Assembly: GCF_900106535.1 (NCBI RefSeq)
Contig: NZ_FNOH01000008.1
Span: 124,001-188,000 of the forward strand
Source: Myxococcus xanthus
GTDB lineage: Bacteria > Myxococcota > Myxococcia > Myxococcales > Myxococcaceae
DNA length: 64,000 bases
Direction of reading: 5' to 3'
Part shown: in pieces, positions 1 through 64,000 of the stretch
Layout: every line of letters starts with the position of its first letter
Numbering within the stretch: the stretch's first letter is position 1
Translations under genes and position numbers: made by a program
The notes under the pieces: generated by a model
Database searches by the model: none
The model's input: the letters and a program-made list of their open reading frames with translations, nothing else
What the model was told of the DNA's origin: nothing

Positions 1-1
1 G

Positions 2-148
2 CCGTGCGACGTGCCTCAGGGGTACGTCGAATGCTGCGGTGCGTTCCATGGCGATTGCGTGTCGACGGGGACACGGTGCGTGGACGACCCGCTGGATGCC
101 TGCTCGCCTGGCTCGGGAGCAACGGACTGCCCCGGCATCTGCCAGTGA
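2..148 (+). CDS. C-terminal end of a Cys-rich secreted protein (partial)
   Basis: The window opens inside this gene. The frame starting at base 2 reads 48 codons to a TGA at 146-148 and has no start in view. The visible piece is rich in evenly spaced cysteines (about seven, including a CC pair) together with Gly, Asp and Pro. That is the usual composition of disulfide-stabilised secreted or lipoprotein domains in myxobacteria, comparable to the Cys-rich lipoprotein at 37.5 kb. Other frames here lack this pattern. The function is unknown, and the 5' part would be needed to say whether it has a signal peptide. Confidence 0.6.
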   Translation, partial: PCDVPQGYVECCGAFHGDCVSTGTRCVDDPLDACSPGSGATDCPGICQ

Positions 149-164
149 CGCCGGCCGCGGGAGA

Positions 165-317
165 CTACGGCGTCTTGTTCTTCTCGCCGGAGGACCTCGA
201 CACGTCCTGTCCCTCCCTCTTCCGGTAGCCCCAGGTGGAGCTCCACATACCGGGCCCAGTGAAGATAACGGTGATGAGCGTCATCACCGCTGCGCCGATC
301 AGAATCTCGACCACCAT
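165..317 (-). CDS. Small single-pass membrane protein, 50 aa
   Basis: This short gene begins at an ATG (315-317 on the reverse strand) preceded by a strong GGAGGGGAG ribosome-binding site about 8 nt upstream. It ends at a TAG at 165-167. Residues 4-22 form one hydrophobic helix (VEILIGAAVMTLITVIF), followed by a Gly/Trp turn and then a charged, Lys/Arg-rich tail of about 20 residues. A helix followed by a basic tail suggests an inner-membrane micro-protein with its C-terminus in the cytoplasm. No family was recognised. It points away from the EEP gene at 499, so the 180 bp between them should carry divergent promoters. The strong Shine-Dalgarno and clean hydrophobic segment are the main reasons to call it real. 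Confidence 0.6.
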   Translation of the reverse strand: MVVEILIGAAVMTLITVIFTGPGMWSSTWGYRKREGQDVSRSSGEKNKTP

Positions 318-498
318 GCCGCGCACTCCCCTCCGCACGAACTGTCCGTACGGTAATCTCGAAACCCACCGCCGTGCGTTTTCATGTCGTAACGCTCAAC
401 AGTAAGCAATGCGCGTGAGATTAGGACGCCTCCTAGCGACGGCAGCGTCCTGCCTGCCTGCCCGCGCCAGGGCCGCGATGGGGTAGTCTCACGGCCCC

Positions 499-1488
499 AT
501 GTCACGCCCCCTTCCCTCTGCGTCGAGGGACCGCAAGCGCCTCCGCGCCGCGGCCCTGCTGGCCGCCCTCTTGTCGCTGTCCGCCTGCGAGGGGCGTGAA
601 ACACCACCGGGGCCGAATGAACCATGTGTCGGGGCTGCCTGTGGACCGCTGCAACCGCCCGACACCGCGCTCGAAGGCAGTGTGCGCATCGCGACCTTCA
701 ACGTGCAGCGGCTCTTTGACACGGTGTGCGACTCCGATGCGTGCGGCGGCAGCAACTATGAGGCGCTGCCCACTCCCTCCGAGTTCGGTCTCCAGGCGGA
801 CCGGCTCGCGTCCGCCATCTCGCGACTGAACGCCGACGTGGTGCTGTTGGCCGAGGTGGAAACCCAGGCCTCGCTCGACGCGCTCACGTCACGGCTCCCC
901 CGCTTCGGCTATTCGGAGCTGGGCGAGACGGGCGCCGCGGCGTCCGTGGACGTGGCCGTCCTCTCTGTTCACCCCATCACCGACGTCCGCGGGCATCGGG
1001 AACGCACGCTGTGGCGCCCGGATGGCTCCGCCACCCGGTTCTCCCGCGAGTTGCTGGAGGTCCACCTGGACGTGGACGGGAAGAAGGTCATCGTCTTCTC
1101 CGCGCACTTCCGCTCCAAGTCCAATGACGACGCCGGGCGCCGCTTCGCCGAGGCCGTGGCGACGCGGGACATCGTCGCGGGCGCGGCCCAGGCGGCTCCA
1201 GACGCGCTCGTCGTCCTTGGCGGCGACCTCAACGACGTACCGGGCTCGGAGCCCATCACCGCGCTGGAGCGCGACGGCGCGCTGCTGCGCGTCTCCAGCG
1301 ACCGGCCGGCCAGCGAGACGTGGACGTACACCTACCACGGCGACACCCAGGCCATTGACCACCTGTACCTGGCGCGCGGCGGGGGCACGTATGTGCCCGG
1401 CTCGTTCCGCGCGGCGAGGGACCCACGGGGCGGCTATGGCGGGTCGGACCACGCCGCCGTGTTCGCGGACTTCCTGCCCGCGCCCTGA
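499..1488 (+). CDS. Endonuclease/exonuclease/phosphatase (EEP) family lipoprotein
   Basis: A 329-residue protein with a basic N-terminus, a hydrophobic stretch and a lipobox (LSAC, Cys about residue 30), so it is probably an exported lipoprotein. The mature part carries the EEP signature in order: an RIATFNVQRLFD start strand, an acidic metal ligand in LLAEVE, a GGDLNDVPGS motif with the catalytic Asp/Asn, an AIDHLYL strand and the terminal GSDHAAV catalytic His. This family cleaves phosphodiester bonds in nucleic acids, phospholipids or inositol phosphates with a divalent metal. Substrate cannot be read from sequence, although an exported EEP protein suggests extracellular DNA or phospholipid. 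It converges on the YceI gene, with only 7 bp between the stops. Confidence 0.85.
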   Translation: MSRPLPSASRDRKRLRAAALLAALLSLSACEGRETPPGPNEPCVGAACGPLQPPDTALEGSVRIATFNVQRLFDTVCDSDACGGSNYEALPTPSEFGLQADRLASAISRLNADVVLLAEVETQASLDALTSRLPRFGYSELGETGAAASVDVAVLSVHPITDVRGHRERTLWRPDGSATRFSRELLEVHLDVDGKKVIVFSAHFRSKSNDDAGRRFAEAVATRDIVAGAAQAAPDALVVLGGDLNDVPGSEPITALERDGALLRVSSDRPASETWTYTYHGDTQAIDHLYLARGGGTYVPGSFRAARDPRGGYGGSDHAAVFADFLPAP

Positions 1489-1495
1489 GGCCGGC

Positions 1496-2032
1496 TCAGG
1501 CCGTCGCGGGAATGGCCTGGATGTCGAGCTCGAGGTCGATCTTCTCGCTGACGAGCCAGCCGCCATTGTCGAGCGTCTTGTTCCAGCGGATGCCGTAATC
1601 GGTGCGGTTGACGGTGGTGCGCGCCGAGTAGATGAGCCGCGAGTTGCCCCACGGGTCCTTCGACGTGCCGATGTGCCGGGCGTCGAAGGCCACCGGCTGC
1701 GTGACGTTGCGGATGGTGAGGTCGCCCAGGAGCCGGAAGCTGGCACCGCCCGCGGGTTCAATCCTGGTACTGCGAAAGGTGAGCTTGGGCGCGGCGTCGG
1801 CGTCGAGGAAGTCCGGTGAACGCAGGTGCGCGTCCCGGTCTGACGAGCCCGTGTAGATGCTCGCCGTTTCCACGGACATCTCGACTTCACCCTGAGTGGG
1901 CTGCTCGGGATTCACCCGGAGGACTCCGGAGAAACGCTCGAAGCGACCGTGGACTCGCGCCACCACCATGTGGCGCGCGACGAAGAGGACGGACGAGTGG
2001 GAAGCGTCGATGTTCCAGGTGCTGACAGTCAT
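1496..2032 (-). CDS. YceI family protein
   Basis: A 178-residue protein matching the YceI lipocalin-like fold: an N-terminal W-x-I-D-x-x-H-S-S-V-x-F pattern, a GRF motif near residue 30, the typical VEMSVETASI strand, then FRSTRIEPAG and a late LTIRNVTQPV strand. YceI proteins bind long isoprenoid chains in a beta-barrel. The ATG at 2032 was chosen because the family begins just before this WNIDASHS motif; an upstream extension would add a low-complexity stretch of about 29 residues. No signal peptide is visible with this start, so the protein may be cytoplasmic, as some YceI paralogues are. Confidence 0.85.
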   Translation of the reverse strand: MTVSTWNIDASHSSVLFVARHMVVARVHGRFERFSGVLRVNPEQPTQGEVEMSVETASIYTGSSDRDAHLRSPDFLDADAAPKLTFRSTRIEPAGGASFRLLGDLTIRNVTQPVAFDARHIGTSKDPWGNSRLIYSARTTVNRTDYGIRWNKTLDNGGWLVSEKIDLELDIQAIPATA

Positions 2033-2429
2033 GGGAGGGCGCTCGGCGGATGAGGGGGGCGGGGAACAACTGGTGCGCGCCGGGGGGCGCAAGCGGACCC
2101 TGACTAGATAATGACCCACTCATTGAAACTCCATGCACACGGTGTGACGAAGCCGGATGCACGATGAATCGCGCGCGAAACACGACAGTCTGGAACTTGC
2201 GATGGCTCCGTCTCATCCTTCCGCTTGAGCGCGTGTTGCGGGGTGTGGAGTGGACGTCCCTGCATCGCCCGCGTCGCCGGCCCCCGACATCAAGCCGCTG
2301 TCATTTTGCGTGAAGCTTGAAACGGGGGGATTCTGCTTTCACGGCCAGGCCGGGGGGAGCCGAACCATGTGACAAGTGCTCCTTGCCGCACCGTGGCCAC
2401 GCCGCCTCGTCTTGGAGCCACGTCATCGC
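2033..2429. other. Intergenic region between divergent yceI-like and radical SAM genes
   Basis: About 400 bp with no convincing ORF on either strand. It must carry the promoters for both neighbours, but no clear -35/-10 pair, sigma-54 box or long inverted repeat was identified. The part around 2100-2170 is less GC-rich than its surroundings, as expected for promoter DNA. Confidence 0.4.
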
Positions 2430-3845
2430 ATGCGGATTGCCGTCATCGCCACGTACACGCACCCCACCCGGCTGCGCCTCAAAGAGCCCTCCATCATGCA
2501 GTCCTCCGTGCCGGAGCTCATCGCCGGCCTGTGCCCGCCGCACGTGGAGGTGGAGATCTTCAACGAGAAGGAGCGCGACATCCCGATGGACCGCCACTGG
2601 GACCTCGTCTTCTTCTCCTACCTGCACTCCTTCTACGAGCACACCAAGGTGCTCTCCACCCTCTTCCGCCAGCGAGGCATGACGACGGTCGCCGGCGGCC
2701 GCCACGCCAGCTACTTCCCGGACGACGCCCAGCAGTACTTCGACGCCGTCATCACCGGCGAGCCCGAGGCCAACGTTCCCGCGCTCATCGAGGACTTCGA
2801 GAAGGGCCAGCTCCAGCCGCGCTACCAGCGCCCGCCGCTGGGCCCCGCCGCCATCCGGCCCTACCGCTACGACCTCATCGACTTCACCCACAACAAGCTG
2901 CGCCTGCCCGGTATCGAGGCCTCACGCGGCTGCCCCTTCTCCTGCAACTTCTGCGTCCTCACCGGCAACGAGCGCTACCGCTATCGCCCTGTCGCCCACG
3001 TCATCGACGAAATCCAGCAGCACATGCACTGGAACCCCAACTTCATGGGGCTGATGGATGACGCCTTCGTGTTCCTCGACAACAACCTCGGTGGCTCACC
3101 GAAATACCTGCGCGAGCTGTGCGAAGCCCTCATCCCGCTCAAGAAGACGTGGGGCTGCGCCCTCACCTTCAACGTCCTCAAGGACGAGTCGCTGGTGAAG
3201 CTGATGGCCAAGGCGGGCTGCCGCTACGTCTACACCGGCCTGGAGTCCCTCAACCCCGACTCCATCAAGGCCATGAACAAGGGCCAGAACAAGCTGAGCG
3301 AAGTGGACGCCGTCATCCGCCGCGTCTTCTCCGCCGGCATCCTGTTGTCCTTCGGCCTCATCGTGGGCTCGGACGGAGACACCAACGCGTACCTGGAGAA
3401 GCTCCCCGAGTACCTCTCCGACCTCCAGTACTTCTCCGTCACCTTCCTGGGCATCGTCTGCCCCTATCCGGAGACGCCCTTCTTCCGCGAGCTCCAGGCA
3501 GAGAATCGCCTGCTGCCAGGCACCTTGAGCCGCGACTACGACGGCTACACGCTCTGCCACCGTCCCAAGAGCCTGGACACATCAGAGGTGGTGGAGCACT
3601 TCCACCGGCTCTGCGCGCAGCTCGGCAGCCTGCCCAACATCGCCCGCCACTACTGGTCCAAGCTCACGATGAGCGACATGCCCCGGTACAAGCAGACCAT
3701 CCTCTTCTCCGGGCCCGAAATCGTGAGCATCCGAAACCCGGTGAAGAACACGGCACGGCGCTACATCGCCGGGCAGGACGCCCTGGAGTACTGGGACACG
3801 CAGCAGATGGCCCAGCTTGGCCTTCAGCCGCAGCGGCTCACGTGA
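2430..3845 (+). CDS. B12-binding-domain radical SAM protein
   Basis: A 471-residue protein. Residues 1-130 look like a cobalamin-binding Rossmann domain, with a VAGGRHASYFP strand-turn and the GEPE motif typical of the BchE-like class. The radical SAM cluster motif CxxxCxxC is at Cys168, Cys172 and Cys175. A TIM-barrel follows, with an ESLNPDSIKAMNKG helix and an FGLIVGSDGD segment, and the C-terminal domain is of the kind seen in this class. Members use a 4Fe-4S cluster and S-adenosylmethionine, often with cobalamin, for methylations or rearrangements; the substrate is unknown. The ATG at 2430 starts exactly at the first beta strand, MRIAVIATY. Its last 8 bp overlap the end of the convergent cyclase gene, and it has no biosynthetic neighbour to hint at a pathway. 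Confidence 0.85.
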   Translation: MRIAVIATYTHPTRLRLKEPSIMQSSVPELIAGLCPPHVEVEIFNEKERDIPMDRHWDLVFFSYLHSFYEHTKVLSTLFRQRGMTTVAGGRHASYFPDDAQQYFDAVITGEPEANVPALIEDFEKGQLQPRYQRPPLGPAAIRPYRYDLIDFTHNKLRLPGIEASRGCPFSCNFCVLTGNERYRYRPVAHVIDEIQQHMHWNPNFMGLMDDAFVFLDNNLGGSPKYLRELCEALIPLKKTWGCALTFNVLKDESLVKLMAKAGCRYVYTGLESLNPDSIKAMNKGQNKLSEVDAVIRRVFSAGILLSFGLIVGSDGDTNAYLEKLPEYLSDLQYFSVTFLGIVCPYPETPFFRELQAENRLLPGTLSRDYDGYTLCHRPKSLDTSEVVEHFHRLCAQLGSLPNIARHYWSKLTMSDMPRYKQTILFSGPEIVSIRNPVKNTARRYIAGQDALEYWDTQQMAQLGLQPQRLT

Positions 3846-6800
3846 GCGCCGCCGCCAGCATCGGCGCCGTATCCTGAGGACCGGACGCCAGCCGCTCCAC
3901 CCGCCGCAGCTCCGCCTGCGCGTCGATGGCGGTGAAGATGCCACGCGCACGGGCGAGCAACGCCGTGCGCCGGTGAGGCAACGCCGCCGCCGCATCCAGG
4001 TAGGCCACACCCGTCTCCCAGCGGTTGGGCGTGGCCTCCAGCACCTCGAGCGCGCGGTCGAACAGCGGCTCCGCGGCCTTCGCGCCCCGCTTGAGCGCCT
4101 TCGCACGCGCCATCACCCGCATGGCCGGGCCGCGCAGGTATGGATAGAGCGCCCCCAACGCCCGCGCCTTGAGCGCGCAGCGACGGTAGAGGGCCCACAG
4201 TTGCTCGCGCGGCACGGAGACAGCGCCCTGCTCCAGCGCGAAGAGCGCGCCCTCCGCCGCGTCCACGAGACCAATCTGGAGGAAGGGCACCAGCACGTGG
4301 TAGCGCCACAGCGCCTCGTCGGCGCGCACCGCCATCAGCGCGGCTTCCTCCACCTGGTGCTCGCGCACCGCCACGTTGACCAGGTGATTGAGGCTGGCGC
4401 ACTGATTGGCCAGGTCCTGGACGTCGATACTGATGCGCAGGCCTTCCTCCAGCTCCGCGCACAGCTCCCCCACATCCCCATCACCTCGCAGGTAGCGACA
4501 CATGGGGACCCAGGCGTGGGACCAGCCCTGGTGCATCAGCGCGTTGAGCTCCACGCCCACGCGGCCCATCTCGAGGTACGCACGCTCCGCATCCTGGAAG
4601 CGCGAGGCCAGGAACTGGCTGGTGGCCAGCATCATCAGGCCCGTCTGCACCTCCCACATGTCCCCCACCTGCCGCAGCAGCGACACCGCCTGCTCGCCGT
4701 ACTCGGTGGCGCGGGCCTGCTCGTTGGTGAAGATGGACTGCGTGGCCAGCCGGCTCAACGCCACGCCCTCCGCCGCCGTATCCCGCGAGCGCCGCGCATG
4801 CTCCAGCGCGCGCTGACACCAGTGCCCCGAGCGCCCCACCATCCCCGAGCCGAACAGCAGTGAGCCGTAGTAGCTGGTCGCCAGGCTCAGGCCGTACTCA
4901 CTGCGCGAGCGCTCCGCCATCGTCGTGGCCACCAGCGTGGCCCAGGTGAGCTTCCCGATGTCCGCGAAGTAGTAGATCTTGATGAGCGAGATGAGCGTGG
5001 ACAACTGCTTCAGGTACAGCGGCAGCCGCGCGCCCAGTGGCCGCACCAGCCAGGGGAACAGGCCGTAGAGCAGGTGCAGCCCCATGGCCAGCACCGAGCG
5101 CAGCACCAGCGCCGCCATGCTCCGCGGCATCGTGCGCCCCATGAGCTCCAGCGCCGTCTCCAGCTCCTGGATGGCGCGCTTCGACTCGCCCTTCTCCTGG
5201 TGGGCCCGGCCCAGGCCCAGGTGAATCTCCGCGCGGCGCGGCACCTGCTCCTCGTCCGCCAGGCACTGCTCGAACATGAGGATGGCACCCGCGTAGTTGC
5301 CCGCGTTGAGCAGGGTCTCCGCCAGTTCCTTCATCACGACGTGCGTCTTGCGTAGGACCTCCTCCGGGTCCAACGCCACGGTGCCGCCCAGAATCTCCAT
5401 GGCCCGGTTGTAGTGGTGGACGGCGTCGTCGTTGGCGTACTGCTCGCGCGCGCTGCGCGCCGCCATCAATGTGTACTCCAGGCCCTTCACCTCGTCATTT
5501 CCAGCCAGCGAGTGGTAGGCCAGGATGCCCGCCGACTTGACGGGGTTCTCCCCGGCGCGGGCCTCGATGAAGCGCGCCATGCGCCGGTGCAGGTCCTCGC
5601 GCGCGGACACCAGCAGCGTGGTGTACGCCACGTCGCGGATGACGATGTGCTTGAAGATGCAGGTGAAGGGCTCCTCCAACTCCAGGAGGATGAGCCCCAG
5701 CCGCGTCAGCGTATCGATGGCCTCGCGAATCCGCTCCGGGGACACCGAGCCGGGCGCCAGCGCGGCCACCGCCTCCAGCGTGAAGATGCGGCCCACCACG
5801 GAGGCCACGCGCACCACCAACTTCTCCGTCTCCGTGAGCAGGTCGATGCGCGCCAGCACCACGTCCTGGATGGAGTCCGGCAGCTCCAGCCCCTGGAGGC
5901 TGCGCTTGAGCTCCAACCGCTCGGCGCCCGGCGCCACCGGTCCCAGATAGCCCTTCTCCACCATCCCCTGGACGATGGACTCGGTGAAGAACGGGTTGCC
6001 CTGCACCTTGGCCAGCAGCAGGTCCTCCAGCGCCGTGTCCGGCGTCTCCATGCGCAGGTGCAGCCGCAGCAGCGCCCGCGTGTCCTCGTCATCCAGGCTG
6101 GACAAGTCCAACCATCGCAGCCCGGGCAGCCCCTTGAGGCTCTTGAGGTGCTCGCCCGGCCGCATCGTCACCAGCAGCGTCACCCGCAGCGGGGACAGCC
6201 GCGCGGCGACGTACTCGATGAGGTCGACGGAGATGTTGTCGGCCCAGTGCAGGTCCTCGAAGAAGAGCAGCACCGGCGTCTGGCGCGACACCTTCTCCAG
6301 GAGCTGGAGGATGATCTGGAAGAGCTTCTGGTTCTTCCGCCGGGCATCCAGGTCGCGCGTGAGCGGTGACTCCTCCACGGGCAACCCCAGGATGCCCGCG
6401 AGCACGGGGATCCATTCCGGCCCCGTGTCCTCCAGGCCCGCGAAGCCCTGGCGCAGCTGGGACAGCTGCGTCTCCACGTCGTCGCCTTCGTGCAGTCCGA
6501 AGAGTTGGACCAGCACCTCCTTCCACGGGAAGAAGGGCGTGAACATCTCGTACGAGTAGCAGATGCCGTAGAGGCTGTGGGCCCCCCGCGCCTCCGCCAC
6601 CTCCACCACCTTCGCGCCCAGCCGCGACTTGCCGATGCCCGCTTCGCCCGACACCACGCAGATGCGGCCGTGGCCCTCCAGCGATTCGTCGACGGACTGG
6701 CGCAGCGCCGCCACCTCGCGCTGCCGGCCGACGATGTCGCCCTTCCCTTTGAGGAACAGGCTGCGGCGCACCTCCGCCGACAGCCGGTAGACAGGCACCG

Positions 6801-8100
6801 CGCGTGACACGCCCTTGAGCCGCGCGTCCTCCACGAACTCGGTGTCGAAGCCGCCCTGGTGCAGCTTGCGCTCCGTCTGCGCGTCGATGTGGATGCCGCT
6901 GCCCTGCCCGTGCGTCATCAGGCGGGCGGCCATGTTCACGACTTCGCCGAGCGCGGAGTACCCCTTGCGCCAGGGAGAGCCCATGTCGCCGAAATAGGCC
7001 GGACCGGTGGCGATGCCAATCTGCAGCGATGAGACGAAGGGGAAGGACTCCCGCTCCCGCATCAGCTTGCACGCGAGCCGGCAGGCCAGCACCTCCTTGC
7101 TCTGCAAGGCCGTGGGCGCGCCGAAGATGACGTAGAGGACGTTCCCCTTGTCGGTGAAGTCCGTCATCAGCAACACGCCGCCGTGGTGCGCGCTCTCCCG
7201 CTGGACGTATTCGTAGAAGGCGTTCAGGTCGCGGGTGAAGTCCTCCGGCCGCGCGGACGCGCGCTGGCTGTCGAAGCGGAGGAAGAAGCAGGTGACGTCG
7301 CGGAAGTCGCCGCTGAACTCCTGGTGCGCCGTCGTGATTTTCGTGAAGAGCACCGGGTGCAGCAGCAGCGAGCACCGGGCCACCATCTCCGGCCCGGAGG
7401 GCAACACGAAGCCGGGCGCTGGAGGCACGCGCAACGGCACGGTGGGCGCCAGGCGGTACGCGTTGCCGCGGGTCTCGCCTTGACGGGCCGGCTCCGGCAG
7501 CAGGGCCCACGCCTCCGGGCTGAGCAGCACCTCCCCCACGGTGGCCCGCTTCTCCGCCGCCACCGCCTGCGCCAGCGGCTGGCCGATGAGCGCGGGGTGC
7601 ATCCACATGCCCGTGGCGCCTAACACCACCCGGTGGGCTTCGCCGAACCCGATGCCGATGCGCGATGACACGCTGAAGCGCTGGCCCAGCAACTCCAACT
7701 GCGCGAAGCGGGACAGCCGCTGCTGGACGTCCAACGCACACCGGGCCGCGCGCTGCACCGCGCCGCTGGCGTCCACGCCCGGCTCCACCTCGAAGCAGGC
7801 CAGGATGGAGTCACCGGCGAACTGGTAGATGTCGCCGCCGTGGTCCTTCACGACGTCGATCATCTCCGTGTAGTAGCTCGTCAGGAGCCGCTGGAGCGCA
7901 TCGATGCCCCGGGGCCCGGCGCCGCTCAGGCTGACGACGATGGGCGTGAAGCCCGCGATGTCCAGAAGCAGGATGGCGCCTCGCACCGGCTCCACGAGCG
8001 GCAGCGCGTGCGCCTCCGTGCGCTCCAGACGCCGGAGCACGGCGCCGGGGATGTAGGGCGCCAGCGTCGCGAGGATGGGGTCGATGTCCACCGGAGACAT
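3838..8100 (-). CDS. Tandem nucleotide-cyclase / AAA ATPase / TPR signalling protein
   Basis: A 1420-residue cytoplasmic protein. The first class III cyclase-like domain (about residues 35-200) has a DIAGFTP metal-binding motif with Asp47 and a DSILACF strand. The second (about 235-410) keeps the fold, with a DFTDKGNVLYVIFG segment and an ALGEVVNMAARL helix, but its first metal position is not obvious, so it may be inactive or form a hetero-dimer-like pair. A P-loop GEAGIGKS near residue 488 begins an AAA_16-like ATPase with an LLFFEDLHWAD Walker B region. The rest (about 860-1410) is helical TPR-like repeats. The family is common in myxobacteria and is thought to couple ligand or protein sensing to cAMP production. 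The ATG at 8100 lies 11 bp from the end of the upstream membrane protein gene. Confidence 0.85.
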   Translation of the reverse strand: MSPVDIDPILATLAPYIPGAVLRRLERTEAHALPLVEPVRGAILLLDIAGFTPIVVSLSGAGPRGIDALQRLLTSYYTEMIDVVKDHGGDIYQFAGDSILACFEVEPGVDASGAVQRAARCALDVQQRLSRFAQLELLGQRFSVSSRIGIGFGEAHRVVLGATGMWMHPALIGQPLAQAVAAEKRATVGEVLLSPEAWALLPEPARQGETRGNAYRLAPTVPLRVPPAPGFVLPSGPEMVARCSLLLHPVLFTKITTAHQEFSGDFRDVTCFFLRFDSQRASARPEDFTRDLNAFYEYVQRESAHHGGVLLMTDFTDKGNVLYVIFGAPTALQSKEVLACRLACKLMRERESFPFVSSLQIGIATGPAYFGDMGSPWRKGYSALGEVVNMAARLMTHGQGSGIHIDAQTERKLHQGGFDTEFVEDARLKGVSRAVPVYRLSAEVRRSLFLKGKGDIVGRQREVAALRQSVDESLEGHGRICVVSGEAGIGKSRLGAKVVEVAEARGAHSLYGICYSYEMFTPFFPWKEVLVQLFGLHEGDDVETQLSQLRQGFAGLEDTGPEWIPVLAGILGLPVEESPLTRDLDARRKNQKLFQIILQLLEKVSRQTPVLLFFEDLHWADNISVDLIEYVAARLSPLRVTLLVTMRPGEHLKSLKGLPGLRWLDLSSLDDEDTRALLRLHLRMETPDTALEDLLLAKVQGNPFFTESIVQGMVEKGYLGPVAPGAERLELKRSLQGLELPDSIQDVVLARIDLLTETEKLVVRVASVVGRIFTLEAVAALAPGSVSPERIREAIDTLTRLGLILLELEEPFTCIFKHIVIRDVAYTTLLVSAREDLHRRMARFIEARAGENPVKSAGILAYHSLAGNDEVKGLEYTLMAARSAREQYANDDAVHHYNRAMEILGGTVALDPEEVLRKTHVVMKELAETLLNAGNYAGAILMFEQCLADEEQVPRRAEIHLGLGRAHQEKGESKRAIQELETALELMGRTMPRSMAALVLRSVLAMGLHLLYGLFPWLVRPLGARLPLYLKQLSTLISLIKIYYFADIGKLTWATLVATTMAERSRSEYGLSLATSYYGSLLFGSGMVGRSGHWCQRALEHARRSRDTAAEGVALSRLATQSIFTNEQARATEYGEQAVSLLRQVGDMWEVQTGLMMLATSQFLASRFQDAERAYLEMGRVGVELNALMHQGWSHAWVPMCRYLRGDGDVGELCAELEEGLRISIDVQDLANQCASLNHLVNVAVREHQVEEAALMAVRADEALWRYHVLVPFLQIGLVDAAEGALFALEQGAVSVPREQLWALYRRCALKARALGALYPYLRGPAMRVMARAKALKRGAKAAEPLFDRALEVLEATPNRWETGVAYLDAAAALPHRRTALLARARGIFTAIDAQAELRRVERLASGPQDTAPMLAAALT

Positions 8101-8110
8101 GGCCGTGCGC

Positions 8111-8506
8111 TCAGCTCAAGGCGTTGAAGCGGATCCACATGGCCAGCACGCCTACCACCGCATAGAAGCCAATCTCCACCGTCTCCGACACCGGCTGCGC
8201 CTTCTTCAGCGCGCCCCAGGTGTGGACAACCACCATTCCCGCACACACCCAGCCGATGAGGTCGAAGATGGCGGGGCCTGGCCGTGACACGAAACGGGCC
8301 GCCGTGAGGATGATGGCCAGCGCCACCGCTCCAAGGCAGCGCCCGAAGTACACCGTGAGGTGATTGTTCCCCTCCGGCAGCCGCCACCCGAACCAGCGCG
8401 CCCACGTCAGGGGCATCAGCAGCAGGGGAATCGCGAAGACGACCAGGAAGAGCGTCCCGGCGATGATGAGGAACCAACTGGCGAGCGGATGGTCGGGACT
8501 GATCAT
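8111..8506 (-). CDS. Four-helix membrane protein of unknown function
   Basis: A 131-residue protein made almost entirely of hydrophobic segments. A long first helix lies near residues 10-32 (SWFLIIAGTLFLVVFAIPLL), then helices near 55-75, 80-97 and 110-128, joined by short loops with Trp and Arg. No enzyme motif is visible, and the shape resembles small DUF4345/DoxX-like membrane proteins. The ATG at 8506 was chosen because it precedes the first helix directly; a longer frame would add 17 arginine- and proline-rich residues. It lies 11 bp upstream of the cyclase-ATPase gene on the same strand and could be its membrane partner, but that is inference. Confidence 0.65.
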   Translation of the reverse strand: MISPDHPLASWFLIIAGTLFLVVFAIPLLLMPLTWARWFGWRLPEGNNHLTVYFGRCLGAVALAIILTAARFVSRPGPAIFDLIGWVCAGMVVVHTWGALKKAQPVSETVEIGFYAVVGVLAMWIRFNALS

Positions 8507-8595
8507 GATGGCGCACTCGAGACGACGCGGCCCGCCCTGCCTGGGTGGCCCCCGCACGTTCCCCCGAGTGCATCATCCTAGACGCTTTCCAGCGA

Positions 8596-9147
8596 CTACG
8601 GCATGGCCAGGCGGAGTGGATCACGCACCGCGGCCCGGAGGAACTCGGCCACCCGCTCCAGTGAGTCCGTCCGCTCCAGCTCCGCTGGGAAGCGCCGGAA
8701 CGACTCCGGCGGTCCGTAGAGGATGACCGGCTTGCCATAACGCAGGGCCAGGACCGCCTCGGCCACCGTGCCCGCGCCCCCGGGCAGTGACACCAGGGCG
8801 TGCGGCGTGAGCACGTTGATGTGATTGCGGCTGAGCGGCTCCGTCCCCTGCTCTCCGCTGAGCGGCAGATGCGTGTAGATGGGCAGCTCCACGTTGGGAT
8901 TGGGGTAGCCCGAACGGGGCCGGTACTCGCCGCCCTCCACCGTGCCTGGGACGATGCCAATGGAGATGCCGTGCCGGTACGCCACCTGGACGAAGGCATC
9001 CGCCGCCGTCCGCATCACCCCGCTGCCCGCCCCCGTGAGCAGGTCGAAGCCCGCCTCGGCGATCCACCGGACCAGCGGGATGACCCGCTCCGCGTGGTCC
9101 TCCTTGCCAGAACCGAAGACACCGATGATCCGCCGTGGCCTGCGCAT
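8596..9147 (-). CDS. LOG/SLOG-family protein (TIGR00725-like)
   Basis: A 183-residue Rossmann-like protein. It opens with a nucleotide-binding strand IIGVFGSG, then a GAGSGVM glycine turn, and carries the PGGAGTVAE motif near residue 120. The PGGxGTxxE signature defines the LOG/lysine-decarboxylase-like superfamily. LOG enzymes release cytokinin bases from nucleoside monophosphates; other SLOG proteins sense nucleotide ligands. The usual catalytic Arg before the motif is not in its standard context (SRNHINV), so a nucleotide-sensing role is as likely as phosphoribohydrolase activity. The ATG at 9147 follows a GGAAGGAG site by about 9 nt. Confidence 0.75.
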   Translation of the reverse strand: MRRPRRIIGVFGSGKEDHAERVIPLVRWIAEAGFDLLTGAGSGVMRTAADAFVQVAYRHGISIGIVPGTVEGGEYRPRSGYPNPNVELPIYTHLPLSGEQGTEPLSRNHINVLTPHALVSLPGGAGTVAEAVLALRYGKPVILYGPPESFRRFPAELERTDSLERVAEFLRAAVRDPLRLAMP

Positions 9148-9357
9148 GGGCTCTGCTCCTTCCCCCGGTATGACGGGCCCGTCCTCCAGCTTGTTCCAAC
9201 CGCGCGCCGTATTCCTCTCACGACGGTTCATTGCCCCACATTCCCCCCCGCCGGGCGTTCACCGATGGAAGCCTTCACACGTGGAGCGTGACGGATCGGA
9301 CGCTTCACCTGTCAGACCCCCTCTCTACCTTCATCGGCATGCGACTGGAGGTCGTCC

Positions 9358-9666
9358 ATGTTCGACAGTTGTGGAGGATGTGAGCGCCGCGGAGGCGCCG
9401 GTGAAGTGTTCGACTGGTGCGCCCACTGCGAGCTGTCCCTGTGCCCCCGCTGCATGGAGCGCGGCTGCTGCGACAATGAGCCCGCCGATTCCGGCCGCTC
9501 GGCGCCCCGGTGCCTGCCAGAGCCTCCCGAGGACGACGAGGCCACGGCACTTCCTGAGCACTTCGGCGGCCGGTGCTGCACCCGCGCCCGCGCCGTGGCC
9601 TGCTCCTGCGCCTTCCACTGGGTTTGCGCTCACCACGGCGATCAGCACATCGGCACGCATGACTGA
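9358..9666 (+). CDS. Cys/His-rich mini-protein, probable zinc-binding
   Basis: A 102-residue protein containing about 17 cysteines and several histidines. It has CxxC or CxxCxxxxxCxxC arrangements in the first 45 residues and a CSCAFHWVCAHHGDQH cluster at the C-terminus. There is no signal peptide, so the cysteines more likely hold zinc (ribbon or treble-clef knuckles) than disulfides. A GGAGG site lies about 8 nt before the ATG. It sits alone between a divergent LOG gene and the downstream TPR-like gene. The family is unknown. Confidence 0.7.
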   Translation: MFDSCGGCERRGGAGEVFDWCAHCELSLCPRCMERGCCDNEPADSGRSAPRCLPEPPEDDEATALPEHFGGRCCTRARAVACSCAFHWVCAHHGDQHIGTHD

Positions 9667-9857
9667 CGTTCCCGTTCTCCGCTGGGAACGGATCTCCAGG
9701 TGCTGGGCTCGACACATCCGGCTCCGCCCAGAAAGTGACGTTTCACCTGATATTTTCCGGGCAGGCTAGATTGCTCAGTTCCTGAGAGGGTGTGAAGATG
9801 CGCGTGAGACAGATGTCGTGTCTCACCCCCACCTTGCGCCCCTCCGAGGAGCCTCCC

Positions 9858-11696
9858 GTGAGTCCCCCCTTCGCGCGTCCCCGCGAGCTGGCTGTCACCG
9901 TGGAGACGTCGCTGCCCGCCGCGCTGCCCTCGCACGCCATCGAAGTAGACGTGGGGGTGGCCCTGCCTGTCGCGTTCGGTGGGCTGAGACAGGTCCTTCG
10001 CGCGTGTGAAGCCGCCGCGCCCCAGGTCGTCCACACCCTGTCCCGCGCCCATCCCTCCGAATGGAACCGGCTGTTTCCCGGCGCCATCGACGGCGTGCCG
10101 GACCTCGGTGACCTGGCGCTGACGCCCTCCGAGCGCCGCCTCCACCGCGAGTCGGAGCAGATGTTCTGGGTCCTCAACGTGGCCGCGAAGGCCATCGTGG
10201 AGACGCTGCGCGCCAGCGGCCGGCCCCTGGTGCTCCATGGCGCGGGCGAATGTGACCTGGTGAGCCTGCGCGCGGTGATGCGGGCGGCCGAGTGGAGCCG
10301 CTTGGAAGGGCTGCATGGCACCCTGTTGTTCACCGGGTGGAACGTGCGCCGGCCCCATGGCGCGGAGTCCTTCGAGTCCCGGCGGCAGGCCTACCTGGAT
10401 GCGCTGTGCGACCGGATGCGTGCGCCCCGCGTGCCGACGCCCGGTCCGGTGTCATCGCGCGCGCTGGAAGCGCCGGTGGACCTGGAGGGGCGCTATCTCC
10501 AGGTCGCCGTGGACGCGGCCCAGGCGCCCGAAACACGGGTGGCCGCCGCCATCCTCGCCATCCGGAGCTGCTTCTTCACCACCAACTACGAAGGCGCCAT
10601 GCTGGCCGCCGAGCAGGGGCTGTCGGTGCTGGCGGCGAACACGGACGCGGCGTTGGCGTCTCGCGTGGTCCAGGCCTGGGAGACGCTGGACACGGGCTTC
10701 GCCACGCCCGCCATCGAGATTGACCGCGCCAGCCTGGGTGACGTCGAGGAGCTGAAGGCCCTGTTCGCGCGCAGCATGGGCGTGGTCCATGTCTACACCG
10801 GCGCGCACGACGCGGCGATGGAGGCATTCGGGCGAGGGCTGGCGTGCCGGATTCCTCCTGAACTGGTGGCGCGGCTGCACATGTTCCGCGCGCTCACCCT
10901 GACGAAGCGCTTCGGACAGCTTCCCAACGCGCGGACGGAGGTGGCCGCGGGACTGGCCGCGCTGGAGCGCAGCACATCGCCGGACCGGGCGCTCCAGGAG
11001 GGCTGGCTGCGCAACGTCTGCGCGCTGACGTGGTTCCTGGAGCGCAAGCTGGACATGGCGTTGGTGGAGGAGAAGCAGGCCATGCGCTGCGTGGGGGACC
11101 TGCACGACGCCAGCGCCACGCACCTGAAAATCAACCTCATCTCCAACGCCAGCTATCTGCAGGAGACGGCGCGGCAGTTCGGCGATGCCATCTCCACGTG
11201 GCGCCGGTTCGAGAAGATCAGCGAGAGCTGGGGCGTGAACTTCGCCAAGCACCACCGCTACCGCCTGGCGGGGCTGGAGCTGGCCGCTGGCGAGCGTGAC
11301 GCGGCGGTGGCCCACTTCACCGAGGCGTTCGCCAACGCCGATGCGCTGGGTGACTCGTTCCACCGGCAGGTGATTGCCGCGGAGCTGGGACGCTTGTTCC
11401 TGGACGAGCAGCAGCCCGCTGTCGCCGTGGACTGGTTCGCTCGCGCGGAGGAGCATGCGCGCGCCATTGGGGACCCGCTGAAGACGGCGGAGAGCCTGGC
11501 TGGACAGGCCGTGGCGGCTGGACGCACGGACTGGTCAGAGGCGGTGCGGTGCGCGGAGGCGAGCACGACGTGGCCGAAGCAGACGGAGGCGCTGAAGGCC
11601 GCGCTCGCACAGGGAGATGCGAAGGCGGTCCACGAAGCGCTGCCTCGCGCCCGGACGAAGCTCAACCGCCCGTTCGACCCGGTGAACCTGTACTGA
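9858..11696 (+). CDS. TPR-like helical repeat protein of unknown function
   Basis: A protein of about 612 residues, from the GTG at 9858 with GAGGAG 6 nt upstream; an in-frame ATG at 9798 would add 20 residues of poorer codon usage. Residues 1-180 form a domain ending in an LVLHGAGECDLVSLRAVMR stretch that resembles an alpha/beta segment. From about residue 200 the protein is an array of amphipathic helix pairs with TPR-like spacing, such as EGAMLAAEQGL, DAAMEAFGRGL and FGDAISTWRRFEKI. TPR arrays mediate protein contacts, and nothing catalytic was recognised. It converges on the FAD oxidase gene, with a GC-rich hairpin between the two stops. Confidence 0.6.
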   Translation: MSPPFARPRELAVTVETSLPAALPSHAIEVDVGVALPVAFGGLRQVLRACEAAAPQVVHTLSRAHPSEWNRLFPGAIDGVPDLGDLALTPSERRLHRESEQMFWVLNVAAKAIVETLRASGRPLVLHGAGECDLVSLRAVMRAAEWSRLEGLHGTLLFTGWNVRRPHGAESFESRRQAYLDALCDRMRAPRVPTPGPVSSRALEAPVDLEGRYLQVAVDAAQAPETRVAAAILAIRSCFFTTNYEGAMLAAEQGLSVLAANTDAALASRVVQAWETLDTGFATPAIEIDRASLGDVEELKALFARSMGVVHVYTGAHDAAMEAFGRGLACRIPPELVARLHMFRALTLTKRFGQLPNARTEVAAGLAALERSTSPDRALQEGWLRNVCALTWFLERKLDMALVEEKQAMRCVGDLHDASATHLKINLISNASYLQETARQFGDAISTWRRFEKISESWGVNFAKHHRYRLAGLELAAGERDAAVAHFTEAFANADALGDSFHRQVIAAELGRLFLDEQQPAVAVDWFARAEEHARAIGDPLKTAESLAGQAVAAGRTDWSEAVRCAEASTTWPKQTEALKAALAQGDAKAVHEALPRARTKLNRPFDPVNLY

Positions 11697-11705
11697 CGTC
11701 CCGCT

Positions 11706-11739
11706 GGGGCGCGGGCGCCCTTCCCCGGGCGTGTGCCCC
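11706..11739. terminator. GC-rich hairpin between convergent genes
   Basis: GGGGCGCG at 11706-11713 can pair with TGTGCCCC at 11732-11739 (8 pairs, two of them G-U), just past the stop at 11696. There is no U-run, so intrinsic termination is only suggested by its position between convergent genes. Confidence 0.35.
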
Positions 11740-11780
11740 GCCGGCGCGCATCAGCGCATCCGTGAGCGCCGAGCACCTGC

Positions 11781-12890
11781 TCAGCGCGTTGCGAGCGGAG
11801 AACCGTCGGTGATACGCGCGGGCGAGAACGGCTCGGCGGCGGCGCAATGGCCGTGCGCCACGAGCTCCGCGAGCAAGGCACCGGTATGCGCACCGGTCAG
11901 GATGCCCTGGCCACCCAGCCCCGTGGCGACGTAGGTGCGCCGGGTGCCGGGATGACGGCCGATGTACGGGTGGCCATCCGGCGTCGCGGCCCGAAGCCCC
12001 GCCCATGCGCGGACGAACCGGGCGTCACGCAGTCGCGGCGCCAGCTTCGCGACGGTGGCACTGAGGTGCAGCAGGCCCGCGGGCGTCACCTGCTCCACGA
12101 AGCCCGCGTCCTCCTCCGTCGCCCCCACGACGATTTCGCCCGAGCGCCACGGCGCCAGGTACGAAGGCCCTGAGACGACGCGCGTCAGGTGCAATCCCGG
12201 CTGGTGCACCACCAGCATCTGCCCACGCAAGGGCTTCAACGGCAGCGAAGGCAACCCCTCCACGCCCGCCGACCAGGGCCCCGCGCACACGAGCAACTGG
12301 TCCGCCCGGAGCGTCTCCCCTTCCGTCTGGACCTCGACCCCCGTGGAGGATTCGGAAACGGAGCGCGCGGCCACGCCCAGCCGCAACCGCACGCCCACGT
12401 GGGCAGCGGCCTTCAGGAGCGCGTCGACGTAGCCATCCGTGTCCACGAGGTGGCCCTGGTCCGTCTCGAAGGCACCGAACAGCGGCGTACCTTCCAGCGC
12501 GGGCTCGAGCGACACCAGGCTCGCGGCGTCCCGCCAGGTGCCCAGTCCTTCCGCGTCCGCCACCGCTTTCGCCGCCAGCGCATCGCGCGCCTTCGCGTCC
12601 GCGACGACGCGGAGGATGCCGTTGCCTCGGCGAAGCTGGTCGCCACCCGGAAGCGAGGCCAGGTCCTCCGCCAACGTGCCGCGGCCTGCCCGGGCGAACG
12701 CCAGCATCACCGGGTCATCGAACAACCGCACGGACGGAATGGCGACTCCGGCGGCGGCGCGCGAGCCCCGGCCTCCCGGATCCACGGCGTCCAGCACCGT
12801 GACGCTCGCGCCCAAAGCAGAAAGCCGGCGCGCGGCCGAAAGGCCCACGACACCGGCTCCGAGAATCAAGATGTCGGCTCCAGGCTTCAT
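11781..12890 (-). CDS. FAD-dependent amine/glycine oxidase-like oxidoreductase (DAO family)
   Basis: A 369-residue DAO-superfamily flavoprotein. The N-terminus holds the dinucleotide-binding fingerprint ILGAGVVGLSAARRLS followed by an acidic end of strand 2 (VLDAVDPGG). A C-terminal GLRAATPDGHPYIG segment and a TGLGGQGILTGAHTG motif complete the FAD site, as in ThiO glycine oxidase and DadA. It probably oxidises an amine or amino acid to an imine. The ATG at 12890 lies 1 bp from the upstream GNAT-like gene, so the two are co-transcribed. It is the last gene of the long minus-strand run that contains the LanB-like genes, where amine oxidation could matter for peptide tailoring; that link is inference. 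Confidence 0.8.
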   Translation of the reverse strand: MKPGADILILGAGVVGLSAARRLSALGASVTVLDAVDPGGRGSRAAAGVAIPSVRLFDDPVMLAFARAGRGTLAEDLASLPGGDQLRRGNGILRVVADAKARDALAAKAVADAEGLGTWRDAASLVSLEPALEGTPLFGAFETDQGHLVDTDGYVDALLKAAAHVGVRLRLGVAARSVSESSTGVEVQTEGETLRADQLLVCAGPWSAGVEGLPSLPLKPLRGQMLVVHQPGLHLTRVVSGPSYLAPWRSGEIVVGATEEDAGFVEQVTPAGLLHLSATVAKLAPRLRDARFVRAWAGLRAATPDGHPYIGRHPGTRRTYVATGLGGQGILTGAHTGALLAELVAHGHCAAAEPFSPARITDGSPLATR

Positions 12891-12891
12891 T

Positions 12892-13272
12892 TCACCTGAG
12901 ACGCTTGGCGATGACGTGAAAGCCACCATCCACGTAGATGAAGCCGTGCCGCTCGGCGCGCTTCACCACCGCGTCCAACTGGGTGTAGCCCACCAGCACT
13001 TGGAACCCGAGCCTCGTGGACTCCTCACTGATGGCGGCCACCACGAGGTCAACGGCGGCGCTTCGCTCTTCCTTGGACAGCCCCGGCGCGGCCACCAGGG
13101 TTTCAATCATGGCCAGCGAGCTGTCGGTCCGGTAGAGAAACCCCGCCGCCTTGCCAGGAATGATGAAGCCCGTCTGAGGAAGCGTCTCTGGCGTGACGGC
13201 ATCGTTCCAGAACTGCAGCCACTCCTGCACTTGAGCGAAGTGCAGCTCTGGAACGTAGAGGATGGGCGTCAT
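12892..13272 (-). CDS. Small GNAT-like (acetyltransferase fold) protein
   Basis: A 126-residue protein whose later half reads like a short GNAT domain: an SLAMIETLVAAPG strand corresponding to beta 4, a helix LVVAAISEESTRLGF, a VLVGYTQLDAVVKRAERHGF segment and a final VDGGFHVIAKRL strand. The acetyl-CoA pyrophosphate loop (Q/RxxGxG/A) is not evident, so activity is uncertain. Phage-encoded GNAT-like proteins have this compact form. It is packed between the Gly/Ala-rich protein (12 bp upstream) and the FAD oxidase (1 bp downstream), which points to one transcript. Confidence 0.5.
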   Translation of the reverse strand: MTPILYVPELHFAQVQEWLQFWNDAVTPETLPQTGFIIPGKAAGFLYRTDSSLAMIETLVAAPGLSKEERSAAVDLVVAAISEESTRLGFQVLVGYTQLDAVVKRAERHGFIYVDGGFHVIAKRLR

Positions 13273-13284
13273 CCGGCGATGCTA

Positions 13285-13686
13285 TTACGAAACCAGGAAC
13301 TGCGACATGCGCTGCGCGGACAGCTCGGCCGCGTTCTTCATGCCCAGCTGGCTCAGGCCCGTCTTCGCCGTGTTCTTCAGCAGGTCGCCCACCACGTCGG
13401 TGACCTTGCTCTTGCCCGTGGCCAGATTCAGCGCGCCGCTCAGCAGGCTGTTGCCGCCCGCGCCGTCCATGAGGAACTTGCTGGCGAACTTGCCCACTGT
13501 GTTCTTCAAGGCGCCGCCACCCGGAATCAGGTCCGTCGCCGCGCCCATGAGCGCCTGGAGCGGGTTCTTGCCCTGGATGAGGCCGCTGGCGAAGCCCATC
13601 GCCGCGCCCAGCAGCGGGTTGACCGCAGACACGAACGGCTTGACGACGTTCAGCACCTTGCCAACGATTCCCTTGAGACCGCCCAT
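13285..13686 (-). CDS. Gly/Ala-rich amphipathic protein, 133 aa, unknown function
   Basis: The protein alternates glycine-rich turns with hydrophobic or amphipathic helices (GIVGKVLNVVKPFV, NPLLGAAMGFASGLI, LLSGALNLATGKSK), with many GxxxG and small-xxx-small spacings and net positive charge. There is no Cys, signal peptide or enzyme motif. The composition resembles pore-forming bacteriocins, holin-like proteins or self-assembling filaments more than an enzyme. A GGGGAA site lies about 7 nt before the ATG, and a perfect 9-bp hairpin lies just upstream of that site. Its place in the run after the LanB-like genes makes it a second candidate product of that locus. Confidence 0.55.
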   Translation of the reverse strand: MGGLKGIVGKVLNVVKPFVSAVNPLLGAAMGFASGLIQGKNPLQALMGAATDLIPGGGALKNTVGKFASKFLMDGAGGNSLLSGALNLATGKSKVTDVVGDLLKNTAKTGLSQLGMKNAAELSAQRMSQFLVS

Positions 13687-13704
13687 GGTAGTTCCCCTTG
13701 AGAG

Positions 13705-13725
13705 GATGGCTGCGGTGCAGCCATC
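13705..13725. promoter_or_regulatory. Perfect 9-bp inverted repeat in the leader of the Gly/Ala-rich gene
   Basis: GATGGCTGC at 13705-13713 and GCAGCCATC at 13717-13725 form a perfect stem with a 3-nt loop, ending 18 bp upstream of the ATG at 13686. It could be an mRNA hairpin near the ribosome site, an operator, or the terminator of the gene upstream. The surrounding 13690-13890 spacer is the most A/T-rich stretch in this part of the window. Confidence 0.45.
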
Positions 13726-13889
13726 AAGTGCGTCCGATGTGAGAATTGTCGGGAGACGGGCAGATTTGTTTCCCTGTTACCCGAAAAAACCGGACGCCAC
13801 CCAAAAGCCCATTTAAATTCAGGGACTTAGCGCAGAGACAAGGCACCGAGGATTCCGGGAAATGCTCCCCGGGCCGGGTCCACCGCCGA

Positions 13890-14351
13890 TCAATTCTTGT
13901 CGGTGGAAGGCTTCTTGCCCTCCGCGGCGTGCAGATCGCTGGCGGACGTCCCCTTGCGGCTCTCGGGAGCGCCCGTCTGCGCCGCGTCGGACGCGAGCGC
14001 CGACTTGAAGCGAGCGTCCGCGTCCTGGTCGCTGAAGCCGTCCCGCTGATGCGCCCGGCTGATGACGACGCGGCCGTCGACGATGTCCTGCAGGTGCCCC
14101 TGAAGCTCCTCGATGGTGGGCACGTTGGGGTCCTTGGCCTTCAGCTCCTCGTCGGGGACGATCTCGATCTGGGGTGGCTTCTCCGGGTTGAGGGCATAGT
14201 CGATGATTTTCTCGACGTACTCCTCGACGGGCACCTTGAGCAGACGGGCCTGCTCCTTCACGTCCGCGTCGGCCAGCAGCTCCGCGCGAACCTCCTCCAC
14301 CGGCCGCTTCAGCTTCTTGACGGGGGGAGCGACGACGTTTTCACCGGACAT
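13890..14351 (-). CDS. Cys-free acidic protein downstream of LanB-like genes; candidate modified substrate
   Basis: A 153-residue protein. Residues 1-95 are charged and helical (VEEVRAELLADADVKEQARLL, then a YVEKIIDYALN helix, then a Pro-rich acidic stretch). Residues 96-153 are predicted disordered and rich in Ser/Thr: S98, S107, S117, S121, T126, S131, T135, S136, S138, S149, T150. There is no cysteine at all. A GAGGAG site sits 8 nt before the ATG. It begins 106 bp after the second LanB-like gene on the same strand. A leader-plus-Ser/Thr-rich-tail layout would suit a substrate of a LanB-type enzyme, but it is larger than usual precursors and a structural or regulatory role is possible. No homologue was recognised. 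Confidence 0.5.
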   Translation of the reverse strand: MSGENVVAPPVKKLKRPVEEVRAELLADADVKEQARLLKVPVEEYVEKIIDYALNPEKPPQIEIVPDEELKAKDPNVPTIEELQGHLQDIVDGRVVISRAHQRDGFSDQDADARFKSALASDAAQTGAPESRKGTSASDLHAAEGKKPSTDKN

Positions 14352-14457
14352 TGACTGTCTCCTCAAAAGGACCCGAAATCCTGGCAAGGCGGGAAGCACC
14401 TCCAGGCCGGGGAAGGGACCATTCTGGTAACCGATGCGCCCCGGTTGTCAAAGGGCG

Positions 14458-16755
14458 TCAGGCCGGTACTTCGCTCCAGCGGGTGAACTGCATCCGCAGC
14501 TCGCAGGTGTAGCGGCCCCGCGCGTCCTTCAGCCAGAGCTGCTCCGGTGCCGGGTACATCTCCTCCACGGACAGGCGCTCCGCGTCCCGAGCCAGATGTG
14601 ACAGCAGGTCCACGGCGAAGGGGCTCGCGGTGTCGATGAGGTACGGCTTGCGCTCCTTCGAGCTGCGCATGAACACGAAGCGAGGCCACCCACCCGCGCG
14701 CCGCTCCCGCTGCACGGCGAGGAAGAGCTCGAAGCCCGCGGGCCTTCCCAGCCGCTCCGCCGCCAGGTTCCAGCGCTCGCGCTGGTACACCGCGCCACCC
14801 ACGCTGAGCCGCGGCAGGTGACTGCCCTGCGTCCGCAGCGGCGCGTGCAGCACCTGGGAATGCGCCAGCGCCGCGAACGGTGGATAGGACGAGAAATCAT
14901 CGAGCGGCAGGTACAGGCTCAGCCGCTCCCCCTGCCCGTCCACCAACACCGGGCCTTCACGCGTGGGAAGGACCTTCACGTCCCCCGGCGTCAGGGCCCC
15001 CTCGTCCACGTCCAGCACGTCCGACACCGAGTACACCAACCGCCGTCCCGGATAGACGTAGAAGCCCTTGTTGCGCCTGCGGATGGCCAGCCCCACGAGC
15101 CCCCGCGCCGCGGCGTCCTGTTCCAACCAACGCGAAGCCACCGAGGCGTACCGCTCCCGCTCGGGCTGGAACGCGCTCAGCCAGCTCCACAGCAGCAGGT
15201 GGTGGTGGACCCGCGCCAGCATCACCTCGAAGCCGCTTCCGTCCGGCTTCGCGGCGAGGCACACGTCCGGCAAGGCGTAGCGCCCGCCCGGCGTGGACGT
15301 GCCCAGGAAGTCCACGGGCAGCGTCCGCGCGCGGCCCTCCTCGGACTCCAGCATTACCGGCGGCACGGGCGAGAAGCGGCTGCCCGTGACGCCATCGGGC
15401 CGCAGCCGCACGGCGTAGTCCAGCAGGTCCATGGGGCCCGCATCCGGGCCCAGTGCGTCGCGGACCTGCTCCCGGAAGCCCTGTTGCACCTTCTCGCCAT
15501 AGGCGGCCGACAGCTCCAGCGCGCCCGTCAGCGCCGCCTCCAGCTCCGCGGTGAAGGCCGCGCCGAAGCGCAGCCGGAAAGGCGAGCTCGCCTCCTCGTA
15601 GAGGATGAGCCGGTCCGCGTAGACCTGTCCGTCACCTCGGCGCGCGGGCTTGCCCGTGACCTCCGTGAAGGCAGCCTCCAGGCGCGGCAGCAGCTCGCGC
15701 CGCTGGGCCAGGTCTCCACTTTCGAAGTCCGCCTTGAGACGCGCCAGGGTCTCAAACCGCTCCAGCCAGCGTGTGCGCGCCTCCAGGTCGGGGAGCGCCG
15801 CCACCGCGTCCCGCACGCTCTCGAATGTGCTGAAGTCGTTCGGCCGGAACGGCAGGCCCCAGAGCAACAACGCGGTCTTCACGAGCGGCAGCGCCTGGCG
15901 CTCGACGTCCACGACGGGAAGGCCAAGCACCCTGGCCGCCTCGGCGGGTGTGGGATGCTCGCGCAGCACGGAGAGCAGATGCTCCGCCTCGGGTGACAAG
16001 GCGACGTCCAGCTTCAGCGGCTCGCAGCGTGCGCGGCCCGGTGTCACCGTGAAGAGCGGATTGAGGCGCAGCGGCAGGTGCGGGCGCAGCGTGCGCTCCC
16101 GCCCCACCGCGCGAGCCAGCTCCGTCACCGCCCAGAAGGAGAAGAACGTGCGGCGGCGCGTGTTTCCGCTGGGCACCGTGCGCACGTCGTAGCCGTCCTC
16201 GGTGGTTCGCTCGCCGTAGGAAATGGGGCCGAAGAAGCTGGTTGTCTCGTTCTTCGCGCAGAAGCGCTGGAGGTAGGTGTAGACCTGCCGCTCCACCCGG
16301 CGTGCATCGGACGTGTCCGGCCGCTCCCCGCCGCGCAGGTAGCGCACCCAGACGTTGTCGAACATCGCCGGGCTGGAGAGGAACACGGCCTCCTGGATGG
16401 CGGGATCCGCGGCTCGCTCTCGCAGTTGCCGTCGCAGTGTCTTTCGTTCCGCGGTGTAACCCGCCTGAACGGACTCGCGACGCTCCTGGTAGCGAGCCCA
16501 TGCGTCCTGACACGAGGGCCCCAGCCGTGCGTCGATTCGGGGCTCCCGCCCCTGGGACAGCGCATCGAGGAGGGCTTGCGCGCCGGACGCGCCCTTCTCC
16601 GCGCGCACGGCGTCCACGAGCGCGTCCTCGGCCTCGAGCAAGCGGGCGACGTCATCCAGCACCGCCTGAGACATCCCCAGCGACTCCAGCCAGTCAAAGG
16701 GAAAGCCCGCGTGCCGCAGCACGAATACCTCGCCCAACGTCCAGGGCTCGCTCAT
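14458..16755 (-). CDS. LanB-like (lantibiotic dehydratase N-terminal domain) protein 2
   Basis: A 765-residue protein that resembles the glutamylation domain of LanB dehydratases. An early GFPFDWLESLG motif is followed by YLQRFCAKNETTSFFGPISYG near residue 160, corresponding to the LanB K/R-x-TPFG-x-F region, then an Arg-rich NTRRRTFFSFW segment and a C-terminal QLWLKDARGRYTCELRMQF strand pair. LanB proteins transfer glutamate from Glu-tRNA to Ser/Thr of a peptide; the PEARL subfamily adds other amino acids instead. No separate C-terminal elimination domain is visible. It is a clear paralogue of the gene at 18305-20632. Its ATG overlaps the stop of the middle gene as ATGA, indicating translational coupling. 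Confidence 0.65.
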   Translation of the reverse strand: MSEPWTLGEVFVLRHAGFPFDWLESLGMSQAVLDDVARLLEAEDALVDAVRAEKGASGAQALLDALSQGREPRIDARLGPSCQDAWARYQERRESVQAGYTAERKTLRRQLRERAADPAIQEAVFLSSPAMFDNVWVRYLRGGERPDTSDARRVERQVYTYLQRFCAKNETTSFFGPISYGERTTEDGYDVRTVPSGNTRRRTFFSFWAVTELARAVGRERTLRPHLPLRLNPLFTVTPGRARCEPLKLDVALSPEAEHLLSVLREHPTPAEAARVLGLPVVDVERQALPLVKTALLLWGLPFRPNDFSTFESVRDAVAALPDLEARTRWLERFETLARLKADFESGDLAQRRELLPRLEAAFTEVTGKPARRGDGQVYADRLILYEEASSPFRLRFGAAFTAELEAALTGALELSAAYGEKVQQGFREQVRDALGPDAGPMDLLDYAVRLRPDGVTGSRFSPVPPVMLESEEGRARTLPVDFLGTSTPGGRYALPDVCLAAKPDGSGFEVMLARVHHHLLLWSWLSAFQPERERYASVASRWLEQDAAARGLVGLAIRRRNKGFYVYPGRRLVYSVSDVLDVDEGALTPGDVKVLPTREGPVLVDGQGERLSLYLPLDDFSSYPPFAALAHSQVLHAPLRTQGSHLPRLSVGGAVYQRERWNLAAERLGRPAGFELFLAVQRERRAGGWPRFVFMRSSKERKPYLIDTASPFAVDLLSHLARDAERLSVEEMYPAPEQLWLKDARGRYTCELRMQFTRWSEVPA

Positions 16756-18308
16756 CCGTTCACCCTCGTCAGCACCGACCTGGCCACCAGTGTGTCCACC
16801 AGCTTCTCCCGCTGCGCCTGGGGAACGGCCCCCAGCACGCTGGCCACTTCCATGGGCCGAACGAGGCCGGCGAGCTTCGGCGCCAGCCGCGCGTCCATCG
16901 CGAGCACCGAGCCCGTGCGGAGGTTCGCCGCGAACCACGACGGCTTCGGAGCACCATCCAGCCCCGCCGGGAGCTGGACCCATGCACAGTCCGCATCGAG
17001 CTGGATGGCCGCTGCGCTCACGTCCGTTGCACGGGGCCGAGACACCTCGGGAAGACACGCGGCGGCGACCCGGCCCGGGTTCAGCGGCCCTCGCGCGAGC
17101 AGCCGCGTCGCGAGTCCAGCAAGCACCTGCGGAACACGGGCACTGGCAATGGAACGGGCGTGCTCGAAGGGCCGGCTCCTCGCGAGGTCCCGGTCGTCGG
17201 GAGGCGCGCCGACTTTCACGTCTGGCCACAGCAGCGGGCGGCCACTTTCGGAAGGCATCCGCGGCCAGTGGAAGGGACGCACTCCCGCGAGCGTGTCGAA
17301 CACCGGCTCCGCGTCCAGCACAGCGAGCGTCGCGTCGAGGTCCGCTTCGTCGACGCCGGGCGCGCCGATCCACCACTCCGCCACGAGGTGGACCCCCGCG
17401 TCCCGAAGCCGGCGAGTGCCCTGAGCCAGCGCCTCTCGGGAGACGCGCGCACCCAAGGGGTCGAGCCAGGCGTCGCTGTCCACGGCGCAGAACCCCACGA
17501 CGGCCACCTTGCAGCCGCTCTCCACCAGCACGTCCGGATGCAGGAGCGAATCGAGCGACACATGCCCCGCCCACGCCTCCGCGCCTCCCGTGAGGGCGCG
17601 CACCGTGTCCGGAGGGGTGGCCCTCACGTCCAGCGCCTCGGAAAGCCAGACGCGTGACGTGGAAACCGCCTCATCCAATCCGGGCGACACGCGCCAGCGA
17701 AGTGGGGCCGCGTCCACGAAGTTGGCGCGCTGGAACACGGACAGTTGAGCCAGGACGGCCCGGTGCGCCCAGGCGAAGGGCCCCGCGACTTCGAGCGGCA
17801 CCTGCTCCGGACAGGCCCGCGCCAGCCAGGCCGCGGCAGGCAGTTGCAGGTCGCGTTCGAGCCAGAGCCGCACGCGCTCGGCCTCAGCGAAGCGAGCAGC
17901 GGCGAGGGTCAGGTCCTCCCGATACGACGCGAGCTGGTCCAAGGAGCGCAAGACGTCCGCGCTCCGCTCGGTCGTGCCGCCTTCCAGCTCCACATCGTCC
18001 AGCCGGAGGTGCACCCCGTCGGGCGGCCCCGAAATGGCGGAGAGCACCGCCCCCAGCGCTCGCAGGCGGGTGCTCACACTCGAGTCCGCACGCGCATGCA
18101 GCGACTGGGCGGCACGCAACAGCAGCAGCTCTCGCATCGTCTGCGCGGTCGCGGGCGCTCGCTCGCGTGCGGCGGCGGCGGCCTCCACCGCGTCGTGGGC
18201 GAAGACGCGCCGGCAGAAGTCGCGCGCCACGTCGACACACTGCCACCCTTCCGGCGCCTCTGGCACGAGCGTCACGTCGCGGTGAGGTGGCAGGACGAGC
18301 AGCCTCAT
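16752..18308 (-). CDS. Degenerate radical-SAM-like TIM-barrel protein between the LanB-like genes
   Basis: A 518-residue protein. Its central part (about residues 260-340) reads like the second half of a cobalamin-type radical SAM barrel: a GCKVAVVGFCAVDSDAWLD strand-loop, a helix EALAQGTRRLRDAG and then VHLVAEWWIGAPGVDEADLD. However, the CxxxCxxC motif needed for the iron-sulfur cluster is absent; the few cysteines are scattered. It may be a scaffold or a peptide- or metabolite-binding pseudo-enzyme. It overlaps both neighbours by 4 bp (ATGA at 18305-18308 and at 16752-16755), so it is made together with the two LanB-like proteins and probably forms a complex with them. The family assignment is tentative. 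Confidence 0.5.
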   Translation of the reverse strand: MRLLVLPPHRDVTLVPEAPEGWQCVDVARDFCRRVFAHDAVEAAAAARERAPATAQTMRELLLLRAAQSLHARADSSVSTRLRALGAVLSAISGPPDGVHLRLDDVELEGGTTERSADVLRSLDQLASYREDLTLAAARFAEAERVRLWLERDLQLPAAAWLARACPEQVPLEVAGPFAWAHRAVLAQLSVFQRANFVDAAPLRWRVSPGLDEAVSTSRVWLSEALDVRATPPDTVRALTGGAEAWAGHVSLDSLLHPDVLVESGCKVAVVGFCAVDSDAWLDPLGARVSREALAQGTRRLRDAGVHLVAEWWIGAPGVDEADLDATLAVLDAEPVFDTLAGVRPFHWPRMPSESGRPLLWPDVKVGAPPDDRDLARSRPFEHARSIASARVPQVLAGLATRLLARGPLNPGRVAAACLPEVSRPRATDVSAAAIQLDADCAWVQLPAGLDGAPKPSWFAANLRTGSVLAMDARLAPKLAGLVRPMEVASVLGAVPQAQREKLVDTLVARSVLTRVNG

Positions 18309-20632
18309 TCCCGCGCTCCGGCAGCGGACTCCGAGCCCCACATCAGCGTGCAACGGAGCTCCACGGTATGGCGCCCACCCGAGGCACTTCGCAGCCAGAG
18401 CTGGTCCGGCGAGGGCAGCATCTCCGACAGGATGACCTCCTCCTTCTGCTCCAGCAGGTTGAGGAACACGCGGAGCAGCGGCGGGCTGCGCACGTCCACC
18501 AGCACCGGCTTTCGCTCGTCCTTGAACTTCGCGAAGACGCAGTCCGGCATCCCGCGCTCGCTCCACACGCTCACCGCCGCGCGAAGTCTCGCCGAGTCAT
18601 CGCGGCCCGCGAGCAGCGCCTCCCGCTCCGCCTGCGACAGCCGCCACTGCTCGCGCTGCACCACGACACCGCCCAGGGTCAACCGAGGCGTGTGCTCGCC
18701 CAGCGACACGCGCAGCGGACGGATGCGCGGCAGGGAGAAGGCGGTGTGCACCAGACTGTCCAGCTCACCGTTGTAGAGACACACCTCGGAGCCCAGCCGC
18801 TTCGACACCAGCCGCGCCCGCGTTCCATCACTCTCCACGAACAGGTCATCCAGCGGCAGCCGCCACGCGGAGGCGCGGGCACTGACACCGCCCAGCTCCA
18901 CCACGGGCCCCGGGAACTCCGACGGAAGCAGGCCCGTGCGCCGCGACGCCAACACCGTCACCAGGGGCACCGGCCTGCTCAAGGCGCCGAGCGCCCGCAC
19001 CATGGCGCTCTCCACCCGGCCGCGCGCCTCGTGGAACTGGAGCGCCCAGCCCCACACCAGCGCCGTGTCGTGCACGTCGCCCATCACCAACTCGTACTCA
19101 CCTCGGCTCCAGGCCTCCACGTCCCGGGCCCCCACGAGCAGGTCGATGGACGTCACGAGCGAAAGCGCCTTCGCGTCTCCGTCCAGCGACGGCGGCGTCA
19201 CCAAGCCCAGGTCCGCGCAGCGCGCGGACGCGTCTCCCACTGCGCCAGCCAGCACCTCCGCCACCGAGCCATCCAACGGCACCGGCCGGTCCGAGTACGC
19301 GGCCGCCACCTTCCAGAACGGCACCGTGCGCGCCCCCACCAGCTCCGCCACGGTGGTGCGAGCGGCCTCCCGGGTCCGCCGCGCCGCCGCTCCCATCCAC
19401 GCCAGCGCGGGCTCCAGGCGCGTCACCAGCTCACGCGCCCGCTCACCTCCGGCCTCCAGCCGCAGGTCACCGCCGCACTCCTCCCGGAGCGCCAACCGGT
19501 CCTGGTAGAAGTTGTGCGACTCCGACGCGGGCCCACGCTCGGAAGGCGGCGCCACGCCCCACTGCTCATTCGCGCGCTTCGCGAAGGCGGCCTGGAGCGC
19601 CATCTTCCCCGCGGCATCCGCGGCGCCATACCCGGCCATCAACGCCAGCAGCGCGCTCAAGCCCTCCACGTGCCGCCGGGCCGCGGAACACGGCAGGCCC
19701 GCAACGCGCTCGGCCAGGTCGTCCACCGGGTGATGCGTGGCCGCGGGCACCTCGAGCTGATGCGTCAGCAGTCCCTTTTCGCAGCCCATCCGCGCAGCCT
19801 CGCGCGCCATGCCCGGGGCCACGCCCAGCGATGATGCGAGCCCCGCGAGCGTGCGCGTTCCATCCACCGCCTCCACCAGCCGGGGCAGCAACGCCTCCGC
19901 GCTCTCCGGCGCGGGCAGCGTCTTGCGCGATGGCACCTCCGCGAAGGCCTTGCGACGCAGCACCAGCCACGCGGCGACCTCGGGGTCGAAGGCGATGGCG
20001 CGAACCAGTCCCTGCACCAGCCACGACGCCGCGAAGGTGTTCCGCCCCGTGAGCACCTCCGGCCCGGACCAACGCAGCGTCACACCCGTCGGCGCCGCCG
20101 CGTCCGCGCGGCCGTAGTTGATGGGACCGAAGAAGCCCATCGTCTCGTTCTTCGCGCACATGCGTTGCAGGTAGCTGGCCACCTGCCGCCGCAACCGCGC
20201 GCCGTCTCGCCCCTCCAGCAGGTCTCTCGCCACGGGGGGGCTGGAGCTGGCCACCGCCTCCAGGAAGCGCGGCTCCTGCCGCAGGGCCCTCAGCGCGTCC
20301 TCCACCGCCAGGGACTCCTGCTTCATCGCCGCATGAAAGGTGGCCTCCGCCTCCTGCGCGGCCCGGGCACGGTCGTTCCATTCAGCGAACAGCTCGGGAG
20401 ACTCCATTCCCTCGATGTCCACCGGGCGCCCGGCCTTCAGGGCCGACAGCACCGCGCGCGATGGCCGCTTCACCCGAGGGCCCTGGGCTTTCAGCGCCTC
20501 CAGCTCCCGCCGCGCCGAGGCCAGTTGGCGCGCGGCCCGTGCGGCCTCCGGGCACCCCAGCCGCTCCAGCCAATCGAAGGGAAAACCCGTGGTGCGAACC
20601 ACGAGGTGAGGGAAGAGGGTCCAGCCCTTCAT
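18305..20632 (-). CDS. LanB-like (lantibiotic dehydratase N-terminal domain) protein 1
   Basis: A 775-residue paralogue of the protein at 14458-16755. It shows the same landmarks in the same order: a GFPFDWLERLG start motif, YLQRMCAKNETMGFFGPINYG near residue 152, a GRNTFAASWLVQGL helix, a central Ala/Arg-rich helical part, and a C-terminal QLWLRSASGGRHTVELRCTL strand pair. Having two such proteins that lack the elimination domain is unlike ordinary lanthipeptide loci, which use one LanB of about 1000 residues. The ATG at 20632 lies 52 bp after the kinase gene stop, with a hairpin in the gap, so it may start its own transcript or receive read-through. Confidence 0.65.
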   Translation of the reverse strand: MKGWTLFPHLVVRTTGFPFDWLERLGCPEAARAARQLASARRELEALKAQGPRVKRPSRAVLSALKAGRPVDIEGMESPELFAEWNDRARAAQEAEATFHAAMKQESLAVEDALRALRQEPRFLEAVASSSPPVARDLLEGRDGARLRRQVASYLQRMCAKNETMGFFGPINYGRADAAAPTGVTLRWSGPEVLTGRNTFAASWLVQGLVRAIAFDPEVAAWLVLRRKAFAEVPSRKTLPAPESAEALLPRLVEAVDGTRTLAGLASSLGVAPGMAREAARMGCEKGLLTHQLEVPAATHHPVDDLAERVAGLPCSAARRHVEGLSALLALMAGYGAADAAGKMALQAAFAKRANEQWGVAPPSERGPASESHNFYQDRLALREECGGDLRLEAGGERARELVTRLEPALAWMGAAARRTREAARTTVAELVGARTVPFWKVAAAYSDRPVPLDGSVAEVLAGAVGDASARCADLGLVTPPSLDGDAKALSLVTSIDLLVGARDVEAWSRGEYELVMGDVHDTALVWGWALQFHEARGRVESAMVRALGALSRPVPLVTVLASRRTGLLPSEFPGPVVELGGVSARASAWRLPLDDLFVESDGTRARLVSKRLGSEVCLYNGELDSLVHTAFSLPRIRPLRVSLGEHTPRLTLGGVVVQREQWRLSQAEREALLAGRDDSARLRAAVSVWSERGMPDCVFAKFKDERKPVLVDVRSPPLLRVFLNLLEQKEEVILSEMLPSPDQLWLRSASGGRHTVELRCTLMWGSESAAGARE

Positions 20633-20652
20633 GCGTTTCGCACCCTTCGTCC

Positions 20653-20671
20653 GGGACGCCGCTCGGCGCCC
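20653..20671. terminator. Hairpin after the STAS-kinase gene
   Basis: GGGACGCCG and CGGCGCCC (20653-20671) form an 8-bp stem with one bulge. It begins 13 nt past the kinase stop on the minus strand and 20 nt before the LanB-like start. It could attenuate transcription between the signalling block and the peptide-modification-like block. No U-tract follows. Confidence 0.35.
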
Positions 20672-20684
20672 GGCAGCGCGCCGC

Positions 20685-23600
20685 TCAGTTTCGCGGTTGC
20701 GACTTCACTTCGATTTGCTGTCCGGGCACGGCCATCACCCACAGCTTGCTGACGCCGCTGGGGCAGCGCACCAGGACTTCCAGCTCCCGGCCCGCTTCGA
20801 TTCGTGCCTTCAACAGCGGCGTTCCACCCGGCAGCAACGCGCCACCGACGTGGACCTCACAGCCAGGGGCCGCGCCCGTTACGCTCAGCAGGCCCGTGGT
20901 ACCAGGCTCCGGCGAGGCGTCCGCCAGCGTGCGCACGTCGATGCCCTCGCGCTGCTGCGTGGTTCCGAACCGCCGCAGCTTCCCCTCCACCGCCGTGGAG
21001 ATGAGCAGCGGGCCACCCGACGGGTCATGCACCTCCGTCCCCGCCTCGTGACGCAGGCCGCCGACGTAGACGTGCTCCCCGGGCCCCACGTTGACGAAGT
21101 TCGAGCCGCCATCGCGCGTCATCACCACCGCCACCACGGCCAGCACCAAGACGCCGCCACCGACGATGCCCAGCAACTTCCAAGGGGGCTGTTTGTCCGC
21201 CGGTTTCTCCGCGGGCGCGGGCGCGGGAACGCGGCTCGCGGGAGCAACGGGCCGCGGCGGAGGCGGCTGGGCGGGACGGGCCGCGCTGGCGTGAGCCCCG
21301 TGCCCCAGCCCTGGCACCGGCCCGGACGGACGCGGCGGCGGCGCAGGCATGGCGGGCTGTGGCTGAGAGGCACGCGGCGCGGGAGCGGGCCGAGGCGGCG
21401 CTTCCGTCCGAGGCGGCGGCGCGCCCAGGTTGAGCGGCACCACCTCGGTGCGGTCGTTCGCGTCGTCCTCGGACACGGAGATGCCGGGGAATGAGTCGTC
21501 CTCCGGAGGCGGCGCAGGAGGCCGCACAGCCGCGCTGGCGACGCCCACGGGCCGTGGCGGGGGCGGCGGGGGAACCGGTGGGCCAGGGCGAGGAATGCCG
21601 CCACTGCCGCCCATCCCAGGACGGCTTCCGGCCATGGGCACACTGCCCCGGCTGGGCGTCCGTCCATCCGTGGGCGCGGCCATCTCCCCACTGCCGATGT
21701 TGCCGCTGCCACTGCCCGAAGGCACCGGACGCGGGTGGCTCCCCGTTCCGCCGACGGCGGACGGCGCGAACTCCACCAGCCGGTCGCCCAGCGTGTCCCG
21801 GAAGAATTGGGCCACCGCCGCGGGCGACGAGTTGAGCCGGTGATGCGCCATCACCGCTTCGATTTCCTCGCGCAGCGCGGCGGCGGACGGCGTGCGGCGC
21901 GCCGGGTCCTTCACCAGCGCGCGGAGGACGAGGTCGGAGACGTCCTGCGGGATGTTCGGCTTGAGCTGCGAAGGGACTGGCGCGGGGTCCCGGACGATGG
22001 CTTGCAGCGTCGCCGCGTCGTGGTCCCTGCGAAATGGGAGCGAGCCAGTGAGGAGTTCGAAGAGCACCACGCCCAACGCGAACACGTCGTTGCGCGCGTC
22101 CAGCGTGCGCCCGGACGCAGCCTCCGGGGAGATGTACGAAATCTTCCCCTTCAGCACGCCCGCCTGCGTGTGCTCCTCGCCCGCCACCTTGGCGATGCCG
22201 AAGTCACTCAGCTTGATGGCGCCGTCCAGCGAGATGAGGACGTTGTGCGGGCTGACGTCCCGGTGCACCACCGGGTGCGGCGTGCCCGCGGGGTCCACGT
22301 AGGCATGGGCGTAGTGAAGGCCCGCGGCCACGTCCGCGACGATGCGCAGCGCATGCTCCAGCGGGAGCGCCAGGCCCTTGCGTCGCAGCTCGATGACCAG
22401 CTTCTTCAGGTCCGGCCCGCGCACGTACTCCATGAGGATGTACGCGACGCCGTCGGACACACCCACGTCGAACGTCTGCACGACGTTCGGGTGCGTCAGC
22501 CGCGCGTTGGCGCGGGCCTCCGCGAAGAGCATGTCGACGAACTCGGGGTTCTCCGCGAACTGCGGGAGAATCTTCTTCATCACCACGAACTTCTCGAAGC
22601 CCTTCACGCCCACCTGCTTGGCGAGGAAGACCTCCGCCATGCCGCCCTGTCCCAGCCGCCGGATGATGTTCAGCTTGGTGCTGCCCAGCGAGTTGGAGAT
22701 GTCCGTGGACGCGCCCTGACGGGCCGCCGGGTCGATGTTCGTGGCGCCGAAGAGGTACTGACTGAGGGCGCGAGTCTCCAGCGCCTCCAGGTCCTCCAGC
22801 GGCCGGTCCGTCAGCTGCACCCGCGCCAGCAGCCCCTGGAGCTGGGGCATGTGGGGGACGCGCGCGTTGCCGCCGCAGATGGGGCACGGCACCTCCACGC
22901 CGGACGCCTGCGCCCGCAGCCTGGCCAGGTAGTCCGCGGCTTGGAGGCGCTGGTGGCTCACCTGCCCGCAGTTGCGGCAGTCACACGGCAGCCACAGCGT
23001 GGCCAGCCGCACCGGCAACACCTTGGCCGAGCGCGCCAGCACCGCCAACGCGGGCGGCGGCACCCGGCACAACACCACGTGCGCGCCCTGCGCCGCCGTC
23101 TCCAGCACCTGCTCCAGCTTCGGCAGGGCCTCCGGCTCCACCTTGCTGACGTGGCTGAAGTCGAAGCCGACGCGGCCCTCCAGGCCCGACGCCAGCCGGC
23201 GCACGTTGAGGTCACCCTTCAGCGCGCTGGCCAGGGTGATGTACGTGATGTCGTCCTGGATGATCTTCAGGTGCTGCGACAGCTCCGGCTGCTCCGCCGG
23301 CATGCTGGCGCGCAGGTAGCGCATGACGACCGGGTCCACCTGACCGAACTGCTGCCGCCGCGCGTAGTCGAAGAACTCGCCCGGCAGGTCCGCGAACTCC
23401 AGCGGCTCCTGACACACGGGGCAGGAATGGTCGGGTGCACGTTCCTCGGAGATGACCTGCGCCTCGTCCAGCAGGTTCACCAGCCGCAGCCGGTCCTCGT
23501 TGCAGGCGCGGCAGGTATAGGGCGCCAACATGGAGAGGACACGGGCGACGCCGGCGAAGCCCTCCACCATGTTGAGCTGGTCCACGATGACGGGCGGCGC

Positions 23601-23855
23601 GTGGACCACGTAGAGGCCCAGGGCCCCCTGGGGCAGCTTGGCGGCGAACTCAATCCACCGCCGCACGCCGAAGGAGCTGATGCGCTCCACCTGCCCCAGG
23701 TCCACCACCAGCAGCCCGCTCATCTCCGGGCTGGCGGACGTCAGTGGGAATGTTTCGTCGATGACGCCGGAAATCCGGACGTGGGTAATCGTCCCCACGC
23801 GGAGCCGGCTGATGATGGCGTTGGAAACCTGGCTATCCACCGGCCCTGACCTCAT
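20685..23855 (-). CDS. STAS / zinc-ribbon / Ser-Thr protein kinase fusion, membrane-anchored
   Basis: A 1056-residue protein. Residues about 10-110 form a STAS domain with the phosphoacceptor-type loop RISSFGVRR (Ser60/Ser61), as in SpoIIAA/RsbV. CxxC pairs near 115, 146, 291-294 and 323 suggest zinc ribbons, and a second, degenerate STAS-like unit lies at about 205-290. The Hanks kinase (about 395-665) has a GQGGMAEVF glycine loop, an invariant Lys in VVMKKIL, an HRDVSPHNVL catalytic loop and SDFGIAK. A Pro-rich linker leads to one transmembrane helix (about 892-912) and an extracytoplasmic domain of about 140 residues. The ATG at 23855 overlaps the ATPase stop as ATGA, which fixes the start. 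The fusion suggests that STAS phosphorylation state controls the kinase. Confidence 0.85.
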   Translation of the reverse strand: MRSGPVDSQVSNAIISRLRVGTITHVRISGVIDETFPLTSASPEMSGLLVVDLGQVERISSFGVRRWIEFAAKLPQGALGLYVVHAPPVIVDQLNMVEGFAGVARVLSMLAPYTCRACNEDRLRLVNLLDEAQVISEERAPDHSCPVCQEPLEFADLPGEFFDYARRQQFGQVDPVVMRYLRASMPAEQPELSQHLKIIQDDITYITLASALKGDLNVRRLASGLEGRVGFDFSHVSKVEPEALPKLEQVLETAAQGAHVVLCRVPPPALAVLARSAKVLPVRLATLWLPCDCRNCGQVSHQRLQAADYLARLRAQASGVEVPCPICGGNARVPHMPQLQGLLARVQLTDRPLEDLEALETRALSQYLFGATNIDPAARQGASTDISNSLGSTKLNIIRRLGQGGMAEVFLAKQVGVKGFEKFVVMKKILPQFAENPEFVDMLFAEARANARLTHPNVVQTFDVGVSDGVAYILMEYVRGPDLKKLVIELRRKGLALPLEHALRIVADVAAGLHYAHAYVDPAGTPHPVVHRDVSPHNVLISLDGAIKLSDFGIAKVAGEEHTQAGVLKGKISYISPEAASGRTLDARNDVFALGVVLFELLTGSLPFRRDHDAATLQAIVRDPAPVPSQLKPNIPQDVSDLVLRALVKDPARRTPSAAALREEIEAVMAHHRLNSSPAAVAQFFRDTLGDRLVEFAPSAVGGTGSHPRPVPSGSGSGNIGSGEMAAPTDGRTPSRGSVPMAGSRPGMGGSGGIPRPGPPVPPPPPPRPVGVASAAVRPPAPPPEDDSFPGISVSEDDANDRTEVVPLNLGAPPPRTEAPPRPAPAPRASQPQPAMPAPPPRPSGPVPGLGHGAHASAARPAQPPPPRPVAPASRVPAPAPAEKPADKQPPWKLLGIVGGGVLVLAVVAVVMTRDGGSNFVNVGPGEHVYVGGLRHEAGTEVHDPSGGPLLISTAVEGKLRRFGTTQQREGIDVRTLADASPEPGTTGLLSVTGAAPGCEVHVGGALLPGGTPLLKARIEAGRELEVLVRCPSGVSKLWVMAVPGQQIEVKSQPRN

Positions 23856-24694
23856 TGAAGACAGAACAGCAGCGACTTGGGTTGTGTGGCGCGGCGGCGG
23901 GCCTCCCCCAGGTCCACCACGCACAGGACTCGTGACTCACGGCCAGCGGCCACACGGACGGCCACCACATCGCTGTGCTCCAGGATGCGCCGCAGTCCCA
24001 GCCCCGCCCCTCCTCCGGACGCATCCACCTGGACGCGCCCGCCCCACCCTCCCAGCGCCCGGGCGAAGGGCCCCGGACGCAGACCACCGAAGCGGTCCAC
24101 GACTTCCAACCACATGCGGCCCTCTTCCACCACGAAGGACAGCTCGCACGCGTCCTCCGGCGCCACCTCTCGGACCTCGGAGCGGCGGTGCGCGTACCGG
24201 TGCTGGCCCTGCGCATCCACCGGCGCGTCCCACATCGCGTTGGCCGCCAGTTCGTGCACCACGTCGCCCACCAGCGCCGCCGCCGTGCGCGAACCCCGCG
24301 CCTGGGTGACGGCCTGCGCGGCGGCCTCACCGGTGGCGTTGATGTCCGCCACCGACTGAAGCCGGTGCCGCGATGCCCCCGCGGGCAGCAACGGCGCGCC
24401 GCGAAGCAGGTCCCCCAACAGGCGCGTCTCCCACGGGGAGGGGCGTCCGTCGGAGGCCCGTGTCGCCAGCAGCAGCGCGGGCGGCTCGCCGCGCAGCGCC
24501 TCCGCATGCGCGGGCGTCAGCTTCCCGTCGAAGAGCACCAGGCGCCGGGGCCCCGAAGGCGACCCTGGCCCCTGGCACAGCGCCATGCCGCCCTGTGCGA
24601 GGACGGGAGCCGCCTGCTCCACCAGCACCGGAGAAAGCGACTCGTCTGCAATCAACAGGAGGCCGCCGGCCTCCAGGTGGGGGGCGGTACTCAA
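23852..24694 (-). CDS. GHKL ATPase, RsbW/anti-sigma-kinase-like
   Basis: A 280-residue protein. Its C-terminal half carries the GHKL boxes: N-box HELAANAMWD, G1-box VDRFGGL and G2-box GGGAGLGL. There is no phosphorylatable HisKA helix, so it resembles the HATPase_c_2 Ser-kinase class (RsbW/SpoIIAB) rather than a histidine kinase. The N-terminal 120 residues look like a degenerate receiver-like alpha/beta unit (LLIADES start, VLFDG strand). The start is a TTG at 24694, 3 bp beyond the TonB receptor stop, and the 3' end overlaps the STAS-kinase gene by ATGA. A Ser-kinase next to a STAS domain and a SpoIIE phosphatase in one operon is the classical partner-switching trio. Confidence 0.75.
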   Translation of the reverse strand: MSTAPHLEAGGLLLIADESLSPVLVEQAAPVLAQGGMALCQGPGSPSGPRRLVLFDGKLTPAHAEALRGEPPALLLATRASDGRPSPWETRLLGDLLRGAPLLPAGASRHRLQSVADINATGEAAAQAVTQARGSRTAAALVGDVVHELAANAMWDAPVDAQGQHRYAHRRSEVREVAPEDACELSFVVEEGRMWLEVVDRFGGLRPGPFARALGGWGGRVQVDASGGGAGLGLRRILEHSDVVAVRVAAGRESRVLCVVDLGEARRRATQPKSLLFCLQ

Positions 24695-24697
24695 GGG

Positions 24698-27277
24698 CTA
24701 GTATCGAACCTTGACTTCGCTGAAGAACGACTGGGGCGGTGCTGGGAAGCCGTGGGACTCCTCGTACTTCGCGTTGAAGAGGTTGGAGCCGAGGAACGAC
24801 ACGGAGATGCCGTCGTAGACGTTGAAGCCCACACGCGCGCTGGCCGTGACGTAGCTGGGCAGCTGCACGCGGGTGGTGGGCAGGCCCGTCGTCTCGTCCA
24901 CCTCGAAGCCCGGGTCATAACGTGAGCCCACCAGCAGCGCGTACAGCTCCACGAAGGCGACCTTGCCGATGTTGGTCCGGCCACGCGCGTAGATGCGATG
25001 GGCCGGCGCGTAGTCCAGCGGTGACTGAGGGCCGTCGTCGTACGGCAGCGCCTTGGCGTCGAGGAACTGGTACGCGATGTCGAAGGACGAGTTGATGGAC
25101 GGAATCTGCGCGGCCGCTTCCAGCTCGAAGCCCGCCACCCGCGCGTCGCCCAGGTTCTGGAACTGCGACACAGAGCCGAAGACGAGCTGCTGGTTGATGA
25201 AGTTCTTCGCCAGATTGTAGAAGCCCGTACCCGTCAGGCGCACCCTCCGATCGAAAGGCCAGAAATCCACCGATGCCTCGATGGTGTCCAGCGTCTCCGC
25301 GCGAAGGTTGGAGTTGCCCACCAGTGTGGCCGCGTACATCTGCTGGTTGATGGCCAGCTCCGCCAACGTGGGCGCACGGAAGGCGCGGCCGTAGTTGGTG
25401 CGCAACGTCAGCAACTCCGGCACCGCGTGGAACACGACGCTGGCGCGCGGCGAAACCTGGTCCGTGCGGTTCTGCCAGACCCGCTCCGGAATCTGGTAGC
25501 GGTCGTAACGGGCACCCGCGCCGAACACCAGCCGGTTGAAGAGGCGGTACTCCGCGTCCACGAAGCCGCCCAGGATGGTCTGCCGCGTGTCGTCCATGCT
25601 CAGCTCGGGCAGGACGTTGGGCACGTTGACGGCGTCCGCCTTCAAGTCACCACCGAAGGTGACGTTGAGGTCGCCCATCGTCCACAGCGCGCGCGCCTCG
25701 CCGCCCAGCCGGCGCCGCTTGCCCAGCGCACGGGTGGGGTCGCCGCCGAAGGCGTTCTCCATCAACACGTCGCGGCGCTTGAAGAGGCCGTACGCCTGGC
25801 CGAAGAGGCGCAGGTTATCGGTGACTTGCTGGTCCACCTGCGCGGACGCGTTGAAGTTCTGCACCGACTCGGAGTCGTTCGGCGTGTAGTGGCAGCGGCC
25901 GCAGTTGCCCACGGTGGAGATGTGCGTGCCACCCGGGCGGCCAATCTCCGCGTCCGTGAAGTCCGCGTCCAGCGCCAGGGGCCCGATGCGCACCTTGCCG
26001 TTGACCTGGTGAACCAGTGAGTCCTGGTTGGTGTCCACCCGGCCCACGCGCGGGTCGTTGAAGAGCTGCGGGCCGTCCGAGCCGAAGCCGTAGTAGCCCA
26101 GCAGCGCCTCCACCGGACCACCACGGCCCGCCACGGTGCCATGCAGACGCCACGTCTGGTCCTGGCCCGCCAGCACCCGGGCCTCGGCGCCCACGTTCTT
26201 GCCCTTCTCGATGAGGTCCGACGGCTGGCGCTGGATGACGTTGATGACGCCGCTGAAGGCGTTGGAGCCGTACAGCGAGGAACCCGGGCCGCGGATGACC
26301 TCCACCTGCTTGAGGTTGGTGAGCGGCGTGGTTTCGTCCCCGTAGAACTGGCCCGTCCACGGGTCCGTCAGCGGACGGCCGTCCTGGAGCAGCAACAGGC
26401 GGTTGGACAGGTAGTTGGAGCCCAGGCCGCGCGCGCTCACCGCCGCCTTGCGCATGGAGCCCCGGCGGCACTCCATGCCGGGGAAGTACTGGATGGCCTC
26501 GCACAGCGTGAACTGGCCAGTGCCTTCCAACTCGTCGGCCGGAATCCAGGACACCGTGAGGGGCACGTCGGAGATGCGCTGGTTGCGCTTGCCGGCGGTG
26601 GTCACCACCGCCTCGCTCAGCACGCGGTTGACGGACTCCTCCAGCGCGTCGGCGCCGTCCAGCGGGTCCGTCCCCAGGCCCGCGAGCCCGGACTGCGGCG
26701 GCAAGGGGCGATCCAGGGTCGGCTCCGCGAAGGGCGCGCTGATGGGAATGTTCGACGAGGGCGCGGGCTGGTGCGCGGGCAGCGTCGCGGTGGCCGGCGA
26801 GAGATGCGTCGGCGCGTCCGGCGGGTTGAAGTCCGCGCCGACCGGCGGCAGCGCCTGCGGTGAGGCAGGCTCGGCCGTCAGGGGCGTGGCCGGCGTCAGG
26901 GGCGCGGCGGAGGGCGGCGTGGGCACGGGTGCCGGCGCGCTCGCGGGCGACGGATCATCCGTGGCAGGCCCGCCACCCAGGACGGGAATCTCCGGCTCAT
27001 CCGCGTCCTCGATGGGCGGCTTCACGGGCTTCTTCGGCTTCTTCGCCGTCTTCGCGGCGGGACGCGCGGGGGCCGCGGGCTTCACCACCCGCTTCCGGCG
27101 TTTCACCTTGGCGGGAGCCTCCGCCTCCGCGGCCTCCTGCGCTGCCGCGCTCGAAGGGACGGCGAGGGACAGCACGCACAGCATGATGGAAAGAGGCAGG
27201 CCGGCGCGCAGGGCGCGGCGACCGGCAACCGCCTTCGCCGCGCCCAGCCGCGGCTCACCGAACAGAGTCGAGTGCAT
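24698..27277 (-). CDS. TonB-dependent outer-membrane receptor
   Basis: An 859-residue protein with a signal peptide ending SAAAQ, then a long Ala/Pro/Lys-rich spacer (about residues 50-215). The plug domain follows, with NQRISDVPLTV and the conserved VIRGPGSSLYGSNAFSGVINVI. A beta-barrel fills the remaining length and ends in an aromatic-rich SFFSEVKVRY strand. It most resembles siderophore/vitamin B12-type receptors. One barrel loop contains CGRCH (Cys459, Cys462, His463), the heme-attachment signature of c-type cytochromes, which is unusual in this family. The ATG at 27277 was chosen because it precedes the signal peptide. It lies in the middle of the signalling operon, so it may serve as a sensor as well as a transporter. 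Confidence 0.9.
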   Translation of the reverse strand: MHSTLFGEPRLGAAKAVAGRRALRAGLPLSIMLCVLSLAVPSSAAAQEAAEAEAPAKVKRRKRVVKPAAPARPAAKTAKKPKKPVKPPIEDADEPEIPVLGGGPATDDPSPASAPAPVPTPPSAAPLTPATPLTAEPASPQALPPVGADFNPPDAPTHLSPATATLPAHQPAPSSNIPISAPFAEPTLDRPLPPQSGLAGLGTDPLDGADALEESVNRVLSEAVVTTAGKRNQRISDVPLTVSWIPADELEGTGQFTLCEAIQYFPGMECRRGSMRKAAVSARGLGSNYLSNRLLLLQDGRPLTDPWTGQFYGDETTPLTNLKQVEVIRGPGSSLYGSNAFSGVINVIQRQPSDLIEKGKNVGAEARVLAGQDQTWRLHGTVAGRGGPVEALLGYYGFGSDGPQLFNDPRVGRVDTNQDSLVHQVNGKVRIGPLALDADFTDAEIGRPGGTHISTVGNCGRCHYTPNDSESVQNFNASAQVDQQVTDNLRLFGQAYGLFKRRDVLMENAFGGDPTRALGKRRRLGGEARALWTMGDLNVTFGGDLKADAVNVPNVLPELSMDDTRQTILGGFVDAEYRLFNRLVFGAGARYDRYQIPERVWQNRTDQVSPRASVVFHAVPELLTLRTNYGRAFRAPTLAELAINQQMYAATLVGNSNLRAETLDTIEASVDFWPFDRRVRLTGTGFYNLAKNFINQQLVFGSVSQFQNLGDARVAGFELEAAAQIPSINSSFDIAYQFLDAKALPYDDGPQSPLDYAPAHRIYARGRTNIGKVAFVELYALLVGSRYDPGFEVDETTGLPTTRVQLPSYVTASARVGFNVYDGISVSFLGSNLFNAKYEESHGFPAPPQSFFSEVKVRY

Positions 27278-27473
27278 CGTTCTCACATCCAAGGGTGGAG
27301 CATGGACACCCGAGGTCCTGTACGTACGACCCGGAGACGGGCTCGGCGCCAGCGCTTGCGTCCGGGGGAACGCGGTTTCTCGGCTGGACACCAACGCCAT
27401 CATTTTCAAGCTACCCCAGAGACAACGCCGGGCCAAGTCGCTGGCTCTCATTCTCTAGAAACTCGGGAAAGGT

Positions 27474-28394
27474 TCAGTCGTCCGGCTGTTCCGCGGAGAC
27501 GGCGAGGTCTCCAACGAAGGACGGAAGCGCGGGGCCCAGCTCCTCCGAGCGCACCAGCACCTCGGCCTCCACGTGAAGCTCGGCCCCTTCCGCCAGCACC
27601 GGCTGACGCCGCGGCGGGCCACGCGTGACGAGCTTGCTGAACTCGTCGAAGTCCTTGTCCTGGAGCCGCGCGAAGGCATCGAAGGGCGCCACCGCGCCCA
27701 CCTTCCCCAGCGCGCCGGTGAGCGCGGCCTCGTGGTTGCGCAGGTCCACCAGCACGGCACCCGGCACCCGGCCACTGCGGAAGAGCACGCGCACATCCTT
27801 GCCCTTGGGCACGTGCGCCAGCGGGACGAGCGCCGCCTCCGCGCCCTTGGCCTCCAGCATCTTCAGCGCGGACTCCACGTTCGGCACGGGGGCCAGCTTG
27901 AAGTGCTTCTGGGCGTCCAGGTCGCCACCGAGCACGACGTGGGTGACGAACTTCGGGTCCGCCGGGCCCGCGCCCTTCACGTGCGCCAGGCGCTTGCCGG
28001 CGAGGTCCTTCACCACGCCGCGCTGCAACGCGACAATGGCCCAACGCTGCTGCGTGTCACCCGCGCGTGAGGCCCAGGCCACCGGCTTCGCCTTCGCGCC
28101 CAACTGCACCGCGGCCCACGCATCCACCACCGCGAAGTCCACCATCCCGCCCGCCACCGCGCGGGAGAAGTCCTCGTAGCGGCCGAAGCTCTTGGCGGCC
28201 ACGGGCGTGTCCAGGGTCTCCGTCAGCCGGGCGGCCAGGGCCTCCGCGTACTCGAAGCGCTCCTGGCCATCGGCGAGCGTGGTGGCGAGGAACACCCCCA
28301 GCGTGGCCTTCTTCGGCGCCGCGAGCGCGGAACTGGCCGTCAGGGTGCAGGCCAGCACGAGGCCAGCCAGGAGGAAGCGAGGTGACGTCTTCAT
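27474..28394 (-). CDS. PhnD-like periplasmic substrate-binding protein
   Basis: A 306-residue protein with a clean signal peptide (cleavage after SSALA, about residue 25). The mature part follows the PhnD/phosphonate-binding layout: an LGVFLATTLADGQERFEYAEALAARL start, then FGRYEDFSRAVAGGMVDFAVVDAWAAVQL, which forms the hinge and ligand pocket. Relatives bind phosphite, phosphonates, phosphate or other small oxyanions. No ABC permease or ATPase is nearby, so it may hand a ligand or signal to a membrane partner rather than feed an importer. Its ATG overlaps the TPR gene stop as ATGA (28391-28394). Confidence 0.75.
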   Translation of the reverse strand: MKTSPRFLLAGLVLACTLTASSALAAPKKATLGVFLATTLADGQERFEYAEALAARLTETLDTPVAAKSFGRYEDFSRAVAGGMVDFAVVDAWAAVQLGAKAKPVAWASRAGDTQQRWAIVALQRGVVKDLAGKRLAHVKGAGPADPKFVTHVVLGGDLDAQKHFKLAPVPNVESALKMLEAKGAEAALVPLAHVPKGKDVRVLFRSGRVPGAVLVDLRNHEAALTGALGKVGAVAPFDAFARLQDKDFDEFSKLVTRGPPRRQPVLAEGAELHVEAEVLVRSEELGPALPSFVGDLAVSAEQPDD

Positions 28395-30907
28395 GGGGTC
28401 TCCTCCACGGTGGCGTCCGCGGGCGCGCCCGCGGCGGGCTCGGCCAGGCCGTGCAGACTCTGCAGGCGTTCCTTCCACTCACGCACCTGCGCCATGCGCG
28501 GGCCGCTGCCGCCGGCCAGGTAGCGGCGCCATGCCTCCACGGCCTCACCCGCGTCCTTGCGGCGCTCCTGCGCGTCGATGCCCAGGTTGAGCGCGGCCAC
28601 CGGCACGCTCGACTCCAGCCGGCGCCACGTCTCCACGGCGTCTGTCGTGCGGCCCTTGCGCCAGTCGACGCAGGCCAGGTTGTGCTGCACCTGCGTGTCG
28701 TCCGGATTGCCGGCGAGCGCGGCCTTGAAGGCCTTCTCCGCCGCCCTCATGTTGCCGGCATTGTACGCCTGGGATGCCTCGCGGCGGTGGAGCGCGCCCG
28801 TCATCGCCGTCAGCCACTTGGGCTGTCCGGGCATCGGCTTCTTCGCCGCCGCGGTCAACTGCTTGCGCGCGGCGGGCACCTGCCCCTTCTTGTAGAGCAC
28901 GAAGGCGGTGGCCAGCGCGCGCGTGTTGGGCCAGGCCCAGGGCTGCGTGGACGCAAGGGCCTTGGTGATGGCCGCGCTCGCCTCCGCGTGGCGCCCCGAC
29001 TCCGCGCGCGCCAGGCCGCGGACGAACTGGGCCAGCCGCACCAGCTCCTTGCGGTTGCCCGTGCCCAGCTTGTCCACCAAGTCCAAATCCCGCTCGGCGG
29101 CGTCGGCATCTCCGGCCTCCAGGCGCACCAGCGCCCGGCGCACCAGCACGCGCGGAAGGTTGGCGCCCGCCACCTGCGCCGCGGCGCGCGACGGGCCCAC
29201 CGCGGTGAGGCGCTGCACCGCCGCGTCCACCTGCCCCAGCTCCACCTCGGCCAGCGCGGCGCCGACGGAGGCCTCCGCCTGTTCGTCGGGCTCCTCCGTC
29301 TGGGCGGCCGCGCGGTTGAAGGCCTCCAGCGCCGCCTGGGCATCGTTCGTGGCCAGCCGCGCGTACCCCAGCAGCAAGCTGTCACGCCACGCGGCGCCCG
29401 GCAGCATCACGCCCTGCTCCATCACCTTGCGCGCGTCCGCGTAGGCGCGCGTCTCCAGCAGCGAGGCGCCCAGCCGGCGCGCCATGGGTGCGCCCCGGTC
29501 CAGGTCGTACGCGCGGCGCAAATCCCGGACGGCGTCCTCCAGCCGTCCCGTGCCCGCCCTGTCCCGCGCCCGGTGCGCCAGGGCCCGGGCCAGCCACTGC
29601 TTCGCCCCGGCGTGTTCCGGCTCCACCTGCAGCGCGTTGGCGTAGTCCTCGATGGCCTGGTCCCACTGGCCGGTGGCGAAGTGGTCCGCGCCCAGCAGCA
29701 CGTAGCCCAGGGCCTGACGCGGCGCCATCTCCACCACGCGCCGGTGCACCTCCACCGCGCGCTGGAAGCGGCCCGCGCGGCGATTCACCGAGCCCAGGTT
29801 GGCCCACAGCTCCAGGCTGTTGGCGCCCGCGCGCACCGCGCCCTCCAGGAACTGGATGGCCTCCTCGTGCCGGCCCTGTGCCTGGAGCGCCTTGCCCACC
29901 GCCATCTGCCCCAGCACCAGGCCCGGCTGGAGCTGGAGCACCTTGCGATACTCCGCCTCCGCGGCGGCCGCGTTCTTCTGGGCGAAGCGCACGTCACCCA
30001 GCAGCAGGTGCGCCGCGGGTGAGCTGCCCAGCTTCATCACCGCCTGGGCCTGCGTGTCCGCCTTCGCGACGTCCCCCGCGCCCAGGTACAGACGGGCCAG
30101 CTTCTCGCGCGCATCACCCGCCTGCGGGAAGCGCGTGGTGACGCCCTCCAGCAACGTGCGCGCCTCCACGGCCCTGCCCTCCAGCTCCAGCACCTGCGCC
30201 AGGCCCAGTTGCACCGACGGCGACTCTGGCCGGCCCGCCTGCGCCTGCTGGAAGGACGCGCGCGCCGCCGCGGCATCCCCGCGCAGCACATGGGCGCGAC
30301 CCAGCAGCTCGTGAATCTGGAAGTCGTTGGGTGCCAGGGCCTGCGGACGCAGCGCCAGGTAGCGCTTCAGCCGCGTGGCCGCCGCGTCTCCCTGCTGGAC
30401 GTAGAGGTAGTAGCTGGCCAGGTAGTAATGAACGATGAGGTGTTCGGCCTTGTCGGCCGTGGCCACCCGCTCCATCAGCGGCACGGCCTCCGGGAAGCGG
30501 CGCAGCTTGAAGTACGCCACGCTCACCGGATAGGCCAGGGCCAGCTCCGAGGGGTTCGCCGTCAGCACCGGCTGCACCCGGTCCACGGTGCGCTGCCAGT
30601 CATTGAGCGCGTTGGCGCTGGCACCCAGGCCGGCGGCGGCGGCCACGGAGCCAGGCTCGGCGGTCAGTGCCTGTTCGAAGAGGGCCAGGGCCTTGCGGTA
30701 CTTCTCCTCGGCCTCCTTCTTGTCACCCGAGGCGCTGGCGGCGCTGGCGGCCACCTGCGCCGCCTCGCCGTCCCGCACCAGCCGCTGGGATTCGGACATG
30801 GGCGGCGGGCGGTACTGGGCCAGCGCGGGCGGGCCGCACAGGGTGGTCAGCAGCGCGAGCGCCGGCGTGAGACGGCGCGACCGGGGATGTCGTGGGGAGC
30901 GTCGCAT
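28391..30907 (-). CDS. Secreted TPR-repeat protein
   Basis: An 838-residue protein with a signal peptide ending PPALAQ, followed by a nearly continuous array of TPR motifs from residue 60 to about 800. Examples are AAGLGASANALNDWQRTV, AKADTQAQAVMKLGSSP, and the late AEKAFKAALAGNPDDTQVQHNLACVDWRKG with textbook TPR spacing. It is probably periplasmic or outer-membrane associated and acts as a scaffold, perhaps between the receptor/binding protein and the inner-membrane phosphatase. It lies 23 bp after the SpoIIE phosphatase gene and is coupled to the PhnD-like gene. Confidence 0.85.
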   Translation of the reverse strand: MRRSPRHPRSRRLTPALALLTTLCGPPALAQYRPPPMSESQRLVRDGEAAQVAASAASASGDKKEAEEKYRKALALFEQALTAEPGSVAAAAGLGASANALNDWQRTVDRVQPVLTANPSELALAYPVSVAYFKLRRFPEAVPLMERVATADKAEHLIVHYYLASYYLYVQQGDAAATRLKRYLALRPQALAPNDFQIHELLGRAHVLRGDAAAARASFQQAQAGRPESPSVQLGLAQVLELEGRAVEARTLLEGVTTRFPQAGDAREKLARLYLGAGDVAKADTQAQAVMKLGSSPAAHLLLGDVRFAQKNAAAAEAEYRKVLQLQPGLVLGQMAVGKALQAQGRHEEAIQFLEGAVRAGANSLELWANLGSVNRRAGRFQRAVEVHRRVVEMAPRQALGYVLLGADHFATGQWDQAIEDYANALQVEPEHAGAKQWLARALAHRARDRAGTGRLEDAVRDLRRAYDLDRGAPMARRLGASLLETRAYADARKVMEQGVMLPGAAWRDSLLLGYARLATNDAQAALEAFNRAAAQTEEPDEQAEASVGAALAEVELGQVDAAVQRLTAVGPSRAAAQVAGANLPRVLVRRALVRLEAGDADAAERDLDLVDKLGTGNRKELVRLAQFVRGLARAESGRHAEASAAITKALASTQPWAWPNTRALATAFVLYKKGQVPAARKQLTAAAKKPMPGQPKWLTAMTGALHRREASQAYNAGNMRAAEKAFKAALAGNPDDTQVQHNLACVDWRKGRTTDAVETWRRLESSVPVAALNLGIDAQERRKDAGEAVEAWRRYLAGGSGPRMAQVREWKERLQSLHGLAEPAAGAPADATVEETP

Positions 30908-30930
30908 GCGTGTGGAGTCCCAGAAGGAAG

Positions 30931-32706
30931 TCAGGCGGCGGGGCTGAACTCGGCCACGACGACGGTGATGTCGTCCCGCTGCGGCTGGCCGGCGCTGAAG
31001 GCGCGAGCGTCCGCCAGCACCGCGTCACGCAGCGCCTCCGCGGACAGGTGGGCGTGCGCCTGGACCGCGGCGGCCAGACGCTGGGTGCCGTAGAGCTTGC
31101 CCGCGTTGTCGCGCGCCTCGGTGAGGCCGTCCGTGTACCAGACCACCACGTCCCCTGGCCGCAGCTGGGCCTGGCGCGAGGTGAACTGGGATTCGACGGA
31201 GGCGCCCAGCAGCGGGCCGCGCGCGGGCAGCGATGCAATCTGACCGCTGCGCTTGTTGAACACCAGCGGACTGGGGTGCGCGCCCGCCGCGTAGTCGATG
31301 TAGCCGTTGGACACGTCGATGACGGCCAGCGCGCTGGACATCTGGTGCTCACCGCGGCCCACGTTGGCCAGCGTCACGTTGAGGGCGGTGATGAGCATCT
31401 GCGCGTTGACCTGCGACGGCTCGCGCAGCGTCATCGCCGAGGCGAAGCCACTGGTGGCGCTGGTGGCCACCAGCGACGTGGACAGGCCGTGGCCCGTCAC
31501 GTCGCCAATGCCAATGACGATGCGCCGGTCATCCAGCGCGGCCCGGAACCACCAGTCGCCGCCGCACGCATCCGCGGTGACGACCAGGCCGGCGATGCGC
31601 AGCGGCCCCACCTGCACGCCCTCGCGCCCCGGCAGCAGCGTCTCCTGCACGGTGCGCGCGAGCGACACCTCTCGCTCCAACTGCGCCTTGGCCCGCACGT
31701 CCTCCAGCAGCACCTTGATGCGCTCGGCCATGTGGTTGAACACCACGCCCAGCGTCACCACCTCGCGGCCCGCGCCCTGCGCCGTTCCCGCCCGCGCGCT
31801 CAGGTTGCCGGCGGCCAGTTGCATCACCTTGCCGGTCAGCATGCCCAGCGGCCGGGTGATGCGCCGGCTCTGGTAGGCCACCAGCACGCCCGCCAGCACC
31901 ACGAAGCCCAGCCCCAGCCCCAGCATGCGCAGCGTGGTGGCGCGCACCGTGGCGCGCTTGTCCTGCTCCAGCGACGCCAGCTGCTGCTGCAGCCCGCCCA
32001 GCGAGTAGCTGATGACGACCAGCCCCTTGCCGCTGCTGGAGCCGTAGTCGATGGGCTCCTGGATTTCGGAGATGGGCTGCCCCCGGTAGAAAGCGCTCAC
32101 CAGCCGGCGCTCGGCGCGGCGGACCGGCGCGACGTCCTCCTTGTCCTCGCTGGCGCCTTCGCTGTCCGCCATCCGGACTCCGTCCGGGTCGAAAATCTGC
32201 ACCCGGAGGATGTTCGGGTTCGTCTTGACGATGGAGCCCGCCACCTCTTCGAGGAAGGCGTAGTTGTTGTCGCGCAGGTTGGTGGCGGAGGTGAGCGCGA
32301 TGGTCTGCCCCACCGTCTGGCCCAGCTCGCGCGCCTGCTCCTGGATGCGCTCCTTGGAGACGAGCGCCGTCTCCTCGAACTGGGACTTGGTGGAGGCCAC
32401 CGACAGCGCCGCCAGCAAGCCCACGATGAGCACCACCAGGACGCCGGTGGTGAGCAGAAGAATCTGGTCCAGCCGCAGGCCCTTGATCTGGGCCACGTTG
32501 GGCAGCTCGCCCGCCTCCAGTGGCGCGATGAGGGTGCGGGTGCCGCCCTCCGCCAGCCCCAACGGGCCCGTCAGGCGCGTGGCGGTGGACTCCCGCGCAC
32601 TGGTGACTTCCTGGGTGCCTGTCCGCTCGGACGGCGGGAGCGCGGCGTCATCCGGGAACTCGTCGGACGCGGGCGCGGACTTCAGTCGCGTATTCGTACT
32701 GGACAA
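30931..32706 (-). CDS. Membrane-bound SpoIIE-type PP2C phosphatase with sensor and HAMP
   Basis: A 591-residue protein. A Ser/Thr-rich cytoplasmic N-terminus precedes the first membrane helix (about 82-103), an extracytoplasmic sensor of about 160 residues, a second helix (about 270-290), a HAMP linker (RRITRPLGMLTGKVMQLAAGNLSARA) and a SpoIIE domain. The SpoIIE domain has SLARTVQETLLPG, CGGDWW, GDVTGHG with metal-binding Asp, and YTDGLTEARD. Such proteins dephosphorylate STAS anti-anti-sigma factors. The start is a TTG at 32706; no in-frame ATG precedes the first helix and the ribosome site is weak. It is the first gene of the run and most likely its input sensor. Confidence 0.85.
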   Translation of the reverse strand: MSSTNTRLKSAPASDEFPDDAALPPSERTGTQEVTSARESTATRLTGPLGLAEGGTRTLIAPLEAGELPNVAQIKGLRLDQILLLTTGVLVVLIVGLLAALSVASTKSQFEETALVSKERIQEQARELGQTVGQTIALTSATNLRDNNYAFLEEVAGSIVKTNPNILRVQIFDPDGVRMADSEGASEDKEDVAPVRRAERRLVSAFYRGQPISEIQEPIDYGSSSGKGLVVISYSLGGLQQQLASLEQDKRATVRATTLRMLGLGLGFVVLAGVLVAYQSRRITRPLGMLTGKVMQLAAGNLSARAGTAQGAGREVVTLGVVFNHMAERIKVLLEDVRAKAQLEREVSLARTVQETLLPGREGVQVGPLRIAGLVVTADACGGDWWFRAALDDRRIVIGIGDVTGHGLSTSLVATSATSGFASAMTLREPSQVNAQMLITALNVTLANVGRGEHQMSSALAVIDVSNGYIDYAAGAHPSPLVFNKRSGQIASLPARGPLLGASVESQFTSRQAQLRPGDVVVWYTDGLTEARDNAGKLYGTQRLAAAVQAHAHLSAEALRDAVLADARAFSAGQPQRDDITVVVAEFSPAA

Positions 32707-32968
32707 GGGCGGGCCGGGGTGGGGACGCGCGGGGGAGCGCGGGGGGAAACAGGGGTGTTTCGAGACTCTATCTCACTTCTCGTGCTTCGCGAGGCCCTGT
32801 CCCCACATCCACGCCGCGCCGGGGAAGACGCCACGGCCGGCATGTCACTGAAGCCATGTCATGCCAATGTCATGGCCTGCTTGGAGCCCCGCGTCATTCA
32901 CCCGGGTCCGCCGCGCCTCCCCCCTTCGCCGGGCGCGGTGCGGGTGCGCCCGTTACAGTCGGATGTCC

Positions 32969-34078
32969 ATGCGGCCCCACTTCCACGTGGCCGGCTTTCC
33001 CGTCCGGCTCCATCCGCTCTTCTTCGTCGTCGCATTGATGACGGGCTGGACGCTCATCTCCGAGCCCGCGCGGCTCGCGTTGTGGGTGGGCATCGTCTTC
33101 GTGTCGGTGCTGCTCCATGAACTGGGGCATGCGCTGGCCTTCCGCCGCTACGGCTGTCCCGCTCGAATCGAGCTGCACGGAATGGGCGGCACCACCCAGA
33201 CCCACGACGCCGCGCACCTCACTCACCAGCAGTCGGCCTTCGTGAGCTTCGCCGGGCCGGGCATCGGCTTCCTGGCGGGAGGGCTCATCTGGGGTCTGTC
33301 GCAGCTCGTTCCCCTGGGTGAGCCGGGCGGACTGGCGGACCAGGGCGTGCGGCAGTTCCTGTGGGTCAACATCGGCTGGGGGCTCTTCAACCTGCTGCCC
33401 ATGCAGCCGCTGGACGGTGGACATCTGCTGGCGGACCTGGTGCGCGCCCGCAGCGGCTACCGCCACGAACGGGGGGTGCTCGGCGTGGGCATCGCCACGG
33501 CGGTGGTGGTGCTGGGGCTGGCCATCTGGTCGAAGCAGCTGTGGATGGGGATGCTGGCGATGGTGCTGGGGGTGATGAACCTCGAGCAGCTCCGCCGCAC
33601 GCCGAAGCGGCGCCCCGCCGAGCGGCGGTTCGCCCTCCCCCGCCTGGTCCGCAAGCCCGAGGCGGCACCGGCGGGCGCCATCTCCATCGAGCAGTTGATG
33701 GACGAGCTGCGCGGAACGCCCCGCCCCCCAGGCGCGGCCGATGCAGATGATGACCTGGAGGGCCCTCATGATCCGGCCCTGGTGGGCGAGATGCTCCTGG
33801 ACAACGGGCTGCCGGAGCTGGCCGTGGGCTCGCTCCAATCCGCCTTCACGCAGGCGCCCCTGGCGCGCACCGGCCATGCCCTGGTGCTGGCGCTGCTGCA
33901 CACCGGGCGGCTCCAGGAACTGGCCTCGCTGCTGGACAGCTCGCACGCCCGGCAGCTGTCCGAGGACACGCTGGCCCTCATCTCCGAACACGCCGGGACG
34001 GCCAGTGAGGCCCCACTCACCGAGCGGATTACCGCGCTGCGGCACGGGCGGACTCCTGCCACGGATGAGCCCCGCTGA
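32969..34078 (+). CDS. M50/site-2-type membrane metalloprotease with C-terminal extension
   Basis: A 369-residue protein starting MRPHFHVAGFPVRLHPLF, as in S2P relatives. It has the zinc motif HELGHA near residue 55 within a hydrophobic helix, and the third zinc ligand in LLPMQPLDGGHL near 150. Four or more membrane segments end near residue 200. A soluble tail of about 160 residues follows, with helix-pair (TPR-like) features, instead of the CBS or PDZ domains often found here. The likely role is intramembrane cleavage of a regulator or housekeeping proteolysis. Two starts are close together (32963 and 32969) with little Shine-Dalgarno and a TACAGT -10-like box just upstream, so the mRNA may be nearly leaderless. 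Confidence 0.85.
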   Translation: MRPHFHVAGFPVRLHPLFFVVALMTGWTLISEPARLALWVGIVFVSVLLHELGHALAFRRYGCPARIELHGMGGTTQTHDAAHLTHQQSAFVSFAGPGIGFLAGGLIWGLSQLVPLGEPGGLADQGVRQFLWVNIGWGLFNLLPMQPLDGGHLLADLVRARSGYRHERGVLGVGIATAVVVLGLAIWSKQLWMGMLAMVLGVMNLEQLRRTPKRRPAERRFALPRLVRKPEAAPAGAISIEQLMDELRGTPRPPGAADADDDLEGPHDPALVGEMLLDNGLPELAVGSLQSAFTQAPLARTGHALVLALLHTGRLQELASLLDSSHARQLSEDTLALISEHAGTASEAPLTERITALRHGRTPATDEPR

Positions 34079-34140
34079 TTGCCGCGCCGCGCCAGAAGGT
34101 GCTCTCCGCCTGACGTCCGGCAGGCGGCCCATCAACTGCC

Positions 34141-34170
34141 TTGAGCGGGAGGCACGTATCCGGGTTATAG
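34141..34170 (+). promoter_or_regulatory. Possible sigma-70-type promoter for the E1 operon
   Basis: TTGAGC at 34141-34146 and TTATAG at 34165-34170 are separated by 18 bp, about 33 bp upstream of the E1 alpha start. This is a reasonable housekeeping promoter for an otherwise G/C-only stretch. Confidence 0.4.
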
Positions 34171-34202
34171 GGGCGTCCCCTCCAGCCAGAGGAAGGTCGC
34201 GC

Positions 34203-35213
34203 GTGTCTCGTCCCCGACTCATCAAAGAATCCTCAGAAGCGTCCGCGCCGCTCGAGCGGGAGCTGCTGGTCCGCATCCATGACCTCATGGTGAAGACGCG
34301 CGTCCTCGAGGAGCGCCTCATCCAGATGTACAAGCAAGGCCACGGATACTTCTGGATTGGCGGCCCCGGCGAGGAGGCGTTCAACGTCTCCCTGGGCCTG
34401 CTCATGAAGAAGGGCCAGGGCCCCGACTTCGACTATCTGCATGCGCACTACCGGCAGTCCGGCACCCTGCTCGCGCTGGGTGAGGAGCCCATCGGCTCCC
34501 TGCGGCAGATGAAGAACACGGCCACGGACCCGTATTCGGGCGGCCGCAACTTCGCGGGCCACTACTCCGCCCGGAAGTACAACGTGGCGCCGGTGTCCTC
34601 GCCCATCGAGGTCCAGTACGCCATCGCCCCGGGCACGGCCATGGTGCAGAAGCGCCACGGCGGTGACGGCATCACCATCGTCACCGGTGGCGACGCCGGC
34701 ACGGCCGAGGGCGATTTCGCCTCGTGCCTGGTGTGGAGCAGCCGCCCCGCCAACCCGCTGCCCATCCTCATCATCGTCACCAACAACAAGTGGGGCATCT
34801 CCACGGCGGCGGAGGGCCAGCACGGCGAGCAGCGCATCAGCGACCGCGGCAAGGCCTTTGGCATCCGCAGCAAGACCATCAACGGCAACGACGCCGTGGA
34901 GGCCTACACCGAGCTGCGCGAGGCCATGGCCTACGTGCGCACGGAGCGCAAGCCCTTCCTCCTGGAGGCCAACGTGTCGCGCCTGTACGGCCACTCGTCC
35001 GCCTCCGGAGCCAACTACGTGAGCAACGAAGTCGACTGCCTCACGGACTTCGAGGCGAAGCTGGAGAAGGACGGCGTCCTGACGCGAGAGCAGATGGACG
35101 CGCTGCGCAACAGCTACACCGAGGAGATGGCCGCCGCCGCCCGACAGGTGCGCGACGAGCCACAGCCCGACCCCGAATCCATCTGGAAGCACATCTACGC
35201 GGAGGACAAGTAA
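34203..35213 (+). CDS. 2-oxoacid dehydrogenase E1 component, alpha subunit
   Basis: A 336-residue thiamine-diphosphate enzyme subunit. A helix LMVKTRVLEERLIQMYKQG is followed by HYRQSGTLLALG, and by the ThDP/Mg site GGDAGTAEGDF...NNKWGIS (about residues 160-200) with the Asn-Asn/Lys variation. A phosphorylation-loop-like ISDRGKAFGI segment follows. With E1 beta it decarboxylates pyruvate or branched-chain 2-oxoacids and passes the acyl group to E2. The best guess is the branched-chain type, important for iso-fatty acids in myxobacteria, but the acetoin or pyruvate type cannot be excluded. The start is a GTG at 34203 with a GAGGAAGG site 5 nt upstream. It lies 3 bp before E1 beta. Confidence 0.85.
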   Translation: MSRPRLIKESSEASAPLERELLVRIHDLMVKTRVLEERLIQMYKQGHGYFWIGGPGEEAFNVSLGLLMKKGQGPDFDYLHAHYRQSGTLLALGEEPIGSLRQMKNTATDPYSGGRNFAGHYSARKYNVAPVSSPIEVQYAIAPGTAMVQKRHGGDGITIVTGGDAGTAEGDFASCLVWSSRPANPLPILIIVTNNKWGISTAAEGQHGEQRISDRGKAFGIRSKTINGNDAVEAYTELREAMAYVRTERKPFLLEANVSRLYGHSSASGANYVSNEVDCLTDFEAKLEKDGVLTREQMDALRNSYTEEMAAAARQVRDEPQPDPESIWKHIYAEDK

Positions 35214-35216
35214 CCC

Positions 35217-36275
35217 ATGGCGAACATGGCACAGGCCATCCGCATGGCCCTGCACTACGCCGAGGAGCACCTGGGCGTCACCGACATCTTCGGCGAGGAC
35301 GTGGGCGCCCCCCTGGGCGGCGTCTTCACCTGCACGCAGGGCCTGAAGACGACGTGGAACTCTCCCCTGGACGAGCGCGGCATCATCGGCGCGGCCATGG
35401 GCATCGCCATGGCCGGCGGACGGCCGGTGGCGGAGATCCAGTTCTGCGACTACGTCTACAACACCATCGACCTGCTGAAGCTGGCGGGCAACACCAGCTG
35501 GTCCACCTTCGGTGACTGGAACCTGCCCATGGTGGTGCGCACGCCGGTGGGCAGCGGCATCCGCGGGTCCATCTACCACTCGCACTCGTTCGACGCGACG
35601 ATGACCCACATCGCCGGGTGGAAGGTGGTCATGCCCTCCACGCCGCTGGACGCGTACGGGCTGCTCATCACCGCGTGCCAGGAGAAGAACCCCGTCATGT
35701 TCCTGGAGCCCAAGGCGCTCCTGCGCGTGAAGGGCGAGGAGCGGATTCCGGGCGAGCCGGAGGATGACCGCGCGCTGTCGAAGCTCATCGACGCGCCGCT
35801 GGGAGACCGCTCCCAGTGGAAGCCGCAGTGGCCCACGGGCCTGGAGGCGTACGCGGTGCCCTTCGGCAAGGGCAAGATCGTGCGCGAGGGCACGCAGCTC
35901 ACCGTGGTGAGCTACGGCCGCACCCTGCCCCTGTGCACGAAGGCCGCGGAGACGCTGGCCGCGGACGGAATCAGCGCGGAGGTCATCGACCTGCGCTCGC
36001 TGTGGCCGTACGACTGGGAGCTCATCAAGGCCTCCGTCCAGAAGACGGGCCGCGTCCTCTTCGTCAACGAGGACACCGAAGTGACGAACTTCGGCGAGCA
36101 CCTGGTGCGCCGCACGGTGGAGGAGCTGTTCTACTCGCTGCTGGCCCCGCCGCGGCTGCTGGCCGGCAAGTTCCTGCCGGGCATCGGCCTGGCGGACGCG
36201 CTGGAGATGGCGTCGGTGCCGCAACTGGGTGACATCACCACCGCCATCCGGTCGCTCGCGGGCGAGCAGCCGTAA
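35217..36275 (+). CDS. 2-oxoacid dehydrogenase E1 component, beta subunit
   Basis: A 352-residue transketolase-like subunit. It has an FGEDVGAPLGGVFTCTQGL loop, ERGIIGAAMGIAMAGGRPVAEIQF (ThDP pyrimidine face with catalytic Glu), then RTPVGSGIRGSIYHSHSFDA and a C-terminal domain with VVSYGRTLPLC, EVIDLRSLWPYD and NEDTEVTNFGEH. These match the E1 beta of branched-chain or pyruvate dehydrogenase complexes. The gene is translationally adjacent to E1 alpha and is followed by a strong hairpin terminator, so the operon is just these two genes. E2 and E3 must be encoded elsewhere. Confidence 0.9.
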   Translation: MANMAQAIRMALHYAEEHLGVTDIFGEDVGAPLGGVFTCTQGLKTTWNSPLDERGIIGAAMGIAMAGGRPVAEIQFCDYVYNTIDLLKLAGNTSWSTFGDWNLPMVVRTPVGSGIRGSIYHSHSFDATMTHIAGWKVVMPSTPLDAYGLLITACQEKNPVMFLEPKALLRVKGEERIPGEPEDDRALSKLIDAPLGDRSQWKPQWPTGLEAYAVPFGKGKIVREGTQLTVVSYGRTLPLCTKAAETLAADGISAEVIDLRSLWPYDWELIKASVQKTGRVLFVNEDTEVTNFGEHLVRRTVEELFYSLLAPPRLLAGKFLPGIGLADALEMASVPQLGDITTAIRSLAGEQP

Positions 36276-36332
36276 GAGCGGCACCCACAATCCCCTGCTC
36301 GTGAGCCCCTTGTCTCACGGGAGAAGCACCCC

Positions 36333-36366
36333 GGGCCGCCATTCCTCTTTGAAGGGATGGCGGCCC
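36333..36366. terminator. Strong hairpin terminator after the E1 operon
   Basis: GGGCCGCCATTCC (36333-36345) pairs with GGGATGGCGGCCC (36354-36366) over 13 bp with one G-U and an 8-nt loop. A smaller CGTGAG/CTCACG hairpin sits just upstream. It lies 57 bp after the E1 beta stop and before the GNAT gene. Confidence 0.65.
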
Positions 36367-36387
36367 ATTCGTTAGACTCCAAAAGCT

Positions 36388-36885
36388 TTGTCACAGCCAA
36401 TCTTCCGGACAGCCACTCCCGTCGCTGGCGCTGATGCGCCGGCCTTCCGTATCCGCCGCGCCCGCCGGGGTGACGCCGAAGCCATGGCGTCGCTCCTCAA
36501 GGAGCTGGGCTACCCCCAGGGGACGGACCAGCAGACGGTCCACTGGGTCGTCAGCCATCCGGAGATTGAAATCTTCGTGGCCGGCGACCCGCAGGACCGG
36601 CCCGTGGGCATGGTGTCCTTCTCCCACCGTCCCCAGCTCCGGCTGCGCGGACGCGTGGGCACCATCGACGAATTGGTGGTGACGGAGACCTGGCGTCGTC
36701 GCGGCGTGGGCCGCGCGCTCATCCGGCAGATTCTGGAGCGCTGCAAGGTGCTGAGCGCGAAGCAGCTCCAGCTCGTCTCACCCATGACGACGACGCCGGA
36801 GACGCGCAACTTCTACACGGCGTGTGGCTTCACCGAAATCGACTCGGGCGTGTTCCGCCACGTCGATACGGAATCCCAGCGCTGA
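36388..36885 (+). CDS. GNAT family N-acetyltransferase
   Basis: A 165-residue acetyltransferase: an IRRARRGDAEAMASLLKELGYP start typical of the fold, an LVVTETWRRRGVGRALI segment holding the acetyl-CoA loop RRRGVG, and a C-terminal LVSPMTTTPETRNFYTACGF with the Asn/Tyr pair. The only start codon before the fold is a TTG at 36388, with an in-frame TAG 15 bp earlier and no clear ribosome site. A terminator directly upstream isolates it from the E1 operon. The acceptor substrate is unknown. Confidence 0.85.
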   Translation: MSQPIFRTATPVAGADAPAFRIRRARRGDAEAMASLLKELGYPQGTDQQTVHWVVSHPEIEIFVAGDPQDRPVGMVSFSHRPQLRLRGRVGTIDELVVTETWRRRGVGRALIRQILERCKVLSAKQLQLVSPMTTTPETRNFYTACGFTEIDSGVFRHVDTESQR

Positions 36886-36900
36886 CCGCGGCGAGGCGGC

Positions 36901-36923
36901 GGGCACCGTCATTCGAGGTGCCC
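36901..36923. terminator. Hairpin between convergent GNAT and PilZ genes
   Basis: GGGCACC (36901-36907) and GGTGCCC (36917-36923) form a perfect 7-bp stem between two converging stops and could act in both directions. Confidence 0.45.
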
Positions 36924-36930
36924 CCGTCCG

Positions 36931-37296
36931 CTATCGCTTGAAGCTGTCCACCACGCGCTGAAGCCGGGCCCGGTCCTCGTCGCTCATGTCCGTGAAGCGC
37001 ACGCCAATGGCCTCGGCCTCGTCGCGCACCCAGGCGATGACGCCGGTGAGGTGGAACTCCTCGCCTTCAATGGCCATGGACAGCCGGACGTGGGAGCCCA
37101 CGTCGTAGGACTTCCGCGTCAGCAGGCACAGGCCGCCCGCGGAGATGTTGATGGAGTACGCACGCAGCGCCCGCGCCGCGTCCTGCGTCTGGTTGAAGCG
37201 AACCTCGAACCGCGCCGCCACACGCTCATCCGCCCGCCGGTTCGCGTATGCGGCTGGATCCCCGTTCTCCATGTCATCCGCCGCCTTGGTTGTCAT
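36931..37296 (-). CDS. PilZ-domain protein
   Basis: A 121-residue single-domain protein. It has an RRADERVAARFEVRF segment holding the basic RxxxR-type c-di-GMP contact, a YSINISAGGLCLLTRKSYDVG segment (the D/N-x-S-x-x-G half of the PilZ motif) and a final GVIAWVRDEAEAIGVRFTDMSDEDRARL, as in the TIGR02266-like PilZ proteins of myxobacteria. It probably senses cyclic di-GMP, with effects on motility or polysaccharide in this group. The ATG at 37296 starts the charged linker; the longer frame adds 21 unlikely residues. Confidence 0.85.
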   Translation of the reverse strand: MTTKAADDMENGDPAAYANRRADERVAARFEVRFNQTQDAARALRAYSINISAGGLCLLTRKSYDVGSHVRLSMAIEGEEFHLTGVIAWVRDEAEAIGVRFTDMSDEDRARLQRVVDSFKR

Positions 37297-37504
37297 ACGC
37301 ACCCGATAGCCCCCACGTTCGACGCTCCTGGCGAACACCACGCTGCTTCCCACACCCACAGTCCCACAGGGTGACGCGCCAGGCCAACCTCCAGGCCCCG
37401 GGCGCCAGCCAAGTGTCCGCTGCTTTCCACGCCTGATTCAAGAGGCCCCCTCTATCGAATTCGGGTGCCTATGTCCTCGGAGACTTCCCCGGGAGAGCTC
37501 TGGA

Positions 37505-38380
37505 ATGCGTGTAGACCGCCGCTATGTGTTGACTGGAACCCTGGCTTTGGCCCTCTGGGCCGTGGCCTGCAACGGCGGCAACGGGCCGGGCCCCGGCGCC
37601 CCGCGGGACGCGGGCACCGATGGAGGCAGAACGCCCACCGTGGACGGTGGCGGGACGGACGCGGACGGCGGCGCGCGGGACTTCGCCTGCAACGTGGCAC
37701 GGCAGGAAGGCTGTGCCGACGGCCAGGACTGCTACTTCGCGGACCTGGCGGACGGCGGCACCGGCAGCCGCTGCTTCGAAGCGGAGTGCGACGTGGTGGC
37801 CCAGGACTGCGCCCAGGGCCAGCGCTGCACGTATGCGATGGAGAATGACGTCACCCAGCGGCGCTGCGTGGCCCCGGGCACCGCGGACGAAGGCGCGCCC
37901 TGCACGCTGGCGCCCAGTGACGGGCGCCTGGCCTACGACACCTGCCGGCAAGGATTGTTCTGCCGCGAGGCGCCTGACGGCGCAGGAAGTGGATTTACTT
38001 GCCAGCGCCTGTGCCATGCCACGACCCAATGTGGGAACACGAGCGAGTGCAACACCGTGCTCCGCCTGGATGGCACCAAGGAGCTGCCGCTGGTCTGCGG
38101 CCCGCCGTCCACGGCGTGCACCCCCTTTGGCGATGACTGCGAGGCGCCACTGAGCTGCTACCCGTCCACGTCCGGTCCGCTGTGCGCGGGCAGCGGCAAT
38201 CGGACGGAGGGGCAGTCGTGCGACTTCAGCAATCAATGCGCGCCGGGAAGCGCGTGTGTGAATGCAGGAGGCGGCCTCACCTGCCGCCCGCTCTGTCAGC
38301 CCGGTGGCACGCCCGCCTGCTCTACGGGCGGCTGCCGGGCATTGGATGGCAACCCAGGCGTGGGGGCTTGCGTCCCCTAG
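37505..38380 (+). CDS. Cys-rich lipoprotein
   Basis: A 291-residue protein with a signal peptide and lipobox AVAC (Cys about residue 22), then a Gly/Asp/Pro-rich linker and a domain with more than 20 cysteines spaced as in disulfide-rich modules (CNVARQEGCADGQDCYF, GCRALDGNPGVGACVP). Surface lipoproteins of this type are numerous in myxobacteria. No ligand or function can be read. It is followed by the SGNH lipoprotein on the same strand after about 120 bp. Confidence 0.75.
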   Translation: MRVDRRYVLTGTLALALWAVACNGGNGPGPGAPRDAGTDGGRTPTVDGGGTDADGGARDFACNVARQEGCADGQDCYFADLADGGTGSRCFEAECDVVAQDCAQGQRCTYAMENDVTQRRCVAPGTADEGAPCTLAPSDGRLAYDTCRQGLFCREAPDGAGSGFTCQRLCHATTQCGNTSECNTVLRLDGTKELPLVCGPPSTACTPFGDDCEAPLSCYPSTSGPLCAGSGNRTEGQSCDFSNQCAPGSACVNAGGGLTCRPLCQPGGTPACSTGGCRALDGNPGVGACVP

Positions 38381-38503
38381 ACAGCAGGCCGGTCGCTGTG
38401 GCGGGCGGCCAGGCAGACGAGGCTTCGGAGGCGGAGGGTTCCCAGACGGCCGGCTGGCAGGGCACGGTGTGGTGTGCATCCTGCAAAGCCGGGAGGAATG
38501 GGA

Positions 38504-39778
38504 ATGGGAATGAAGCCGGGGTGGCGGAGCGTCGTCGTGTGCGCGAGCAGCGCGCTGCTGGCGTGTACTGGCAGCGTGGTGGAGCCACCCGACGGGGACC
38601 TGCCACCCGACGACGACAGCCGCGCTTCCACGATGGAACAGAACGCGCCGGACGCGTCACTGGAAGTCGCGCCCGTGTTGGTGCTGAACGACGGGCGGGA
38701 GGTGCAGGCCGTGCCGCCTTTCGCGCCGCCGGCGACTTCGTTCCAACCGGGCTTCCATCAAGCGCTCCGCGCGTCCCACTCAACGGGAAGCGTGACGACC
38801 TTCCGCATGCGCGTGCCGGTGGCGCGTGACGGCGGGCGCATCCGCGTGACGTTCCGCGCGGGCAACGGAAGCATGACGCTGGTGCGCGCCACCGTGGCCC
38901 AGGCGGGCGCCAATGGAGCGCTGGCGTCCACGCCGGTGAAGCTCTCCTTCGATGGCGCGGAGGGCTTCACCGTGGACGCGCGCTCGCGGAAGACGTCGGA
39001 CCCGGTGGACTTCCCGGTGGCGTTCCGGGACGAACTGGCCATCACGTTCGAGGCCCGTGGCGCGCTGGCGGCCAGCACCATCAGCGCCTTCCCAGGCAGC
39101 TTCGCGCGCGTGGGGAACCATGCGCTGGTGACGGGCGCGCTGGGCGGCACCCTGTTCGACCGCGCCGTCGGAGTGGCCACCGTCGACGTGGAAGGTTCCA
39201 CGGGCCGTGCCTTCGTGGCCATTGGCGACAGCATCACCGAGGGCTACGTCGACACGAAGAACGACACGCGCAACGCCTGGCCCGCCAAGGTGGAGGCCGC
39301 GCTGGGCGTGCCCGTGGTGAACGCGGGCGTGAGTGGCCAGGGCTTCTACGACGCGCTGGCGCACCTCGACGGCGAGGTGCTGGCGCTCCAGGGCATCACC
39401 GACTGCATCGTCCTGCTGGGCACCAACGACCTGGGCGACAAGGACTCCCTGTCCCTCATCCAGGCGCGGATGAACACGATGCTGGGCCGGCTCGCGCCTT
39501 TCTGCCGCACCTGGGTCAGCACCCTGCTGCCCAAGGAGAAGTCGAACTACGCGCCCTACGAAGTGGTGAAGAGCCAGCGGCCGGAGCTCAACACGTGGCT
39601 CCGCAGCGGCGCCGCCGGCCCGGACATCATCGACCTGGAGGCGGTGACGCGCCAGCCAGCGAACGTGCACTTGTTCCTCGACGGGCTGGATGTGGACGGC
39701 ATCCACCCCAGCGTCGAAGGCCACCGGGTGATGGCGGACGAAGTCACGCGCGTGCTGCGCGAAGAGGGCGGCCTCTAG
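38504..39778 (+). CDS. SGNH/GDSL-hydrolase lipoprotein (esterase)
   Basis: A 424-residue protein with a lipobox LLAC near residue 21. An N-terminal beta-rich domain of about 170 residues precedes an SGNH hydrolase domain with block I AIGDSITEG (nucleophile Ser), block II Gly in NAGVSGQGFYD, block III GTND and block V DGIHPS with the catalytic Asp and His. Relatives deacetylate or de-esterify polysaccharides and lipids outside the cell. The ATG at 38504 was picked because GGGAGG lies 7 nt upstream; the nearby in-frame ATGs at 38498 and 38510 fit the spacing less well. Confidence 0.85.
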   Translation: MGMKPGWRSVVVCASSALLACTGSVVEPPDGDLPPDDDSRASTMEQNAPDASLEVAPVLVLNDGREVQAVPPFAPPATSFQPGFHQALRASHSTGSVTTFRMRVPVARDGGRIRVTFRAGNGSMTLVRATVAQAGANGALASTPVKLSFDGAEGFTVDARSRKTSDPVDFPVAFRDELAITFEARGALAASTISAFPGSFARVGNHALVTGALGGTLFDRAVGVATVDVEGSTGRAFVAIGDSITEGYVDTKNDTRNAWPAKVEAALGVPVVNAGVSGQGFYDALAHLDGEVLALQGITDCIVLLGTNDLGDKDSLSLIQARMNTMLGRLAPFCRTWVSTLLPKEKSNYAPYEVVKSQRPELNTWLRSGAAGPDIIDLEAVTRQPANVHLFLDGLDVDGIHPSVEGHRVMADEVTRVLREEGGL

Positions 39779-39792
39779 CCGCGCCCCCGCGC

Positions 39793-40506
39793 TCAGCCCT
39801 TGCGCGAGCCGAGCACGCCGTGGAGCACCAGCAGCTCCGCGAGCCCCGGCGGCGCCAGAATCCAGTCGTCCTCCGTGGGCACCCAGCGCACCGGGGCCCC
39901 GGCCCCCTCCAGCAGGCGGTTCACCTGGAGGAGCAGCGGCTCGAAGGTGGAGACGGGGGCCTCCCGGCTCCCCTCCGGCGCCGACACGTCGTGTCCACCG
40001 GGCTCCAGGCGGAAGGCGGCGCGGCCTGGCTGGGGCGTCACCTCGAAACCGGGCAGGTACGGCTGCATGGCGGCCTGGAGCCGCTCCAACAGCGCGCCGT
40101 CCTCGTAGGGGTGGGACAGCTCCCAATCGAAGAAGGTGGGCAGCTGCGCGAGCAGCTCCAGGTGCAGCGGGTTGGCGCGGCTCTGCCGCCAGTGGTGCTC
40201 GGCCAGGTCATAGGCCGTGGCGGGCACGCGCAGCTCGTACTTCTCCAACTTCGCGAGCAGCTCGCCCATCCGCTCCACCAGGTCCGCGGGCGGCTCGGCG
40301 CGGGACACCCAGCCCCAGTCCGCCACCGACTGCCCGCGCCGCTGGCCTTCCACCCGGTCCCCTTCACGCAGTTGGAGCTGCGGCTCCGGGGCCTCCTCTT
40401 CCGGGTACAGCCCCGCGTGCAGGAGCGGCCCGCCCGATTCGGGCCGCAGCCGCGCGAAGCGGTGCGCCGGGTTGACCTCCACCACGCTGAACGTCTCCCT
40501 GGCCAT
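39793..40506 (-). CDS. Conserved-looking protein of unknown function, 237 aa
   Basis: A soluble acidic protein. Its first 60 residues (FSVVEVNPAHRFARLRPESGG and an LREGDRVEGQ strand) have the rhythm of an OB-fold or cold-shock-like barrel. The rest is helical with a Trp/Pro-rich C-terminus. No catalytic motif was seen. GAGGAG lies 6 nt before the ATG at 40506. It starts 33 bp after the phosphoenolpyruvate carboxylase gene and is probably co-transcribed with it. Confidence 0.6.
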   Translation of the reverse strand: MARETFSVVEVNPAHRFARLRPESGGPLLHAGLYPEEEAPEPQLQLREGDRVEGQRRGQSVADWGWVSRAEPPADLVERMGELLAKLEKYELRVPATAYDLAEHHWRQSRANPLHLELLAQLPTFFDWELSHPYEDGALLERLQAAMQPYLPGFEVTPQPGRAAFRLEPGGHDVSAPEGSREAPVSTFEPLLLQVNRLLEGAGAPVRWVPTEDDWILAPPGLAELLVLHGVLGSRKG

Positions 40507-40539
40507 CACCGTCTCCTCGGATGTCCGACGTCGCGGAGC

Positions 40540-43209
40540 CTACCCGGTGTTGCGCATGCCGGCGGCGATGCCGTTGAGCGTGAGCAACAGTGGACGATCC
40601 ACCTCCGCCTGGCCCTCGCGCTTGCGCTTGAGCAGCTCCACCTGGAGGAAGGACATGGGGTCCACATAGGGGTTGCGCAGGGAGATGCTGCGCTGGAGCT
40701 GCGGGTTGTTGTCGAGCAGCTTCGACTCGCCCGTCAGCCGCTTCACCTGCCTGCGCGTGCGCCGGTGCTCCTGCTGGATGCGCCGCCACAGCGAACGGGT
40801 GGCGGGAGGCGCCAGCGACGCGTAACGCCCGGCGATGGCCATGTCCGACTTCGCCAGCACCATGGTGACGTTGTCGATGACGGCGCGGAAGAAGGGCCAC
40901 TCCTGGTACATGCGCTTGAGCTGCGCCGCCCCACCCTCCTCCTTCGAGAAGGCCTCCAGCGCCGAGCCCACGCCGTACCAGCCCGGGAGGATGGCCCGGT
41001 TTTGCGTCCAGGCGAAGACCCACGGAATCGCGCGCAGCGTGTCCAGGCCTCCCGCCCTGCGCTTGCTGGGGCGCGAGCCGATGGGCAGCGACGCAATCTC
41101 CTCCACCGGCGTCGCGGCGGTGAAGAACTCCAGGAACCGTGGGTCCTCCCACACCAGGGCGCGATACGCCTTGCGCCCCGTCTCCGCCAGCGTGTCGAAC
41201 ACGGTGCGGAAGGTGCGCTCGGCCTCGGGCTCCGGTCGCGGCTGCGCATCCAGCGTGTGCAGCAGCACGCCGCCCAGGATGAGCTCCACCGTGCGCCGCG
41301 CCAGCTCCGGGCGCGCGTACTTGTGGTCCAGCGCCTCGCCCTGCTCCGTCGCCTTGTAGCCACCCGCCACCGCGCCCGGCGGCAGCGCGAGAATCGCCTC
41401 CTGCGCGGGACCACCGCCACGCGCCACGGACTCGCCGCGGCCGTGGAAGAGTCGCAGCGGGACGCCCGCCTCACGAGACACCTCCGTGAGCGCCACCTGC
41501 GCGCGGTACAGCGCCGCGCTGGCCGCCAGGAGCCCCACCTCCTTGCCGGAGTCGCTGTAGCCCACCATCACTTCCTGGCCACCGCGCACGTCCAGGTGCT
41601 TGCGGTACTCCGCGTCCGCGAAGAGCGTGCGCAGCACGTCCGGGCCCGAGTCCAGCGCGCCCAACTGCTCGAACAGCGGCACCACATTCGCCGTGGCGCA
41701 GCCCCGCTTCTCGTCCCACAGGCCCGCGTGCTTCAAGCAGCGGAAGGCCGCGAGCACGTCCTCGGCGGTGCTGGCCATGCTGAGGATGAGCGTGCGGCAC
41801 GCGGACTCACCCGACTCCGACTGGGCCTCCTTCAGCCGCGCCAGCACTTCCAGGAGCCGCGCCCCACCTTCCGTCGGCGCCGGGCCCCCGTTGAACGAGC
41901 CCGCCGCGCTCACCGCGTCCTCGGCCGGCGCGCGCACCTCCAGCTCCGCCAACGACAGTCCCAGCGCGAGCACCCGCTCCCGGACCTGCCGCACGTCGCG
42001 AAGTCCCGCGTGCGTGCCCTTCGACGCCTCCAGCGCGCGGCCCAGCACGTCCAGGTCCGCCAGCAAGGCCTCCGGCGTGCGGTAGGCGCCCTGCGGCATG
42101 GGGACGCTCGTCCCGGCGCGCTGCTGCGTCACGTAGTGGAGCGCACGGTGCAGCCGCTCCTCCATGAAGCGCAGCTTGTGCCGCAGCGGCTCGCCCGGGG
42201 TACGGGGACCGTAGCGGCGCTCGGTGTCGGGCAGCTCCTCCGCGTCCTTCGCCACCGAGCTCAGCAGCTCCTCGGACGGCTTCGCGTGACGCGCCGACTG
42301 GGACAGCCGCCCGCCCAACCGCTCCAGGTCAAGCAGCAACCGTCGCAGTCCTCGGGCCCGGTGCGCGCGCAGCGTGTCCGCGAACACGTCGGGCGTCACC
42401 AGCGGGTTGCCATCCATGTCCCCGCCCACCCATGAGTGGATGCGCACGGGCGTGTCCACCGGCCCCAGCGGCTCGCCGTAGGCGCGCTCGAAGGCCCAGT
42501 CCAGCAGCTCGGGGAGCAGGGACAGCTCGTCGGCGAGCACCTCCTCCACGTACCAGAGGACGTTCTTCACCTCGTCACCCACGGTGGGGCGCTCGCGGCG
42601 CAGCTCGTCCGTCTGCCACAGGAGGGTGATTTCCTCGCGCAGCAGCGCCAGGTTCACCGAGGACTCGCGCGGCGTCAGCTCGCAGCGGTCCCGCTCCTCC
42701 AGCAGGCCCGCCATGCGGTAGAGCTTCTCCAGCAGCGTGCGGCGCACGGCCTGCGTGGGGTGCGCGGTGAGCGTCAGCGTCACGCGCATGGTGCGCATGG
42801 CCTCGCGCACGCGCTCCGCGGGGATGCCCGCTTCCTTGAGCACTTGCAGCGTAGCCTCCAGCGAACCACGCTGGGGCTTGGCGGACGCGACCTCCGCGTG
42901 GGTGCGGGCGCGGCGGATGCGGTGGTGCTGCTCCGCCAGGTTCACCAACTGGAAGTAGACGGAGAAGGCGCGCAGCACCGGCTCGGCCCGTTCCAGCGGC
43001 AGGCGTTGGAGCACCTCCGCCAGCTCGGCCGCCACCGCGCGCCGGCCGGCCACGGGGCCTCGGCGGCGCTGGATGGCGAGGCGGCGCACTTCTTCTTCCA
43101 GGTCGAAGAGCGCCTGCCCTTCCTGTTCGACGAGGACTTCTCCCAGGAGCCGGCCAAGCAGGCGGACATCCCGGCGCAGCGGCTGATCCACGGCACGCAG
43201 TCGGGCCAT
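40540..43209 (-). CDS. ppc: Phosphoenolpyruvate carboxylase
   Basis: An 889-residue protein of the length normal for bacterial Ppc. It carries TLTAHPTQAVRRTLLEK with the catalytic His, GGDMDGNP, the GYSDSGKEVG substrate loop and FHGRGESVARGGGP, and ends in the characteristic NGIAAGMRNTG tail. It adds bicarbonate to PEP to give oxaloacetate, the anaplerotic feed of the TCA cycle, acting as a cytoplasmic tetramer. The allosteric aspartate site should be near the C-terminus. The start is an ATG at 43209. Confidence 0.95.
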   Translation of the reverse strand: MARLRAVDQPLRRDVRLLGRLLGEVLVEQEGQALFDLEEEVRRLAIQRRRGPVAGRRAVAAELAEVLQRLPLERAEPVLRAFSVYFQLVNLAEQHHRIRRARTHAEVASAKPQRGSLEATLQVLKEAGIPAERVREAMRTMRVTLTLTAHPTQAVRRTLLEKLYRMAGLLEERDRCELTPRESSVNLALLREEITLLWQTDELRRERPTVGDEVKNVLWYVEEVLADELSLLPELLDWAFERAYGEPLGPVDTPVRIHSWVGGDMDGNPLVTPDVFADTLRAHRARGLRRLLLDLERLGGRLSQSARHAKPSEELLSSVAKDAEELPDTERRYGPRTPGEPLRHKLRFMEERLHRALHYVTQQRAGTSVPMPQGAYRTPEALLADLDVLGRALEASKGTHAGLRDVRQVRERVLALGLSLAELEVRAPAEDAVSAAGSFNGGPAPTEGGARLLEVLARLKEAQSESGESACRTLILSMASTAEDVLAAFRCLKHAGLWDEKRGCATANVVPLFEQLGALDSGPDVLRTLFADAEYRKHLDVRGGQEVMVGYSDSGKEVGLLAASAALYRAQVALTEVSREAGVPLRLFHGRGESVARGGGPAQEAILALPPGAVAGGYKATEQGEALDHKYARPELARRTVELILGGVLLHTLDAQPRPEPEAERTFRTVFDTLAETGRKAYRALVWEDPRFLEFFTAATPVEEIASLPIGSRPSKRRAGGLDTLRAIPWVFAWTQNRAILPGWYGVGSALEAFSKEEGGAAQLKRMYQEWPFFRAVIDNVTMVLAKSDMAIAGRYASLAPPATRSLWRRIQQEHRRTRRQVKRLTGESKLLDNNPQLQRSISLRNPYVDPMSFLQVELLKRKREGQAEVDRPLLLTLNGIAAGMRNTG

Positions 43210-43460
43210 ATGGTGCGACGGTAGCCGCTGAGCAGCGAACTGGCCCGCATTTCCGCGCGAGAAAGTGACGTGCGCCCGCGAATCACGGCGAGGCGTCTGT
43301 CATTCCCGGCCGACTCGGCCCCGAAACGCGCCAGCACGCGCCACCGCCCGAAAGCCACCCGGCCCCGTGGCTCCTGAGCCACACACCCGCCCGGTCCAGG
43401 CCTTGCACAACAGGCCTCCCGTGGGCCGCGAACGACACCGCGGCCGAGGAGCTTGTCGCC

Positions 43461-43955
43461 ATGTGGACGATGCGGGGGTGGAAGGTGACGTTGCTGTGTG
43501 GCTGGCTGGCCGCGCCGGTGGCCCTGGCCGAGACGGCGATGCTCGACGGGGTGCCGAGGGAGGCGAGGGCCGCGCGTGGCGCGGAGCTGCTCCCCTCCGA
43601 GTCGATGTTCCCCGACGCGGGCCCAGGCGAGGTGGACGGCCCCGTCCTTCGCTACGCGGAGCCGCTGTCCTGCCCCGCCGCGCCCGAGGGCCGGGTGTGG
43701 GTGGCGGAGACGCAGGCGTGCGACGACGCCGGCTGCGAGTCGCTCACGACGGTGTGGGCGGGCTCGTGGACCGTCGAGGACGCGGGGCTGGAAGTGCGCT
43801 GTGAGACGGACCGCGTGGTGCTGGCCGCGGGCGAATGGCGGATGGTGCTCACGCCAGGCGCGGGCGGCGGCCTGGAGGTGAGTGAGCTGACGCCGCCGGA
43901 GCCCGAGTCGCTGTCGGCGGCGCGACCCTCGGAGACACCGGCCTCCGAGGACTGA
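43461..43955 (+). CDS. Exported protein of unknown function, 164 aa
   Basis: A signal peptide (KVTLLCGWLAAPVALAE, cleavage about residue 24) is followed by an acidic, Pro/Glu-rich domain with four cysteines that could form two disulfides. GAGGAG lies 9 nt before the ATG. It converges on the helicase gene with 6 bp between the stops. No family was recognised. Confidence 0.65.
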   Translation: MWTMRGWKVTLLCGWLAAPVALAETAMLDGVPREARAARGAELLPSESMFPDAGPGEVDGPVLRYAEPLSCPAAPEGRVWVAETQACDDAGCESLTTVWAGSWTVEDAGLEVRCETDRVVLAAGEWRMVLTPGAGGGLEVSELTPPEPESLSAARPSETPASED

Positions 43956-43961
43956 GCCGGG

Positions 43962-46511
43962 CTACACGCCGATGCGGCGGAGCATCAGGATGGGGCCCTC
44001 ATCCAGGCGCCTGTCCCGCAGGTCGATCTCGCAGTCAATCATCCAGTCGCCGTGCCCTTCCGGGTCGATGATGCGCTGCTGGGTCTCCCACAGCCGCGTG
44101 CCGGACTCCTTCAGGAAGGTGTTGGCGGGCTTGCGCGCCTGGGGCGTGAGCACCACGACCTTGTGCTCCTCGAAGTACGGCGCCATGGCCTGCTCCAGCT
44201 TGGGGGCCGTCCATTCGCCCAGCGCGTTGTCCAGCATGGCCAGCGCGTCCATGTAGCGCTTCTGGCCCAGCGCCTTGAGCAGCCGGTGCAGCTCCTCGCG
44301 CACGCGCGCGGCGAAGGCCTTCGGGTCGTCGGTGAGCTCCTTCGGCTTGAGCTCCACCACCGGCTTCGCCTCGACGGCGGCGTCCGGGTTGCGCATGCGC
44401 TCCCACTCATCCAGCAGGCTGGAGTCCACCTGCCGGAGCGTGGCGCGCAGATGGTCGATGAAGTCCTCCACCTCCTCCGTGCGGAAGCGCTCCGGCACCG
44501 TCTGCACCAGCGTCTTGTACGTGTCATTCACGTACCGCAGCAGCACGCCCTCGCTGCGCTGCAGGCCGTACTCACGGATGTAGTCCGGGAAGGACATGAA
44601 CCGCTCGAACATGTCCCGGACAATGGACTTGGGCCGGATGTTCTCCTCGCCCACCCACGGGTGCTTCTGCGCGAACTTGTTGAAGGTGCCGTAGATGAAG
44701 TCGCGGTTGGGCTTGGGCCACTCGAGCTTCTCGAGCTCCGCCATGCGATCGTCGTACTCCACGCCCTGCGCCTTCAGCTCGTTGATCTTCTCGCCCTTGA
44801 GCTGGTTGAGCTGCGCGTAGAGCACCACGTCCGGGTTCTCCAGGATGGCCTCCACCAGCGACACCACGTCGAGCGCGTACGTGTCCGTGGTCGGATCCAA
44901 CAGCTCCAACGTGTCGAGCAGGTACAGCGACAGCGTGTGGTTGAGGCTGAAGTCGTGCTGCATCTCCCCCGCCACCTTCACCGTGGCACCCGAGCCGCCC
45001 TGCCCCTTCTCCACCTCGATGATTTCCGCCCCGCGCAGCGTGCGGAAGTCGCGCGCGGCCTCCTTGAGGTGCCGGCGCTTGAGGTAGTCCGAGTCGTGGC
45101 TGCGCTGCACCAGCGTCACCAGCCGCTTGTACCCGCCGTTGCCTTCCGTCTGGTGGTCGCTCTGGAGCAGGTTGAGAATCATGCCGTGCGACACCGCGAA
45201 GCGGGACTCCAGCGGCTCCGGCATGCCGTTCTGGAGCCGCTCGAAGGTGCTCCGGTCGTACTGCACGAAGTTCTTCTGCGGCGGCTTGGCCTTGGGCGTC
45301 TTCTTCTTGCCCGCGGCCTCCTTGGCGGCCAGCTTGATGTTCTCGATGACGTACTCGGGCGCCTGGGCCACCACGCTGCCCTGGGTGTCGAAGCCCTTGC
45401 GGCCCGCGCGGCCGGCAATCTGCTGGAAGTCGCGCACGCTCAGCGTGGTCAGCTTCTCGCCGTTGAACTTGAAGAGCTGCGTGAAGAGCACCGTGCGGAT
45501 GGGGATGTTGACGCCCACGCCCAGCGTGTCAGTGCCGCTGATGACCTTGAGGTGTCCGTGCTGGGCCAGCTTCTCCACCAGCAGGCGGTACTTGGGCAGC
45601 AGGCCGGCGTGGTGCATGCCGATGCCGTGGCGCAGGAAGCGCTGGAACTCCTTGCCATAGGGCGTGTCGAAGGGCGCGTCCTGGAGCGCCAGCCGGATGG
45701 CCTCCTTCTCCTCCTTGGTGGAGAAGTCCACGCTCATCAGGTTCTGCGCCTGCTCGGCGGCGGTGCGCTGGGTGAAGTTCACCAGGTAGATGGGGTACTT
45801 CCCACGAGCAATCAGGTCTTCAATCGTCTCGTGCAGCGGCGACTCGCGGTAGTCGAAGTCCAGCGGCACGGGGCGCTCGGCGCTGCGCACGGTGGCCACT
45901 TCCCGGCCGGTGAGCTTCGTCAGGCTCTCCTCGATGACGTGCGTGGGGCCCAGCGTGGCGGACATCAGCAGGAAGGTGGTGTCCGGCAGCGCGATGAGCG
46001 GCAACTGCCAGGCCACGCCGCGCTCGCGGTCCGAGTAGTAGTGGAACTCGTCCATGACGACGTAGTCCACGCGGGCGCTCGCGTCGCGCAGGGCCAGGTT
46101 GGCGAGGATTTCGGCGGTGCAGCAGATGATGGGCGCGTCGCGGTTGATGCTCGCGTCGCCGGTGAGCATGCCCACGTTCTCCGCGCCGAAGGCGTCGCAG
46201 AGGGCGAAGAACTTCTCGTTCACCAGGGCCTTGATGGGGCAGGTGTAGAAGGAGACCTTCCCCTCCGCCATGGCCTTGAAGTGGAGCGCCGTCGCCACCA
46301 GCGACTTGCCGGAGCCCGTGGGCGTCTTGAGGAACAGGTGCTTGCCCGCCAGCAGCTCCAGGATGGCCTCTTCCTGGGCCGAATAGAGGCTCAAGCCATT
46401 GGCCGCCACGTAGCCGACGAAGCGGTTGAGGATTTCATCCGCGTCCAGGGGCGGTTCGCCCTTCTTGGGGAGCAGTGCGGCGAGCGGAGCTTGGATTTCA
46501 GGAGTGGCCAT
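43962..46511 (-). CDS. Ski2-like DEAD/DEAH-box RNA helicase (DUF3516 type)
   Basis: An 849-residue superfamily 2 helicase. It has Walker A TPTGSGKS near residue 60, the DEFHYYSD box for Walker B, LLMSATLGPT (motif III), an ISGTDTLGVGVNIPIRTVLFTQLF stretch and QIAGRAGRKGFD (motif VI). The C-terminal 350 residues form the helical domain typical of this bacterial Ski2/Mtr4-like class (DUF3516). The probable role is RNA unwinding in mRNA turnover or ribosome assembly. The ATG at 46511 avoids a 20-residue upstream extension that is not helicase-like. Confidence 0.9.
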   Translation of the reverse strand: MATPEIQAPLAALLPKKGEPPLDADEILNRFVGYVAANGLSLYSAQEEAILELLAGKHLFLKTPTGSGKSLVATALHFKAMAEGKVSFYTCPIKALVNEKFFALCDAFGAENVGMLTGDASINRDAPIICCTAEILANLALRDASARVDYVVMDEFHYYSDRERGVAWQLPLIALPDTTFLLMSATLGPTHVIEESLTKLTGREVATVRSAERPVPLDFDYRESPLHETIEDLIARGKYPIYLVNFTQRTAAEQAQNLMSVDFSTKEEKEAIRLALQDAPFDTPYGKEFQRFLRHGIGMHHAGLLPKYRLLVEKLAQHGHLKVISGTDTLGVGVNIPIRTVLFTQLFKFNGEKLTTLSVRDFQQIAGRAGRKGFDTQGSVVAQAPEYVIENIKLAAKEAAGKKKTPKAKPPQKNFVQYDRSTFERLQNGMPEPLESRFAVSHGMILNLLQSDHQTEGNGGYKRLVTLVQRSHDSDYLKRRHLKEAARDFRTLRGAEIIEVEKGQGGSGATVKVAGEMQHDFSLNHTLSLYLLDTLELLDPTTDTYALDVVSLVEAILENPDVVLYAQLNQLKGEKINELKAQGVEYDDRMAELEKLEWPKPNRDFIYGTFNKFAQKHPWVGEENIRPKSIVRDMFERFMSFPDYIREYGLQRSEGVLLRYVNDTYKTLVQTVPERFRTEEVEDFIDHLRATLRQVDSSLLDEWERMRNPDAAVEAKPVVELKPKELTDDPKAFAARVREELHRLLKALGQKRYMDALAMLDNALGEWTAPKLEQAMAPYFEEHKVVVLTPQARKPANTFLKESGTRLWETQQRIIDPEGHGDWMIDCEIDLRDRRLDEGPILMLRRIGV

Positions 46512-46731
46512 CACCCGTGGACAATAGGCGGCGCGCCCGGCCCCTACCGGGAAAATCGCAATCGGCGGCACGGGGCGTGACGGCAGGCGCCCCCTTCCCG
46601 CACGGAAGGGCCGGGGGGAGGCCCCCTGGAGGAGTGTCCGCGAGTCTCCGGGCGCAAGGGCCGGGGGCGCGATACCCGGGCCCCGGCCCGCTCCGTACCG
46701 TTGCCCATGGACTGAAGGTCAGGGGGTGGGG

Positions 46732-47340
46732 ATGCGGAGAACCGTCAGACAGAAGATGACGCGCCTCAAGCGCGCGGCGCTGCTGGGAGGTCTGGTTTCC
46801 GCGCCCTGCCTCTGGAGCGGCTGTGAGCAGCGACGGGGCCCCACGGTGGACGCGGCCGATGTTGCCGAGGCCCCGGCTATCGCGGGGCTGGAAGGCGGTC
46901 CCTCCACCACCACGATTCCAACGGCTGACGGCGGGAATGCTGGCGCAGGGCCGGGCCCGGCACCAGGACACGCCGACACCGGCACGGGTGGCGCGGGAGC
47001 CCACGGCGGGACCGGCAGCCGGAGCGAGACTCCAGGCGCGAGCGCATACACACCCGGCAGCGGCCCGCGGGACAGCGGCAACCGGACCGGTGGTGGCAGC
47101 GGCCCGCGCGATAGCGGCAGCCGGACCGGTGGTGGCAGCGGCCCGCGGGACAGCGGCAGCCGGGCCGCGGGTGGCAGCGGCGCTGGCCGAGGTGGCTTCG
47201 GAGGCGGGGGCAGCCTCACGGGTGGCCACAGCGCCTCCGGTGGGGACAGCCTGTCGAGCGGCAACAGCGTGACGGGGGGCGGCAGCAGCACCGGCCAAGG
47301 CGGCAGTGGCTCGGGTGGAGCCACGGGCTTGCACAACTGA
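46732..47340 (+). CDS. Gly/Ser-rich repeat lipoprotein, apparently truncated by an in-frame stop
   Basis: 202 residues from the ATG at 46732. A basic signal peptide with lipobox WSGC (Cys about residue 31) is followed by a nearly pure Gly/Ser/Thr/Ala region containing three copies of a 13-residue unit (SGPRDSGSRTGGG). After the TGA at 47338-47340 the same frame continues for 29 codons of identical Gly/Ser/Asp composition to a TAG at 47428-47430. That indicates the original gene ended there and a nonsense mutation removed the tail. The function is unknown; such proteins are usually surface or matrix components. Confidence 0.6.
   Translation: MRRTVRQKMTRLKRAALLGGLVSAPCLWSGCEQRRGPTVDAADVAEAPAIAGLEGGPSTTTIPTADGGNAGAGPGPAPGHADTGTGGAGAHGGTGSRSETPGASAYTPGSGPRDSGNRTGGGSGPRDSGSRTGGGSGPRDSGSRAAGGSGAGRGGFGGGGSLTGGHSASGGDSLSSGNSVTGGGSSTGQGGSGSGGATGLHN
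47056..47172 (+). repeat. Three tandem 39-bp repeats inside the Gly-rich lipoprotein gene
   Basis: Units at 47056-47094, 47095-47133 and 47134-47172 differ at only a few positions, with more changes in the third copy, and each encodes 13 residues in frame. A partial fourth copy starts at 47173. Copy number may vary between strains through slippage or unequal crossing-over. Confidence 0.8.
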
Positions 47341-47480
47341 GGAAGCAGCGCGGGTGGTCCGGCCTCGGGAAGTAAAGGGCTGGACAGTGCCAATGGCGGC
47401 GACAGCGTGTCCGGCGACGGCAGCGGCTAGGGAGGCTCGCGGTCCGGTGGGATGATGGGGCTCTGACGCCGCTTCACGCG

Positions 47481-47911
47481 GTGCGCCTCACCGCCACACC
47501 GTTGCCGGACGCGCTGTCCCGCCGGGCCAGCAGTCCCTTCATCGCCGTCAACTGCGGCGCGCGACCACCAGAGTTGCTGGGGAGTGAGCTGTTCGGCCAC
47601 GTCCGGGGCCGCATTCACCGGCGCCACGCAGACGCGCGAAGCCCTGTTCAGCGCGACGCGTGGCGCCCCCCTCTTCCTGCCCCGCATGTTCGACCCGCCC
47701 ACCGCCGCGCGAGCGCTGTCGGATTCCGCGCGCGAAGAGGAGCCGGAGCTGCTGAGCGCCTCCGGTGAGCTGCCGACGCTGCGCGAGACGAGAAACCGCT
47801 GACCTGTGCGAGGCGCTGCGGCACTCCAAGGGCAACGTGGCCACCGCCGCGTGCATGGCCAGCCACAACCGCACGGACTTCTACGAACTGCTGCGCCGCC
47901 ACGGCTGCCCC
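47481..47911 (+). pseudogene. Remnant of a sigma-54 (NtrC-type) activator
   Basis: From 47481 the frame reads the start of an AAA+ domain ([24 protein letters not shown]). An extra C at 47609-47610 then shifts the frame so that the diagnostic AFTGA sigma-54 contact motif (47611-47625) appears in another frame. Only about 60 degraded codons follow, without Walker B or the rest of the AAA+ domain, to a TGA at 47800. A third frame then gives a Fis-type helix-turn-helix (LCEALRHSKGNVATAA...FYELLRRHGC, to about 47911). At least two frameshifts and a large internal deletion mean it is dead. Intact relatives (compare 55735-57108) bind enhancers and activate sigma-54 polymerase. Confidence 0.75.
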
Positions 47912-48025
47912 CCCGTCCACCGAAGCGTTGTCGCGTGCACATCTCGCTCGTTCTTCCCGTCCATGGCGGTGTGCTTTTCAACTGCCCAACCTTCAGCTGA
48001 ACAGCAGTTGAGGGGGACGAGAGTC

Positions 48026-48619
48026 ATGCGAATCACACGAGCGATGTTGGGTGTGGCGATGGTGGGGACGGCCGTGATGTTCGCCGGCTGTGGAGAGAGC
48101 AGCGCCAACGAGAACACGCTGGGGCCCCAGCAGGCGGCCGCGGGCCATCCAGTGACGCTCACGGACGGCCAGATTCTGGGTGTGCTCCTGGTGGCCAACG
48201 CGGGCGAGGTGATGCTGGGCCAGGTGGGCCAGGCGCAGGCCACCGACCCGACGGCACGTGACTTCAACGCACGCATGGTCACCATGCACTCAGAGGTCAT
48301 CCAGCGCCTGGAGCAGCTGGCCACGGCCCAGGGTATCGCGCCCGCGGAGAGCCCGGTGTCGCAGCACCTCGAGCAGACGGTGCAGAAGACCGTCGACATG
48401 GTGAGCGCCACGCAGGCCCCTGCCTTCGACGTGTCGGTGATGGATGCGCAGGTCGCCGCCCACGCCGGTACCGCCCTGCTGGGGGATTCTCTGCTCGCGA
48501 TGCAAGTGCAGAACCCGGCGCTCAAGGATGAACTGATGGCGATTCGGAAGACGGTCCAGGCCCACCTCCAGGAGGCCTCGAACATCCAGACCACCCTCTA
48601 CAACGCGAAGCAGCCGTAG
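48026..48619 (+). CDS. DUF4142-family lipoprotein
   Basis: A 197-residue protein with a lipobox FAGC and a helical DUF4142 domain: DGQILGVLLVANAGEVMLGQ near the start, ATDPTARDFNARMVTMHSEVIQRL and a late DAQVAAHAGTALLGDSLL helix. The domain is ferritin-like in shape and often exported; its function is unknown. AGGGGG lies 9 nt before the ATG. The frame is open upstream through the helix-turn-helix remnant of the dead activator, so an automatic call may wrongly fuse the two. Confidence 0.8.
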   Translation: MRITRAMLGVAMVGTAVMFAGCGESSANENTLGPQQAAAGHPVTLTDGQILGVLLVANAGEVMLGQVGQAQATDPTARDFNARMVTMHSEVIQRLEQLATAQGIAPAESPVSQHLEQTVQKTVDMVSATQAPAFDVSVMDAQVAAHAGTALLGDSLLAMQVQNPALKDELMAIRKTVQAHLQEASNIQTTLYNAKQP

Positions 48620-48637
48620 CCGCGACGCGCAGCCGTC

Positions 48638-48716
48638 CGCCCGGGAGTCGCAGCCCCGGGCGTGACGGCGCTTCGCGCGTGACGGCTTCCGGACAATGCC
48701 CCCAGTCCCTGGGGGC
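48638..48716. terminator. Two GC-rich hairpins between convergent genes
   Basis: CGCCCGGG (48638-48645) pairs with CCCGGGCG (48655-48662), and GCCCCCAG (48698-48705) pairs with CTGGGGGC (48709-48716). Both stems are perfect 8-mers in the gap between the converging DUF4142 and acetyltransferase genes, so one probably serves each direction. Confidence 0.55.
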
Positions 48717-48749
48717 GATGGCATGGTGAACGCCCGACTCCAGCGAGCG

Positions 48750-51500
48750 TCACAGCACCTTCACGGCCTTGACCATGTCCGGCGACAGCTCCTCGTGCTG
48801 GAGGATGGAGAAGCCCAGCTTCCGGCTGATGGTCTGCATGGCGCGGTTGCCCGCGAGGATGTCCGCGACGATGCGCTCCATGCCCCAGTCCCGGCCGACG
48901 TCCACCAGCCGCTTCAGCATCTCCGCGCCCAGCCCCTGCCGCTGCACCGGGTCGCTGATGAGGATGGCGAATTCCGCGTCGCGCGTGCCTCGCAGCCGCG
49001 TGAGCCTGCCCACGCCGAGCAGCTCTCCGTCCTTGCGCTCCGCCACCAGCGCCATCTCCCGCGCGTAGTCGTTGAAGCAGATGCGGGACAGCCGCGCGTG
49101 CGCCACGCGCGTGCTCAACTGCATCAACCCCGCGTAGCGCAGGAACACCGTCTGCTCCGACAACGTGCGGTGGAACTCCGCCATCTTCGGCTCGTCCTCC
49201 GGGCGGATGGGCCGCAGCAGAATCTCCTCGCCGCTGCGCAACCGGTAGGGCGCCACGTACTGGTCCGGGTACGGCTCGATGGCCAGCTTCGGCAGCTCTG
49301 CCTCCGTCACCGAGGCCGGGTGCAGCACCACGCGCGCGTCCAAGGCCAGCAGCCGCTCGGGCGAGGCCAGCAGCGGGTTGATGTCCACCTCCTTCACGAA
49401 GCGCTGCTCCGCCACCAACTGGCTGAAGCGCACCATGAGTTGCTCCAGCGCCTTCAGGTCTACGGGTGGGCGGCCCCGGACGCCCTTCAATGCCTCGTAA
49501 ATGCGCGTCTGCTCCATCATCCGCCGCGCCAGCGTGGTGTTCAGCGGCGGCAGGCCCAGCGCCCGGTCCCTGAACACCTCCACCAACGTCCCGCCCGCGC
49601 CGAAGAGCAGCACCGGACCGAACTGCGCGTCCACGCTGCTGCCCAGGATGAGTTCATAGCCATCCAGCCGCACCATGGGCTGCACGGTGACACCGTCGAA
49701 CGCGCGCCCCTGCCCCAGCGCCTCCAGCCGCGTCCGGATGTCCCGGAAGGCGGCGCGCACGGACTCCGCATCCGGAAGGTTCAGCCGCACGCCGCCCACG
49801 TCGGTCTTGTGCGTCACCGTGAGCGAGTGGAGCTTCACCACCACCGGGAAGCCCAGGGCCGCGGCCTCCGCCACCGCGGCGTCCTCCGTCACCGCCAGCC
49901 GCGTCTCCACGGTGGGGATGCCATACGCGGCGAGCAGCTTCTTGGACTCGTACTCCGTCAGCAGCGTCCGCCCTTCCGCGCGCGCTGACTCCACCCACTG
50001 GCGCACCTCGTCCCGGGCGCTGCTCACCGCCTGCGCCAACGCGGGCGTCTCATACAGGCCCGCCAGGTTGTACGTGTAGCGCCACATGTAATTGAAGATG
50101 CGCGCCGCCGTGTCCGGATAGCCGAAGGTGGGGATGCCCGCATCGTTGAGGATGCGCTCCCCGGCCGCGACCTCCGAGCCGCCCATCCAACTGGCCAGCA
50201 CCGGCTTGCCATGCAGCTTCGCGTAGGGCTTGAGACGGTCCGCCGTCTGCGTGGGCTCCGTCATGTCCTGCGGCGTGAGGATGACGAGCAGCCCGTCACT
50301 GCCTTCGTCCTGGCCGGTGACTTCCAGCGCCTTCGCGAAGCGCTCCGGGTCCGCGTCGCCCAGGATGTCCACCGGGTTGCTGTGGCTCCACTGCGTCGGC
50401 AGGAAGGCGTCCAGGGCCTGGAACGTGGACGCGCTGAGCGTGGCCAGCTCGCCGCCCCCCGACACCAGCGCGTCCGTGGCCAGCACCCCAGGGCCGCCCG
50501 CGTTGGTGAGCACCGTGAGGCGCCGGCCCGCGGGGCGCGGCTGCCGGGCCAGCGTCTCCGCCATGTAGAAGAGGTCGGCGATGGAATCCACGCGCAGCAC
50601 GCCGGTGCGGCGGAAGGCGGCGCTGAGCACCTCGTCACTGCCCGTCAGCGAGCCCGTGTGAGACGCCGCCGCCTGCGCGGCCTGCGCCGTGCGGCCAGCC
50701 TTGATGACGATGATGGGCTTGGTGAGCGCCACCTCGCGCGCCGCGGAGAGGAAGGCCCGCGCGTCGCCAATGGACTCCATGTACAGCAGGATGGAGCGCG
50801 TCATCGGGTCGTCGGCCAGGAAGTCGATGAGGTCGCCCCAGCCCACGTCCAGCATCGAGCCCACCGACACGAAGGCGCTGAAGCCCACCGCCTCGCGCAG
50901 GCTCCAGTCCAGGATGGAGGTCAGCAGCGCGCCGCTCTGACTGATGAAGGCCACGTTGCCCGGCCGGGCCATGGCGCCGGCGAACGTCGCGTTGAAGCCG
51001 CTGGGCGGGCGCATCACCCCCAGGCAGTTGGGACCGATGATGCGCACCTGGGCCGCCTGCGCGAGGCGGAGGATCTCCTGCTCCAGGCGCTCCCCCTCCG
51101 CCCCAATCTCCTTGAAGCCCGCGGAGAGGATGATGGCGCCGCGGATGCCCAGCTCCGCGCACTCCTGGATGACGCCGGGCACCGCTCGCGCGGGCGTGAC
51201 GACGATGGCCAGGTCCACCCGCTCCGGCAAGGCCCCCAGGGACGGCCATGCCTTGATGCCCAGCACGTTGGGCCGCTTCGGGTTGATGGGGTAGACGGTG
51301 CCGCCAAAGGGGTTGCTGATGAGGTTCCACAACACGGTGCGCCCCACGCTGCCCGGCCGCTCGGTGGCCCCGACGACGGCCACGCTGCGCGGCGCGAAGA
51401 GGACGTCCAGCGGCAGCCGCGTCCGCTGCTGGTGGAGCACGTTGTAGGACGGGTCCGTCTTCGAGGTACCAGGGGCGCGCGTGTCCATGGCCTCCGTCAT
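48750..51500 (-). CDS. Pat-like NDP-forming acyl-CoA ligase fused to GNAT acetyltransferase
   Basis: A 916-residue protein. A CoA-binding Rossmann domain comes first ([15 protein letters not shown]). It is followed by succinyl-CoA-ligase-like domains (GPNCLGVM, then [13 protein letters not shown]), an ATP-grasp domain ([23 protein letters not shown]) and a C-terminal GNAT domain (about 760-916) ending with [20 protein letters not shown], the acetyl-CoA loop. The layout equals PatZ/YfiQ, which acetylates lysines of acetyl-CoA synthetase and other enzymes. The ligase part usually senses rather than catalyses in that class. The ATG at 51500 was chosen over a second one at 51488. Confidence 0.85.
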
Positions 51501-51770
51501 TGCGGCCGAGCTCCCCAGGGCGCAATGGCCTTCTCGTGCCTGCCCGTGAACGCCCCCCTCCCAGGTCCTCGCATGGATGGGATAGAACTGGAATAACTGC
51601 ACTCCCCGTCAAGGAACCAGGAGGTGCGCCCTGCGCGTGTCACCCACATGTCGCTCTGACAGCCAGTACGTGACGCAGGTCGTTCTGACACTCGCTGACA
51701 GTTTCACTGAACAAAACTTCACCGGTAGGCAAGCATCCCACGGCCCGCCCGGTGTATACGGGGCGCCTCT

Positions 51771-52388
51771 ATGACTCCTTCCGAGAAGCTTGTTTTCAAC
51801 CAGACCGTCGAGGCGCTCTTCGTGCGCGCCCTCGAGAACCGCCTCACTCCGGCGTGCCGTGAGCACCTGCGCCGGGCGGGGTTGGAGCTCGACCAGAAGT
51901 TGGAGCGGGCCTACACCCTGGAGCAGTGGAAGGAGTTCCTCCGAATCGCCGCCGGCCACGTCTACGGCGGCGTCCCCGCCGAGGCGGCCTACTACTCGCT
52001 GGGCGAGCGGTTCATGGACGCGTACTTCGGCACCTTCTTCGGCCGGGCCCTGCTGGGCGTCGTCCGGCTGGCCGGGCCCCGGCGGATGCTGCTTCGCGCG
52101 GGCATGGGTTTTCGCGCCGGCAACAACTTCAGTGTGGTCGAAATCGTCGAGCGGAGCCCCACTTCGGTGGAGCTGCGGATGAATGACGTGCTGGCGGACC
52201 TGCCCACCTTCTCCGCGGGCCTGCTGGCGCGCGCGGTGGAGCTGTGCGGTGGGGGGCGGGTGGTCAGCATCCCCGAGGAGTTCGACGGCACCGCAGCCAC
52301 CTTCCACATCCGCTGGTCCGAGGCCCCAGCCGAGGCCGCCCTCACCGCCACGGATGACGACTCGGGCGCGTCCCGGCCTCGCGCGTAG
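51771..52388 (+). CDS. DUF2378 family protein (TIGR02265)
   Basis: A 205-residue protein starting VFNQTVEALFVRAL and containing YYSLGERFMDAYFGTFFGRALLG and LLRAGMGFRAGNNFSVVEIVE. This matches the DUF2378/TIGR02265 family, which is multi-copy in Myxococcales and rare elsewhere. Its function is unknown. A TATACG box lies about 11 bp upstream of the ATG with no Shine-Dalgarno, so the transcript may be leaderless. It is the best taxonomic marker in the window. Confidence 0.85.
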   Translation: MTPSEKLVFNQTVEALFVRALENRLTPACREHLRRAGLELDQKLERAYTLEQWKEFLRIAAGHVYGGVPAEAAYYSLGERFMDAYFGTFFGRALLGVVRLAGPRRMLLRAGMGFRAGNNFSVVEIVERSPTSVELRMNDVLADLPTFSAGLLARAVELCGGGRVVSIPEEFDGTAATFHIRWSEAPAEAALTATDDDSGASRPRA

Positions 52389-52581
52389 CAATCCCCTGCG
52401 CGCCCCGTGGCGCTTCGCCACGGGATGCCGCGCAGCACGCCACGCTCGCAAGGCGGCCGAGCGTGGCCCCGGGGCCACACGGCGGCCCGCGTCTCAGAGG
52501 GAAACGCGCGGCTTCACGGCGGCGCGGTTCTGCTGGCATCGCGGCTGCAATCCCATGCGGCATCCCTCGGAGGATGGACGC

Positions 52582-53376
52582 ATGAGCAACCCTGAAGTGG
52601 TGACGAAGACCCAGCGCCGGATGCACTGGGGCGTGGGCGTGGCGGCGCTGGTGATGCTGTTCGCGGGCGTGGGCACGTGGCTGGTGCTGCGCCAGTCGGC
52701 GACGGAGCTGCCGCATCCCTCCATGGCGGTCATCCCCAAGCCGTCCCACCCCGGATTGGCGCCGCGCGCGGAGCCGCCGCTGCCCTCCTCCGCGGAGATG
52801 GACGCGCTGCTGCGCACACGGCTCGCCCGGGCGTCGCTCATGCCGGAGTTCGCCACGTGGCTGAAGGAGCAGGACCTGCTGCGCCGCTTCGTCACCGTCG
52901 TGGGCAACGTGGCCCAGGGTGACAGCCCCCGCGAGGCGGTGAGCTTCCTCGCTCCGGCCGGCACCTTCGAGGCACGCCGCAAGGCCGGCAAGCTCGTCAT
53001 CGAAAAGCAGAGCTACGCGCGCTACGACGTCATCGGCAAGGTGGTGGGCTCGCTCGACATGGGTGTGCTGGTGTCCACCTACCGCGAGGTGCGTCACCTG
53101 GCCGAGCGCCTCCACATGGAGACGGCTCGCCCCGGAAGCACCTTCGACGCCACGCTCCACCTCGCCTTCGAGCAGGTGCTCGCCGTCCCTGTCATCGACG
53201 GTGACATCGAGGTGGTCCCCAAGGGCGCGATGTTCGTCTACGCCGACCCGAAGCTCGAAGGGCTGACGGCCGCGCAGAAGCACCTGCTGCGGATGGGGCC
53301 GCAGAACCTCCGCCGCATCCAGGGCACGGTGCGCGAGGCGTCCCAGCAGCTCACCCAGCAGGCGTCCCGCCGCTGA
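52582..53376 (+). CDS. DUF3014 protein, single-pass membrane anchored
   Basis: A 264-residue protein. One N-terminal membrane helix (GVGVAALVMLFAGVGTWLV, about residues 17-36) and a Pro-rich linker are followed by a DUF3014 domain with LKEQDLLRRFVTVVGNVAQGDSPREAVSFL and YARYDVIGKVVGSLD. The domain is periplasmic and of unknown function. The ATG at 52582 is preceded by a GGAGG site. It lies upstream of the histidine-kinase operon, separated by the hairpin-rich spacer. Confidence 0.8.
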   Translation: MSNPEVVTKTQRRMHWGVGVAALVMLFAGVGTWLVLRQSATELPHPSMAVIPKPSHPGLAPRAEPPLPSSAEMDALLRTRLARASLMPEFATWLKEQDLLRRFVTVVGNVAQGDSPREAVSFLAPAGTFEARRKAGKLVIEKQSYARYDVIGKVVGSLDMGVLVSTYREVRHLAERLHMETARPGSTFDATLHLAFEQVLAVPVIDGDIEVVPKGAMFVYADPKLEGLTAAQKHLLRMGPQNLRRIQGTVREASQQLTQQASRR

Positions 53377-53480
53377 AGCAGCCACTGGCCCCATCCACCT
53401 GCCTTCGCCATCGCGCGTCACCCGCGCTGGCCCTGGCAGGATGCAACGGGGGCCATGCAGATTGCGGCGCTTCGCCATGG

Positions 53481-53609
53481 GGCTTGTGCCTCCGCTCAGA
53501 GGCACAAGCCGGGGGGCACGGGCGTTGCTACCGGAGGAGCTTTCCTCCGGGACGAAGCGCTGCCAGGCGGCGTGGAGGCCCGGCAAGCACCGGAGCCCCC
53601 GCGCCGGTG
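53481..53609 (+). ncRNA. Hairpin-rich leader, candidate structured RNA or MITE-like element
   Basis: Three strong stems occur in a row. GGCTTGTGCCTC (53481-53492) pairs perfectly with 53499-53510 across a 6-nt loop. CCGGAGGA (53531-53538) pairs perfectly with 53543-53550 across GCTT. CACCGG (53588-53593) pairs with 53604-53609. A small GGCG/CGCC stem lies just upstream. The 254-bp region has no convincing ORF of its own and ends 21 bp before the kinase ATG. It could be a regulatory 5' leader, a small RNA or a mobile palindromic repeat; it matches no riboswitch I know. Confidence 0.4.
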
Positions 53610-53630
53610 TCGCCCCTGCGTCCCGTGTTC

Positions 53631-55745
53631 ATGCGCCTGCCTGTCCTCCCCGTGCTGCTGCTGTGTCTGATGCTCTCTGGCGTCATCGCGGGCGTCCTGC
53701 ACTTCATGCAGCGCGACCGGCAAGCGCTGGTGGACCAGATGGCCCGCGAGCGACAGGCGCAGCTCCTGGAGGCCGTGCGCGGCGTCTCCGCCGCCCTGGA
53801 GAGCGCGGAGGAGGACCTGCGCTTCGCGGGCGAGCTGCTGGCCCAGCCGGGCACCGCCGAGGAGCACCGGCGCGAGATGCGCGCCCTGCTGGAGGCGGTG
53901 GGTCAGTACAAGGCCATCCTCGTCTTCGGCACGGATGGACAGGAACGGCTCCGACTGGTGGACCGGCGCAGCGCGGCGGCGATGACGCACCAGTTCACCG
54001 CGGAGGACCTGGCCCTCACCGTGGCGCAGGCCCGCAGTCATCCGCCGGGCCACGTCATCTCATCCCCGCCCCTTCCCCGGGCCCAATCGGGCTGGCTGCG
54101 CGCCTTCGCCACCGCGTTGCCGGAGGACGCGCAGGACAGCGGCGGCGTCGTCGTGGTGCTGGTGGACGCCGAGCCGCGCTTCGCCCCGCTGAAGCTGCTC
54201 GCGTCGGACTCGGAGACGCAACTTCTGGTGCTGGGAGTCCATGGAACGCCGACGGCGTTGACCCACCCGAACCTGGCGGACAGGTACCGGCGGTTGGACA
54301 CCGACGGCCACCAGACGCCCGGCCTCGCGGCGCTGGCGCGGGCGCTTCGCGCGGGTGAGTCGGGCACGCGCATCATCGAGCGCAAGGAGGCCGCCCGGCT
54401 CGGCCTGGGCGACTCGGAGGTGGTGGCCACCTTCAGCCCGGTGCGGTTCAAGAATGGCGCGGCATGGCCGGTGGCGACGCTCGCGTCGACGCGCGTGCTC
54501 CGGATCCATGAGCGCGGCCTGGTGCTGCGCCTGTCGCTGGCGGCGGTGCTCGTCTCCGGGTTCCTCATCGCCTTCGGAGTGTACGTGGTGCTCGCGCGCA
54601 GCCGGGCGGAAGCCCTGCGGGACAGCCAGCTCCATGCGCAGCGGCTGGCGCACCTGCACGACAAGACGCAGAAGATTCTCGACAACATCCCCACCGGGGT
54701 CCTGGCGCTCTCCTCCACCCGGCACATCTCCGCCGCCAACCGCGCGCTGAGCGCCCGCATGCCGGCGGACGTCGTGGGCCAGCCCCTGACGGCGGCCTTT
54801 CCCCAGGCCCAGGCCCCCGTCATCCAGCGACTGGAGGACCTGGTCCACGCGGCCACGAGCGACGGCCGGGTGCGCAGCCTCCACGGTGAACCGCTCTGCC
54901 TCTTCGAAGAGCCCGGCCAGTACAACGTCCACGCGGTGCCGCTGGAGCCGAACACGCCGGAGGTCCACACGCTGGTCGTCATCGAGGACCTGAGCAGCCT
55001 GCGCGCGCTGGAAGGACAACTGCTGCGCGCGGAGAAGCTGGCCACGGTGGGCGTGCTGGCGGCGGGCATCGCCCATGAGATTGGCACGCCGCTGGGCATC
55101 GTCCGCGGCCGGGCCGAGTACGTGCAGGAGAAGCTGGGACGCGAGCACCCGCAGGCGGCCGGCCTGGGCACCATCGTCGGGCAGATAGACAGGGTGAGCC
55201 GGACGCTGCGCCAGTTGCTCGACTTCTCCCGGCTCCGGCCAGCGGACGCGCAGACAGTCCCACTGGAGCCCCTGGTGCACAGCGTGCGGGAGTTGCTGTG
55301 GATGGAGGCCGAGCGGCGGCGCCTGAAGCTGGAGGTGACGGTCGCCTCGCCCGTGCCCGCGGTGGCGGCCGACCCCGACCAGTTCCAGCAGGTGCTCATC
55401 AACCTGGTGCTCAACGCGTGTGACGCGTGCGGGGCCGGCGGACGCGTCCGGCTGAGCGCGAGCATGGACACCGGAGACACACCGGGCGCCTGGGGCATGG
55501 TGCGCGTGGACGTCGAGGACAACGGCTGCGGTATCGCCCCCCGCCACGTCCACCAGGTCTTCGACCCTTTCTTCACCACCAAGAAGCGCGGCCAGGGCAC
55601 CGGACTGGGCCTGACGATGGTGGCGCACATCGTGCGCAACCACGGAGGCCGTATCGAACTGGACAGCGCGCCAGAGCGAGGCACCCGCGTCACCGTGCGC
55701 TGGCCCGCCGCGGCACCCGCCGGAGAGGAGCGACATGTCGTCTAG
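53631..55745 (+). CDS. Sensor histidine kinase with periplasmic sensor and PAS domain
   Basis: A 704-residue protein. It has a first membrane helix at residues 4-22, a periplasmic sensor of about 260 residues, a second helix near 295-322, and a PAS-like domain (NIPTGVLALSSTRHISAANRALSARM). The HisKA domain has GIAHEIGTPLGI with phospho-accepting His482, and the HATPase has NACDACG, DNGCGIAP and GQGTGLGL. The ATG at 53631 directly precedes the first helix. It overlaps the response-regulator gene by 11 bp, so the two form a two-component pair. Confidence 0.9.
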   Translation: MRLPVLPVLLLCLMLSGVIAGVLHFMQRDRQALVDQMARERQAQLLEAVRGVSAALESAEEDLRFAGELLAQPGTAEEHRREMRALLEAVGQYKAILVFGTDGQERLRLVDRRSAAAMTHQFTAEDLALTVAQARSHPPGHVISSPPLPRAQSGWLRAFATALPEDAQDSGGVVVVLVDAEPRFAPLKLLASDSETQLLVLGVHGTPTALTHPNLADRYRRLDTDGHQTPGLAALARALRAGESGTRIIERKEAARLGLGDSEVVATFSPVRFKNGAAWPVATLASTRVLRIHERGLVLRLSLAAVLVSGFLIAFGVYVVLARSRAEALRDSQLHAQRLAHLHDKTQKILDNIPTGVLALSSTRHISAANRALSARMPADVVGQPLTAAFPQAQAPVIQRLEDLVHAATSDGRVRSLHGEPLCLFEEPGQYNVHAVPLEPNTPEVHTLVVIEDLSSLRALEGQLLRAEKLATVGVLAAGIAHEIGTPLGIVRGRAEYVQEKLGREHPQAAGLGTIVGQIDRVSRTLRQLLDFSRLRPADAQTVPLEPLVHSVRELLWMEAERRRLKLEVTVASPVPAVAADPDQFQQVLINLVLNACDACGAGGRVRLSASMDTGDTPGAWGMVRVDVEDNGCGIAPRHVHQVFDPFFTTKKRGQGTGLGLTMVAHIVRNHGGRIELDSAPERGTRVTVRWPAAAPAGEERHVV

Positions 55746-57108
55746 AGCCAGGGTCCTCGTCGTCGACGACCACGTCGAGATGGGGCAGATGTTGAAGGAA
55801 CCGCTGACGGACGACGGCTACAAGGTCGACATCGCCACCGGCGGCGCGGATGCCATCGCCCAACTGCGCGCGCGCGTCTACGACGCGGTGCTGTGCGACC
55901 TGCGCATGCAGGACGTGGACGGCTTCGACGTGCTCGACGCCGCGCGCAAGCTGGACCCGGACCTGCCCGTGGTGATGATGACGGCCTTCGGCGGCGTGGA
56001 GAGCGCCGTGGAGGCGATGAAGCGCGGCGCGTTCCACTACTTCACCAAGCCCTTCCGGCTGGACGAGGTGCGCCTGTCACTTGAGCGCGCGCTGGAGCAG
56101 CGCCGCCTGCGCACCGAGCACCGCACGCTCAAGCAGCAGGCCGCGGACCGTGGGGGCCTGGGCGCCCTGGTGGGCAGCAGCACCGCGATGCGCGACCTCT
56201 ACGCGTTGATTGAGCGGGTGGCCTGGTCCGGCGCCCCGGTGCTGGTGCGCGGCGAGAGCGGCAGTGGCAAGGAGCTGGTCGCCAGGGCTTTGCACTTCGA
56301 GGGCACCCGGCGCGCGGGGCCCTTCGTGGCCGTCAACTGCACCGCGCTGCCACACGCGCTTCTGGAGAGTGAGCTGTTCGGCCACGTCAAAGGCGCCTTC
56401 ACCGGCGCCACCACGGCCCGGCGTGGCCTCTTCGTGGAGGCGGACGGCGGCACGCTGTTCCTGGACGAGATTGGCGACATGGCCCCCGAACTCCAGGCCC
56501 GGCTGCTCCGCGTGCTGGAGGACGGCGAGGTGCGGGCCGTGGGCGCGGACGGCTCGCGCACGGTGGATGTGCGGGTGGTGGCCGCGACGCACCAGGACCT
56601 GGAGACGCGCGTCAAGGAAGGCCGCTTCCGCGCGGACGTCTTCTACCGGCTCAACGTCGTCACGCTGCGGCTGCCGCCCCTGCGCGAGCGCCGCGAGGAC
56701 ATCCCCGCGCTCATCGAGCACTTCCTCCAGCAAGCCAAGGCGCGCAATCCGCGCTCCGTCGTGCAGCGGTTCTCCCCGGAGACGCTGGCAGCGCTGGGGG
56801 CCCTGCCCTGGGCGGGCAACGTGCGCGAGCTGGAGAACCTGGTGCAGCGGCTGGTCGTGCTCGGCTCGACGGAGGTGGTGGATCTGCCGCAACTGCGCCC
56901 CCATTTGCCTTCGGACACCAGCCAGGAGAATCACCCGCTGGCCGCTGCACAGCGCACCATCGTTCCCCTGCGGCAGTTGGAGACGGAGTACATCGCCTGG
57001 GCCGTGGCCCGCTGCGGGGGAAACAAGACGAAGGCGGCCGAGCTGCTCGGCATCGACGTCTCCACCATCCACCGGCGCGAGCGCGCGGAAGGCAATCCGC
57101 AACGCTGA
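55735..57108 (+). CDS. NtrC-family sigma-54 response regulator
   Basis: A 457-residue protein. The receiver has the acidic pair VDDH and phospho-accepting Asp55 in VLCDLRMQDVDGF. The AAA+ domain has GESGSGKE (Walker A), the intact sigma-54 contact loop GAFTGA, LFLDEIGDM (Walker B) and FRADVFYRLNVV. A C-terminal Fis-type helix-turn-helix follows (GGNKTKAAELLGIDVSTIHRR). Phosphorylated by the overlapping kinase, it should activate RpoN-dependent promoters. The dead activator at 47.5 kb is a distant relative. Confidence 0.95.
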   Translation: MSSRARVLVVDDHVEMGQMLKEPLTDDGYKVDIATGGADAIAQLRARVYDAVLCDLRMQDVDGFDVLDAARKLDPDLPVVMMTAFGGVESAVEAMKRGAFHYFTKPFRLDEVRLSLERALEQRRLRTEHRTLKQQAADRGGLGALVGSSTAMRDLYALIERVAWSGAPVLVRGESGSGKELVARALHFEGTRRAGPFVAVNCTALPHALLESELFGHVKGAFTGATTARRGLFVEADGGTLFLDEIGDMAPELQARLLRVLEDGEVRAVGADGSRTVDVRVVAATHQDLETRVKEGRFRADVFYRLNVVTLRLPPLRERREDIPALIEHFLQQAKARNPRSVVQRFSPETLAALGALPWAGNVRELENLVQRLVVLGSTEVVDLPQLRPHLPSDTSQENHPLAAAQRTIVPLRQLETEYIAWAVARCGGNKTKAAELLGIDVSTIHRRERAEGNPQR

Positions 57109-57185
57109 CCTGGGCACGCTGCAACGGTGAGCGGGCCACAGTTGGGGTGTCTCAGAGGGATGGGGGCGCGGCACGGGGCTTGAAA

Positions 57186-57713
57186 ATGACAGGAGGCATG
57201 AACCGAACCCTCTTGTCTCTCATTGCCGCGGTCAGTCTGGTTGGTTGCGCCTCCAAGCAGAAGCCGTCCTCCCTGACGGACAATCTTCCGGACCAGCACC
57301 GGAGCCCCACCGCCACGGCGGCGACGTCAACCCGCAACGCCGATGAGGATGAAGAAGCAGCCCGCCGGGCAATGGGCTCGTTGTCGGCGGACCCGGTGTA
57401 CTTCGAGCTCGACTCGGCCACGCTGCGGCCCGAGTCGCGCGACATGCTCGCGCAGCTCGCCACGGGCCTGCGGGAGCGCCCCCTGACGCGGGTGACGGTG
57501 TCGGGCCACACCTGCGAACTGGGCACCACGGAGTACAACATCGCGCTGGGCCACCGCCGCGCGGCCGTGGTGCGCGACTACCTGCGCAACCTGGGCGTGG
57601 AGTCCTCGCAGCTCTCCATCGTCTCCTTCGGCGAGGAGCGCCCGCTGTCGGACGCGCACACGGAAGATGCGCTCCGTAGGAACCGCCGCGCGGAGTTCAC
57701 CTTCTCCTCGTAG
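57186..57713 (+). CDS. OmpA/Pal-like peptidoglycan-associated lipoprotein
   Basis: A 175-residue protein with lipobox VGC (Cys about residue 20), a short linker and an OmpA-C domain: VYFELDSATLRPESRDML, then SGHTCELGTTEYNIALGHRRAAVVRDYL and RNRRAEFTF. It resembles Pal, which links the outer membrane to peptidoglycan, although the usual tol-pal genes are absent here. The ATG at 57186 is preferred; the next one (57198) is only 1 nt after an AGGAGG. It is possibly the last member of, or a target next to, the two-component locus. Confidence 0.85.
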   Translation: MTGGMNRTLLSLIAAVSLVGCASKQKPSSLTDNLPDQHRSPTATAATSTRNADEDEEAARRAMGSLSADPVYFELDSATLRPESRDMLAQLATGLRERPLTRVTVSGHTCELGTTEYNIALGHRRAAVVRDYLRNLGVESSQLSIVSFGEERPLSDAHTEDALRRNRRAEFTFSS

Positions 57714-57815
57714 GAGCAGGCCACGCGCTGAGGCGCAGAAAGTCTGTCGGGCCTCCCCGGTACGCTGCTCTCGGAATGCGCTCCGGGAACGCCGAGCGCT
57801 GGGGAGGGATGGGGA

Positions 57816-58559
57816 ATGGGAAGCAGAATGCGCCGGAGGCCTGGCTACAAGAGCCGGCCTTCCGTGGCCGCGCTGGCGGAGTCATTGGGGTTGCTGCGAT
57901 CTCGAGACCTGGAGGCACATGGCGCTGCACGCAGCCAGCTCAACCTGCTGTGCAATGTCGGAGCCCTGCGAGAAGTCGCGCCCGGCGTCTGGGCTCGCTC
58001 GAGCGCGATGGTGACAGCCGCGGCCATTGCCGTGAAGCGCGTCCCCCGGGGCGTGCTCTGCTTGAAGTCCGCGCTGTGGTTCCACGGCTTGCTGCCTGAA
58101 TCCCCCACCGAGGTCTGGATGGCCATTGGAGCGCATGCGCGTAAACCGCGCTGGGACCAGCCACCGCTCCAGGTGGTTCGCTTCTCGGGGCGAGCACAGA
58201 CGGAGGGCATCGAGCACCGCCTGCTCTGGGGGTTGCCCATCACCGTCTACGGCGTCGCGAAGACGGTCGCGGACCTATTCAAGTATCGAAACAAGCTGGG
58301 ATTCCCCATCGCCGTGCGTGCACTCCACGACGCCCTCCTCTCAGGGCTCACCACCTCGGATGAGGTTCGACACTTCGCGGAAATCTGCCGCGTCAGGAAG
58401 AGTGTCGGCCCCTATCTCGAGGTCCTCGAAGCACGGCGAGGCCAGGACATCCTGCGCGCGAGGCAGGCCTTCCTCGCGCGCGAGGCTGCACGGGCGAGGA
58501 GCCTGGAAGCGCCCCTGCTCCACCAGCTCCCCGGGCATCCGGAGAGCGAAAGCCGCTGA
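57816..58559 (+). CDS. AbiEi-like (COG5340) transcriptional-regulator/antitoxin protein, orphan
   Basis: A 247-residue protein. An N-terminal winged-helix region (SVAALAESLGLLRSRDLEAHGAARSQLNLLCNVGALREV) is followed by the AbiEi_4-type domain with GVLCLKSALWFHGLLPESPTEVWMAI and VYGVAKTVADLFKYRNK. AbiEi proteins act as antitoxin and autoregulator of the AbiEii nucleotidyltransferase toxin. No such toxin gene follows; a long palindrome does. It could be an orphan regulator or the leftover of a defence module. A GGGGAGGG site lies 7 nt before the ATG. Confidence 0.75.
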   Translation: MGSRMRRRPGYKSRPSVAALAESLGLLRSRDLEAHGAARSQLNLLCNVGALREVAPGVWARSSAMVTAAAIAVKRVPRGVLCLKSALWFHGLLPESPTEVWMAIGAHARKPRWDQPPLQVVRFSGRAQTEGIEHRLLWGLPITVYGVAKTVADLFKYRNKLGFPIAVRALHDALLSGLTTSDEVRHFAEICRVRKSVGPYLEVLEARRGQDILRARQAFLAREAARARSLEAPLLHQLPGHPESESR

Positions 58560-58660
58560 GCCGAATCCAAGGAGTGCCGAGCCCAACGGATGGGTGTTCG
58601 AACGCTGGGTGCCCGCCCCCGAAGTGGCCTCAGCAGGTGGGGGGCCCGGTCGCGGACACG

Positions 58661-58730
58661 GAGCTCGCTGTTCGGAAATGTCGGGACTTTTGTCGCGCCA
58701 AAACTCCCGACATTTCCGAACAGCGACCTC
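58661..58730. repeat. 70-nt near-perfect palindrome
   Basis: Arms at 58666-58686 and 58705-58725 are perfectly complementary over 21 bp. Inside them TTTTG/CAAAA (58688-58692 and 58699-58703) pair around a TCGCGC loop. Outside, 58661-58665 and 58726-58730 add four pairs of five. Thus about 30 of 32 possible pairs form. The sequence is A/T-richer than its neighbourhood and lies between the convergent AbiEi-like and hydrolase genes. It could be a bidirectional terminator, a MITE/REP-like element or a protein-binding site. Confidence 0.8.
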
Positions 58731-58809
58731 GCAAGGTCACTTCGGAGGGGTCCGGTCAGCGCCCCTGGAGGCCGTGGGGGCCGGACATGTCAGCACCCGC
58801 TCCTGTGGT

Positions 58810-59676
58810 TCAACGCACGGCCCTGGCAGCCGCGCGGGCCGACTCCAGGCCATCGAGGAACTCGACGATGCGCTGGGCGCATCGCTCCGGCTGCTCCAGC
58901 GGGAAGAGGTGCCCCGTGCCGGGAAGCTCCTCCGTCTGGGGATCATTCAAGGTGAGGCGGGCCCGCTCCAGTGCGTCGCGCGTCAGCGTGTCGGACTCAC
59001 CGCCGCGAATCACCAGAGACGGGACGTTCACGGTGCCCAGCTCGCGCCAGACATCCTTCGGAGACGTCTCGAAGACACGCGCCTCCCAGGCCTTGGGGAT
59101 GGTCAGCCGGAAGCCACCGCTCGGGGCCTCGGTGAGGCCGTGGGTGATGTAGTCCTGGAAGCACTCCGGGTCGAAGCGCGCGAACAGCGGCTTCTTGCCG
59201 TAGCTTCGCGCGGCCTCTTCACGAGCGCCCCATGACTCACGCCGCCGCCGCGCCAGACTCGCGGGCGGCACGCGGCTTCGCAGCCCGAGCAGCGTCAAGG
59301 CACGGAGCGCCCATTCCCGCGCCCCCGTGAACAATACCGGGTCCAACGCCACCACGGCCCGGAAGAGCGCGGGCGCCTTCGCGGAGGCCAGCAGCGTCGC
59401 CACGCCGCCCATGCTGTGCCCCACGCCCACGACCCCCTGCACGCCGTGAGCACGCAGGGCGTGAATCAGGTCATCCGCCATGTCATCCCAGGTCCGCAGC
59501 TCGCGCGGGTCGGAGCCCGGCACGAGGCACCGCGTACGAAGCGTGAAGACGTGGTAGCGCGGCTTCAGGTGCTCGATGAGTTTGCGGTAGCACCCCGGAG
59601 GAAAGCCGTTGGCGTGGGCCAGGTGCAGCACCGGACCGGTGCCGCCCCAGTCCTCCATCTGAAGGGCGTCGTGCAT
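58810..59676 (-). CDS. Alpha/beta hydrolase
   Basis: A 288-residue protein of the alpha/beta-hydrolase fold. It has an HANGFPPGCYRKL oxyanion-side loop, the nucleophile elbow GHSMGG near residue 97, a VPSLVIRGGESDTLT strand with the likely catalytic Asp, and GTGHLFPLEQPE with the catalytic His. It is probably an esterase, lipase or epoxide-hydrolase-like enzyme with unknown substrate. The ATG is at 59676. Confidence 0.85.
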   Translation of the reverse strand: MHDALQMEDWGGTGPVLHLAHANGFPPGCYRKLIEHLKPRYHVFTLRTRCLVPGSDPRELRTWDDMADDLIHALRAHGVQGVVGVGHSMGGVATLLASAKAPALFRAVVALDPVLFTGAREWALRALTLLGLRSRVPPASLARRRRESWGAREEAARSYGKKPLFARFDPECFQDYITHGLTEAPSGGFRLTIPKAWEARVFETSPKDVWRELGTVNVPSLVIRGGESDTLTRDALERARLTLNDPQTEELPGTGHLFPLEQPERCAQRIVEFLDGLESARAAARAVR

Positions 59677-59829
59677 GTCCCGTCGATTACCCCGGACCGC
59701 GGCGAATGTCTTCCGTCACTCGGAGTCCGCACGCAGAGGCGGAAGCAGCACCCGCCCCGGAAACCCGACCCAACGCCGTGCCGAGCCACACATCGTGGCG
59801 TGCCAAAGGGCACCCTGCGGCCCGGCCCG

Positions 59830-64000
<4,171 letters not shown>

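Follow-up and report, generated by a model that had tools for sequence, protein, structure and literature searches.

A dispersed palindromic repeat family associated with an orphan AbiEi-type gene in Myxococcus xanthus and its relatives

The palindrome and its neighbouring genes

The window analysed, a stretch of 64,000 nucleotides of the M. xanthus genome, carries at 58661..58730 (no strand assigned) a palindrome that folding, BLAST and arm pairing identify as a member of a repeat family with dispersed copies. As the first-pass annotation had described, the palindrome is near-perfect over 70 nt, consisting of two 35-nt arms in which 32 of 35 positions pair without gaps; with a count that ends after about seven mismatches, applied alike to the palindrome and to shuffles, the palindrome reaches 32, and six mononucleotide shuffles of the entire window never exceeded 18. 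For 58641-58750 the folding z-score is -7.7 on the plus and -8.2 on the minus strand, and none of 200 dinucleotide shuffles folds as well on either strand. The A/T-richer TTTTG-TCGCGC-CAAAA core seen at first pass is present, the GC fraction being 0.557 within the palindrome versus 0.70 in the window. Positional conservation over 174 arms delimits a left 23-bp unit, CTGTTCGGAAATGTCGGGACTTT (58668..58690, plus strand), and a right 23-bp unit, CTGTTCGGAAATGTCGGGAGTTT on the minus strand (58701..58723); between them lies a 10-bp spacer (58691..58700, no strand), the core of which is reversed relative to five orthologous sites. The palindrome matched nothing in the phage and plasmid collections. 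Its sole Rfam match (mir-1993, 28 bits versus a gathering score of 82) was dismissed as a chance hairpin match.

The palindrome lies, as originally noted, 3' of an orphan AbiEi-like gene (57816..58559, plus strand), its first unit beginning ~108 bp past the gene; on the other side a convergent gene for an alpha/beta hydrolase (58810-59676, minus strand) ends ~86 bp from the palindrome units. The AbiEi-like gene encodes a protein of 247 residues with a winged helix and an AbiEi C-terminal domain, which we propose as the binder of the palindrome. It matches AbiEi in PADLOC (7.8e-56) and, just over the cut-off, AbiEi_4 in Pfam (7.4e-6), with no match in NCBIfam. Its AlphaFold model (pLDDT 87, pTM 0.80) has as best fold match the Streptococcus agalactiae AbiEi structure 6y8q (Z 17.8, rmsd 3.3, 192 aligned residues, 18% identity), followed by MenT1 and Rv2827c (Z 9.2); the predicted model has both the winged helix and the C-terminal domain of the AbiEi fold, and no transposase fold is among the best 50 matches listed by either fold search. 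A search for the AbiEii toxin (PF08843), in which the controls matched in 4 of 14 cases, gave no match in the source genome (G000) or in G063, i.e. the adjacent toxin of an AbiE system was not found; the same family was matched once in G060, megabases from the gene, and once in G078, on a different contig.

A repeat family built from a ~23-bp unit

It had been proposed that a single-copy palindrome at which the RNA 3' ends of both genes map would be just a bidirectional terminator; the palindrome is not single-copy, since the source genome (9.26 Mb) holds 11 closed palindromes as well as half-sites. BLAST returned 31 alignments there, each palindrome being counted in both orientations, and the arm GTTCGGAAATGTCGGGA occurs 28 times with at most two mismatches, versus 0 times for the reversed control. 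The half-sites comprise three at contig ends, L026, where an IS30-type end abuts half a palindrome, and an old half-site, L025; a further arm match with two mismatches, L057, is probably unrelated to the family.

Each palindrome consists of two inverted units of ~23 bp, CTGTTCGGAAATGTCGGGNNNTT, which in the window copy are 10 bp apart. Across 174 arms from 87 closed palindromes in nine genomes, the conserved block reads CTGTTCGGAAATGTCGGG followed by three variable letters and TT(T), ~23 bp in all. Conservation is weaker outside this block, the next outward position being G in 159 of the 174 arms, and because this weaker conservation runs on outward, the unit length of 23 bp is a judgement. 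The loci were picked by their arms, with at most three mismatches in a 14-base core, so the conservation of the core is partly by construction, from which the outer CTG and the TT are exempt. In most palindromes a unit of the ACATTT/ACTTTT type is paired with one of the GGTTTT type. Conservation concerns a ~23-bp sequence and not a fold alone.

The start-to-start spacing of the units, tallied by hand from locus coordinates and sequence, is 35-38 in 151 of 176 unit pairs. Of the 13 pairs with a spacing of at least 43, 11 fall no more than 1.5 bp from a whole number of 10.5-bp turns (p 4e-4); eight of the 13 come from G064, and those at 68-69 resemble one shared IS30 remnant. Helical phasing of the spacer was set aside, the signal being lost without G064 (p 0.22). 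The spacers of the G064 palindromes (L345-L354) are mostly ~10, 20 or 32 bp longer than those in other genomes, and the ones that are ~32 bp longer hold an apparent IS30-type remnant. Several other arrangements were seen. In G060 (L181 2527-3305; G060:C1:1158422-1159208), tandem ~147-bp repeats each contain one GGTTTT-type unit, and the array terminates in a palindrome containing an IS30-family fragment. Some palindromes of G063 (L162, L167, L172-L175) and G000 (L003, L004, L008) lie inside longer dispersed repeats; they differ from most other sites in having homologous flanks, ~70-260 bp long, on one side or both. At one orthologous site in two species (L191 in G066, L271 in G077) the centre has collapsed to GAAATGTCGGGACATTTC.

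With neighbouring genes called by a simple gene caller, 82 of the 87 palindromes could be classified and five could not: 37 lie between convergent, 33 between tandem and 12 between divergent genes, the convergent share being 45% versus 16% of background placements. In 62 of the 82 the closest end of any gene is a 3' end (versus 0.38 in background placements), as it is in 19 of 25 when one palindrome is taken per orthologue group. Numerous, extragenic and biased towards 3' ends, the palindromes are thus dispersed as REP sequences are, at a copy number below that of typical REPs. No common function was found among ten proteins encoded beside copies (chosen from 24); these mixed neighbour functions, together with the 3'-end bias, weaken a reading of the copies as a regulon controlled through promoters.

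The excess of convergent placements, the high stability of the hairpin on both strands and the position of the window copy between the ends of two convergent genes all agree with a bidirectional transcription terminator, or an RNA hairpin, whose usefulness at 3' ends led to its dispersal. However, no T-run, a feature of intrinsic terminators, follows the hairpin on either strand in the window sequence, and lone units occur in the 5' leader of the AbiEi-like gene itself in four relatives. In G001, moreover, the 26 units listed (at most two mismatches) have no inverted partner within ~200 bp, so the hairpin cannot form there; as a general function, neither the suggested role as RNA substrate nor that of a simple terminator is therefore supported. 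Neither a conserved sequence nor co-occurrence with one gene, as described below, is expected of a terminator, and we consider this explanation improbable.

The palindrome centre is used as a target by an IS30-family element (the element of L083 belongs to this family; NCBIfam NF033563, 1e-87). One IS end used as query on six genomes gave 10 matches in three of them: all eight in G069 and the single one in G078 lie between palindrome halves, and that in G064 is a 28-bp fragment that does not lie between such halves. In G076, the orthologue of the window palindrome, downstream of the AbiEi-like gene, is split by such an element. The earlier proposal of a recombination site holds in this sense only, i.e. 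as an insertion target. That the palindrome exists solely as the target site of this transposon would account for these insertions; yet G060, G063 and G077 have palindromes and gave no IS-end match at E<=0.001, IS30-type remnants being seen in G060 and G077, and a mere target would neither be conserved nor track the AbiEi-like gene. We regard this explanation as very improbable. No element using the units as its own ends was seen in the loci read, the units beside IS ends being those of split palindromes. Of the earlier suggestion of a MITE/REP element, the dispersal in numerous copies is supported; as for the MITE hallmarks, no element with these termini was seen in those loci, and one site (S11 in G077, below) may be read as empty with a 4-bp repeat.

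Co-occurrence with the AbiEi-like gene, and the age and loss of copies

The AbiEi-like protein was searched for in 96 genomes of the family Myxococcaceae, a close homologue being defined by E<=1e-50, a cut chosen after a gap in the E-values had been seen (the next genome stands at 8e-33), and units were counted with the 23-bp pattern at up to two mismatches. A close homologue is present in 15 of the 96 genomes, each of which has 15-48 units; among the other 81, many units were found only in G054 (10), G075 (19) and G077 (14), exceptions that count against the link, as none of the three has an intact gene, and the remainder have 0 or 1. The association of the gene with at least 10 units (15 of 15 versus 3 of 81) has a Fisher p of 6e-15 when kinship is ignored. 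Within genus g1 the association persists (Fisher p 3e-5), and in genus g8 the gene is present in two of seven genomes, the same two alone having many units. In 99 further genomes of the phylum, outside the family, there is at most one unit match each. G070, which has neither gene nor units, has the arm at none of seven orthologous places examined.

The gene and the repeat are also adjacent, a unit or palindrome lying within ~500 bp of the gene in all 15 gene-bearing genomes, at differing positions; together with the co-occurrence, this supports the link between palindrome and AbiEi-like gene suggested at first pass. In seven Myxococcus genomes the copy is downstream of the gene and not over its promoter. 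G064, G069, G074 and G079 have a palindrome downstream of the gene and a single unit in its 5' leader; in these four genomes the gene is megabases from the hydrolase homologue, or on another contig. In G040, G041, G043 and G001 a unit or palindrome lies upstream of the gene, the G001 copy consisting of two separate units, with no closed palindrome there. As judged from their sequences, the unit variants follow lineage: all 19 matches listed for G040 have the variant ACGTCGG, both arms at its gene being changed, and 20 of the 26 listed for G001 have TGTTCTGAGATGTCGGG, including both units by its gene. The pairing is not general to AbiEi proteins, because none of the 19 more distant homologues read has a palindrome of this family beside it; near four of them there are only isolated matches to the core, with 2-3 mismatches. 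Just 3' of two distant homologues there are short imperfect inverted repeats of unrelated sequence (L142 2113-2166, L154 596-642). The record BNCN01000007.1 (L147), titled Comamonas sp. KCTC 72670, contains a Myxococcus-type gene and palindrome, and its name looks wrong.

The adjacency of a copy to the gene in every genome with a close homologue, and the accumulation of copies near gene 3' ends, would also be expected of selfish REP- or MITE-like palindromes that spread by transposition, with the AbiEi-like gene participating or hitchhiking as RAYT genes do with REPs. The age of the copies argues against this explanation. For 10 of the 11 closed palindromes of the source genome, an orthologous palindrome is present in one or more of the other genomes examined (8 in G066, 7 in G063 and 8 in G060), and most copies are old, since orthologues are kept in G060, where the flanks differ by up to 30%. 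At orthologous sites, picked by their arms and compared between G060/G067 and the xanthus-like G000, G063, G066, G076 and G078, the 19-nt arms are identical at 2338 of 2394 positions (97.7%), the spacers at 68% and the adjacent 60-bp flanks at 69%. Spacers vary fast, and in some orthologues the core has been turned around between its flanks: the window copy is flipped with respect to five relatives, and flips are found in at least three more groups. Inversions of this small size are common within hairpins, and we therefore attach no particular importance to them here.

At the window site, where a comparison of presence and absence between strains had been proposed at first pass, G077 has neither gene nor palindrome at the orthologous place, and in G075 only residues 1-79 of the gene remain. 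From their closeness to carriers, both genomes appear to have lost the gene. Using 11 reference sites (eight from G000 and three from G066) and scoring a flank that was not located as a loss, at least one unit is kept at 59 of 66 sites in six gene-bearing relatives versus 10 of 22 in G075 and G077 (p 6e-5; 7 of 11 in G077 and 3 of 11 in G075), a comparison of two lineages made by hand tallies at sites defined in gene-bearing genomes. The difference holds when S1, the site at the gene itself, is left out (53 of 60 versus 10 of 20; p 8e-4), and without G066, the source of three reference sites (49 of 55 kept; p 1e-4). Flank identity to the reference is 84-98% in G075 and G077 versus 70-94% in G060, G063 and G067, three genomes in which 29 of 33 sites are kept. 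A version of the test limited to cells in which the flank was found was rejected as biased, the gene-bearing loci having been fetched by their arms.

The losses that could be resolved look, from the sequences, like three deletions ending in short repeats and one larger deletion. One of the three, that of S11 in G077, can also be read as an empty site, because a 4-bp repeat, CAGC, stands on either side of the palindrome in its relatives, and to that extent it favours selfish spreading. Against such spreading stand the deletion-like character of the losses, the match of the linked protein to AbiEi and to no transposase among the best 50 matches listed per fold search, and the lack, in the loci read, of any element with these units as its ends. 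We think it unlikely that selfish spreading explains the family.

An operator-like repeat with a candidate binding protein

The repeat is an operator-like, REP-like family that is most likely bound by the orphan AbiEi-type protein. As in AbiE type IV toxin-antitoxin systems, an AbiEi fold, a PADLOC match and an inverted pair of 23-bp sequences by the gene are present. The two inverted 23-bp repeats bound by the AbiEi of S. agalactiae are separated by 3 bp, and the 23-bp pairs bound by Rv2827c by 13 bp (PMC3985639, PMC7319586), compared with 10 bp in the window. The likeness is one of architecture, the match in letters between the unit and the S. agalactiae operator arm being at chance level (permutation p 0.37). 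Unlike in AbiE, the search of the source genome yielded no AbiEii toxin, the operator-like unit recurs 15-48 times in each gene-bearing genome, and the copy at the gene is downstream in the seven Myxococcus genomes. There is a precedent for wider AbiEi roles in a Mesorhizobium abiEi mutant, reported to have 116 changed genes (PMC8436566).

Like REP/REPIN sequences with their RAYT (TnpA-REP) genes, the family consists of short palindromes dispersed close to the 3' ends of genes, has a linked gene next to copies, varies in sequence by lineage and is targeted by insertion sequences. It differs in that the linked protein is of the winged-helix AbiEi type and not an HUH tyrosine transposase, and in that the unit has no GTAG or CGTC tag at its ends, the G040 variant having an internal CGTC. 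In its architecture the palindrome thus resembles an AbiEi operator and in its dispersal a REP family, but it belongs fully to neither class, because no toxin was found and the linked protein is not a RAYT. Here the insertion sequence is of the IS30 family and enters at the palindrome centre; IS1655 is presumably of the same family. Specific insertion into dispersed palindromic repeats is shared with REP-targeting elements, such as IS1397, IS621 and ISPpu9 among others, and in a survey of such elements strong targeting is named for IS3, IS110, IS4, IS256 and IS5, the table giving only a weak REP association for IS1655 in Neisseria (PMC1525189).

Given the likeness to known operators, the co-occurrence and the unit variants that follow lineage, the AbiEi-like protein is the best candidate binder. 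By analogy with known AbiEi operators, one monomer would bind per unit and a pair per palindrome, and we consider binding of the units or palindrome by this protein likely. The fuller description, i.e. that the copies are dispersed operator-like sites of two inverted ~23-bp units tied to the orphan winged-helix protein encoded beside one of them, is in our judgement probably correct. Through the copy at its gene the protein may regulate itself. Most speculatively, the dispersed copies might be protein-bound sites just past gene ends, acting as transcription roadblocks, as insulators or by local bending, and might be retained for as long as the protein is present; a roadblock or insulator role in particular is possible but doubtful. 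Tentative, and somewhat less likely than not, is a further reading in which an antitoxin that lost its toxin now serves, as their dedicated protein, a set of chromosome-wide repeats, which are kept across species and deleted after gene loss, and on whose sites an IS30-family parasite has specialised. Among the matches listed in the open-access PMC literature we found no description of the repeat, of a dispersed repeat linked to AbiEi or of such an IS30-family parasite.

An AbiEi-type protein without a toxin is easily filed as a remnant of abortive infection; here one is tied to conserved chromosomal sites, and such orphans thereby acquire a testable role. The question why bacteria keep REP-like palindromes becomes approachable in a system of a single gene and some twelve sites. 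If the proposal is correct, the REP-like system of these myxobacteria would rely on an antitoxin that binds DNA in place of a transposase.
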